Positions 1-36,447 of a DNA stretch of 36,447 bases are shown here, in pieces (position 1 is the first letter of the stretch; every line of letters begins with the position of its first letter). The position numbers were made by a program, and so were the translations under genes. The notes beneath the pieces are model-generated. The model was not told the DNA's origin. It did not search any database and saw only the letters and a list, made by a program, of their open reading frames with translations. Source of the DNA: Planctomycetota bacterium. GTDB lineage: Bacteria > Planctomycetota > Planctomycetia > Gemmatales > Gemmataceae. The stretch covers positions 1 to 36,447 of the forward strand of contig VGZJ01000023.1 in NCBI GenBank assembly GCA_016872595.1, in the 5' to 3' direction.

Positions 1-45
1 GAAGCAACCGCGCCCGCGCGCCGCGCCGCGTGAGGCGGCGACGGG

Positions 46-154
46 AGCGGGCACTTTTCAAAATCGGTTGCACAAGGCCCGCGCTCCGATACCTCTTCTA
101 CGAACACGGGCGCGCACCAAAGCGGGCACTTTTCAACATCGGTTGCACAAGGCC
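46..154. repeat. 34-bp direct repeat, two copies 75 bp apart
   Basis: Copies at 46-79 and 121-154 begin AGCGGGCACTTTTCA and end GGTTGCACAAGGCC. They differ at one position out of 34 (A versus C). The 41 bp between them shows no similarity to the repeat. A third, partial match to the end of the unit (GGTTGCACAACGCC) lies at 406-419. Function unknown. Confidence 0.85.
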
Positions 155-212
155 ATGGAGTTGCAAAACGAAACGCTCTGGTACAACTCGCGCACGTCAG
201 AATGAGGCCCAT

Positions 213-321
213 CGTAGTCCTCACGCTCCGGGTGAGGACCGTTGGCGTACACGGTCGCGCGGGGCGCATACTGGCGCGCCTCGGTAGCCCCACGGTCCTC
301 ACCCGGAGCGTGAGGACTACG
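213..321. repeat. 29-bp perfect inverted repeat
   Basis: The arm at 213-241 is the exact reverse complement of 293-321, separated by 51 bp. Each arm also contains its own small palindrome (GTCCTCAC and GTGAGGAC around a 7-nt loop). Either one cruciform or two separate hairpins could form. The bases flanking the arms are not duplicated, so I do not call it a mobile element. Confidence 0.85.
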
Positions 322-551
322 GTGGCCGAAGTTGCAAAACGAACAATCCTAATACCACTGGCGCTTATCAGAATGTCGCGCGACCGATGTGGCACTCGTC
401 GACCAGGTTGCACAACGCCCCCAGAGCTGCCGATGTGGGGCCACGCGGCGCGCACACGTGGCGCGCACCGGGGTCGAAATAGGACACCTGTCCCATAATA
501 TACAGTGTGACACGTCATCTCAATCACCGTTACCATTTTTTCCCCGGCGCG

Positions 552-1580
552 CTACGCCCGCAGCACGAACAGAGCGGACACGGCGTTGAACAGGGCGTGG
601 ACCAACACCGGCACGAGCACGCCGTTGGTGCGCACCGCCAGCCAGCCCAGCCCCAAACCCAGCACGAACAACGCGACCGGGTTTGGCCACACCGACGAGT
701 GCATCAGCCCGAACAGCGCGGCCGTGGCGTACACCGCGCGGCACCGCCGCGCGCCGGTCCGTTTCACGCGCCACAGCACCGCCAGCCCGACCGCGAGCGC
801 CGCCGCGAACGCAGCCGCGCCGGTCTTCCCACTCGACACGGCAAACAGCGCCGCGGCGCACATCACGAACCACGGCCGTGCCGCCGTGACCGGGCCGACG
901 CCCGCGCCCGGCACCGGCACCCGGCCCACACACCACGCCAGCAGCAGCCCGCGGATCAACAGTTCTTCACGGAGCGGCGCGCCGACGCACGCTTCCAAAG
1001 CCAGAAGTAGTTGATCGAGCGCCGGCCGCCCGGACATACGCGCGAGCGCGTGCGATTCGGGTTCGACGCCCTGTTGCTGCGAGAGGAAGTTCACGAGCGC
1101 GTTGAGGACGAGGACGAGCGGCGAGAGGACGAGCCACGCGCCGCCCGCGAGCGCGACCTGCCCCGCGAGCCCGCCGCGCCCGATCACCTGCGGTTCCCAA
1201 GCCGGGTAGCGCTGGCGGAGCGCGAACGCCAACGCGCCGAGTTGCAGCGGGAGCGACAGGACCGCGGCCCACAACATGCGCACGGTCTTGGCGATTTCCT
1301 TCTCGCCGGGGTCGGCGCTGTCTGCGCCGTAGACCGCTTGGAAGAAGCCGCTGCCGGCGAGCGCGTTGTACACGAGCGGCGTGATGAGGAACTGAACGAC
1401 GAGGATCGTAACGACGACCTCGAACCCGTTCCACGGCACGCGCCACGGCGTCCACCGCGGGAGCATCGGCCCGCGCGGGCGCAGGGCGAGGGCCAGCAGC
1501 GCGACCGGCACCGCGCCCGCCGCGACCAGCCCCCCGGCGGTCGCCATGCGCGCGGCGTCGGTCCAGAAGTCGGCGGGCAC
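552..1580 (-). CDS. CPBP family intramembrane metalloprotease
   Basis: A predicted multi-pass membrane protein of 342 residues with the three signatures of the CPBP (CAAX protease/bacteriocin-processing, Abi) family in its C-terminal half: EELLIRG (EExxxR), FGLMHSS (FxxxH) and HALFNA (HxxxN). Members are membrane-embedded glutamate-type proteases; the substrate here is unknown. I chose the GTG at 1580 because a GAGG Shine-Dalgarno-like sequence lies 6 nt upstream. The alternative ATG at 1547 lacks one and would leave almost no sequence before the first membrane segment. A longer open frame would run antisense into trpC and is not credible. It is divergent from trpC with 78 bp between starts. 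Confidence 0.85.
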   Translation of the reverse strand: MPADFWTDAARMATAGGLVAAGAVPVALLALALRPRGPMLPRWTPWRVPWNGFEVVVTILVVQFLITPLVYNALAGSGFFQAVYGADSADPGEKEIAKTVRMLWAAVLSLPLQLGALAFALRQRYPAWEPQVIGRGGLAGQVALAGGAWLVLSPLVLVLNALVNFLSQQQGVEPESHALARMSGRPALDQLLLALEACVGAPLREELLIRGLLLAWCVGRVPVPGAGVGPVTAARPWFVMCAAALFAVSSGKTGAAAFAAALAVGLAVLWRVKRTGARRCRAVYATAALFGLMHSSVWPNPVALFVLGLGLGWLAVRTNGVLVPVLVHALFNAVSALFVLRA

Positions 1581-1658
1581 GTTCGACCTCGCGGGCGTTG
1601 GTGTTCGAGCGACGAACGTTAAGATACCTTCCCCGCGCCGTCCGCACAGAGACGCCGA

Positions 1659-2438
1659 ATGGCTACGATTCTGGACCGCATCGTTGAGACGAAGCTGCGC
1701 GAGATCGCCGCGGCGCGTGCCGCCGTGCCCGACCTCGAACTTGCACGCCGCTGCGCCGACCTGCCGCCGGCGCGCGACTTTCGGGCCGCGATCCGCCGGT
1801 TCGCGCACATCACCCTCATCGCGGAGGTGAAGAAGGCGTCGCCGTCTGCGGGCGTGATCCGCGCCGACTTCGATCCGGTCGCCATCGCCCGCATTTACGA
1901 AGAGCACGGCGCGGCGGCGATCAGCGTGCTGACCGACGTCGAGTACTTCCAAGGGAGCCTTAAATACCTAACGGACGTGCGCGCCGCGGTCGAACTACCG
2001 GTGTTGCGGAAGGACTTCGTCCTCGACCGCTACCAACTGCTCGAAGCCCGGGCCGCGGGCGCGGACGCGGTGCTGCTCATCGCCGAGTGCCTGCCGGGGG
2101 AGCGACTCGCGACCCTGCAAAGCGAGGCCGCGGCGCTGGGGCTTCACACGCTGGTGGAACTGCACGACGCCGACCAGTTGCCGCGCGTGCTGGACTGCGG
2201 CGCGCCGGTCATCGGGATCAACAACCGCGACCTGCGCACGTTCACCACGCGCCTCGAACACACGCTGGACCTGCTGCCGAAGATTCCCGCGGATCGAACC
2301 GTCGTGAGCGAGAGCGGTATCAAGGTCCACGCGGACCTCGTGCGGCTCGGCCGTGCCGGGGCGCACGCGGTGCTGGTGGGGGAATCGCTCATGCGCGCGC
2401 CCGACATCGGCGCGGCCCTCGTCGCGCTCAAGGGGTGA
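1659..2438 (+). CDS. trpC: Indole-3-glycerol phosphate synthase
   Basis: Catalyses ring closure of 1-(2-carboxyphenylamino)-1-deoxyribulose 5-phosphate to indole-3-glycerol phosphate in cytoplasmic tryptophan synthesis. The 259 residues are a full-length single-domain (beta/alpha)8 enzyme. Visible signatures are IAEVKKASPS (E56, K58), VLRKDF (K118), IGINNRDL and VVSESGI with the phosphate-binding VLVGESLM loop near the end. It is not fused to TrpF, as it is in enterobacteria, and no other trp gene is in the window. Its last 11 bases overlap the end of the convergent membrane glycosyltransferase gene. Confidence 0.96.
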   Translation: MATILDRIVETKLREIAAARAAVPDLELARRCADLPPARDFRAAIRRFAHITLIAEVKKASPSAGVIRADFDPVAIARIYEEHGAAAISVLTDVEYFQGSLKYLTDVRAAVELPVLRKDFVLDRYQLLEARAAGADAVLLIAECLPGERLATLQSEAAALGLHTLVELHDADQLPRVLDCGAPVIGINNRDLRTFTTRLEHTLDLLPKIPADRTVVSESGIKVHADLVRLGRAGAHAVLVGESLMRAPDIGAALVALKG

Positions 2439-4239
2439 GCGCGTTCGGGTCCGGGGGCGGGCGCTCGTCGCCGCGCAGCAGCCGGTAGCCGCACCAGCCC
2501 CAGAGCGCGATCAGTAGGAACGTGTCGATCGGGTAGCGCACGCTGGTGTCGCCGAAGACGCGCGGGCCGGCGGTCGGCGCGCGCCCGTCGGGGCCGGGTT
2601 GGGCCAAGATGCGCATGCCCACGGTCGCCTCAATTTCTAACCCCGCGATCCAGTTCTCCATTACGAACAGCGCGACCAACACCGTAAGCGGGAACGAGTT
2701 CACGTAACCCACCATGCGCGCGCCGAACGGGCGCGGCGCGGGCGGCGGCGCGGCGAGCGCGCGCGACTCCGGCGCCCCCAGCTCAACAGGTTCAGGGTTC
2801 ACAGCGAACGCCTTCGCTCGGAAGAGACGGCGCGGCTCCGCGAGCAGCACCGCGACCGCAACGAACGAAATCAGCGCGTCGTAATACATGAAGTGGAAGC
2901 ACGTCAGATACGCGCCGAGGAACAGGAACGCGGCCCCGGTACCGGTCGCGCGACGGCGGTCGGCGCGCAGAACGTAGATTAGGACCGTTGGGACCATCAC
3001 CGCGGCCCACAGGCTCCACCCTAGCGTGTCGTGGATCGGCTTGTTGCGGTTCTCGTCCGGCTTGGTGAAGTCGAACATCGCGCGGCGCGGAATGCCCTGT
3101 AGGTCGCGGCTCAGCGAAATCCAGTTCTCGTTGTGCTTGTACAGTTCGCTCGCCTCGCGGCCGATCTGCAACCAGTTGAACCAGTTCTCTATGCCGACAA
3201 GTGGGATCGTGGCCGCGCCGAGTACGGCCCCGGTGCCGACCATCGCGAGCGCGAACCGCCACCGGCCGGTTAGAAGCGGTACGAGGAACAGCGCCGCGGC
3301 CCACACCGGCTTGAACGCCAATAACCCCCACGCCGCGCCGCCCGCGCCGTCGCGCCCGCGGCTCGCGAGCACCCAGCCCCACACCACGATGCACAGCGTC
3401 ACGCACGGGTTTTGGCCGAGGTCGAGGCCGCCGCGCGTGCCCGGGTGAACGAAGATCAGCACCGTAGCGACCGACCACCAGACTCGACCGCGCGTGAGCA
3501 CCTTCACGCCCAAGGCCGCGAGCGGTATGAGTGCGATGCTGATGAGTTGGAACACGCGGTAGGCGTCCTGCGGGCGGTCGATGAGCGCGAGCGGGGCATA
3601 CATGAGGGCGTGAACGGGCGGGTACAGCGGCCCGCCGATGACGGGTTCGTTGAGCTTCGCGACGACCTCCGGCGTGACCGCGTTCGCCGCGGCGCGTTCG
3701 TAGGCGACCGCGACCAGCGGGTTCGCCGGCAGCGGTTGCGCGAAGAGCAGTGCGGTCGCCCCGCCGAGGCGCTTCTGCTCCGCGTCCGGCTCATGGTCGC
3801 ACCCCATGCACCACGACATGAGGTTCACGTAGTCGTGTTGCCACTCTTCGTCAGCGCGCCCGAGCTTGCGCCACTTCGAGGGAAGCCCGGCCTCTTGCTG
3901 TTGCAGGCGCGACTCGTCGGACACGCGGAACGAGTCGCGCGCGACCTGCCACTGCACTTGGCGGTGGTACAGGCGGCGGCCGTTGCCGGTGACGATCATG
4001 CGGCCCATGAGGTACTGGCCGCCGAAGTCGATTTGGGCGTGGCCGTTGTTCCCGTCCGGGCGCGCGCGGTCGGGGCCGGCGCTGGTGGGTACGTCGAAGA
4101 TGGTGTACGCGCGGTAGCCGAAGCCGATCGCGCAGCCGAGCGCGACGAGCCACACGAGCGCGGCGCGCGCCCGCGGCGCGGCGAGCCACGCCCAGTAGCG
4201 CGCGGGGATCACATACGGGGGAGGGGGCGGGGCACTCAC
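2428..4239 (-). CDS. GT87-type (DUF2029) membrane glycosyltransferase
   Basis: A 603-residue predicted polytopic membrane protein resembling the GT87/DUF2029 mannosyltransferase-like family of GT-C enzymes, which use polyprenyl-phosphate sugars. After a first membrane segment there is a long extracytoplasmic loop, then a series of hydrophobic helices including the [13 protein letters not shown] and WGLLAFKP stretches typical of the family. The start is a GTG whose bases overlap the dapF stop (GTGA, 4236-4239), a classic translational-coupling arrangement. The longer upstream frame is antisense-like dapF sequence. The substrate cannot be told from sequence. A second protein of this type is at 26113-27357. 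Confidence 0.8.
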
Positions 4240-5090
4240 GCGGTCGGCCACTCGCCGGAGAAGACCTCGGTGGCCGGGCCGGTTTTGTAGACGCAGTTGT
4301 CCGCCTCGGACCATTCCAGTTCGAGGTCGCCGCCGGGCAGGTGAGCGACGATCTTCCGCCCCGTGCGCCCGGTCAGCACGCCGGCCACGCACACCGCGCA
4401 CGCGCCGGTTCCGCACGCCAGCGTGATGCCGCTGCCGCGCTCCCACGTCCGCATCGTCACTTCACCCGGCGAATGCACCTTCACGAAGTGGGCGTTGACC
4501 CGTCGCGGAAAGACCTCGTGGTTCTCGATCTTCGGCCCCAGTTCCGCGACCAGATCGCGCGCGCTCGCGTCGAAGTACTCGTCGCCGACGTACACGACGG
4601 CGTGCGGGTTGCCCATCGAAACGCAGGTCGCGGCGAACGCGACGCCGCCCGCGGTGAGGGCCGCGTTCACCGGCGGGTCGCCCGGCAGCGTCGTGGGAAT
4701 CTTCGCGCTCGCCAAGATCGGCTCGCCCATATTGACACGCGCGCGTACGGCCTTGCCGCCGCTCACTTCGAGATCGACTGTGAGCACGCCGCGCCCGGTT
4801 TCGAGCTTCAGTTGTGGCTTGGTGGCGATGCCGTGATCGTGGACGAACTTCGCGACGCATCGCAACCCATTCCCGCACATCTCGGACTCGGAGCCGTCGG
4901 CGTTGAACATCCGCATGCGCGCGTCGCCGCGCTCGCTGGGGCAGATCAGGATGAGGCCATCGGAGCCGATGCCGAAGTGCCGGTCGCTGACCGCGCGGGC
5001 CAGCGCCACGGGGTCGGCCGGCGGCTTGGTCCGCACGCAATCGACGTACACGTAGTCGTTGCCGATCCCGTGCATCTTGGTGAACCGCAT
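4236..5090 (-). CDS. dapF: Diaminopimelate epimerase
   Basis: Converts LL- to meso-diaminopimelate for lysine and peptidoglycan synthesis without a cofactor, using two cysteines as acid and base. Both are present: C72 in [10 protein letters not shown] and C226 in [10 protein letters not shown]. The N-terminus [14 protein letters not shown] is canonical and the length of 284 residues is normal. It is followed with a 4-base overlap by the GT87-type gene, so the two are probably cotranscribed. The presence of dapF fits the finding that planctomycetes make peptidoglycan. Confidence 0.96.
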
Positions 5091-5108
5091 GGCACGCGCC
5101 TCGCATGG

Positions 5109-5204
5109 AGCGGCCGTGAAGCAGCGCTTCGCTGCGACAGGCCGCGAGTCGAACCGAGCGGCCGTGAAGCAGCGCTACGCTGCGACAGGCCGCGAGTCGA
5201 ACCG
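5109..5204. repeat. 48-bp tandem duplication with internal hairpin
   Basis: Two abutting copies, 5109-5156 and 5157-5204, differ at one base (TTC versus TAC in the loop). Each contains the palindrome GCAGCG-CTTC-like loop-GCTGC. It lies between the divergent starts of dapF (5090) and the SWIM protein (5280). A slippage-type duplication in a promoter region is the simplest reading; an effect on either gene is unproven. Confidence 0.85.
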
Positions 5205-5279
5205 TTGGTGCAATTCTACAGCGCGCGCAGAAAAAGGTTTAGCGGTGTCCCCAGAGGGGACGCGCTTAGAATTGCGATC

Positions 5280-5579
5280 ATGGCCGAGGCGAAGCCGAAA
5301 ACGCGCACGGTGCGGATCGCGCGCCCCCGGAACGCGGACGGCGTCGGCATGTTCTGTATCGAGATCGACGGGAAGGGGCAGTTCTACACGTTCTGCGAGG
5401 TTCGGTGCGAGATCGGCGGGCGCGGGTTCGCGCTGCACCGCAGCGGGCAGGGCGACCTGTACCACGCGCGCGTCGGCGCGCCGGAAGACACGTCGTGCGA
5501 GTGCATGGGGTTCCTGCGCTGGGGCCGCTGCAAGCACACGGCAGCATTGGCGGCGCTCATTCGACAGAGGCAGTTGTAG
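5280..5579 (+). CDS. Small SWIM-type zinc-finger protein
   Basis: The 99-residue protein ends with C73-E-C75, eight residues, then C84-K-H86, matching the CxCx(n)CxH zinc-binding pattern of SWIM domains, which mediate DNA or protein contacts. The N-terminal part carries a basic segment (KPKTRTVRIARPR) and a beta-rich core with two further cysteines (C39, C43). SWIM domains are usually parts of larger proteins such as helicases or transposases; here it stands alone. Its 3' end overlaps the convergent receiver-domain gene by 23 bp. The role is unknown; nucleic-acid binding is an inference. Confidence 0.75.
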   Translation: MAEAKPKTRTVRIARPRNADGVGMFCIEIDGKGQFYTFCEVRCEIGGRGFALHRSGQGDLYHARVGAPEDTSCECMGFLRWGRCKHTAALAALIRQRQL

Positions 5580-5940
5580 GGGTCAGCCACTCCGCAATCT
5601 TCGCTTCGAGCTGCTCGACGAACGCGCTGCGCGGCAGCACGAGGTCGCAGCCGGCGGCGCGCGCGGCCTTCAACACCGCGGCCTCGACGTGCGAGCCGTA
5701 GGCGATAACGCGCGGCACCGGCGCGCAGGCTTCCTTGAGTGAAGCCAGCAGCGCCGGTAGGTCGAGGTCGGGGAAGTGAACGTCCACGATGACGCCGCCG
5801 GGCGGGGCGGCGCGCGCGGCGACGACGAGGTCCGCGACCGTGCGGACCATGCGCACGCTGAGCCCGGCGGCGCGCGCGGTCCCGCTCACGCGGCTGTAGA
5901 AGATCAGGTCGTCGCAGAGCATCAGGCCGGGCGCGCTCAT
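5557..5940 (-). CDS. Degenerate response-regulator receiver domain, stand-alone
   Basis: A 127-residue protein with the alpha/beta pattern of a CheY-like receiver: LMLCDDL at strand 1 (D10, D11), VIVDVHFPD at strand 3 with D53 in the phosphoacceptor position, VIAYGSH at strand 4 (S83 near the usual Thr/Ser), and LVLPRSA at strand 5, where the invariant lysine is replaced by R104. Without that lysine normal phospho-signalling is doubtful. The start ATG overlaps the stop of the upstream protease (ATGA, 5937-5940), so the two are translationally coupled. No output domain is present. The family call is moderate. Confidence 0.65.
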   Translation of the reverse strand: MSAPGLMLCDDLIFYSRVSGTARAAGLSVRMVRTVADLVVAARAAPPGGVIVDVHFPDLDLPALLASLKEACAPVPRVIAYGSHVEAAVLKAARAAGCDLVLPRSAFVEQLEAKIAEWLTPTTASVE

Positions 5941-7220
5941 TTCTTCTCCGCCAAGCCTTTCGCGTCGAGCGTAATCTCGATGGCCTTCAGCAGCCCGTCG
6001 TCGAACTTCTTGGCGCGGAAGTTCTCGATGATCGCGGTCTTCACCTTCGTCGCGTAGCCGGGGGGGAACTCGTCCGGGTGCGGCACGAACACGTACAGCG
6101 ATTGCGGCGTCTTGCTCACGAGAATGTAGATGCCGTGCAGGTTCACTTCCTTAGCACGCTCCTCGGCCAGTTCCTTGAAGAACTTCTCGCGCTCCGCGCC
6201 GTTCATCGCCTTGATCTTGTCCGGGTCGCCCTTCCACGGCTTCTCGACCGTTTCGACGAAGATGTCGGTCTTCTTTTCTTTCAACAGCTTCTCCGCGGCC
6301 GGGGCGAGCTTGGCCCAGCCCGCTTCAGTGAAGATTTTCGCGTCGTCCTTGCTCGCGAGCGGCTTCTCGCGGTCCGGCTTCGGCTCCTTCTTGGGCGGGT
6401 CCTTCTTCGGCGGATCTTTCACGTCGGCAGTCGTGGTCGCTTCGGAGCGCAACGCCTGAACCGAGCGCCGGTTCATCAGCCGCTTCACCTCGGACAGTTC
6501 CACGAAGATGCTGATGGATTGCGCGTCGATCGCGCCGCCCTGTGTGACGCCGACGAGTTGGCCCTTGTCGTTGACGAGCGGCCCGCCGCTGTCGCCGGGG
6601 TTGGTGGGCGAGTCGGTTTCGATCACCTTCGCCTCGAACGAGACCACCGTGCGCTCGTCGAGCTTGGCCTTCCACTTCTTGCCGTAGAGCTGGCGCACCT
6701 TGCCGGGCGTGTACACCCACAGCGCGCCGCTCTTGCCGGGGTTGCCGATGGAATGCACCGCTTGGCCGGGATCGGGCGCTTCCGGGGCCAGCGGCAGTTC
6801 GGGCACGCCGTCCGGCACGCGATCAATCCGAATCAGCGCGAGGTCGGCGTTCTTGTCCAGTTCGACCACGGTGCCCGGAATGCCAAGTCGCCCGGCGCGC
6901 TCGGTGTAGAACTTCTTGTCCGGGATCGTCTTCTTCCCCTCGTAGGCCGGGAAGAACACGGTGGCTTGCTTCACGTCGGCGACGACGTGGTAGTTGGTGA
7001 GCACGAGTCGCCGGCCCTTGTCCACGAGCGTGCCGGTGCCGGTGGCGAGCCGCCCGCCGCCTCTGTCCGAGTGGACCCACGCCGTCGAGCGCACGACCTT
7101 CTGGTACACGGTCGCGCCCGCGTCCAGCGGGGGCGGCGCGGACGGGTCGGCCTTTGGCTGCGCGCGCGCGACCGGCGCGGTGGCGAAAGCGAGCAGGCAG
7201 GCGAGAGCGAGACGGCGCAT
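5937..7220 (-). CDS. Exported trypsin-like serine protease
   Basis: The first 20 residues (MRRLALACLLAFATAPVARA) are a signal peptide, so the protein acts outside the cytoplasm. A chymotrypsin-fold domain follows with the full triad: H78 (TNYHVV), D126 (NADLALI) and S211 (NPGDSGGPL), as in the HtrA/Deg group. No PDZ domain is recognisable. Instead the second half has a lysine/proline-rich linker (KDPPKKDPPKKEPKPD) and an alpha/beta tail of about 130 residues of unknown type. The start at 7220 gives an intact signal peptide. The gene overlaps the downstream receiver gene by 4 bases. Confidence 0.88.
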   Translation of the reverse strand: MRRLALACLLAFATAPVARAQPKADPSAPPPLDAGATVYQKVVRSTAWVHSDRGGGRLATGTGTLVDKGRRLVLTNYHVVADVKQATVFFPAYEGKKTIPDKKFYTERAGRLGIPGTVVELDKNADLALIRIDRVPDGVPELPLAPEAPDPGQAVHSIGNPGKSGALWVYTPGKVRQLYGKKWKAKLDERTVVSFEAKVIETDSPTNPGDSGGPLVNDKGQLVGVTQGGAIDAQSISIFVELSEVKRLMNRRSVQALRSEATTTADVKDPPKKDPPKKEPKPDREKPLASKDDAKIFTEAGWAKLAPAAEKLLKEKKTDIFVETVEKPWKGDPDKIKAMNGAEREKFFKELAEERAKEVNLHGIYILVSKTPQSLYVFVPHPDEFPPGYATKVKTAIIENFRAKKFDDGLLKAIEITLDAKGLAEKK

Positions 7221-7331
7221 GGGTACCTCGCGTGTGCGGTTCAGCAATTCTACGCGGACGAGCGGGGCGGCGTAATCCCACAAGGGTTATTCGACTACAC
7301 TACCCGCATCTTAACCCCGAAGGAACCGAGT

Positions 7332-8867
7332 ATGTCGCAACCCTTGCGCTGTGTTCCGCCGAACGCCCTCATCGTCGGGTACGACTTCAGCACGGGCGGC
7401 GTCAAAGCCCTCGCCTTCGACCTGCACGGCACCACCCTCGCGGACGTGAAGCTCTCCACAGACCTGTGGACCGATTACGCCAAGTGGCCGGACGCGCCCG
7501 CGGGCCAGACGCTCTACACCGACACCGGCACGCGCGAGCTGAACCTGATGATGCTCGAAGGGCAGGCCCGCGCCGCGACGCGCGCGCTGGCGCGCAAGCT
7601 CAGCCGGCGGTGGGTCGCGAACTGGGCCGCGGCCGGCGTGTCCGCGACGCACCACTCCGCGGGGCGCATCGACGAGAACGGCAACCAAGTACGTCGCGCG
7701 ATCTGCTGGAACGATCAGACGCTGGCGCGGTACCATGCCGACGGCCTCGCGCGTCTCGGCCCCACCAAGCCGCACGAGTACACCTGCGGGCCGTGGGCCG
7801 TGCGGTACTCGCTCTCGCACCTCGTCAAAGACGAAACCGAACTGCGCGCCGACGACTGGGCGCGCACGGAACTGATTCTGCCACACGGCCCTCTCGCAGC
7901 GGGCTACCTGACGGGCCGGTTCGACGTCACGAGCGTGTCGTCGGCCGCGAGTACCGGGATCATGGACCTGCGCACGGACCGCTGGTCGCAAGCCATGCTC
8001 GGCGCCCTCGCGAACGAGCACTACCGCGCGCTCGCGTGGCGCGCGCTGCCGACCATCATCGGGATGAACGACCCCATCGGGCCGCTGAGCGAGTCGACGG
8101 CGCTCGACGCGGGACTTCCGTGCGGCGTGCGTCCACTCGTGTTCCCGACGCTCGACGATCAGGCCGCGGGGTTGATCGGCGGCGGGGCGGTTGAGGCGGG
8201 GCAGGTCGCCATCATCCTAGGCAACTCCGCCGTAGTGAACTCGTCGTCGGCGCAGCTCCCGCAAAGCGGCACGCTCGACGCGATGAAGCTGAACTGGGGG
8301 CCGTACCTGTGGATGCGGTGCTACTCCAACGGCGCGCAGTTCGTCGACGTGGTCGCGGGGAAGGACTGGTACACGCTCGAAGCAGAGGCCGCGAAGGTGC
8401 CGCCGCTGTGCAACGGCGTGAGCGTATCGCCGTTCCTGCTGTCGGAACCGTCGATCGGCGTAGACAAGCCGCGCGTGGAGTGGACGCCTTCGGAGCCGAG
8501 CAACCGCGCTGTGAATGTGCGGGCGTGTTTGGAAGCACTCGCGTTTCTGCTGGCGCGGGCCGTGAAGGAGCACGAGGCCGCGGGGCAGACGATTACCCGC
8601 GTCACCGTGTCCGGCGGGATGGCTCGCAGCAAGCTGATGTGCGAAATCCTCGCAAGCGCGATCAACCGCCCGCTGGAGCGCCTCGTGTCGGACGAAGGCC
8701 CGGCGCTGGGCGCGGCCGTGGTCGCGCTCGCCGGCCTCGAATCGCACTTGCGCAAGCAACAGGGGATCGCGGAGCCGTACACCGCTGCCGACGCGGTCGC
8801 CGCGCTGGTGAAGTTCCGCGACCGCGTCCAACCCGTGCCCGCATGGGTCGCGGCCTACGCGAAGTAG
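7332..8867 (+). CDS. FGGY-family carbohydrate kinase, xylulokinase-like
   Basis: Phosphorylates a sugar or polyol with ATP. The 511 residues show the two-lobed FGGY plan: an N-terminal phosphate-1 motif (GYDFSTGGVKALAFD), AICWNDQT in the sugar-binding region, the catalytic-base segment LDDQAAG (D276), and the C-terminal FGGY signature region VSGGMARSKLMCEIL followed by EGPALGAAVVA. D-xylulose is the likeliest substrate, but the usual SGQMHG is replaced by ATHHSAG, so specificity is open. An AAGGAA-type ribosome-binding site precedes the ATG. No isomerase or transporter lies beside it. Confidence 0.85.
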   Translation: MSQPLRCVPPNALIVGYDFSTGGVKALAFDLHGTTLADVKLSTDLWTDYAKWPDAPAGQTLYTDTGTRELNLMMLEGQARAATRALARKLSRRWVANWAAAGVSATHHSAGRIDENGNQVRRAICWNDQTLARYHADGLARLGPTKPHEYTCGPWAVRYSLSHLVKDETELRADDWARTELILPHGPLAAGYLTGRFDVTSVSSAASTGIMDLRTDRWSQAMLGALANEHYRALAWRALPTIIGMNDPIGPLSESTALDAGLPCGVRPLVFPTLDDQAAGLIGGGAVEAGQVAIILGNSAVVNSSSAQLPQSGTLDAMKLNWGPYLWMRCYSNGAQFVDVVAGKDWYTLEAEAAKVPPLCNGVSVSPFLLSEPSIGVDKPRVEWTPSEPSNRAVNVRACLEALAFLLARAVKEHEAAGQTITRVTVSGGMARSKLMCEILASAINRPLERLVSDEGPALGAAVVALAGLESHLRKQQGIAEPYTAADAVAALVKFRDRVQPVPAWVAAYAK

Positions 8868-8870
8868 GCG

Positions 8871-8937
8871 TCGAACCGCCGGTGTGAGCCGGCTGGGTTC
8901 TGAGACAAGCCCATGCCGGCTCACACCGGCGGTTCGA
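8871..8937. terminator. 23-bp perfect hairpin between convergent genes
   Basis: Arms 8871-8893 and 8915-8937 are exact reverse complements around a 21-nt loop. The hairpin begins 4 bp after the sugar-kinase stop and ends 4 bp before the alaS stop, the right place for a bidirectional terminator. There is no T-tract, so it may instead be a dispersed palindromic element or a transcript-end stabiliser. Confidence 0.7.
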
Positions 8938-8940
8938 TAC

Positions 8941-11652
8941 CTACTTCTCCAACAACTCGCGGCCGAGTTTGTTGGCGTGGCGGAGCGCGTCGGGCAGTTT
9001 GCTCGCGTCCTTGCCGCCGGCTTGGGCCATGTCGGGCTTGCCGCCGCCGCCGCCACCGATCAGCGGGGCGACCTGCTTCACGACGTCGCCGGCTTTCAGA
9101 CCCTTCTTCACGAGGTCCGGCGACAGTGCTGCCAGCACCGCGACCTTGCCTTCTTCTTCCGACCAGCCGAAGACGACGAACGACGACGGGCACTTCTGGC
9201 GGATGCGGTCCACCTGCGTGCGCACGGTCTCCGCACTCGCGCCGTCGGGCAGTTTTGCGACCAGCACCTTCGCGCCGCCAACATCGTCGGCCTTCGAGAT
9301 GAGGTCGTCCACGAACGCCGTGAGCGCCGCGCCCGCGGCCTTCTTGAGTTGGGCCTGAAGCGCCTTGAGTTGCTCCTGAATGGCCTCGACGCGCGCCGGC
9401 AGCTCCTCCGGGCGGCACTGGAGCTTGCCCGCGAGGTCGTCCACCACGGCGCTGCGGGTCTGAACGTCGTCGTATGCCGGCTTGCCGGTCACGGCGGTGA
9501 TGCGGCGCACGCCCTTCGCCACCGGCTCTTGCGACAGAATCTTGAAGTAGCCGATGGTGCCGGTACGCGGCAGGTGCGTGCCGCCGCAGAACTCGACCGA
9601 ATCGTCGCGGCAGGCTTTTTCCGGGGTTTCCGGCCCGATCATCACGACGCGCACTGGGTCCGGGTACTTCTCGCCGAACACCGCGCGTACGCCCTGAATC
9701 TCCTTCGCCTTTGCCAGCGGCATCGTGAGCGCGGTAACGGGCTGATCCATCACGATCTGCCGGTTCACGCGGCGCTCGATCTCCTGCACCTGCTCCGCGC
9801 TCACGGGCTTGTCGTGGCTGAAGTCGAAGCGCGTCTTCTCGCCATCGACCAGCGAGCCTTTCTGCTCGACGTGGTGGCCCAGCACTTCGCGGAGCGCGAG
9901 GTTGAGGAGGTGTGTCGCGGTGTGGTTCCGCATGATGTCGATGCGCCGCATCGTGCCCTGTTGGAGCGACACGCGGTCGCCCACTTTCAACTCGCCGCTC
10001 AGCAGCGCGCCGACGTGCAGCACGGTTTCGCCGAGGCGCTGCGTGTCCTCGACCTCGAACTCGACGCCCGCGGTTTCGGGACGGTCGATGGTGCCGGTGT
10101 CGCCCACCTGCCCGCCCTGCTCCGCGTAGAAGTTGGTGCGGTCCAGCAGCAGCGCGACCTCGTCACCGGCCTTCAGTGTGCCGGTGCGGATTACCTCGTT
10201 GTCCTTCACCCAGCCGAGCACGGTCGCCTCGATCAGTTCCGCGGCGTACTTGGGCGAATCGTCCGTCGCCGGCAATTCACCCTTCACGGCCGTGGTGACG
10301 AACTTCTTGCCGCCGGCCCGCGCGCCCGCTTGGGCCTTTGCCATCTCCTCCTCGAAGCCCTTGGTATCGACCGTCAGCCCTTGCTCCTGCGCCATCTGGA
10401 GCGTGATGTCGATGATGACGCCGTAGGTGTCGTGCAGCTTGAACGCTTCCGCGCCGCTCACTTGGGTGCGGCCCTGCGCCTTCATCTCGTCGGCGATGCG
10501 CGAGAACAGCGTGATGCCGCGGCGCAGGGTGCGGAGGAACGCGGTTTCCTCGTCGCGAATCTGGTCGATGACCTTGTGCGGGTTCTTCTTCAACTCCGGG
10601 AACGCGGCCCCGAAGTGTTCGACCACCGTGGGCACGAGCTTGTAGAGGAACGGCTCGTTGGTACCGAGCACCTGATAGCCGTACCGCTCCGCGCGGCGCA
10701 GGATGCGCTTCAGAACGTAGTCGCGTCCGACGTTGCCGATGGTCGCGCCGTCCGTGAGCGCGAAGGTAAGGGTACGGATGTGGTCCGCGATCACGCGGTA
10801 CGCGGTGTCCTTCAGGTCTTCGAGCACACCGCCGTAGGGCACGTCGCAACCCGTGACCGTGTGAATCGACGCGAACAGCGGCAGGAACACGTCCGTGTCG
10901 TAGTTGCTGTTCTTGCCCTGAATCACCTTCGTGATGCGCTCGAACCCCATGCCGGTATCGACGTGCTGGGCCGCGAGTTTGGTCAGGCTCTGGTCCTCAT
11001 TGCGGTTGAACTGGATGAACACGAGGTTCCAGATTTCGATGACCTTATCCGTGCCGCCGTTCACCAGCGGGCCGCCGCTCTTGTCGGGTGTGTGGTCGTA
11101 ATGGATCTCGGTACACGGGCCGCACGGCCCGGTATTGCCCATCTCCCAGAAGTTGTCCTTCTTGTTCCCCAGATGGATGTGCGCATCGGGCACGCCGACC
11201 GCCTTCCAGTACCCCGCGGCCTCGTCGTCGCGCGGGATGTTCGCCTTCTCGTCGCCCTCGAACACGGTGACGTGCAGGCGCGTCGGGTCCAGCTTCCACA
11301 CGTCCGTGAGCAGTTCCCACGCCCACGAGATGGCGTCCTTCTTGAAGTAGTCGCCGAAGCTCCAGTTGCCGAGCATCTCAAAGAACGTGTGGTGGTAGGT
11401 GTCCTTGCCCACGTCGTCGAGGTCGTTGTGCTTGCCGCCGGCGCGGATGCACTTCTGGGTGTTGGCGACGCGCACGACGGGCGGCTTCTCGGTGCCGAGG
11501 AAGTACGGCTTGAACTGGTTCATGCCGGCGTTGGCGAACAGCAGGGTGGGGTCGTTGAGCGGCACGACGGGCGACGAGGCGACGTTCGTGTGCCCGTGCT
11601 TCTTGCAGAAGAAGTCGACGAACTGCTGGCGGATCTCGGACGAACTCAGCAT
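8941..11652 (-). CDS. alaS: Alanyl-tRNA synthetase
   Basis: Charges tRNA-Ala and edits mischarged Ser and Gly. The 903 residues cover the class II catalytic domain (from MLSSSEIRQQFVDFF, with SSPVVPLNDPTLLFANAGMNQF), the editing domain with its zinc ligands HTATH (H577, H581) and CGGTH (C689, H693), and the C-terminal oligomerisation domain with a glycine-rich GGGGGGKPDMAQAGG stretch. Length is normal. I chose the ATG at 11652 because it gives the standard N-terminus; the longer open frame adds unrelated arginine-rich sequence. Confidence 0.97.
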   Translation of the reverse strand: MLSSSEIRQQFVDFFCKKHGHTNVASSPVVPLNDPTLLFANAGMNQFKPYFLGTEKPPVVRVANTQKCIRAGGKHNDLDDVGKDTYHHTFFEMLGNWSFGDYFKKDAISWAWELLTDVWKLDPTRLHVTVFEGDEKANIPRDDEAAGYWKAVGVPDAHIHLGNKKDNFWEMGNTGPCGPCTEIHYDHTPDKSGGPLVNGGTDKVIEIWNLVFIQFNRNEDQSLTKLAAQHVDTGMGFERITKVIQGKNSNYDTDVFLPLFASIHTVTGCDVPYGGVLEDLKDTAYRVIADHIRTLTFALTDGATIGNVGRDYVLKRILRRAERYGYQVLGTNEPFLYKLVPTVVEHFGAAFPELKKNPHKVIDQIRDEETAFLRTLRRGITLFSRIADEMKAQGRTQVSGAEAFKLHDTYGVIIDITLQMAQEQGLTVDTKGFEEEMAKAQAGARAGGKKFVTTAVKGELPATDDSPKYAAELIEATVLGWVKDNEVIRTGTLKAGDEVALLLDRTNFYAEQGGQVGDTGTIDRPETAGVEFEVEDTQRLGETVLHVGALLSGELKVGDRVSLQQGTMRRIDIMRNHTATHLLNLALREVLGHHVEQKGSLVDGEKTRFDFSHDKPVSAEQVQEIERRVNRQIVMDQPVTALTMPLAKAKEIQGVRAVFGEKYPDPVRVVMIGPETPEKACRDDSVEFCGGTHLPRTGTIGYFKILSQEPVAKGVRRITAVTGKPAYDDVQTRSAVVDDLAGKLQCRPEELPARVEAIQEQLKALQAQLKKAAGAALTAFVDDLISKADDVGGAKVLVAKLPDGASAETVRTQVDRIRQKCPSSFVVFGWSEEEGKVAVLAALSPDLVKKGLKAGDVVKQVAPLIGGGGGGKPDMAQAGGKDASKLPDALRHANKLGRELLEK

Positions 11653-11883
11653 GGCTGCTCTCGGGGTTTGCGCCGACCACATCGGGCCGCTTACGGAGAA
11701 GGACACGAAGTTCGCGCGAAAGTTCAAGGGGCCGCGCGCGCGGCGGCGCGCCGGTGCGGACGTGTGAACAGGTAGTGGGCCGCGCGTGCTTGTTTTTTCA
11801 GCTATTTTCACATTTTCGCGGGCGTTAGGTTGCGGACGCTGGTGCGTCCATCGTATGGTCACTCTCCCCGGACGCATCCCGCC
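11653..11883. other. Divergent intergenic region with an AT-rich patch
   Basis: This 231-bp gap separates the starts of alaS and the winged-helix gene. Around 11790-11815 is an unusually AT-rich patch (TTGTTTTTTCAGCTATTTT) for this GC-rich window, a plausible promoter location. I could not assign clear -35/-10 pairs and see no riboswitch. Confidence 0.35.
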
Positions 11884-12108
11884 ATGCTGCCGACATCACT
11901 CGCGGATCGGCGCGCCAAACTGCTTGCCCTGCTGATCGAACGCGGCCCGCTGTCCATCACCGAGTTACAAGCCGCACTCGACGGCGAGCAGCGGCACGCG
12001 GTCGAGCGCGCGCTGAGTTGTAGTTGGTTCGAGCGAATCACGTCCGGGCGCGGCGCGCGGTACGCCGTCACCGAGTTGGGGCGCGCGGAGGTGAAGCGGG
12101 CGAACTAG
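11884..12108 (+). CDS. Small winged-helix-like protein
   Basis: The 74-residue protein has the pattern of a winged helix-turn-helix: helix 1 (RRAKLLALLIERG), helix 2 (SITELQAALD), a putative recognition helix (QRHAVERALSCSWFERI) and a beta-hairpin wing (RGARYAVTELGRAEV), as in MarR- or PadR-like folds. It has no effector domain, so any role as a DNA-binding regulator is inferred. Its stop codon and that of convergent larC share the palindrome CTAG (12105-12108). Confidence 0.6.
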   Translation: MLPTSLADRRAKLLALLIERGPLSITELQAALDGEQRHAVERALSCSWFERITSGRGARYAVTELGRAEVKRAN

Positions 12109-13274
12109 CGCCGCACGGCGGCGAAAACCTCACGCAGCGGGACCTCGTGTTCGCGCGCGACGCGGGCGCAGTCCTCGTACTCCGGCGTCAGCACTTCGAG
12201 ACCGGCGCGCCAGCCGCGTTTGGCCCGCACCGGCCCCCACGGGGTATCCACCGTCACCCCCTCACGCTGTAACTTGGCGCGCGTCGCGGTCGTGCGGCGC
12301 ACGCCGAACGTGCCCGTTTCGCGGAACAGGATCGCCTCCAGTTCGTCAGCGGTCGCCGCGCCGCAGATCACCGAGAGCAGCACCCCGGGGCGCTGCTTCT
12401 TCATCTGAATCGGCACCGAGAACACGTCCAGCGCGCCGGCCGCGAACAGGCGCTCGATGGTGAACCCGATCACTTCCGAGCTGATGTCGTCGAGGTTGGT
12501 TTCGAGGACGACGACACTATCTGTCTCGTCTGAATAGCCACAGGCGGCTGACGCCCCCGGCACAACTGTGCCGACCATCAGGCGCAGGATGTTGGGCTGT
12601 TCGAGGAAGTCTTTCGTGCCGGAACCGTGGCCGACGACCTCGATCGTCATCGCGGGCGTTGCGGTCCACTCGGTTACGACGGTCGTGAGGATTGCGGCAC
12701 CCGTCGGGGTCGTAAGCTCGGCCTTGATCGCGGACGGCGCGAGCGGCACGCCCTTGAGTAACTCCGCCGTGCCGGGCGTCGGCACCGGCATGAGGCCGTG
12801 AGCGCACTTCACGGAGCCGCTGCCGGTAGGGACCGGCGTACTGGTGAAACGCGCGACGCCAAGCAGGTCGAGGCCGACCGCCGCGCCGACGATGTCCGCG
12901 ATGCTGTCGAGCGCGCCGACCTCGTGGAAGTGGACGCGCTCCAGCGGCATCCCGTGAACGGTCGATTCCGCTACTGCGACCTTGCGGAAGATCGTGGTCG
13001 CCAGATCGCGCTGCCGCGCCGTGAGCGCGCCCCTCGCGAGGATCGCCTCCACGTCGGGTAGGAAGCGGTAGTCCTCTTGGTCCGCGGCTTCGACGGTCGC
13101 CTTTGTCGCTGCGAACCCGCACCGCTTCACGGTCTCGACTTCAAGTTTGATTGGAAGGGCGAGTGAGTCTAGTGCCGCGCGGATCGCGTCGGCCGGCACC
13201 CCGGCGTCGATGACCGCGCCGAGTACCATGTCGCCGCTGATGCCGCTGAAGCAGTCGAAGTGGGCCACGCGCAC
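12105..13274 (-). CDS. larC: LarC family nickel-pincer cofactor nickel insertase
   Basis: LarC (TIGR00299 family) inserts nickel into pyridinium-3,5-bisthiocarboxylic acid mononucleotide, the final step in making the nickel-pincer cofactor of lactate racemase and related enzymes. The N-terminus VAHFDCFSGISGDMVLGA is the family hallmark. VHFHEVGALDSIADIVGAAVGLDLLG and the SETNLDD-like VVLETNLDDISSEVIGF follow. All 389 residues are in one uninterrupted frame. The start is GTG, set by a strong GGAGG ribosome-binding site 7 nt upstream. No larA, larB or larE is in the window. Confidence 0.92.
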   Translation of the reverse strand: MRVAHFDCFSGISGDMVLGAVIDAGVPADAIRAALDSLALPIKLEVETVKRCGFAATKATVEAADQEDYRFLPDVEAILARGALTARQRDLATTIFRKVAVAESTVHGMPLERVHFHEVGALDSIADIVGAAVGLDLLGVARFTSTPVPTGSGSVKCAHGLMPVPTPGTAELLKGVPLAPSAIKAELTTPTGAAILTTVVTEWTATPAMTIEVVGHGSGTKDFLEQPNILRLMVGTVVPGASAACGYSDETDSVVVLETNLDDISSEVIGFTIERLFAAGALDVFSVPIQMKKQRPGVLLSVICGAATADELEAILFRETGTFGVRRTTATRAKLQREGVTVDTPWGPVRAKRGWRAGLEVLTPEYEDCARVAREHEVPLREVFAAVRR

Positions 13275-13280
13275 GGTGTT

Positions 13281-13286
13281 TCCTCC
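13281..13286 (-). promoter_or_regulatory. Strong ribosome-binding site of larC
   Basis: On the minus strand GGAGGA precedes the GTG at 13274 by 6-7 nt. It is among the clearest Shine-Dalgarno sequences in the window and fixes the non-ATG start of larC. Confidence 0.7.
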
Positions 13287-13318
13287 GGTGATTCGTGTTC
13301 TATGGCGCGAGCGTGTGG

Positions 13319-13324
13319 CATAAT
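13319..13324 (+). promoter_or_regulatory. Possible -10 box (CATAAT)
   Basis: CATAAT matches five of six bases of the sigma-70 -10 consensus, 31 bp before the GTG at 13355. No good -35 box is found 16-18 bp upstream. If real, the ATG at 13295 would lie upstream of the transcript, which supports the GTG start. Confidence 0.35.
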
Positions 13325-13354
13325 AGGCCGTCGCCGCGCCCGCCGGAGTCTCGC

Positions 13355-15274
13355 GTGTCCACCGTTAGCAGCCTGCTCGACCGGCTCGCCGCGCTCGCCA
13401 ACACGGGCGGCGGCTGGGGCTACCACGCCGGGAGCGCCTCGCACCCCGAACCGACGTGCCTCGCGCTGCTCGCGCTGAACGCGGCGCGCGCCGACTTCGA
13501 GCCGGTCGTCGCGCGCGGCCTCGCGGCGCTCGACGCGCACCGGGCGCCGGACGGCACCTACCGCCTCGCCGACGGGCGCCCCGAGGCCGCGTGGCCCACC
13601 GCCATCGCGCTCTTCACGCGGCTCGCACTCGGCGCGCCCCCGGACGAGATGCGCGCGACCGTCGCGCGCGTCCTCGCGCTCGAGAGCCGCACCGTCAAGG
13701 CCGACCCCGAAACGAAGGATATGGAAACGGACATCGATCTGTCGCTGGTGGGTTGGCCGTGGGCCGCGGCCAACTTCGGTTGGGTAGAGCCGACCGCGTG
13801 GGCCTGTCTCGCGCTTCGTGCCGCCGGACAAGAGAAGCACGCTCGCGTTAAACAGGGCTTGAAGCTGCTGCTCGACCGCGCGTTCGATTCGGGCGGCGCG
13901 AACTACGGCAACCGCGTCGTCCTCGGCACCGCGACCGAGCCGATCCCCGGCCCCAGCGCGATCCTGCTGCTCGCGGTACAGGGGGCCGTCGATCACCCGC
14001 GGGTCGATGCCGCCGTGGGCTACTTGCGCGTGCACGCGCGGCAGGCGAGCGACCTCGAACACCTCGCGTGGGCGCGCGTCGCACTCGGCGTCCACGACTC
14101 CGATTCCGCCACGCGCGACCTGTTCCCTGAACTGGACAAGAAGATTCTGGCGCTCGCGGCGGACCCAACGACAAGCCCGCACCGGCTGGCGCTAGCGGCG
14201 CTCGCGGTCGCGGAGCAAAACGCATTTCGGCTGCGGTACGGTGCCGCCCCTTCTTCCTCCCCTCTCCCTTCAGCGCGGGGGGCCGGCGGGGTAGGTCTCT
14301 TCGGCAAGATCGCCTCGAAGGTCCGCGGGGTGATGGTCGCGGGGATCACAAAGCTGAAGCCGCTGCCGGTCACGTCCGCGGTACACATCGCCCGCGCGCC
14401 GGACTATGACGCCCCGCTCGCCGACATCTTGAACGCGCAGTACGAACGCTTTCGCGCCGCGCAGCCGCTCGCGGGGAAGCGCGTCGTCATCAAGCCCAAC
14501 CTCGTCGAGTATCGGCCGGACCGCGTGATCAACACCGACCCGCGCGTCGTGGACGCCGTCATCACGCTCTGCAAGAAGGAAGGGGCCGCGGAAATCATTG
14601 TGGCTGAAGGACCGGGGCACTGGCGCAACGTCCACTTTCTCGTGAAGGAAAGTGGGCTGGGCGCGGTGCTGGACAAGCACGGTGTGCGCTTCGTGGACAT
14701 CAACCACGACGAACCCGTGAAGGTGCTGAACCTCGGCCGGCTCACGTGCCTCGATCACCTGTACATGTCGCGCACGGTGCTGACTGCGGACGTACTCATC
14801 TCGCTACCGAAGCTTAAGACGCACCACTGGGCCGGCGTCACGCTCGCGCTCAAAAACCTGTTCGGCACGCTGCCGGGCATCTGCTACGGGTGGCCGAAGA
14901 ACGAACTGCACTGGCGCGGCATCCCGAACAGCATCGTGGACATCGCGTGTACGCGCGGCCCGAACCTGTCGATTGTGGACGCGATCACCGGGATGGAGGG
15001 CGACGGCCCCTTGCACGGCACCGCGAAGCAAGTCGGCGCACTACTGATGGGCGTCGACCCACTCGCCGTGGACGCGACCGGCGCGCGGCTCATGGGCCTG
15101 CCGCCGGAGCGCATCCCCACTCTCGTGATGGCGGCCTTAAGGCGCGTCGGGCGCTTGGCGGAAGCGGAAATCCCGCAACTGGGCGAACCAATCGCGGCGC
15201 TGGCGCAGCAGTTCGCCCTCCCCCCGCTGATCGAGCGCGAATTGTTGCCGGTGCAGAAGCGCGCGACGTTGTAG
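13355..15274 (+). CDS. Fused squalene-cyclase-like repeat protein and DUF362 domain
   Basis: The 639-residue protein has two parts. Residues 1 to about 295 resemble the alpha-helical prenyltransferase/squalene-oxidase repeat fold (GGGWGYHAG, WPTAIALFTRLAL, FGWVEPTAWACLAL, GGANYG). Residues about 345-639 are a DUF362 domain (KRVVIKPNLVEYRPD, AEIIVAEGPGHW, VLISLPKLKTHHWAGVTLALKNLFGTLPG). DUF362 proteins often carry a ferredoxin domain; none is seen here. The linker (PSSSPLPSARGAGG) is low-complexity and could mark a join between once separate genes. Neither activity is established. The start is a GTG, giving an N-terminus of MSTVSSLLDRLAAL. Confidence 0.78.
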   Translation: MSTVSSLLDRLAALANTGGGWGYHAGSASHPEPTCLALLALNAARADFEPVVARGLAALDAHRAPDGTYRLADGRPEAAWPTAIALFTRLALGAPPDEMRATVARVLALESRTVKADPETKDMETDIDLSLVGWPWAAANFGWVEPTAWACLALRAAGQEKHARVKQGLKLLLDRAFDSGGANYGNRVVLGTATEPIPGPSAILLLAVQGAVDHPRVDAAVGYLRVHARQASDLEHLAWARVALGVHDSDSATRDLFPELDKKILALAADPTTSPHRLALAALAVAEQNAFRLRYGAAPSSSPLPSARGAGGVGLFGKIASKVRGVMVAGITKLKPLPVTSAVHIARAPDYDAPLADILNAQYERFRAAQPLAGKRVVIKPNLVEYRPDRVINTDPRVVDAVITLCKKEGAAEIIVAEGPGHWRNVHFLVKESGLGAVLDKHGVRFVDINHDEPVKVLNLGRLTCLDHLYMSRTVLTADVLISLPKLKTHHWAGVTLALKNLFGTLPGICYGWPKNELHWRGIPNSIVDIACTRGPNLSIVDAITGMEGDGPLHGTAKQVGALLMGVDPLAVDATGARLMGLPPERIPTLVMAALRRVGRLAEAEIPQLGEPIAALAQQFALPPLIERELLPVQKRATL

Positions 15275-15301
15275 GATTGGTTGGAAGCCTAACCTACAAG
15301 C

Positions 15302-15328
15302 AAAAAACCCGGCATTCGCCGGGCTTTT
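15302..15328 (-). terminator. Rho-independent terminator of tRNA-Leu
   Basis: A GC-rich stem (15308-15313 with 15318-15323, loop ATTC) is flanked on the minus strand by six T residues (15302-15307), just past the tRNA 3' end. On the plus strand four T residues follow (15325-15328), so it may also end the cyclase-DUF362 transcript. Confidence 0.85.
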
Positions 15329-15338
15329 GTCGTTTTAG

Positions 15339-15422
15339 TGCGGGAGACAGGACTTGAACCTGCACAGGGTTGCCCCCGCCAGCCCCTCAAGCTGGTGCGT
15401 CTGCCAATTCCGCCACTCCCGC
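15339..15422 (-). tRNA. tRNA-Leu (anticodon GAG)
   Basis: Read on the minus strand, an 84-nt class II tRNA folds with a 7-bp acceptor stem (GCGGGAG with CTCCCGC), discriminator A, an anticodon stem CCAGC/GCTGG around the loop TTGAGGG (anticodon GAG, reading CUC and CUU), a long variable arm, and a T arm containing GGTTCAAGTCC. The long variable arm and A73 fit leucine. The 3' CCA is not encoded and must be added. Confidence 0.95.
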
Positions 15423-15441
15423 GAGGAATTACATCACTGGA

Positions 15442-15469
15442 ATTATGGCAGGTGAAACCGGGATTTCAA
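15442..15469 (-). promoter_or_regulatory. Promoter of tRNA-Leu
   Basis: On the minus strand a -35 box TTGAAA (15464-15469) and a -10 box CATAAT (15442-15447) are separated by 16 bp. Each matches five of six sigma-70 consensus bases. They lie 20 bp upstream of the mature tRNA 5' end. The -35 box overlaps the stop codon of the alpha/beta hydrolase, so the tRNA has its own promoter at the end of that gene. Confidence 0.6.
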
Positions 15470-16332
15470 GAGCGTGCGGCGACGAACTCGGAAACCGTCT
15501 CAGCGGTCGCGCCCGGGTGCGTGTACTGCGGGTAGTGGCCGCACTCGAGGAACTCGACGCGGCGCACGTCGGGCAGGTGGTTCGCCAGCACGACCTCGCG
15601 GCCCCACGGCACGATCCGGTCGCGGTCCCCGCCGATCAGCAGCACCGGCGTGCGGATCGAAGGCAAGAGAGGGCGCAGATCGAGCTTGTCGAGTGTGTTC
15701 GCCCGCCGGCACGCGGCGGCGATGGGCGTCTGGCCGTTGCACGAGAGGAACAGTTCGCGCGCCCGCGGCGAACAGGCGGCCCACGTCGCTGGGCACGCGC
15801 GGCGCATTGCGAACTCGCGCAGCGGCAGTTCGCTCAGCCGCCCGGACCAGTACCGCCCCTGCCGCGCGCCGAGCCGCTCGTACCACTTGAGCGGGCGGTG
15901 CGCGAACCCGCCTTTCAGTACGCAGCGCGAGAAGCGGTCCGGCCGGTCCGCGAGCGCGCTGAGCGCGACGGTTGTACCGAACGAGGAGCCGAGCAGCGCG
16001 ACGCGCTCCAGCTTGAGGTGATCGAGCAGCGCGAACATGTCGGTCGCGTAGTCGCGGTGGCGGTACGCGCCGAGCGCCGCACCGTCCTCGAGACCGTTGG
16101 GAAGCTCGTAGGCGATGCAGGTGAAGCGCGCCGCGAGCCGGTGCATGACCATCGCGAACCCGCGCACCGCGTCCGACAAGCCGTGGATGATAATTAGTGG
16201 TGGTCCTTCGCCCCAGACGGCGAACCGCATCGCGTAGCGGTCGGTATGTAGCACGGCCCACCGCGCGCCGGCGTCGAACGCCGCGAGCGCCGCGCGGCAG
16301 GTGTCGTCGGAAACGTCTGGGAGTGTGGGCAC
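15466..16332 (-). CDS. Alpha/beta hydrolase
   Basis: A 288-residue alpha/beta-hydrolase-fold protein. It shows the oxyanion-hole segment IIIHGLSD, the nucleophile elbow G-S-S117-F-G, the acid in IGGDRDRIVPWG and the catalytic histidine in ECGHYPQ. A cap-like insertion follows the elbow. There is no signal peptide, so it is cytoplasmic. The substrate cannot be assigned; the family includes esterases, haloperoxidase-like enzymes and C-C hydrolases. It is immediately upstream of the tRNA-Leu gene on the same strand. Confidence 0.85.
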   Translation of the reverse strand: MPTLPDVSDDTCRAALAAFDAGARWAVLHTDRYAMRFAVWGEGPPLIIIHGLSDAVRGFAMVMHRLAARFTCIAYELPNGLEDGAALGAYRHRDYATDMFALLDHLKLERVALLGSSFGTTVALSALADRPDRFSRCVLKGGFAHRPLKWYERLGARQGRYWSGRLSELPLREFAMRRACPATWAACSPRARELFLSCNGQTPIAAACRRANTLDKLDLRPLLPSIRTPVLLIGGDRDRIVPWGREVVLANHLPDVRRVEFLECGHYPQYTHPGATAETVSEFVAARS

Positions 16333-16349
16333 AGAGATGGGAAGTCTGT

Positions 16350-16393
16350 GCCGCTCGCGGCTTCGCTAGTGCACTCGCGAAGCCGCGAGCGGC
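16350..16393. terminator. 17-bp hairpin after the cytochrome-WD40 gene
   Basis: Arms 16350-16366 and 16377-16393 are perfect reverse complements around a 10-nt loop. It lies 7 bp past the stop of the cytochrome-WD40 gene and 17 bp before the start of the hydrolase on the same strand. There is no T-tract. Confidence 0.65.
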
Positions 16394-16400
16394 TGGGGTG

Positions 16401-17861
16401 CTACTTCTTCTTCGGGTCCGGTTCCTTCGTGACGATGCCGGGGCTGGCGTTGAACGCCTTCACCGTCGTGCCGTCGCTCACCTTCCATACCGCGACGCTG
16501 CCGTCGTAGCTGCCGCCGGCGACCAGCTCGCCGTCCGGCGAGAACGCAACCGTGTACACGTAGTCCGTCAGGCCCGATAGCGTCTTGCCCGCGGCCAGCG
16601 TGTCGGCGTTCCACAGGCGAACCGTCTTGTCGGCGCTGGAGGTCGCTAGCATCGGCTGCTTCGGGTTGTAGGCGATCTTGAACACCTCGTCGCCGTGCCC
16701 GGCGGCGTTGCGGACCTGCTTGCCCTCGCCGTTCGGCTTCCACGTGCGGAGTTGCCGGTCCGCGCCCACAGAGAACCCGGCGCTCCCGTCGGCCTTCACC
16801 GTCACGCCGTACACGATGTTCTGGTGCTCGGGGAACGTCACGATGGACTGCTTCTCCTTCAGGTCCCACACCTTTGCAGTCTTGTCGCGGCCCGCGGTCA
16901 CGAGGTACTTGCCGTCGGCGGAAATGCCGCAGCCGAGTACCCAGTCGGCGTGGTTCTCGACCGTCTGCATCAGCGCGGCCTTGTCCAACCCGGCGCTCAG
17001 ATCGAACACGCGCACCGCGCGGTCGCAGCCGCCGGCGGCGAGGGTCTTGCCGTCCGGCGTGATTGCGAGGCAGAGAACCGAGTCTTCGACGTCGAACAGG
17101 TGCTTCACGAGCACTGCCTTATCATTCACTCCGTCGAGAACTTCGACGCCGCCCTCGTCTTTGCCCTTTGCGGCGATGTTGTATACGCGCACGTCGCCCT
17201 CCTGACCGGGGCGACCGCCGGCCACGGCCAGCTTGCCGTCGGGCAGGAACGCTATGCCGTAGGCGCGCTCGGCGCGCGTGTAGACGCGCTTGACCAGCTT
17301 CGCGGTCGCCACGTCCCAAATGGTCAGTTCATGGTGCCCGCCGACGACGAGTTGCTTGTTGTCCGGGGTGAACGCGAGGGCGTTCACGATGATCGCGAAC
17401 GGGTACTTCGCGGGCGGCACCGGCGGCTTCCAGCGCACGCGCAGTTCCTTCACGAGGTCGGCCTTCGGGTCGAGGCCGGCGTCGAGCTTCGCCCCGTCCT
17501 TAATCCACTGCGCGATGACGCCGGCCTTGTCCTTCGGCACCGCTTCGCCCTTGTCGCGCGGCGGCATCCGGCGCTGGTCAGCGGTCACGATGAGCGAGTG
17601 GAACTCGCTCGTCTCCGGCTTACCGGGCGTCACCGGGTCGCCGTTCGCGCCGCCGGCCCGAATCTTCTCGTAGCTCGTCATGTCGTACTTGCCGGACTTT
17701 TTCTTCGTGTCGTGGCACGCGAAGCAGTTCTCCTTCAGGATCGGGGCCACGTCGTTTATGAAGCTGACGGGCTTGCCCGGCTGGGCGGAAGCGAGTTGCG
17801 GCGAGGCGAGCCACAGTACGGCGGCGCAGAGCGTGCCCACGGGGTATCGGCAGAGGAGCAT
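16401..17861 (-). CDS. Exported c-type cytochrome fused to WD40 repeats
   Basis: The 486-residue protein has a signal peptide (cleavage near ASA-QPG, residue 26). A single-heme planctomycete-type cytochrome c domain follows, with C46-FA-C49-H50 as heme site and a plausible Met ligand in RRMPPRDKG. The rest is a beta-propeller of about seven WD40 blades with typical endings such as ELTIWDVA, AVRVFDLS, TAKVWDLK, TVRLWNAD and SVAVWKVS. This fusion is common in planctomycetes. Electron transfer or a sensory scaffold outside the cytoplasm is inferred; the partner is unknown. Confidence 0.88.
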   Translation of the reverse strand: MLLCRYPVGTLCAAVLWLASPQLASAQPGKPVSFINDVAPILKENCFACHDTKKKSGKYDMTSYEKIRAGGANGDPVTPGKPETSEFHSLIVTADQRRMPPRDKGEAVPKDKAGVIAQWIKDGAKLDAGLDPKADLVKELRVRWKPPVPPAKYPFAIIVNALAFTPDNKQLVVGGHHELTIWDVATAKLVKRVYTRAERAYGIAFLPDGKLAVAGGRPGQEGDVRVYNIAAKGKDEGGVEVLDGVNDKAVLVKHLFDVEDSVLCLAITPDGKTLAAGGCDRAVRVFDLSAGLDKAALMQTVENHADWVLGCGISADGKYLVTAGRDKTAKVWDLKEKQSIVTFPEHQNIVYGVTVKADGSAGFSVGADRQLRTWKPNGEGKQVRNAAGHGDEVFKIAYNPKQPMLATSSADKTVRLWNADTLAAGKTLSGLTDYVYTVAFSPDGELVAGGSYDGSVAVWKVSDGTTVKAFNASPGIVTKEPDPKKK

Positions 17862-17953
17862 GGGAGGGTCTCGGAAAAGTGGCAGCAGGGCAGGATGAGG
17901 AGAGTGTACCGGAGCGCGGGGTCCGGAGCAACAGCCGATTGCGCACCGAAGTT

Positions 17954-19365
17954 CTACCCCGGCGACGGGCCGAGCAGGTTCATCGACTGCAACTTGGCGC
18001 GGAGCGTCGTCCGCGAGATCCCGAGCAACTCGCTCGCCTGCACTTGGTTGTTGTTGACGTGGCGCAGCACCTCCGCGAGAGCGACGCGATCCACCTCCAC
18101 GATGACCGTGCGATAGATGTCCGGCGCGCCGGTGGCGAGCAGGTCGCGTACGAACCGGACCACGTCGAGCGGGGCGGCGGTGCCCGGCGGTGCGGTCGGG
18201 CCGCCGCGGAGCGCCGCCGGGAGGCAGTCCGCGGTCAGCACGTCGCCCACGGCCTGAATGACCGCGTACCGGATGGCGTTCTGAAGTTCGCGCACGTTGC
18301 CGGGCCAGTCGTGGGCCTGTAGGACGCGCAGCGCGTCCGGGGCCAGCCCGGTCACGTTCTTGTCGAGCGCGCGGTTCGACACCCGCAGAAGTGGTCCGCT
18401 AGTAGCGGCACGTCGTCCTTGTGGTCGCACAGCGCCGGAAGTTCGATGGTCACGCCGTTGAGTCGGTACAGCAGGTCGCCGCTGAACGTCTCAGCCGCGA
18501 CCAGTTCCGGCAGCTTGCGGTTGGTGGCGGCAATGACGCGCACGTCGGTGGCGATGGGGTCGCGCCCGCCGACGCGCTCGAACTGCTGGTCTTGCAGCAC
18601 GCGCAGCACTTTGGCCTGCGTCGCGGGGGCCATGTCGCCGATCTCGTCGAGGAACACGGTGCCGCCGTTGGCCTGCTCGAACTTGCCGACGCGCTGCCGG
18701 TCGGCCCCGGTGAACGCGCCTTTCTCGTGCCCTAACAGTTCGCTCTCCAACAGCCAGTCGGGGATCGCGGCGCAGTTCAGCGCCACGAACGGCTTGTCGG
18801 CACGCTTGCTGTGCTGGTACAGCGCGCGGGCCACCAGTTCCTTGCCGGTGCCGCTCTCGCCCAAGATGAGGACGGTCACGTCTTGCGGGGCGACGCGGCC
18901 GATGGCCTTGTACACCTCTTGCATGAGGGGCGAGCGCCCGACGAACTGGTCCGCGCCGCCCTCGACCGGCCCTTCGGCGAACACCGCGGGCACGTGCTGC
19001 ATCCGGCGCAGTGCGACCGCGCGCCCGACCACGTCGCGCAGTTGGTGCAGATCGACCGGCTTCAGCAGGTACTCGAAGGCCCCGCGCTTCATCGCCTCGA
19101 TTGCGGTCTCGCTGGTGGCGAACGCGGTGATGACGACCACGGGGAGCCGCAGGTCGAGAGCCTTGATGCGCTCGAACAGTTCCAACCCGCTCAGGTCGGG
19201 GAGCCGCACGTCTACGACGACCGCGTCCGGGCGCAACTGCGGTAACAGCGCGAGCGCCTGCTTCGCGGTCTTCGCGGTGGCGACCGTAAGCGCCTCGGTC
19301 TCTAGGCCCGCGCGGAGCGAGTACAGCAGGTTCGGCTCGTCGTCCACGATCAGGAGGGTTGCCAC
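17954..19365 (-). pseudogene. Sigma-54 (NtrC-type) response regulator, frameshifted
   Basis: The N-terminal receiver (D8, D9, phosphoacceptor D52, T80, K102) is followed by a sigma-54 AAA+ domain with Walker A GESGTGKE (169-176), the sigma-54 contact loop GAFTGA (216-221) and Walker [12 protein letters not shown]-terminal Fis-type helix-turn-helix (VNNNQVQASELLGISRTTLRAKL) ends it. The frame breaks after [14 protein letters not shown] at about 18388. Restoring one G on the plus strand there (CC on the coding strand) gives [16 protein letters not shown] and an unbroken protein of 470 residues. As sequenced, the AAA+ C-terminus and DNA-binding part are out of frame. Sequencing error or real decay are both possible. 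The start is GTG, 8 bp after the kinase stop. Confidence 0.85.
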
Positions 19366-19373
19366 GGTGTACC

Positions 19374-19781
19374 TCAGTGGGCGAGCGCGGGGCGCGCCGG
19401 CGGGAGCGCGAGGGTGAAGGCCGCGCCCTTCGAGCGCGCGACCGCGGTCAGGGTGCCGCCGTGCGACTCGGCGATCCGCCGGCACACGGACAGGCCCAGC
19501 CCGACGCCGGTTTCCTTCGTACTCACGAACGGCTCGAAGATGGTGTCGCCGAGGCCCGCGGGCAGGCCCGGCCCGTCGTCCTCGACGGTCAGCGTCAGCC
19601 CGCTGTCGGGGCGCGGGGCCGCGACGGACACGCGCACCGCGCCGCCGCCCGGCTGCGTATCGAGCGCGTTGAACAGGAGATTGTAGAGCACTTGGCGGAG
19701 CTGGTTCGGGTCGGCGGCGGCGCGCGCGCCGGGGTCCGCGTCCACCGTCACCGTCACGCCCTGTCGTGCAGGTCGGCGCAC
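19374..19781 (-). pseudogene. Histidine kinase, C-terminal ATPase domain only
   Basis: Only the HATPase_c domain is left: N-box [17 protein letters not shown]1 box DDGPGLP, F box [10 protein letters not shown] and G2 box [18 protein letters not shown]. The sensor, dimerisation domain and phosphorylated histidine are missing. Homology ends at about ARQGVTVTV (near 19763), where the sequence becomes the antisense of an otsA fragment, so the first residues of the open frame (MRRP) are not kinase. It precedes the response regulator by 8 bp, so the two formed a two-component operon. Genomic rearrangement or misassembly is likely. Confidence 0.85.
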
Positions 19782-20374
19782 CGAGCCGCACGCACATCCC
19801 CGCGTACCGCGACCTGAACGACGAGGTCGCCGCGCTCACCGACCGGATCAACTGGGAGCATGGCACAGACGACTGGAAGCCGGTCGTGTTCCTGAACGAA
19901 CACCACGACCCGGAAGACAATTTCGTCCTGTACCGCACGGCCGCGGCGTGTGTCGTTAGCTCGCTGCACGACGGCATGAACCTCGTGGCGAAGGAGTTCG
20001 TGACGGCCCGCGGCGACGAGCGCGGCGCGCTGGTGCTGTCGAAGTTCACCGGTGCGGCCCGCGAACTGCCGGACGCGGTGCTCGTGAACCCGTTCGACGT
20101 GGACGAGATGGCCGACGGCCTGTTCGCCGCGCTGACAATGAGCGCCGCGGAGCAGGAGCGCCGGATGCGCCGCATGCGCGCCCAAGTCGACGACTGCAAC
20201 ATCTACCGCTGGGCCGGGATGCTGCTGTCAGAAGTTGGGAAGCGCGTGCCGGACCCAGCCCCGGAGCCGATGGCGGAAGAGGTCGACGACGAACCGGAGC
20301 GCGAACCCGACGACGCGCGCCTCGCGCGCTGGCAGTACCTCGCCCAACCGAGCTTCGCCGGCATGGGCCTGTAG
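19766..20374 (+). pseudogene. otsA: Trehalose-6-phosphate synthase (GT20), N-terminally truncated
   Basis: OtsA joins UDP-glucose (or another NDP-glucose) to glucose 6-phosphate. This 202-residue piece matches the C-terminal half only. It begins [17 protein letters not shown] and continues through [50 protein letters not shown] and [16 protein letters not shown]. The N-terminal Rossmann domain with the acceptor site is absent, so it cannot be active alone. The break is at about 19763, the same point where the opposing kinase ends. The C-terminus has an acidic/proline tail (PDPAPEPMAEEVDDEPEREPDD). GTG at 19766 is only the first possible start. Confidence 0.85.
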
Positions 20375-20380
20375 CGTGCC

Positions 20381-20482
20381 TTACGCTTCCAGTTCCTTGA
20401 TCCGGTCGCGGATGTCGAGCAGACTCCGCGGCCGGCCGCCGGGATCGGTGTCCACGCGCGGGTCCACGATCCGGGTTCGCGC
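20381..20482 (-). pseudogene. Possible C-terminal remnant of an unidentified gene
   Basis: The minus-strand frame ends RTRIVDPRVDTDPGGRPRSLLDIRDRIKELEA before a TAA at 20381, 6 bp from the convergent otsA stop. The sequence has an ordinary protein-like composition and a good terminal helix, unlike the arginine-rich stretch before it. No family is recognised and there is no plausible start with a ribosome-binding site. It may be the end of a gene cut off upstream, or chance. Confidence 0.3.
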
Positions 20483-20512
20483 TTGACTTCGCGCGCGGAG
20501 CGAGCGACGATA
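20483..20512 (+). promoter_or_regulatory. Possible promoter of the DUF1549-DUF1501 cluster
   Basis: TTGACT (20483-20488) matches the -35 consensus at five of six positions. A weak -10 candidate (GACGAT) begins 17 bp later. It lies about 100 bp before the ATG at 20587 and is the only -35-like site I see upstream of this cluster. Confidence 0.3.
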
Positions 20513-20586
20513 GTAGCATTCCTGCCTGAACGCCGGCCGTGCGGTCCCGCGGCCGGTTCGCTGCCACCCCACAAGGACCGCCCGCG

Positions 20587-22212
20587 ATGCCTGAATTCTC
20601 CCGGTCCCTCGCGGCCGTTGCGCTCTTGGCGCTCGCCGGTCCCGCGCGCCCCGCGGACCCGCTGCATGCCCGCATCGACAAGCACATCGCTGCCGGCTAC
20701 GGCGCGAACGCCAAGCAAGTCGCGCCGCGAAGCGGCGACGACGAGTTCTTGCGCCGCGCGTACCTCGACCTCATCGGCACGACGCCTACGGTCGCTGAAC
20801 TGAACGAGTTCCTCGCGGACTCGGCCAAAGATAAGCGCGCGAAGCTCGTCGATAAGTTGCTCGCGTCGCCCGGTCACGCCCGCCGCATGGCGTGGCACTT
20901 CGACGTCATGCTTATGGAACGCGGCGCCGACGCGAAGGTTCCGCGCGCCGCGTGGGAAGCGTACTTGCTCGCCGCGTTCACCGAGAACAAGCCCTACGAC
21001 GTGCTCGTGCGCGAGTTGCTTTCCGCCGACGGCGCGGACCCCAAGACCCGCCCCGCGGCGAAGTTCTTTCTCGACCGCAACCTCGAGCCCCATGCGGTCA
21101 CGAAGGATATCGGCCGCATCTTCCTCGGCCGCAACATGCAGTGCGCCCAGTGCCACGACCACCCGACCATCGACGACTACAAGCAGGCCGACTACTACGG
21201 CATCCAAGCGTTCTTGAACCGCTCGTTCCTGTTCCCCAACGCCAACGCGCCGGCCGCCGTCATTGCGGAGAAGGCGGAGGGCGATGTCAGCTTCATGAGT
21301 GTGTTCGACAAGAACAAGAAGCTCAACTCGACCGCGCCGCGGATGCCCGGCGGCAAGCCCGTCGAGGAGCCGAAAGCAGAGAAGGGGAAGGAGTACAAGG
21401 TCGCGCCCGCGAAGGACGTGAAGCCGGTGCCGACGCACTCGCGCCGCGAACGGCTCGCGGGCGCGGTCACGAGCACCGAGAACAAGGCCTTCGCGCGGAA
21501 CATCGTAAACCGCATGTGGGCCATGATGATGGGCCGCGGGATCGTTCACCCGGTCGACCTCGACCACGGCAACAACCCGCCGTCGCACCCGGAACTGTTG
21601 AACGAACTGGCCGCGGAGTTCGTCGCCCACAAGTACGACCTCAGGTGGCTCGTCCGCGAGATCGCGCTGTCTGATTCGTACCAGCGCTCCAGCGAGTCCC
21701 GGCCCGGACTTGATGACCCGTCGGCCGATCGCTATCTGGTGGCGATCATGAAGCCCCTGACCGCGGAGCAGTTCGCCTACGCCGCGATGCAGGCCACCGG
21801 CCACACCGACGCCGAGCGCGCCGCGCTCGGGGCGAAGGGCACCGAGCAACAACTCGACGCCCTGCTCGCGCCGCGCATGGGGCCGTTCCGAGGGATGCTG
21901 GGCCGCGGGGTCGATCCGACCGCGGACGCCTTCACCGCGACACTCGACCAGACGCTCTTTGTGAAATATGGATCGGCCGTTCGCACACTACTTACGCCGC
22001 GCGCCGGCAACCTGACCGACCGCCTGAACAAGATTACCAACCCTGACGCGGTCGCCGACGAACTGTTCGCCGCGGTGCTGTCGCGCCGCCCGACCGCAGA
22101 CGAGCGCAAGGACGTGGCCGACGCGCTCAAGACCACCACTGACCGCGGCAAGACGATCAACGAACTGGTGTGGGCGCTCGTGGCGTCCGCCGAGTTCCGA
22201 TTCAACCACTAG
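20587..22212 (+). CDS. Exported DUF1549/DUF1553 (PSCyt2/PSD1) protein
   Basis: A 541-residue protein of the family expanded in planctomycetes. It has a signal peptide (cleavage near residue 21, ARPAD), an N-terminal DUF1549 domain (DEFLRRAYLDLIGTTPTVAE, then CAQCHDHP with C186, C189, H190) and a C-terminal DUF1553 domain (RMWAMMMGRGIVHPVD, NPPSHPELLNELAAEF, LIRRPTADE-like LSRRPTADE). The CxxCH suggests heme or metal binding. It lies 13 bp before the DUF1501 gene with a good AGGA site between, so the two form an operon. The biochemical role is not established. Confidence 0.9.
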   Translation: MPEFSRSLAAVALLALAGPARPADPLHARIDKHIAAGYGANAKQVAPRSGDDEFLRRAYLDLIGTTPTVAELNEFLADSAKDKRAKLVDKLLASPGHARRMAWHFDVMLMERGADAKVPRAAWEAYLLAAFTENKPYDVLVRELLSADGADPKTRPAAKFFLDRNLEPHAVTKDIGRIFLGRNMQCAQCHDHPTIDDYKQADYYGIQAFLNRSFLFPNANAPAAVIAEKAEGDVSFMSVFDKNKKLNSTAPRMPGGKPVEEPKAEKGKEYKVAPAKDVKPVPTHSRRERLAGAVTSTENKAFARNIVNRMWAMMMGRGIVHPVDLDHGNNPPSHPELLNELAAEFVAHKYDLRWLVREIALSDSYQRSSESRPGLDDPSADRYLVAIMKPLTAEQFAYAAMQATGHTDAERAALGAKGTEQQLDALLAPRMGPFRGMLGRGVDPTADAFTATLDQTLFVKYGSAVRTLLTPRAGNLTDRLNKITNPDAVADELFAAVLSRRPTADERKDVADALKTTTDRGKTINELVWALVASAEFRFNH

Positions 22213-22225
22213 CAGGAACCGAAAA

Positions 22226-23515
22226 ATGCTGCCCTGCAACTACGCCTGCAACACCGCCGACCACGCGACCACGCGCCGGGCGTTCCTCGGCGCGGGCTTG
22301 GGCGCGACCGCCGCGCTCGGCGCGGACGGGTTCGCCAACCCCGTGCACGCGGCCGAACTGAAGAAGGCGCAGAAGCGCGTGTTGGTCATCTTCCTCGAAG
22401 GCGGCGTAAGCCAGCTCGAAACGTGGGACCCGAAGCCGAACACCGACACCGGCGGGCCGTTCAAGAGCATCGCGACCAGCGTGCCCGGCACGCGCGTCTG
22501 CGAACTGCTCCCGCTGGCCGCGAAGCAGATGCACCGCATCGCGCTCGTGCGCAGCCTGAACTCGCAGACCGACGACCACGGCGTCGGCCACAACGTCATG
22601 CTGACCGGGCGCAAGATGGAACCCGGCATCGTGTACCCGCACCTCGGCGCGGTCGCGGCGCGGCTCTTGAACTCGAACGCCAACGCGCTACCCGGCCACA
22701 TCCGCATCGTGCCGAAGGGCGGCAGCGGGTTCAACGGCGCGGACGCGACGTTCTTGGGGCCGAAGTTTGCCAGCGTCGGCCTCGGCGACGGCAAGCCGCC
22801 CGCGGACCTGTTCCGCCCCGCGAACCTCACCCCCACCGAAGACGAGCAGCGCGACGCCTTCCGCAAGCGCCTCGACGAGCGGTTCGCCAAGTCGCGCAAG
22901 AGCGCCGCGACCGACGCCTACACCGAATCGTTCACGCAGGCCGAGCGCGTCGTGAAGCAGGCCGAAGTGTTTGACATCAGCAAGGAACCGGAGAAGGTCG
23001 CGGACAAGTACGGTCGCCACGACTTTGGCCGCCATATGCTGCTCGCGCGCCGGTTACTCGAAGCCGGCGTCACCTACGTCAAGGTGTCGCACTCGAACTA
23101 CGACACGCACCACGAGAACTTTGACTTTCACATTGAACAGCTCGCGGAGTTCGACAAGCCGTTCAGCGCGCTGCTCGACGACTTGGCGGACCGCGGGATG
23201 CTCGACAGCACGCTCGTCGTGGTGATGAGCGAGATGGGCCGCACGCCGAAGATCAACGACCGCTACGGCCGCGACCACTGGGGCCGCGCGTGGAGCGTCG
23301 CGCTCGCCGGGGCAGGCATCAAGGGCGGCGCGGTCGTTGGCAAGACCAACGCCACCGGCACCGCCGTCACCGGCCGCGAGGTCTGGACCGGCCACCTGTT
23401 CCACACCTACCTGCAAGCGGTCGGCCTCGATTCGACCAAGAACTTCTACCCCAACGAGCGCCCGGTCCCCATCGCCGACCCCAAGACCGCGGCCATCTCC
23501 GAGGTGTTGGCCTGA
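22226..23515 (+). CDS. DUF1501 protein with Tat-type signal
   Basis: The 429-residue protein begins with a twin-arginine-like export signal (T16-R17-R18-AFLGAGLGATAALGADGF). The alkaline-phosphatase/sulfatase-like DUF1501 fold follows: VLVIFLEGGVSQLETWDPKP, VRSLNSQTDDHGVGHNVMLTG, LDSTLVVVMSEMGRTPKIND and GRDHWGRAW. Conserved Asp/His residues in these segments probably bind metal. DUF1501 genes usually follow DUF1549/DUF1553 genes, as here. The substrate is unknown; exported hydrolase activity is inferred. Confidence 0.9.
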   Translation: MLPCNYACNTADHATTRRAFLGAGLGATAALGADGFANPVHAAELKKAQKRVLVIFLEGGVSQLETWDPKPNTDTGGPFKSIATSVPGTRVCELLPLAAKQMHRIALVRSLNSQTDDHGVGHNVMLTGRKMEPGIVYPHLGAVAARLLNSNANALPGHIRIVPKGGSGFNGADATFLGPKFASVGLGDGKPPADLFRPANLTPTEDEQRDAFRKRLDERFAKSRKSAATDAYTESFTQAERVVKQAEVFDISKEPEKVADKYGRHDFGRHMLLARRLLEAGVTYVKVSHSNYDTHHENFDFHIEQLAEFDKPFSALLDDLADRGMLDSTLVVVMSEMGRTPKINDRYGRDHWGRAWSVALAGAGIKGGAVVGKTNATGTAVTGREVWTGHLFHTYLQAVGLDSTKNFYPNERPVPIADPKTAAISEVLA

Positions 23516-23526
23516 CCCGTAGTTGA

Positions 23527-23607
23527 GATTGCAGATTGGTGATTAACGATTGGAAGACAAGGTGCGCCGGCGCAGTCTTTTCAATCGACAATCACCAATC
23601 TGCAATC
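23527..23607. repeat. Long imperfect inverted repeat between two genes
   Basis: Arms 23527-23543 and 23591-23607 are a perfect 17-bp match. Pairing continues imperfectly inward (CGATTGGAAGAC with GTCTTTTCAATCG). It starts 12 bp after the DUF1501 stop and ends 12 bp before the WD40 start. It may act as a terminator or attenuator inside the cluster, or be a dispersed palindromic repeat. Confidence 0.7.
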
Positions 23608-23618
23608 GGAACTCTCCT

Positions 23619-24758
23619 ATGATCCCTCCCCCGCGTGCGATTTTCGATCCCACCACGGCGCGCGTCGAGCGCGAACTGAAGCACGCGCGCCCGCTCATCG
23701 GGTGCCGGTTCGACCCCAGCGGGCGGTTCCTGTTCGTGAGCGCCGAAGACGACTCCGTTCAGCGCTTCGACCTGTTAACCGGCGCGAAGACCTCACTTGC
23801 GGGGCACGACAGTTGGGTGCGCGCGATGGCGTTCGTCGCGCCGGCCGCGGCCCCCGCGCCGCTCGATTCGGTCGCGTGGCAACAGGTCCGCGCCGCATCG
23901 CAAGCGCTCGTCGGCTTCGGCGCGGCCGTGCTGCCGGCGCCGAAGCCCGTACCGTTTACGCTCGTCACCGCCGACTACCACGGCAAGCTCATCTGGTGGC
24001 AGGGCGATTCCGACGCCCCGAAGCCGCTGAAGACGGTCGCCGCGCACGACGGCTACGCCCGCGCTGTCGCCGTCAGCCCGGACGGAACGACGGTGGCGAG
24101 CTGCGGCAACGACCAGAAGGTAAAGCTGTGGAAGGCCGCGGACGGCTCCGCGATCCGCACCCTCGACGGCCACGAGTCGCACGTCTACAACCTCGCCTTC
24201 CACCCGGACGGCACGCGCCTCGTGTCCTGCGACCTCAAGGGCGTCGTGAAGGACTGGAACCTGAAGACCGGGAAGAGTGCGCGCGACCTCGATGCGAAGG
24301 TACTGACCAAGTACGACCCGACCTTCATGGCCGACATCGGCGGCGCGCGCGGCATGGCGTTCAAGTACGACGGGACCGCGTTCGCCGTATGCGGCATCAC
24401 CAACGTGTCGAACGCCTTCGCCGGGGTCGGCAACCCGCTCGCGGTCGTGTTCGACTGGGACAGCGGCAAGGCCAAGTCGTTCAAGCCGAAAGACGCCTTT
24501 CAAGGAACGATGTGGGGGGTCCACTTCCACCCCGGCGGCGCTGTGATCGGGGCCGGCGGCGGCGGGCAGGGGCGCGTCTGGTTCTGGAAGGGCGACGACC
24601 CCGCGAGCATTCACACGCTCAACGTGCCGACGAACGCCCGCGACCTCGCACTGAGCACGGACGGCGCGCGGTTCGCCGTCGCCGGCGCGAACGGCACGGC
24701 CTACGTCTACAATTTCACGGGCGTTGGTGGGCCGCCGCCAACGCCGCCCAAGAAGTAG
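23619..24758 (+). CDS. WD40 repeat protein
   Basis: A 379-residue beta-propeller without a signal peptide. Repeat blades are visible: CRFDPSGRFLFVSAEDDSVQRFDL, AVAVSPDGTTVASCGNDQKVKLWKAADGS, NLAFHPDGTRLVSCDLKGVVKDWNL and LALSTDGARFAVAGANGTAYVYNF. WD40 proteins are scaffolds; no enzymatic part is present. It follows DUF1501 on the same strand, and WD40 genes commonly accompany DUF1549/DUF1501 pairs in planctomycetes. The likely start is the ATG at 23619, just after the hairpin. It ends with PPPTPPKK. Confidence 0.85.
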   Translation: MIPPPRAIFDPTTARVERELKHARPLIGCRFDPSGRFLFVSAEDDSVQRFDLLTGAKTSLAGHDSWVRAMAFVAPAAAPAPLDSVAWQQVRAASQALVGFGAAVLPAPKPVPFTLVTADYHGKLIWWQGDSDAPKPLKTVAAHDGYARAVAVSPDGTTVASCGNDQKVKLWKAADGSAIRTLDGHESHVYNLAFHPDGTRLVSCDLKGVVKDWNLKTGKSARDLDAKVLTKYDPTFMADIGGARGMAFKYDGTAFAVCGITNVSNAFAGVGNPLAVVFDWDSGKAKSFKPKDAFQGTMWGVHFHPGGAVIGAGGGGQGRVWFWKGDDPASIHTLNVPTNARDLALSTDGARFAVAGANGTAYVYNFTGVGGPPPTPPKK

Positions 24759-24845
24759 AGAAGAGTTTCGACAGGATCACAGGATGACACAGGATCGATT
24801 CATTGCATCCTGTATCATCCTGTGATCCTGTCGAAACTCTTCTCT
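24757..24845. terminator. 39-bp hairpin after the WD40 gene
   Basis: Arms 24757-24795 and 24807-24845 match at 38 of 39 positions around an 11-nt loop. The stem begins within the WD40 stop codon and contains repeated ACAGGAT words. It is the longest hairpin in the window and ends 24 bp before the next gene. Termination between the two genes is the likely role. Confidence 0.8.
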
Positions 24846-24868
24846 TTCCTCCTCAACCGGATGTTGCC

Positions 24869-26188
24869 ATGCGTTTCTCCCACTCCGCCTTCGCGCTCCT
24901 ATTGGCAACACCACTCTTCGCAGCCGAGCCGCCGAAGGGCTTCACGGCGCTGTTCGACGGCAAGACCCTCGACGGCTGGCATGGGTGGGCGATCCACGCG
25001 AAGGGCGGTGCGCCCGCGGACCTCGTTAAGTTCGCGCCTGAAGTCCGCACGAAGAAGGTTGAAGAGTGGACCGCCGACGCCAAGAAGCACTGGTCGGTTC
25101 AAAACGGTGAGTTGGTGAACGACGGCAACGGCGCGTACCTCGCCACCGACAAAGAGTACGGCGATATCGAGTTGCTGATCGAGTATAAGACCGTGGCGAA
25201 GGCCGACAGCGGCATCTACTTGCGCAACACGCCGCAGGTGCAGATCTGGGACAGCAACCAGAAGTTCGACGAGAAGAACCCGACACGCCGGCCGCACCTC
25301 GGCAGCGGCGGGTTGTTCAACAACACGCCCGGCACCACGGGCCGCGACCCGCTCGCGCTCGCCGACAATCCGTTCGGCGAGTGGAACACGTTCCGCATTA
25401 TCCAAGTGGGCGAGCGCACCACGGTGTACCTGAACGGGAAGCTCGTCGTCGATCACGCGCGCATGGAGAACTACTGGGACCGGAAGACACCGCTCGCGCG
25501 CACCGGGAAGGTACTGCTGCAAACACACGGCGGCGAGATCCGCTGGCGCAACCTGTTCGTGCGCGAGATCCCCGCGACCGAGGCGAACGAGATCCTGCGC
25601 AAGAACGGTGCGAAGGGCTTCGAGTCCGTGTTCAACGGCAAAGACTTCACCGGCTGGGCCGGACCGACCGACGGCTATGAGATCGTGGACGGCGCGATCG
25701 TGTGCAAGCCGAAGGGTGGGAACATCTACACGAAAGCCGAGTTCGCGGACCACGTCGTCCGCCTCGAGTACAGGCTGCCGAAGGGCGGCAACAACGGCCT
25801 CGCGATCCGCTACCCCGGCGGTAACGTTCACGTCGCGACACAGGCCATGACCGAGCTACAGATTCTGGACGACACCGACCCGAAGTACGCCAAACTCGAC
25901 CCGCGCCAGTTCAACCTGTCCGCCTACGGCATGGTGGCCGCGCACCGCGGCTACCTGCGACCGCTCGGCGAGTGGAACTTCGTGGAGGTGACCGCGAAGG
26001 GGACAACGCTGGTCGCGGAACTGAACGGGACGCGCGTGCTCGACGCCGACCTGAGCAAGGTGACGGAGTTCAAGGTCAAGACCCCGCATCCCGGCAAGGA
26101 CCGCGCGCGCGGTCACTTCGGCTTCGCCGGGCACAACGACCCGGTCGCATTCCGCAACATCGAGGTGCGGTCGCTATCGGGCAAGTGA
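24869..26188 (+). CDS. Exported protein with two DUF1080 (3-keto-disaccharide hydrolase) domains
   Basis: The 439 residues begin with a signal peptide (MRFSHSAFALLLATPLFAAE). Two lectin-like jelly-roll domains of the DUF1080 family follow. The first starts FTALFDGKTLDGWHGW and includes DIELLIEYKTVAKADSGIYLRN. The second starts FESVFNGKDFTGWAGPTDG and includes VRLEYRLPKGGNNGLAIRY. The Pfam family is named for 3-keto-disaccharide hydrolases, so sugar binding or hydrolysis outside the cytoplasm is likely. The last 76 bp overlap the convergent GT87-type gene. Confidence 0.87.
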   Translation: MRFSHSAFALLLATPLFAAEPPKGFTALFDGKTLDGWHGWAIHAKGGAPADLVKFAPEVRTKKVEEWTADAKKHWSVQNGELVNDGNGAYLATDKEYGDIELLIEYKTVAKADSGIYLRNTPQVQIWDSNQKFDEKNPTRRPHLGSGGLFNNTPGTTGRDPLALADNPFGEWNTFRIIQVGERTTVYLNGKLVVDHARMENYWDRKTPLARTGKVLLQTHGGEIRWRNLFVREIPATEANEILRKNGAKGFESVFNGKDFTGWAGPTDGYEIVDGAIVCKPKGGNIYTKAEFADHVVRLEYRLPKGGNNGLAIRYPGGNVHVATQAMTELQILDDTDPKYAKLDPRQFNLSAYGMVAAHRGYLRPLGEWNFVEVTAKGTTLVAELNGTRVLDADLSKVTEFKVKTPHPGKDRARGHFGFAGHNDPVAFRNIEVRSLSGK

Positions 26189-27357
26189 GCGGGCCGCGCG
26201 GCGCGCGCCCGGCGCGCGAGGTCGAGGCACAGCCACAGTTGGAAGCCGAGCGCGCCGAGTGTCGTCGCGGGGTACGTCTCGAACATCCACCGGGTCAGCT
26301 TGCCCGTGTCGCCGTCGGACGGCCCGACCAAGTACACGCAGGCGACGAGCCACGCGCGCTCCACCCACGCCCGCGGGCGGCGGAACGCTTCGACCGTGGC
26401 CCACGCGAGGAACGGCCCGAGTACGCTGAACGTCGCCGCTTCGCTCGACGGACTGAACAGCACCACCCACGTCACGAACCACGCCCCTACCTGAAACAGG
26501 ACCGCGGGGCGCGGCTCGCCGCGCCGCACCGCTAGCGTGCCCGCCGCCAAGACGAGTGCCCCGGCCCCGGCCGCGAGCGCCTGAAACGCGGGCCGCGACA
26601 CGCCCGCCCCCGCAACCTCGAACAGTTTGTCGAGCGATTTCAGCCGGTCGCGGTTCAGCTCCGTGCTGGCGCTCAGGTGGTGGAGCCACTCGCCGGTCTG
26701 CCGGACGGCGTACTCCGGGTTCTGGGCGACCAGCGGGACCAGTAGCCCGAGTGCGAGCGCCGCTACGAATCGCAGCGGGAGCGTGCGCCAGTAGAGTACG
26801 CACAGCACGAGCGCGAGCGCGACTGGAAACACCTTGATGAGTGTCGCGGCGGCGAGCGCGGTCGCCGCGCCCCACCAGCGGTCGCGCGCGACGGCCGCGA
26901 GCGCGAGCAGCACCAGACCCATGACCAACAGGTTCGCTTGCCCGTTGTACACGTTCCCCATCACTATCGGGAACGCGACGAGGAACAGGGCCGCGGTGCG
27001 GTTCGCACTCAACGGCCCGGCCTGCCCGCGCTTGGCCCACACCGCTAGGCCGAGCGCGAACGCGCCGAGGTTGAAGAGCTTCCAAGTTGCGTTGCCGGCC
27101 CCCGGCGGGAGCAGGGCGAACGGCCCGGCGGTTAAGGCGAACGCCGGGCTATAACGGAACAACTCGCCCGTTTCCGCTTGTCGCGGGTACAGGTCGACCC
27201 CGTGCCACCAGTTCCGGATGCCGATCGCGTAGATGTCGTAAAGGGTGTGTCCGCGCGGGTTGCGGTAGGCGTGGATCGCGACGAACACGGACGCCGCGAC
27301 CCATACCGCGAGGGCGTACCACGGCCAGAAGCGTGAAGCGGGCGGTGCGGTGGGCAT
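26113..27357 (-). CDS. GT87-type (DUF2029) membrane glycosyltransferase
   Basis: A 414-residue polytopic membrane protein of the DUF2029/GT87 type. It shows an N-terminal membrane helix, a loop with GIRNWWHGVDLYP, the motif YSPAFALTAGPFALLPP, YNGQANLLVMGLVLLAL and LIKVFPVALAL, then about five further helices. The family transfers mannose or related sugars from a lipid carrier; the acceptor here is unknown. It is shorter than the other GT87-type protein in the window and not closely similar to it by eye. Its 3' end overlaps the double-DUF1080 gene on the opposite strand by 76 bp. Confidence 0.82.
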   Translation of the reverse strand: MPTAPPASRFWPWYALAVWVAASVFVAIHAYRNPRGHTLYDIYAIGIRNWWHGVDLYPRQAETGELFRYSPAFALTAGPFALLPPGAGNATWKLFNLGAFALGLAVWAKRGQAGPLSANRTAALFLVAFPIVMGNVYNGQANLLVMGLVLLALAAVARDRWWGAATALAAATLIKVFPVALALVLCVLYWRTLPLRFVAALALGLLVPLVAQNPEYAVRQTGEWLHHLSASTELNRDRLKSLDKLFEVAGAGVSRPAFQALAAGAGALVLAAGTLAVRRGEPRPAVLFQVGAWFVTWVVLFSPSSEAATFSVLGPFLAWATVEAFRRPRAWVERAWLVACVYLVGPSDGDTGKLTRWMFETYPATTLGALGFQLWLCLDLARRARAARPAHLPDSDRTSMLRNATGSLCPAKPK

Positions 27358-27426
27358 GGCGGCGGCCTGTGGGGCGGGTCCATCTAGTGTCGGCCGCGGG
27401 CCGGTCGCCAGTTGAGTTTCGCGCGG

Positions 27427-28914
27427 TCAGAAGTCCCACGTCTCCGAGCCGCGCGGCTTTTTCCGCGGGCGCGGGTCCGGTTCGTCAGCCGGTTCCGGTT
27501 GTGCCGGTTGGCGCGGCTTCGGGGCCCGCACGATGGGCGCGTCGTCGTCGCCCTCGTCAGGCACCGCGTCGTCCGGTTCGTCGGGTCGGCGCGCGGGCCC
27601 TTCGCCCTTCGCCCGCAGCACCACCTTTATCGCCACTTCGGAGAAGGGGAACGAGTCGCGCAGCACCTTCGTCAGGTAGCGGACGTAGGTATCCTCGAAC
27701 AGCTCCGGGCCGTTGGTGAACAGCACAATCGTCGGCGGGTGGACGCCGATCTGCGTCGCGTAGAACACCTTCGGTTGCCGGCTCCCGCTGAGCGGTGGGG
27801 GCGAGGCCTCCATCGCGGCGCGGATCGTGCGGTTCAGGTCGCCCGTGGTCGCGCGGACCCCGGCCTGCTTGTGCAGTTGCACCGCGAGCTGCAGAAGCCG
27901 CAGCGTGTTCTTCCCCTTCTGCGCCGTGATGAACGCGATGGGCACGTGGTCTAGCATGGGGAAGCTCGAGCGCACATAGTCCCCCATCTGGTCGCTGCCG
28001 ACGCGGTCCTTCACCAAGTCCCACTTGTTCATCACGAAGATCGCTGGCTTGTTCTCCTCGACGATGTACTCGGCCAGTTGCTTATCGACGCGGCCGATGC
28101 GGTGGCGGGCGTCGAAGAAGTGGAGCACCACGTCGGCCCGGCGGATCGAGCGCTGCGCGCGGTGCAGGCTGTAGAACTCGATGTCGTTGGCGAGCGAGGT
28201 CTTCTTGCGCACGCCGGCGGTGTCGATGGCGATGTACGACTTGCCGTCGCGCTCGAACCGCACGTCCACGCTGTCGCGCGTCGTGCCCGGCACCTCCGAG
28301 ACGATGACGCGCTCGGCCCCGGCGAGGCTGTTGATGAACGTGCTCTTCCCCGCGTTGCGGCGGCCGACGATGGCGAGCATGAGGGCCGCGGCCCCGGGCG
28401 CGGCCTCGCCGGTGTCCGGCGGAAGCACCTCGGCGATCCGGTCGAACAGCTCTTCCTTGCCGAGTTTCTGGTCCGCGCTAACGCACAGCGGTTCGCCGTA
28501 CCCGAACTTGCAGAACTCGCCCGCCTGCTGGCCGATCTTCTCGGTGTCGGCCTTGTTCGCGACCAGCACGATCGGTTTCTGGAGCGTACGCAGCCGGCCA
28601 GCGACCTCTTCGTCCAGCGGCACGACGCCGTCACGCACGTCCACGACGAACACCACCACCGCGGCCTGCGCGATGGCCAGCGCGATCTGGCGCTCGACGT
28701 CGGCGGTCAGGTCGTCGACATCAACGATGCCGATGCCGCCGGTGTCCATGAGCTCCCACGCGCGCCCGGCGTGCTCGACGACGGTGGACACGCGGTCGCG
28801 CGTCACCCCCGCGGTCGGATCGACGATGCTGATCCGCCGCCCCGCGAGCCAGTTGAACAGCGAGGACTTGCCGACGTTCGGCCGGCCGACAATCGCCACG
28901 ATAGGCAGAGCCAT
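27427..28914 (-). CDS. der: Ribosome-assembly GTPase Der (EngA)
   Basis: Der has two GTPase domains in tandem and acts in 50S ribosome assembly. G-domain 1 has GRPNVGKS (10-17), DTGG and NKAD. G-domain 2 has GRRNAGKS, DTAG and NKWD. The KH-like C-terminal domain ends near FSEVAIKVVLRAKGEG. A tail of about 60 residues rich in D/E, P and K/R follows (PDEPDDAVPDEGDDDAP to RPRKKPRGSETWDF), longer than in E. coli Der. I chose ATG 28914; a TTG directly before it is possible. Confidence 0.96.
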   Translation of the reverse strand: MALPIVAIVGRPNVGKSSLFNWLAGRRISIVDPTAGVTRDRVSTVVEHAGRAWELMDTGGIGIVDVDDLTADVERQIALAIAQAAVVVFVVDVRDGVVPLDEEVAGRLRTLQKPIVLVANKADTEKIGQQAGEFCKFGYGEPLCVSADQKLGKEELFDRIAEVLPPDTGEAAPGAAALMLAIVGRRNAGKSTFINSLAGAERVIVSEVPGTTRDSVDVRFERDGKSYIAIDTAGVRKKTSLANDIEFYSLHRAQRSIRRADVVLHFFDARHRIGRVDKQLAEYIVEENKPAIFVMNKWDLVKDRVGSDQMGDYVRSSFPMLDHVPIAFITAQKGKNTLRLLQLAVQLHKQAGVRATTGDLNRTIRAAMEASPPPLSGSRQPKVFYATQIGVHPPTIVLFTNGPELFEDTYVRYLTKVLRDSFPFSEVAIKVVLRAKGEGPARRPDEPDDAVPDEGDDDAPIVRAPKPRQPAQPEPADEPDPRPRKKPRGSETWDF

Positions 28915-28919
28915 CAATA

Positions 28920-29014
28920 AGTTCCAAGTTCCAGAGTTCCAAGTTCGACCGCGCTGGGCAGTGTTCCGGGTTCCTCGGTTTCAACTCGGAACTTGGAACT
29001 TGGAACTTGGAACT
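28920..29014. terminator. Hairpin built of GGAACTT repeats
   Basis: Arms 28920-28946 and 28988-29014 are near-perfect reverse complements made of repeated AAGTTCC / GGAACTT words, with one extra base in the left arm. It lies between the SDR stop (29013) and the der start (28914), both on the minus strand, and probably ends the SDR transcript. The same words recur at 33617-33644. Confidence 0.65.
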
Positions 29015-29807
29015 ACCACAAGGTATAGCCGCCGTCCACGATGACGGTCGAGCCGGTGATGTAGCTGCTGGCGTCGCTGGCGAGGAACACCGCGGTCGGG
29101 GCCAGTTCAGTCGGCTCGCCCAGCCGGGCCATCGGGATGCGGCCCTCGAACGCGCGCTGGAAATCCGGCTTCTCGGTGAACCAGCGCCGGTTCGGGTCGG
29201 TCAGGAACCCGCCCGGCGCGATGGCGTTCACGCGCACCCCGCGCGGGGCCCAGTCCGCGGCCAGCGCACGCGTCAGGCCCGTGAGCGCGGCCTTTGCGGT
29301 CTCGTAGTGCCGCCCGCCGATGCCGGGGATCGAGACCCACGGCCCCGCGATGCTCGTCACGTTGATCACCGACCCGCGCCCGCGCGCCAGCATCCCCGTA
29401 CACAACTGCTGGCAGCACACGAGCGCGCTCGTCAGATTCAGGTCGATCAACTGCTGCCACTGCTCGACCGGCATCAGTTCGGTCGGCAGGTCGACGCGCC
29501 GCCCGCCGACGTTGTTCACAAGGACATCGACCGGCCGGTTCAGGTTCAGCACCTGTTGGCACGCGGCCCCCGCGCCCGCGGGCGTACTTACGTCGCCCGG
29601 CACCACCGCGACCCACCGCCCGAGCGCCGTCAGTTCCTCGCGAGCCGTTTCGAGGGCGTCGCCCTCGCGCCCGATCAAGATGAGATCGGCCCCGGCCTCA
29701 GCCAGACCCTGTGCCATCGCGCGCCCCAGCCCACGGCTCCCGCCGGTGATGACCACCGTTCGCCCGTCGAGCCGGAACCGATCCAGAACGCCCATGACGC
29801 CGACCAT
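29013..29807 (-). CDS. SDR-family oxidoreductase
   Basis: A classical short-chain dehydrogenase/reductase of 264 residues. It has the cofactor-binding TGGSRGLG (21-28), the NNVG motif, and the catalytic S152 with Y168-x3-K172 (HYETAK). The C-terminus (SSYITGSTVIVDGGY) is typical. The best family resemblance is to gluconate 5-dehydrogenase or 3-oxoacyl-ACP reductase-like SDRs; the substrate is not certain. A second start at 29795 (MGVLDRF) is possible. Cofactor preference is not clear; R47 after strand 2 could favour NADP. Confidence 0.9.
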   Translation of the reverse strand: MVGVMGVLDRFRLDGRTVVITGGSRGLGRAMAQGLAEAGADLILIGREGDALETAREELTALGRWVAVVPGDVSTPAGAGAACQQVLNLNRPVDVLVNNVGGRRVDLPTELMPVEQWQQLIDLNLTSALVCCQQLCTGMLARGRGSVINVTSIAGPWVSIPGIGGRHYETAKAALTGLTRALAADWAPRGVRVNAIAPGGFLTDPNRRWFTEKPDFQRAFEGRIPMARLGEPTELAPTAVFLASDASSYITGSTVIVDGGYTLW

Positions 29808-29872
29808 TTTCTCGGAGAGGGCTGCGACTTCTGCTTAACATATGACAGCGGGCGAACCGCGGGCGGGCGAAC

Positions 29873-30223
29873 ATGGCGAAGTGCGACGAGGGCTATCGGT
29901 GCGAGGTGTGCGGGCGCGACGTGGAGAGCGTCTGCGACTCCGACTTGTACTTGCGCTTTGTTCTCGGCGAAGTGCCGTTGGAACTGCTGCACCGGCTCCG
30001 CGAGCGGCACATCCGCTGCAACCCGGCGCTGGCGCAGTACATCGCGCACCCGAACTTCGCGCCAGTGGCGTGCGCGGGCCCGTTCGCGAGGGCGGAACTG
30101 GACCCGGCGTTCGTGCGCGCCGAAGAGGAGCGCGTCACGCGCGGCTATTTGCGGTTGCTCGCGATCCCGACGCTGGGGCTGGCCGTGCCGGAGTACCCGC
30201 TGAGCGTGACCCCGGACGTGTAG
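29873..30223 (+). CDS. Conserved-looking small cysteine-rich protein, function unknown
   Basis: I do not recognise a named family. The 116 residues start MAKCDEGYRCEVCGRDVESVCDSDLYLRF, with C4, C10, C13 and C21 spaced like a small zinc-binding knuckle. A helical stretch (PLELLHRLRERHIRCNPALAQYI) follows, then a mixed C-terminal half with C49 and C67. No signal peptide. The codon use and composition are those of a real gene. It is divergent from the SDR gene (65 bp between starts). Confidence 0.65.
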   Translation: MAKCDEGYRCEVCGRDVESVCDSDLYLRFVLGEVPLELLHRLRERHIRCNPALAQYIAHPNFAPVACAGPFARAELDPAFVRAEEERVTRGYLRLLAIPTLGLAVPEYPLSVTPDV

Positions 30224-30294
30224 CGATTTATTGGAAGCCCCGCGCTCGGTTTCGTCTCTACACTCTCGCCCTCATTCTTTCCGGAGATACGATC

Positions 30295-30858
30295 ATGCGG
30301 CGGTTGTTCCTCGCGGTTTGCGCGGCGGTCGTTCTTGTGCCCGCGGCGCGTTCGGCAGACGAGTCCGGCCCGAAGGCCGGCGAGAAGTTGCCCGCGCTCA
30401 AGGCGTTCGGCGTGTTGGGGCTGATCGAGGGCAAGGACGGGGACTTCGTGAAGGAGCGCAAGGACGCCCCGACGATCTACCTGTTCGTTCAGGCGATGGA
30501 GGGCGGCATCCCGGTCGGCGGTCGCCCCGCGGCCCGGTTCATGAAGGTGCTTGACGACAAGATCGCCGACACGTCGAAGGACGCGGTGATCGTGGCCGTG
30601 TGGCTCGGCGACAAGGCGTTCGACAAGCACAAAGAGTACCTGCCGAAGATCAACATGTCGCTCAAGTTCGAGAAGACCTCTCTGGCCGCGTTCGACGGCG
30701 ACAAGAGCGGGCCGAACAACTGGGCTGTGAACGCCGACACGCACGTCACGGTCGTGGTCGCGAACAATGGGATGGTGGTGAAGTCGTTCGCGTTCACGTC
30801 GATCAACGAAACCGACGTGAAGCCCGTGCTGGAAGAGTTGAAGAAGGCAATCAAGTAG
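30295..30858 (+). CDS. Exported thioredoxin-fold-like protein
   Basis: The 187 residues begin with a signal peptide (cleavage near ARSAD, residue 21). The rest looks like a TlpA/redoxin-type alpha/beta fold: PTIYLFVQAM, ARFMKVLDDKI, AVIVAVWLGD, NNWAVNADTHVTVVVANNGMVVKSFAF and a final helix. The CxxC redox motif is absent, so thiol-disulfide activity is not expected. The fold assignment is moderate and the role unknown. Confidence 0.6.
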   Translation: MRRLFLAVCAAVVLVPAARSADESGPKAGEKLPALKAFGVLGLIEGKDGDFVKERKDAPTIYLFVQAMEGGIPVGGRPAARFMKVLDDKIADTSKDAVIVAVWLGDKAFDKHKEYLPKINMSLKFEKTSLAAFDGDKSGPNNWAVNADTHVTVVVANNGMVVKSFAFTSINETDVKPVLEELKKAIK

Positions 30859-30891
30859 TCTCAGGTCGAAAGTCGTAAGGTCGAAGGCCAG

Positions 30892-30928
30892 AACGTCGAA
30901 GACCGAGGCACCGCGTGTCTTCGACGTT
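30892..30928. terminator. 12-bp hairpin between convergent genes
   Basis: Stem 30892-30903 / 30917-30928 around a 13-nt loop, in the 96-bp gap between two convergent stop codons. The surroundings carry repeated AAGGTCGAA / ACTTGCGAC words that extend pairing imperfectly. A bidirectional terminator is likely. Confidence 0.6.
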
Positions 30929-30954
30929 ACGACTTGCGACGTGATGACTTGCGA

Positions 30955-31647
30955 CTACTTGGCAATGGTCGCGAGGATCGTGTCCGCGACCAACTTGTTC
31001 CCGGCCTCGTTCAGGTGGACGCGGTCGGTAGTGAGAACCCCCTTGTCGGCGTCCTTCTCGTTGTTCTTGGCGAGGTGATCGGCAAACGCCTTGCGCAGGT
31101 CGCAGAGCTGTGAGCCGGTGTCCTTCGCCACCTTGCGGCTGATGTCGGCGTACTCGTCCAGCTTCGCGTCGAGCTTGTTCGTGCCGATCTTCTTCTCGCC
31201 GATCACGGTGGGCGTGCAGAGCACCACGCGCGCCCCGGCGTCCTTGATCTTGCCGATGACCTCCTTCAGCCCGGTCTCGAACTTCTCTTTGCTTGTGCCG
31301 CGCGCCGGGTCGCTCTCGCCGTGCCACACGTCGTTAATGCCGATGTAGATGACTACGAGGGTCGGCTTCTTCGCCAACACGTCCTTTTCGAGCCGCTTTT
31401 GCAGGTCGGGCACCTTGTTGCCACTGATCCCGGCCCCGATGATCTGGATGCCGAGGTCTTTGTGCTTCTCTGCCAACGTGTTCTTGATGACGGTGACGTA
31501 GCCCTTTGGTCCGACCCCGCCCTGTGTGATGGAGTCGCCGAGGAAGACGATCTTGTCGTCTTTCTTCAGCGCCGGCGCATCGGCCGCGGAACCCAGCGCC
31601 GGCGCGCCCAGCACGGCCAGCGCGACCAACAGTTGATGCGTTCGCAT
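30955..31647 (-). CDS. Exported SGNH/GDSL hydrolase
   Basis: A 230-residue esterase-type enzyme of the SGNH family with a signal peptide (MRTHQLLVALAVLGAPALGSAADA). The four family blocks are visible: block I FLGDSITQGG with nucleophile S39, block II GAGISGNKVPDL (Gly), block III IYIGINDVWHG (Asn), block V TTDRVHLNEAG (Asp/His). Such enzymes often deacylate sugars in polysaccharides. It is 25 bp downstream of a DUF1080 gene on the same strand, with a GAGG site before the ATG, which suggests a shared role in carbohydrate breakdown. Confidence 0.9.
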   Translation of the reverse strand: MRTHQLLVALAVLGAPALGSAADAPALKKDDKIVFLGDSITQGGVGPKGYVTVIKNTLAEKHKDLGIQIIGAGISGNKVPDLQKRLEKDVLAKKPTLVVIYIGINDVWHGESDPARGTSKEKFETGLKEVIGKIKDAGARVVLCTPTVIGEKKIGTNKLDAKLDEYADISRKVAKDTGSQLCDLRKAFADHLAKNNEKDADKGVLTTDRVHLNEAGNKLVADTILATIAK

Positions 31648-31672
31648 GGGAAGTCCTCGTGTGTGGTGAGTG

Positions 31673-32242
31673 CTACTTGATTTCTTTGAGGCGGATGTTG
31701 CGGTACTCCATCTGCCCGCGGTCGGCCTCCAGCCCGATGGGGCCGGTCGCGGGTACCTTCATCATCGCGTTCAGCAGTTCGCCGTTGCACGTGCAGTGCG
31801 CGCTCTCGCCCTTCACGATCACGACGATCTCGTTCCAGTCCTGCGCCTTGTACTTCTTCAGTTCCTTGTACGGCCCGGCGACGAGGTAGTCACGCACTTG
31901 AAGTTGCGGTTGACGGACGAACAGGCCGCTGTCCGCGTTCACCTCGGCCCGGAACTCCAATCGCAGTTCGAAGTCTTTGGGGAACTTGGCCTTCGTCCAG
32001 AGCTGATGGGTGCCCTTGCCGGGGTTCACGGTGAGGATGCCGTTCTTGACCGAGTACCGCTTGTCCGAGGCCTCTGTCTTGCCGTCGAAGCTCTCGAACT
32101 CGCCCTTCTTCATATAGCCCCAGCCGGTGAGGTCTTTGCCGTTGAACAGCTCGACGGTGCCCGGTTCGAGCTTCGGCTTCGGGTCTTCGGCGCGCGCGGG
32201 CAGAGTCAGCAGCGCGAGCGCGGCGCATAGGAGGAGGCGCAT
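31673..32242 (-). CDS. Exported single-domain DUF1080 protein
   Basis: A 189-residue secreted protein with signal peptide MRLLLCAALALLTLPARAEDP. It has one DUF1080 (3-keto-disaccharide hydrolase-like) domain: VELFNGKDLTGWGYMKKGEFESFDGKTEA, DFELRLEFRAEVNADSGLFVRQ, DWNEIVVIVKG and the terminal GPIGLEADRGQMEYRNIRLKEIK. It is about half the size of the two-domain protein at 24869-26188. It sits first in a probable operon with the SGNH hydrolase. Confidence 0.88.
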   Translation of the reverse strand: MRLLLCAALALLTLPARAEDPKPKLEPGTVELFNGKDLTGWGYMKKGEFESFDGKTEASDKRYSVKNGILTVNPGKGTHQLWTKAKFPKDFELRLEFRAEVNADSGLFVRQPQLQVRDYLVAGPYKELKKYKAQDWNEIVVIVKGESAHCTCNGELLNAMMKVPATGPIGLEADRGQMEYRNIRLKEIK

Positions 32243-32296
32243 GGGTGGGCCTGTGGTGGGAGTGGCGGGACGCCCTCAGTTTAGGGCGCAACGCGC

Positions 32297-33493
32297 TCAG
32301 TTCCACGTCACGAACGGCACCGGCAGGAGGAAGGCGTGTTGCTCATACAGGCCGGAAACGCCCTTCCAGCCGATGTGGAGCGAGAGGAACACGACGGCGA
32401 CGTAGAGCAGCACCGCGGGCACGACCGCGAGGCGGCCGAACCAGCGGCTGACCCAGATGCGGCGCGGGATGCGCCGCGACCCGCGAGCGTATGCCCACCC
32501 GCCGAGCAGCCGCGCCGGGAAGATGAACAGCAGGAACAACAGCCCTTCGAGGAACACAAGGTCGCGTGGGATCACTTCGATCTTAAGGATGTACAGCGGG
32601 ACCGCGAACAGCAGGTGAACGGTCAGCGCGAGCGCGAACGCAAGCGGCGCGCGCCGGTACGCGGCGCGGACCTGCGAGAACTCGCGGAACGCGCGTAGCC
32701 GATTGTCCCGCGCGAACCGCACTTGCAGGAACGGTACGTACAGCACCACGACCGCGAGAAGCATCGCACCGAGGACGCCGACCGCCGGCGCGCGGTGGCC
32801 CTGCGCGAGGAGCAGCAACGGGATTGCGAGCCACAGGAACGCGCCCGCGAACCCGCGGACGCCGAGCCAGAAGTAGTGCGGCAGCCGCAGCGCGACGACG
32901 GTTTCCCAGAGCCGGTCGCGGGCCTCGGTGTACAGCGCCGGCTTCGCGCGGACCACGAGCCATGCGATGTTGAGCGGGTTCAGGAAGTGGCGGAACCGCC
33001 CGCCGCAGAGCAGCGCTCCGGCCGAATGGAGTGCGGCGAGACAGCACAGCCCGATGAGCCAACCCTGCCACTGGCGCGCAACGCGCCCGTTCGGGTCTAT
33101 GATCTGCGCGGCCTCTCCTTGGAGGGCAAGGTAGTACAGCGGCAGCCACATGAGGAACAGGGCGAGGGCGATGCCGCCGAAGTGCGCCGCGTTGCGCACG
33201 CCGATGAACCCGTCGCGCAAGCGACCGCTGCGCGCGACGCGCCCGCTGGCTTCGAGCAGATAGCCGAGTGCGACGAACTGCCCCACCGGGATCGCGGCCA
33301 GTACCGCCAGCCCCACGAACAGCGCGACGACGCCGAAGCCCCACTCCGCGACCCGCCCGACGAGGCCGAATCGGTTCGGCGCGGTTTCCGGTTCCGACAC
33401 CCACTCCGCTTCCGGAATCTCCTCGACCGGGTCCGCGAGTTCGGCGAGCATCGGCTCGTCGTCGGCGATCGCGTCGGGCAGCGTGCGGGGCAT
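32297..33493 (-). CDS. Multi-pass membrane protein (DUF4013-like)
   Basis: The 398 residues start with an acidic cytoplasmic N-terminus of about 50 residues (DDEPMLAELADPVEEIPEAEW). About eight hydrophobic segments follow. The segment FVALGYLLEASGRVARSGRLRDGFIGVRNAAHFGG resembles the DUF4013 type of membrane protein. No catalytic motif is seen. The start at 33493 is favoured over the longer frame because it is the first ATG with an acidic lead. It is divergent from the DUF1549 gene at 33649. Confidence 0.65.
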   Translation of the reverse strand: MPRTLPDAIADDEPMLAELADPVEEIPEAEWVSEPETAPNRFGLVGRVAEWGFGVVALFVGLAVLAAIPVGQFVALGYLLEASGRVARSGRLRDGFIGVRNAAHFGGIALALFLMWLPLYYLALQGEAAQIIDPNGRVARQWQGWLIGLCCLAALHSAGALLCGGRFRHFLNPLNIAWLVVRAKPALYTEARDRLWETVVALRLPHYFWLGVRGFAGAFLWLAIPLLLLAQGHRAPAVGVLGAMLLAVVVLYVPFLQVRFARDNRLRAFREFSQVRAAYRRAPLAFALALTVHLLFAVPLYILKIEVIPRDLVFLEGLLFLLFIFPARLLGGWAYARGSRRIPRRIWVSRWFGRLAVVPAVLLYVAVVFLSLHIGWKGVSGLYEQHAFLLPVPFVTWN

Positions 33494-33616
33494 GTGTGTG
33501 TCTGGTAGTGTGAGGTTACTGCTGCTACCTTCGCGCGCGGGCCGCGGTTTCGTGAAACGCCGCGCCACGTGATGAGGTATCTGAACGTAAGGCCGTGAGT
33601 TTCCGCGCGTCGTTCT

Positions 33617-33644
33617 GGAACTTGAAACTCGGAACTGGGAACTT
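33617..33644 (+). repeat. GGAACTT-type repeats just before a start codon
   Basis: Three degenerate GGAACTT words lie immediately upstream of the ATG at 33649. They are the same words as the hairpin at 28920-29014 but without an opposite arm, so no hairpin forms here. Probably a half-copy of the same dispersed element. Confidence 0.5.
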
Positions 33645-33648
33645 CCGT

Positions 33649-35307
33649 ATGTGGGCTAGGAACCTGTTGTTCGTCGCGGTCGTGATCGGCGTGTTCGTCG
33701 CCATCCGCGCGAGCCTGTTTCCGCTGTCTACGGACGCCCGCAAGGTGAAGTTCGACCCCGGCCCGACCGCGGACGACGGCTTCAAGGCGACCGTGGGCAA
33801 GGTGAACGACTCCTTTCGCGCCGAGTGGAAGAACGTCGAGTGGGAAGCGCCCGACGGCGCGAAGATGAAGGGGGTCGAGCCGGCCCCGCGCGCGACCGAC
33901 CTCGCGGTCGCGCGGCGGTTGTCGCTGGCCCTGACCGGCACCGTGCCGTCGCTCGAAGAGATCCGCCAGTTCGAGGCCCAGCCCGACGGCGCGCGGCTCG
34001 ACGGTTGGGCCAACCACCTGCTGAACGACCGGCGCTTCGCGGACTACTTCGCCGAGCGCCTCGCGCGTGCCTACGTCGGCACCGAGGACGGGCCGCTCAT
34101 CGCGTACCGCAAGCGCCGATTCCTCGCGTGGCTCTCGGACGAACTGCACAAGAACACTCCGTACTCCGAGATCGTGTTCCAGATGATCGCCGCACAGGGC
34201 TTGAACACCGACAAGCCCGCGGTGAACTTCGTGGCCGCGGCCTACGACGACGCGAAGAGTGGCCCGGACCCGGAGAAACTGGCGATTCGTGTGAGCCGCG
34301 CGTTCCTCGGTGTGCGCCTCGATTGCGCGCAGTGCCACGACCACTTCCTCGAACCGGCGTGGAAGCAGACGCACTTTCAGGGGCTGGCCGCGTTCTTCGG
34401 CCAAACGAAACACACGGTCACGAACATCAACGACAAGGGCGAGGGCGAGTACCACTTCGAGGACCGCGTTCACGGCGGCACGCACAAGATCGACCCCGCG
34501 GTGCCGTTTCTACCCGAACTGCTGCCGCACGGGGGCACGCGCCGCGAGCAACTAGCAAGATGGGTTACGCACAAGAACAACACGTACTTCGCGCGCGCGA
34601 CAGTGAACCGCGTGTGGGCGATGATGACCGGCCGCCCGCTCTTGAAACGGATCGAGGCGCAATCGCGCGAGGAGGTGATCGACGCCAACGTCCCGCCGTC
34701 GCTGCGCATTCTGGCCGACGACTTCGCCGCGAACGGCCACGACCTCAAGCGCCTGATCCTGCTGATCGCGTCGTCGGAGGCGTACCGGCTCGACAGCGCC
34801 GCGCCGTTCGAGATCACCGACGCGCACGAGGCGACGTGGGCCGCGTTCCCGCTGACTCGGTTGCGCCCGGAGCAGGTCATCGGGAGCGTGATTCAGGCCG
34901 CGAACGTGAAGACTATCGACCAGAAGTCGCACGTGTTCGTGCGCCTCACCCGGTACTTCAACGAGCGCGACTTCGTGAAGCGCTACGGCGACTCGGACGA
35001 CGACGAGTTCGCGAAGGCGCACGGCACCATCCCGCAGCGCCTGTTGATGATGAACGGCGACCTCGTGGACGGCAAGGCCCGCGACGAGCTACTCAACGCC
35101 TCGACACAAATCGCGATGTTTGCGCCCGACGACGGCGCGGCGGTAGACACGGCCTACCTGACGGTACTGACGCGCCGGCCGACGCCGAAGGAGCGCGAGT
35201 ACTTCAGCGCGAAACTGGCCGGCACCAGCGGCGACGCCCGCCGCCGCGTGCTGGCCGACCTGTACTGGGTTCTGTTCAACAGCAGTGAGATGAGCTGGAA
35301 CAAGTGA
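33649..35307 (+). CDS. Membrane-anchored DUF1549/DUF1553 protein
   Basis: A 552-residue relative of the protein at 20587. It has a single N-terminal membrane segment (LLFVAVVIGVFVAIRASL) without an obvious cleavage site, an about 60-residue spacer, then DUF1549 (DLAVARRLSLALTGTVPSLEEI, then C226-AQ-C229-H230-DHFLEPAWKQ) and DUF1553 (RVWAMMTGRPLL, NVPPSLRILADDFAANGHDLKRLILLIASSEAY, LTRRPTPKE). The insertion between the two domains is shorter than in the first protein. No DUF1501 gene follows; instead a small membrane protein overlaps the stop (GTGA, 35304-35307). Confidence 0.88.
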   Translation: MWARNLLFVAVVIGVFVAIRASLFPLSTDARKVKFDPGPTADDGFKATVGKVNDSFRAEWKNVEWEAPDGAKMKGVEPAPRATDLAVARRLSLALTGTVPSLEEIRQFEAQPDGARLDGWANHLLNDRRFADYFAERLARAYVGTEDGPLIAYRKRRFLAWLSDELHKNTPYSEIVFQMIAAQGLNTDKPAVNFVAAAYDDAKSGPDPEKLAIRVSRAFLGVRLDCAQCHDHFLEPAWKQTHFQGLAAFFGQTKHTVTNINDKGEGEYHFEDRVHGGTHKIDPAVPFLPELLPHGGTRREQLARWVTHKNNTYFARATVNRVWAMMTGRPLLKRIEAQSREEVIDANVPPSLRILADDFAANGHDLKRLILLIASSEAYRLDSAAPFEITDAHEATWAAFPLTRLRPEQVIGSVIQAANVKTIDQKSHVFVRLTRYFNERDFVKRYGDSDDDEFAKAHGTIPQRLLMMNGDLVDGKARDELLNASTQIAMFAPDDGAAVDTAYLTVLTRRPTPKEREYFSAKLAGTSGDARRRVLADLYWVLFNSSEMSWNK

Positions 35308-35764
35308 ATCTGGCGGGTGGGTCGATGGGGCAATCGTTACGCATGCTCTTTCCCGTTGGGGCGGTTGTCGGTGCGCTGGTCGGTCTCGCGTTCGCGCCGT
35401 GGGCGCTGTGGGGTGCGGTCGGGGCCGTGGGCGCTGTGCTGTATGCCGGTGCGCTTGGGGTTGCCGGGGCGCGCCTCGTGCCGTGGCTGCGGCGCGGGTC
35501 GGCGGTGCGACACGCCGGCGTTTTGGTCGGCGGCGGGTTCGGCTCGGTCGGCGGCGCGCTTGCATGCGCCGTAGGCGCGGTTACCAAGTTCGTCCCGCCC
35601 AACGCGGGCGAGAGCGCCGAACTGTTCGCGGTCGGCGCGCTCGGAGTTCTTACCGGCGGTGCGCTCGGCTTTCTCGCCGGCGGCGTCATCGGCGGCGCGC
35701 TCACCTGCTTCTTCGAGTGGCTCGACACGCGTCACGTCGCCCGCTCCGGGCAAAGTCGCTTGTC
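35304..35764 (+). CDS. Small membrane protein, N-terminal part (probably frameshifted)
   Basis: Glycine/alanine-rich hydrophobic protein with about five membrane helices (FPVGAVVGALVGLAFAPWALW, AVGAVLYAGALGVAGA, VLVGGGFGSVGGALACAVGA, LFAVGALGVLTGGALGFLAGG, VIGGALTCFFEWL). Starts are possible at GTG 35304 (overlapping the previous stop), ATG 35325 or 35343. After RHVARSG the frame reads on to 36389 as low-complexity arginine/serine-rich sequence, while another frame carries good membrane sequence. A missing G in the GGG run at about 35748-35750 would join the two into a 265-residue protein. Function unknown. Confidence 0.6.
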
Positions 35765-36100
35765 GTCGATCGCGCCACGATCATCGGTATGGGCGTCGGT
35801 GTCGTGGTCGCGGGCGTACTCGTGTTCCTGTACGGTGGTCGCCGGCGCGCCGGCCGACCCGAACCCCCGGTATGGTTGCCGCCGGTCGCGGTTATGTGCT
35901 TCCTGCTCGGTATCTTCTGGACGATCCGCGCCGCGGCGAAACGCAACCGCGCCACGGCGGTCGGCGGGGCCGCGGCACTCGCGCACCCACGCCACGACCC
36001 TCTCGCGGCAGCCACGGCCGTCGGGTTCGCCGGCGGCGCGGTCGGGTTCGCGGTCGGTGCGCTCCTCTACACCCTCGGCTGCCGAGCGCCACGGCACTGA
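35765..36100 (+). CDS. Small membrane protein, C-terminal part or separate gene
   Basis: In the second frame the sequence VVDRATIIGMGVGVVVAGVLVFLYGG begins a membrane helix, followed by WLPPVAVMCFLLGIFWTI and AVGFAGGAVGFAVGALLYTLG. Two readings are possible. It may be the continuation of the preceding frame after a one-base loss, or a separate gene starting at ATG 35789 (103 residues). I favour the first because the upstream frame has no plausible stop of its own and no ribosome-binding site precedes 35789. Confidence 0.5.
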   Translation, partial: VDRATIIGMGVGVVVAGVLVFLYGGRRRAGRPEPPVWLPPVAVMCFLLGIFWTIRAAAKRNRATAVGGAAALAHPRHDPLAAATAVGFAGGAVGFAVGALLYTLGCRAPRH

Positions 36101-36183
36101 ACATTTCTCGCGCGACTCCCCTCGAACCGCGCGCCGGGCCGCGTTAATCTGGAGGCGGATTCCCGCACTCGCGCGAACGGCCT

Positions 36184-36339
36184 ATGACCACCGAAGACGA
36201 CTTCCACGGCGCGCTGGACGCGAACCCGGACGACTGGCAAACCCGTCTAGTCTTTGCGGACTGGTTGGACGAGCGGGGCGACGCCCGCGCCGCCGGGTAC
36301 CGGGCCCTTGGCGCGCTCCGGCTGCGCCCCAACGAGTAG
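36184..36339 (+). CDS. Short TIGR02996 (repeat-companion domain) protein
   Basis: A 51-residue protein reading TTEDDFHGALDANPDDWQ followed by RLVFADWLDERGD. This matches the TIGR02996 repeat-companion domain, an N-terminal module (xxFLxAIxxNPxDxxxRLVYADWLEERGD) seen mainly in Gemmataceae and myxobacteria. Normally it is followed by repeats or other domains; here a TAG stops it directly after ALRLRPNE. It may be a stand-alone domain or a truncated gene. It was too short for routine gene calling. Confidence 0.75.
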   Translation: MTTEDDFHGALDANPDDWQTRLVFADWLDERGDARAAGYRALGALRLRPNE

Positions 36340-36402
36340 ATGTTCTTCACGATAAGGTCGGCGCCCGTGCGGCCCCGCCGCGTGGCTGATCGGCGGGTGG
36401 GT

Positions 36403-36447
36403 TCAGGCGTCGATCATCCGGTTCACCAGTCCGGCGATGGCCCGGAC
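36403..36447 (-). CDS. Possible C-terminal end of a gene running off the window
   Basis: The minus strand reads VRAIAGLVNRMIDA and then TGA at 36403-36405. The composition looks like a protein end, but 14 residues cannot identify a family. It would be convergent with the TIGR02996 gene. Low certainty. Confidence 0.3.
   Translation of the reverse strand, partial: VRAIAGLVNRMIDA

Follow-up and report, generated by a model that had tools for sequence, protein, structure and literature searches.

The question raised by this locus is how a histidine kinase gene and otsA (trehalose-6-phosphate synthase), lying on opposite strands, came to be cut short at one and the same point. The window analysed is a stretch of 36,447 nucleotides from a Gemmataceae genome (contig VGZJ01000023.1), and the first-pass annotation, made from its sequence alone, had read the junction as an inversion, deletion or translocation breakpoint, or else as an assembly misjoin. 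The simplest and best explanation, and probably the correct one, is one internal deletion of ~2.5 kb in a decaying two-component system/otsA module. The features of the locus are listed in Table 1.

Table 1. Features in and around the truncated module, with the evidence used to assign them.
Position	Strand	Feature	Evidence
16401..17861	-	PSCyt1/WD40 protein, left flank of variable site; upstream DNA conserved to ~17940	Pfam, synteny, upstream conservation
17954..18387	-	C-terminal portion of response regulator, with AAA lid and Fis HTH; frame differs from that of the N-terminal part	Frame and domain comparison
18388..19366	-	Response regulator, N-terminal part (receiver and sigma-54 activation domain), 1-nt frameshift at ~18388	Frame and domain comparison
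19374..19763	-	Remnant of histidine kinase, retaining HATPase_c but neither the sensor nor the HisKA part	Pfam, comparison with relatives
19763..19764	.	Probable deletion junction, 0-1 bp shared; equivalent DNA in relatives 2453-2772 bp (2453-2537 in G011, G017, G003, G013)	Alignment
19764..20374	+	otsA (trehalose-6-phosphate synthase, GT20) remnant, profile ~313-471	Pfam, own-assembly search, relatives
20381..20572	-	Spurious ORF ('third gene end'); its start half lies over conserved leader DNA of PSCyt2	Pfam, conservation
20539..22212	+	PSCyt2/PSD1 gene, right flank	Pfam, synteny
22226..23515	+	DUF1501 gene, right flank	Pfam, synteny

The junction and the two truncated genes

Alignment with nine intact loci of relatives, the same nine that were used for the spacing measurements, places the breakpoint at 19763|19764, where the kinase and OtsA fragments abut on opposite strands; the join reads ...CACGCCCTG on the kinase side and TCGTGCAGGTCGG on the otsA side. 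The Pfam limits agree with this position, as HATPase_c is matched at 19374-19781 of the window (minus strand; profile positions 2-110, E 3e-26) and Glyco_transf_20 at 19766-20371 (plus strand), the latter over profile positions 315-471 of 473 and thus over its last third only. When the window's own assembly was searched, the best GT20 hit began at 19763. The earlier observations that both homologies end at about 19763, and that each gene has lost its front at this one junction, are therefore confirmed.

A functional sensor histidine kinase has HisKA, with its phospho-accepting His, in addition to HATPase_c. Both domains are present in the G011 orthologue; the kinase frame of the window gave HATPase_c alone, with no Pfam match to HisKA or to a sensor part. 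A functional OtsA has the full GT20 domain of ~470 positions, of which the G011 and G003 orthologues cover 2-471 and the window ~313-471.

The base before the join is T in every otsA measured and G in the window, and on the kinase side the base following CTG is never T in the measured relatives (nine loci in each case), so the two ends share 0-1 bp. No repeats able to drive recombination or assembly collapse, and no repeat family, were found at the junction. The kinase remnant has 0 changes at otherwise invariant residues and the GT20 part of OtsA has three in 86, the junction residue among them; the deletion is thus either recent or not real.

Arrangement of the genes in related genomes

The annotation had proposed a search of Gemmataceae for intact homologues and their neighbours. 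This recovered 12 loci in which the kinase and otsA are both intact and lie side by side as divergent neighbours (G011, G017, G003, G013, G025, G028, G026, two in G005, G012, G010 and G008). In these loci the response regulator-kinase operon is on one strand and otsA on the other, in the relative orientation seen in the window; in G003 the regulator is on a separate contig that begins inside the kinase. In the nine measured loci, 2453-2772 bp separate the points that are fused in the window; in the four of them that carry the window's type of kinase (G011, G017, G003 and G013), the distance is 2453-2537 bp. The piece absent from the window corresponds exactly to the kinase front, the intergenic region and the otsA front, so that an orthologous arrangement which is intact in relatives is truncated here at a single join, as in a pseudogene cluster formed by deletion.

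In trees, the response regulator and kinase of the window group with the linked G003/G011/G017 type (regulator clade 99*). Trees of the short C-terminal OtsA fragment, for protein and for DNA, do not separate stand-alone from kinase-linked descent. At another locus (L163, G009:C126, 6275-6602) just the first ~110 kinase residues are left beside an intact otsA, in two frames, and the kinase side there has apparently decayed independently.

The missing halves were sought in the window's own assembly, which comprises 6.8 Mb in 590 contigs and is 100% complete by estimate. Its single GT20 match is the window fragment itself, and the OtsA front of G003, used as a query, had no match anywhere in it. 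The kinase front has no orthologue in this assembly, which holds paralogues only, the best being 34% identical over part of the query.

The response regulator

The response regulator adjoining the kinase is split into two frames (Table 1), as a single base is missing beside TTC TG. NtrC-family regulators carry a receiver, a sigma-54 activation domain and a Fis-type HTH in one frame; all three are present in the window, distributed over two. Ahead of the frameshift, eight of the 133 columns that are invariant in other loci are changed. Counted over the same columns, 11 other loci have 0-1 changes each, and two diverged paralogues of G002 have 6 and 27. The frameshift and these changes constitute an independent second lesion, which supports decay. 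No obvious split was seen in the remaining window genes scanned with Pfam, and the lesions therefore appear to be concentrated at the module.

The flanking genes

Conservation of the flanks stops at ~17940 and starts again at ~20475, and the WD40 and PSCyt2-DUF1501 genes flank differing cargo among relatives. The site is empty in G001 and G004, where WD40 is directly beside PSCyt2-DUF1501. In G012, G008 and G010 it is occupied by an otsA that stands alone, without HK-RR, and has a sigma-54-like promoter of its own; PSCyt2-DUF1501 follows after a gap of ~1.5 kb. The OtsA fragment of the window is 85-87% identical to these copies over the common part. An AlaRS tree pairs the window's genome (G000) with G018 (100/99) and then with G006 (94/97). 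The sister species G018 has an acetamidase/formamidase gene on the PSCyt2 side, an unrelated frame on the WD40 side and no module at the site; its assembly is only ~65% complete, yet contains the DNA upstream of PSCyt2. As no such otsA is present at the site in G006 either, the window looks like a stage in module loss. None of the relatives compared has an intact RR-HK-otsA module in the WD40-PSCyt2 interval. For joint loss of the regulator and otsA, the genus tree offers just two independent contrasts, too few for a conclusion.

The first-pass annotation also placed a possible third gene end at 20381-20482, and took it to suggest that the sequence to the right of the junction derives from a different locus. 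This interval has no Pfam match that would indicate a conserved third gene. The sole conserved part of the ORF (20381-20572) is ~20475-20572, which is leader and promoter-side DNA before the PSCyt2 gene and is shared with G018, G006, G004, G001 and G008. The suggested foreign origin rests on this spurious ORF; otsA is likewise followed by PSCyt2-DUF1501 in G012, G008 and G010.

Origin of the junction

Under the deletion model, the ancestor would have carried an intact response regulator-histidine kinase pair (minus strand) back to back with otsA (plus strand) between the WD40 and PSCyt2 genes, with sigma-54-type promoters in the few hundred bp of intergenic DNA common to the two units. A single non-homologous deletion of ~2.5 kb, with 0-1 bp shared at its ends, would then have run from mid-kinase to two-thirds into otsA. 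The fronts of the two genes would have gone with both promoters, and the regulator, kinase and otsA would all have become pseudogenes. The loss was presumably a single event, the promoters were presumably sigma-54 dependent, and the loss may have been tolerated because there was no further need for OtsA-dependent trehalose synthesis. As none of the relatives compared has an intact module at the exact site, otsA is alone there in G012, G008 and G010, and the RR-HK-otsA module of G003 adjoins EngA, two events are possible.

The strongest rival, which we nevertheless consider unlikely, is a rearrangement between two loci, in which otsA stood alone at the WD40-PSCyt2 site and an RR-HK fragment of a second module was joined in, replacing the otsA front. 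The stand-alone copies in G012, G008 and G010, with their sigma-54-like promoter and no kinase side, would provide the starting point, their identity to the window OtsA is in keeping with it, and the short OtsA fragment is poorly placed in trees; however, at least two joins would be needed, the native RR-HK/otsA order and orientation would have to arise by chance, and the window OtsA shows no specific grouping with the stand-alone copies in the DNA tree.

Somewhat less likely again is an assembly artefact, the ~2.5 kb being present in the organism and skipped in the draft, perhaps because of a chimeric read or a variant from a minority strain. Such an error would suit a draft in 590 fragments and the well-conserved look of both remnants, but the junction is without a repeat and shares 0-1 bp, so k-mer collapse is not expected; furthermore, the missing DNA is on no other contig, and the adjoining regulator is independently damaged. 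The chance misjoin that had been suspected is unlikely, given that order and orientation are the native ones of 12 related loci.

An inversion or translocation breakpoint uniting two unrelated genes would account for two truncations at one point, but is highly improbable, as the genes lie side by side in the 12 related loci, oriented to each other as they are here, and the missing halves were found at no other place in the assembly. Inversion, translocation and chance misjoin are all disfavoured, as none would restore the native order and orientation; from the annotation's list of breakpoints it is the deletion, with loss of both fronts, that fits. The feature is real in the sequence, and in kind it is ordinary gene decay.

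Sigma-54 motifs and the possible regulation of otsA

A strict sigma-54 (-24/-12) pattern, GGCA(C/T)N5TTGC, was applied to 11 intact kinase-otsA intergenic regions (L042-L049 and L051-L053). The motif occurs once towards otsA in all 11 and once towards the kinase in nine of the 11, and the two are ~40 bp apart, facing one another. Mononucleotide shuffles gave a mean of 0.14 hits in total, against 20 intergenic sites, and these sites make up 20 of the 25 pattern hits in 146 kb of these loci. There is no hit in the window, in keeping with the loss of both promoters. By domain scan the regulator belongs with the sigma-54 activators (NtrC type), which, together with the paired motifs, suggests that the two-component system would control otsA in the intact relatives. 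Upstream of otsA at L162 (G002), the kinase-directed motif is kept (GGCACCGCTGTTGC) and no kinase of that type is beside otsA.

No paper was found in the literature that connects planctomycete otsA with a sigma-54 two-component system, and the main text of a 2025 sigma-54 regulon survey that covers Planctomycetia does not mention trehalose (PMC12316311). It is quite possible, and is put forward tentatively, that in Gemmataceae a dedicated NtrC-type two-component system commonly governs otsA through a pair of sigma-54 promoters facing one another in the common intergenic region, and that this unit enters and leaves the WD40-PSCyt2 site and is lost as a whole. If this is true, the window is a snapshot of such a loss.

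Trehalose metabolism

The window's genome encodes no OtsB and no other GT20 gene, and trehalose made via the OtsAB route should therefore be lacking. Across the genus, trehalose-6-phosphate phosphatase (PF02358) was found in only three of 19 genomes and an otsA homologue in 12 besides the window's; given this rarity relative to otsA, most members of the genus must dephosphorylate trehalose-6-phosphate otherwise. The locus is thus of interest as lineage-specific gene loss, and the comparison indicates a candidate regulatory unit of Gemmataceae that can be tested, made up of otsA, a pair of facing sigma-54 motifs and a two-component system of NtrC type.

Comparison with known systems

Compared with OtsA proteins (GT20, PF00982), the window fragment is 66-87% identical to the intact enzymes of the genus and family, but the front two-thirds are gone, which rules out a working enzyme. 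Relatives have the full domain sets of an NtrB/NtrC-type two-component system, whereas the window keeps HATPase_c and a split regulator, its kinase being without the sensor and HisKA parts and its regulator frameshifted ahead of the lid and HTH. The locus also resembles bacterial pseudogenes that arise through internal deletion and frameshift, as two truncated genes meet at one junction with a frameshifted third gene adjoining; the sole oddity is that a divergent pair and its promoters would have been disabled by one deletion.
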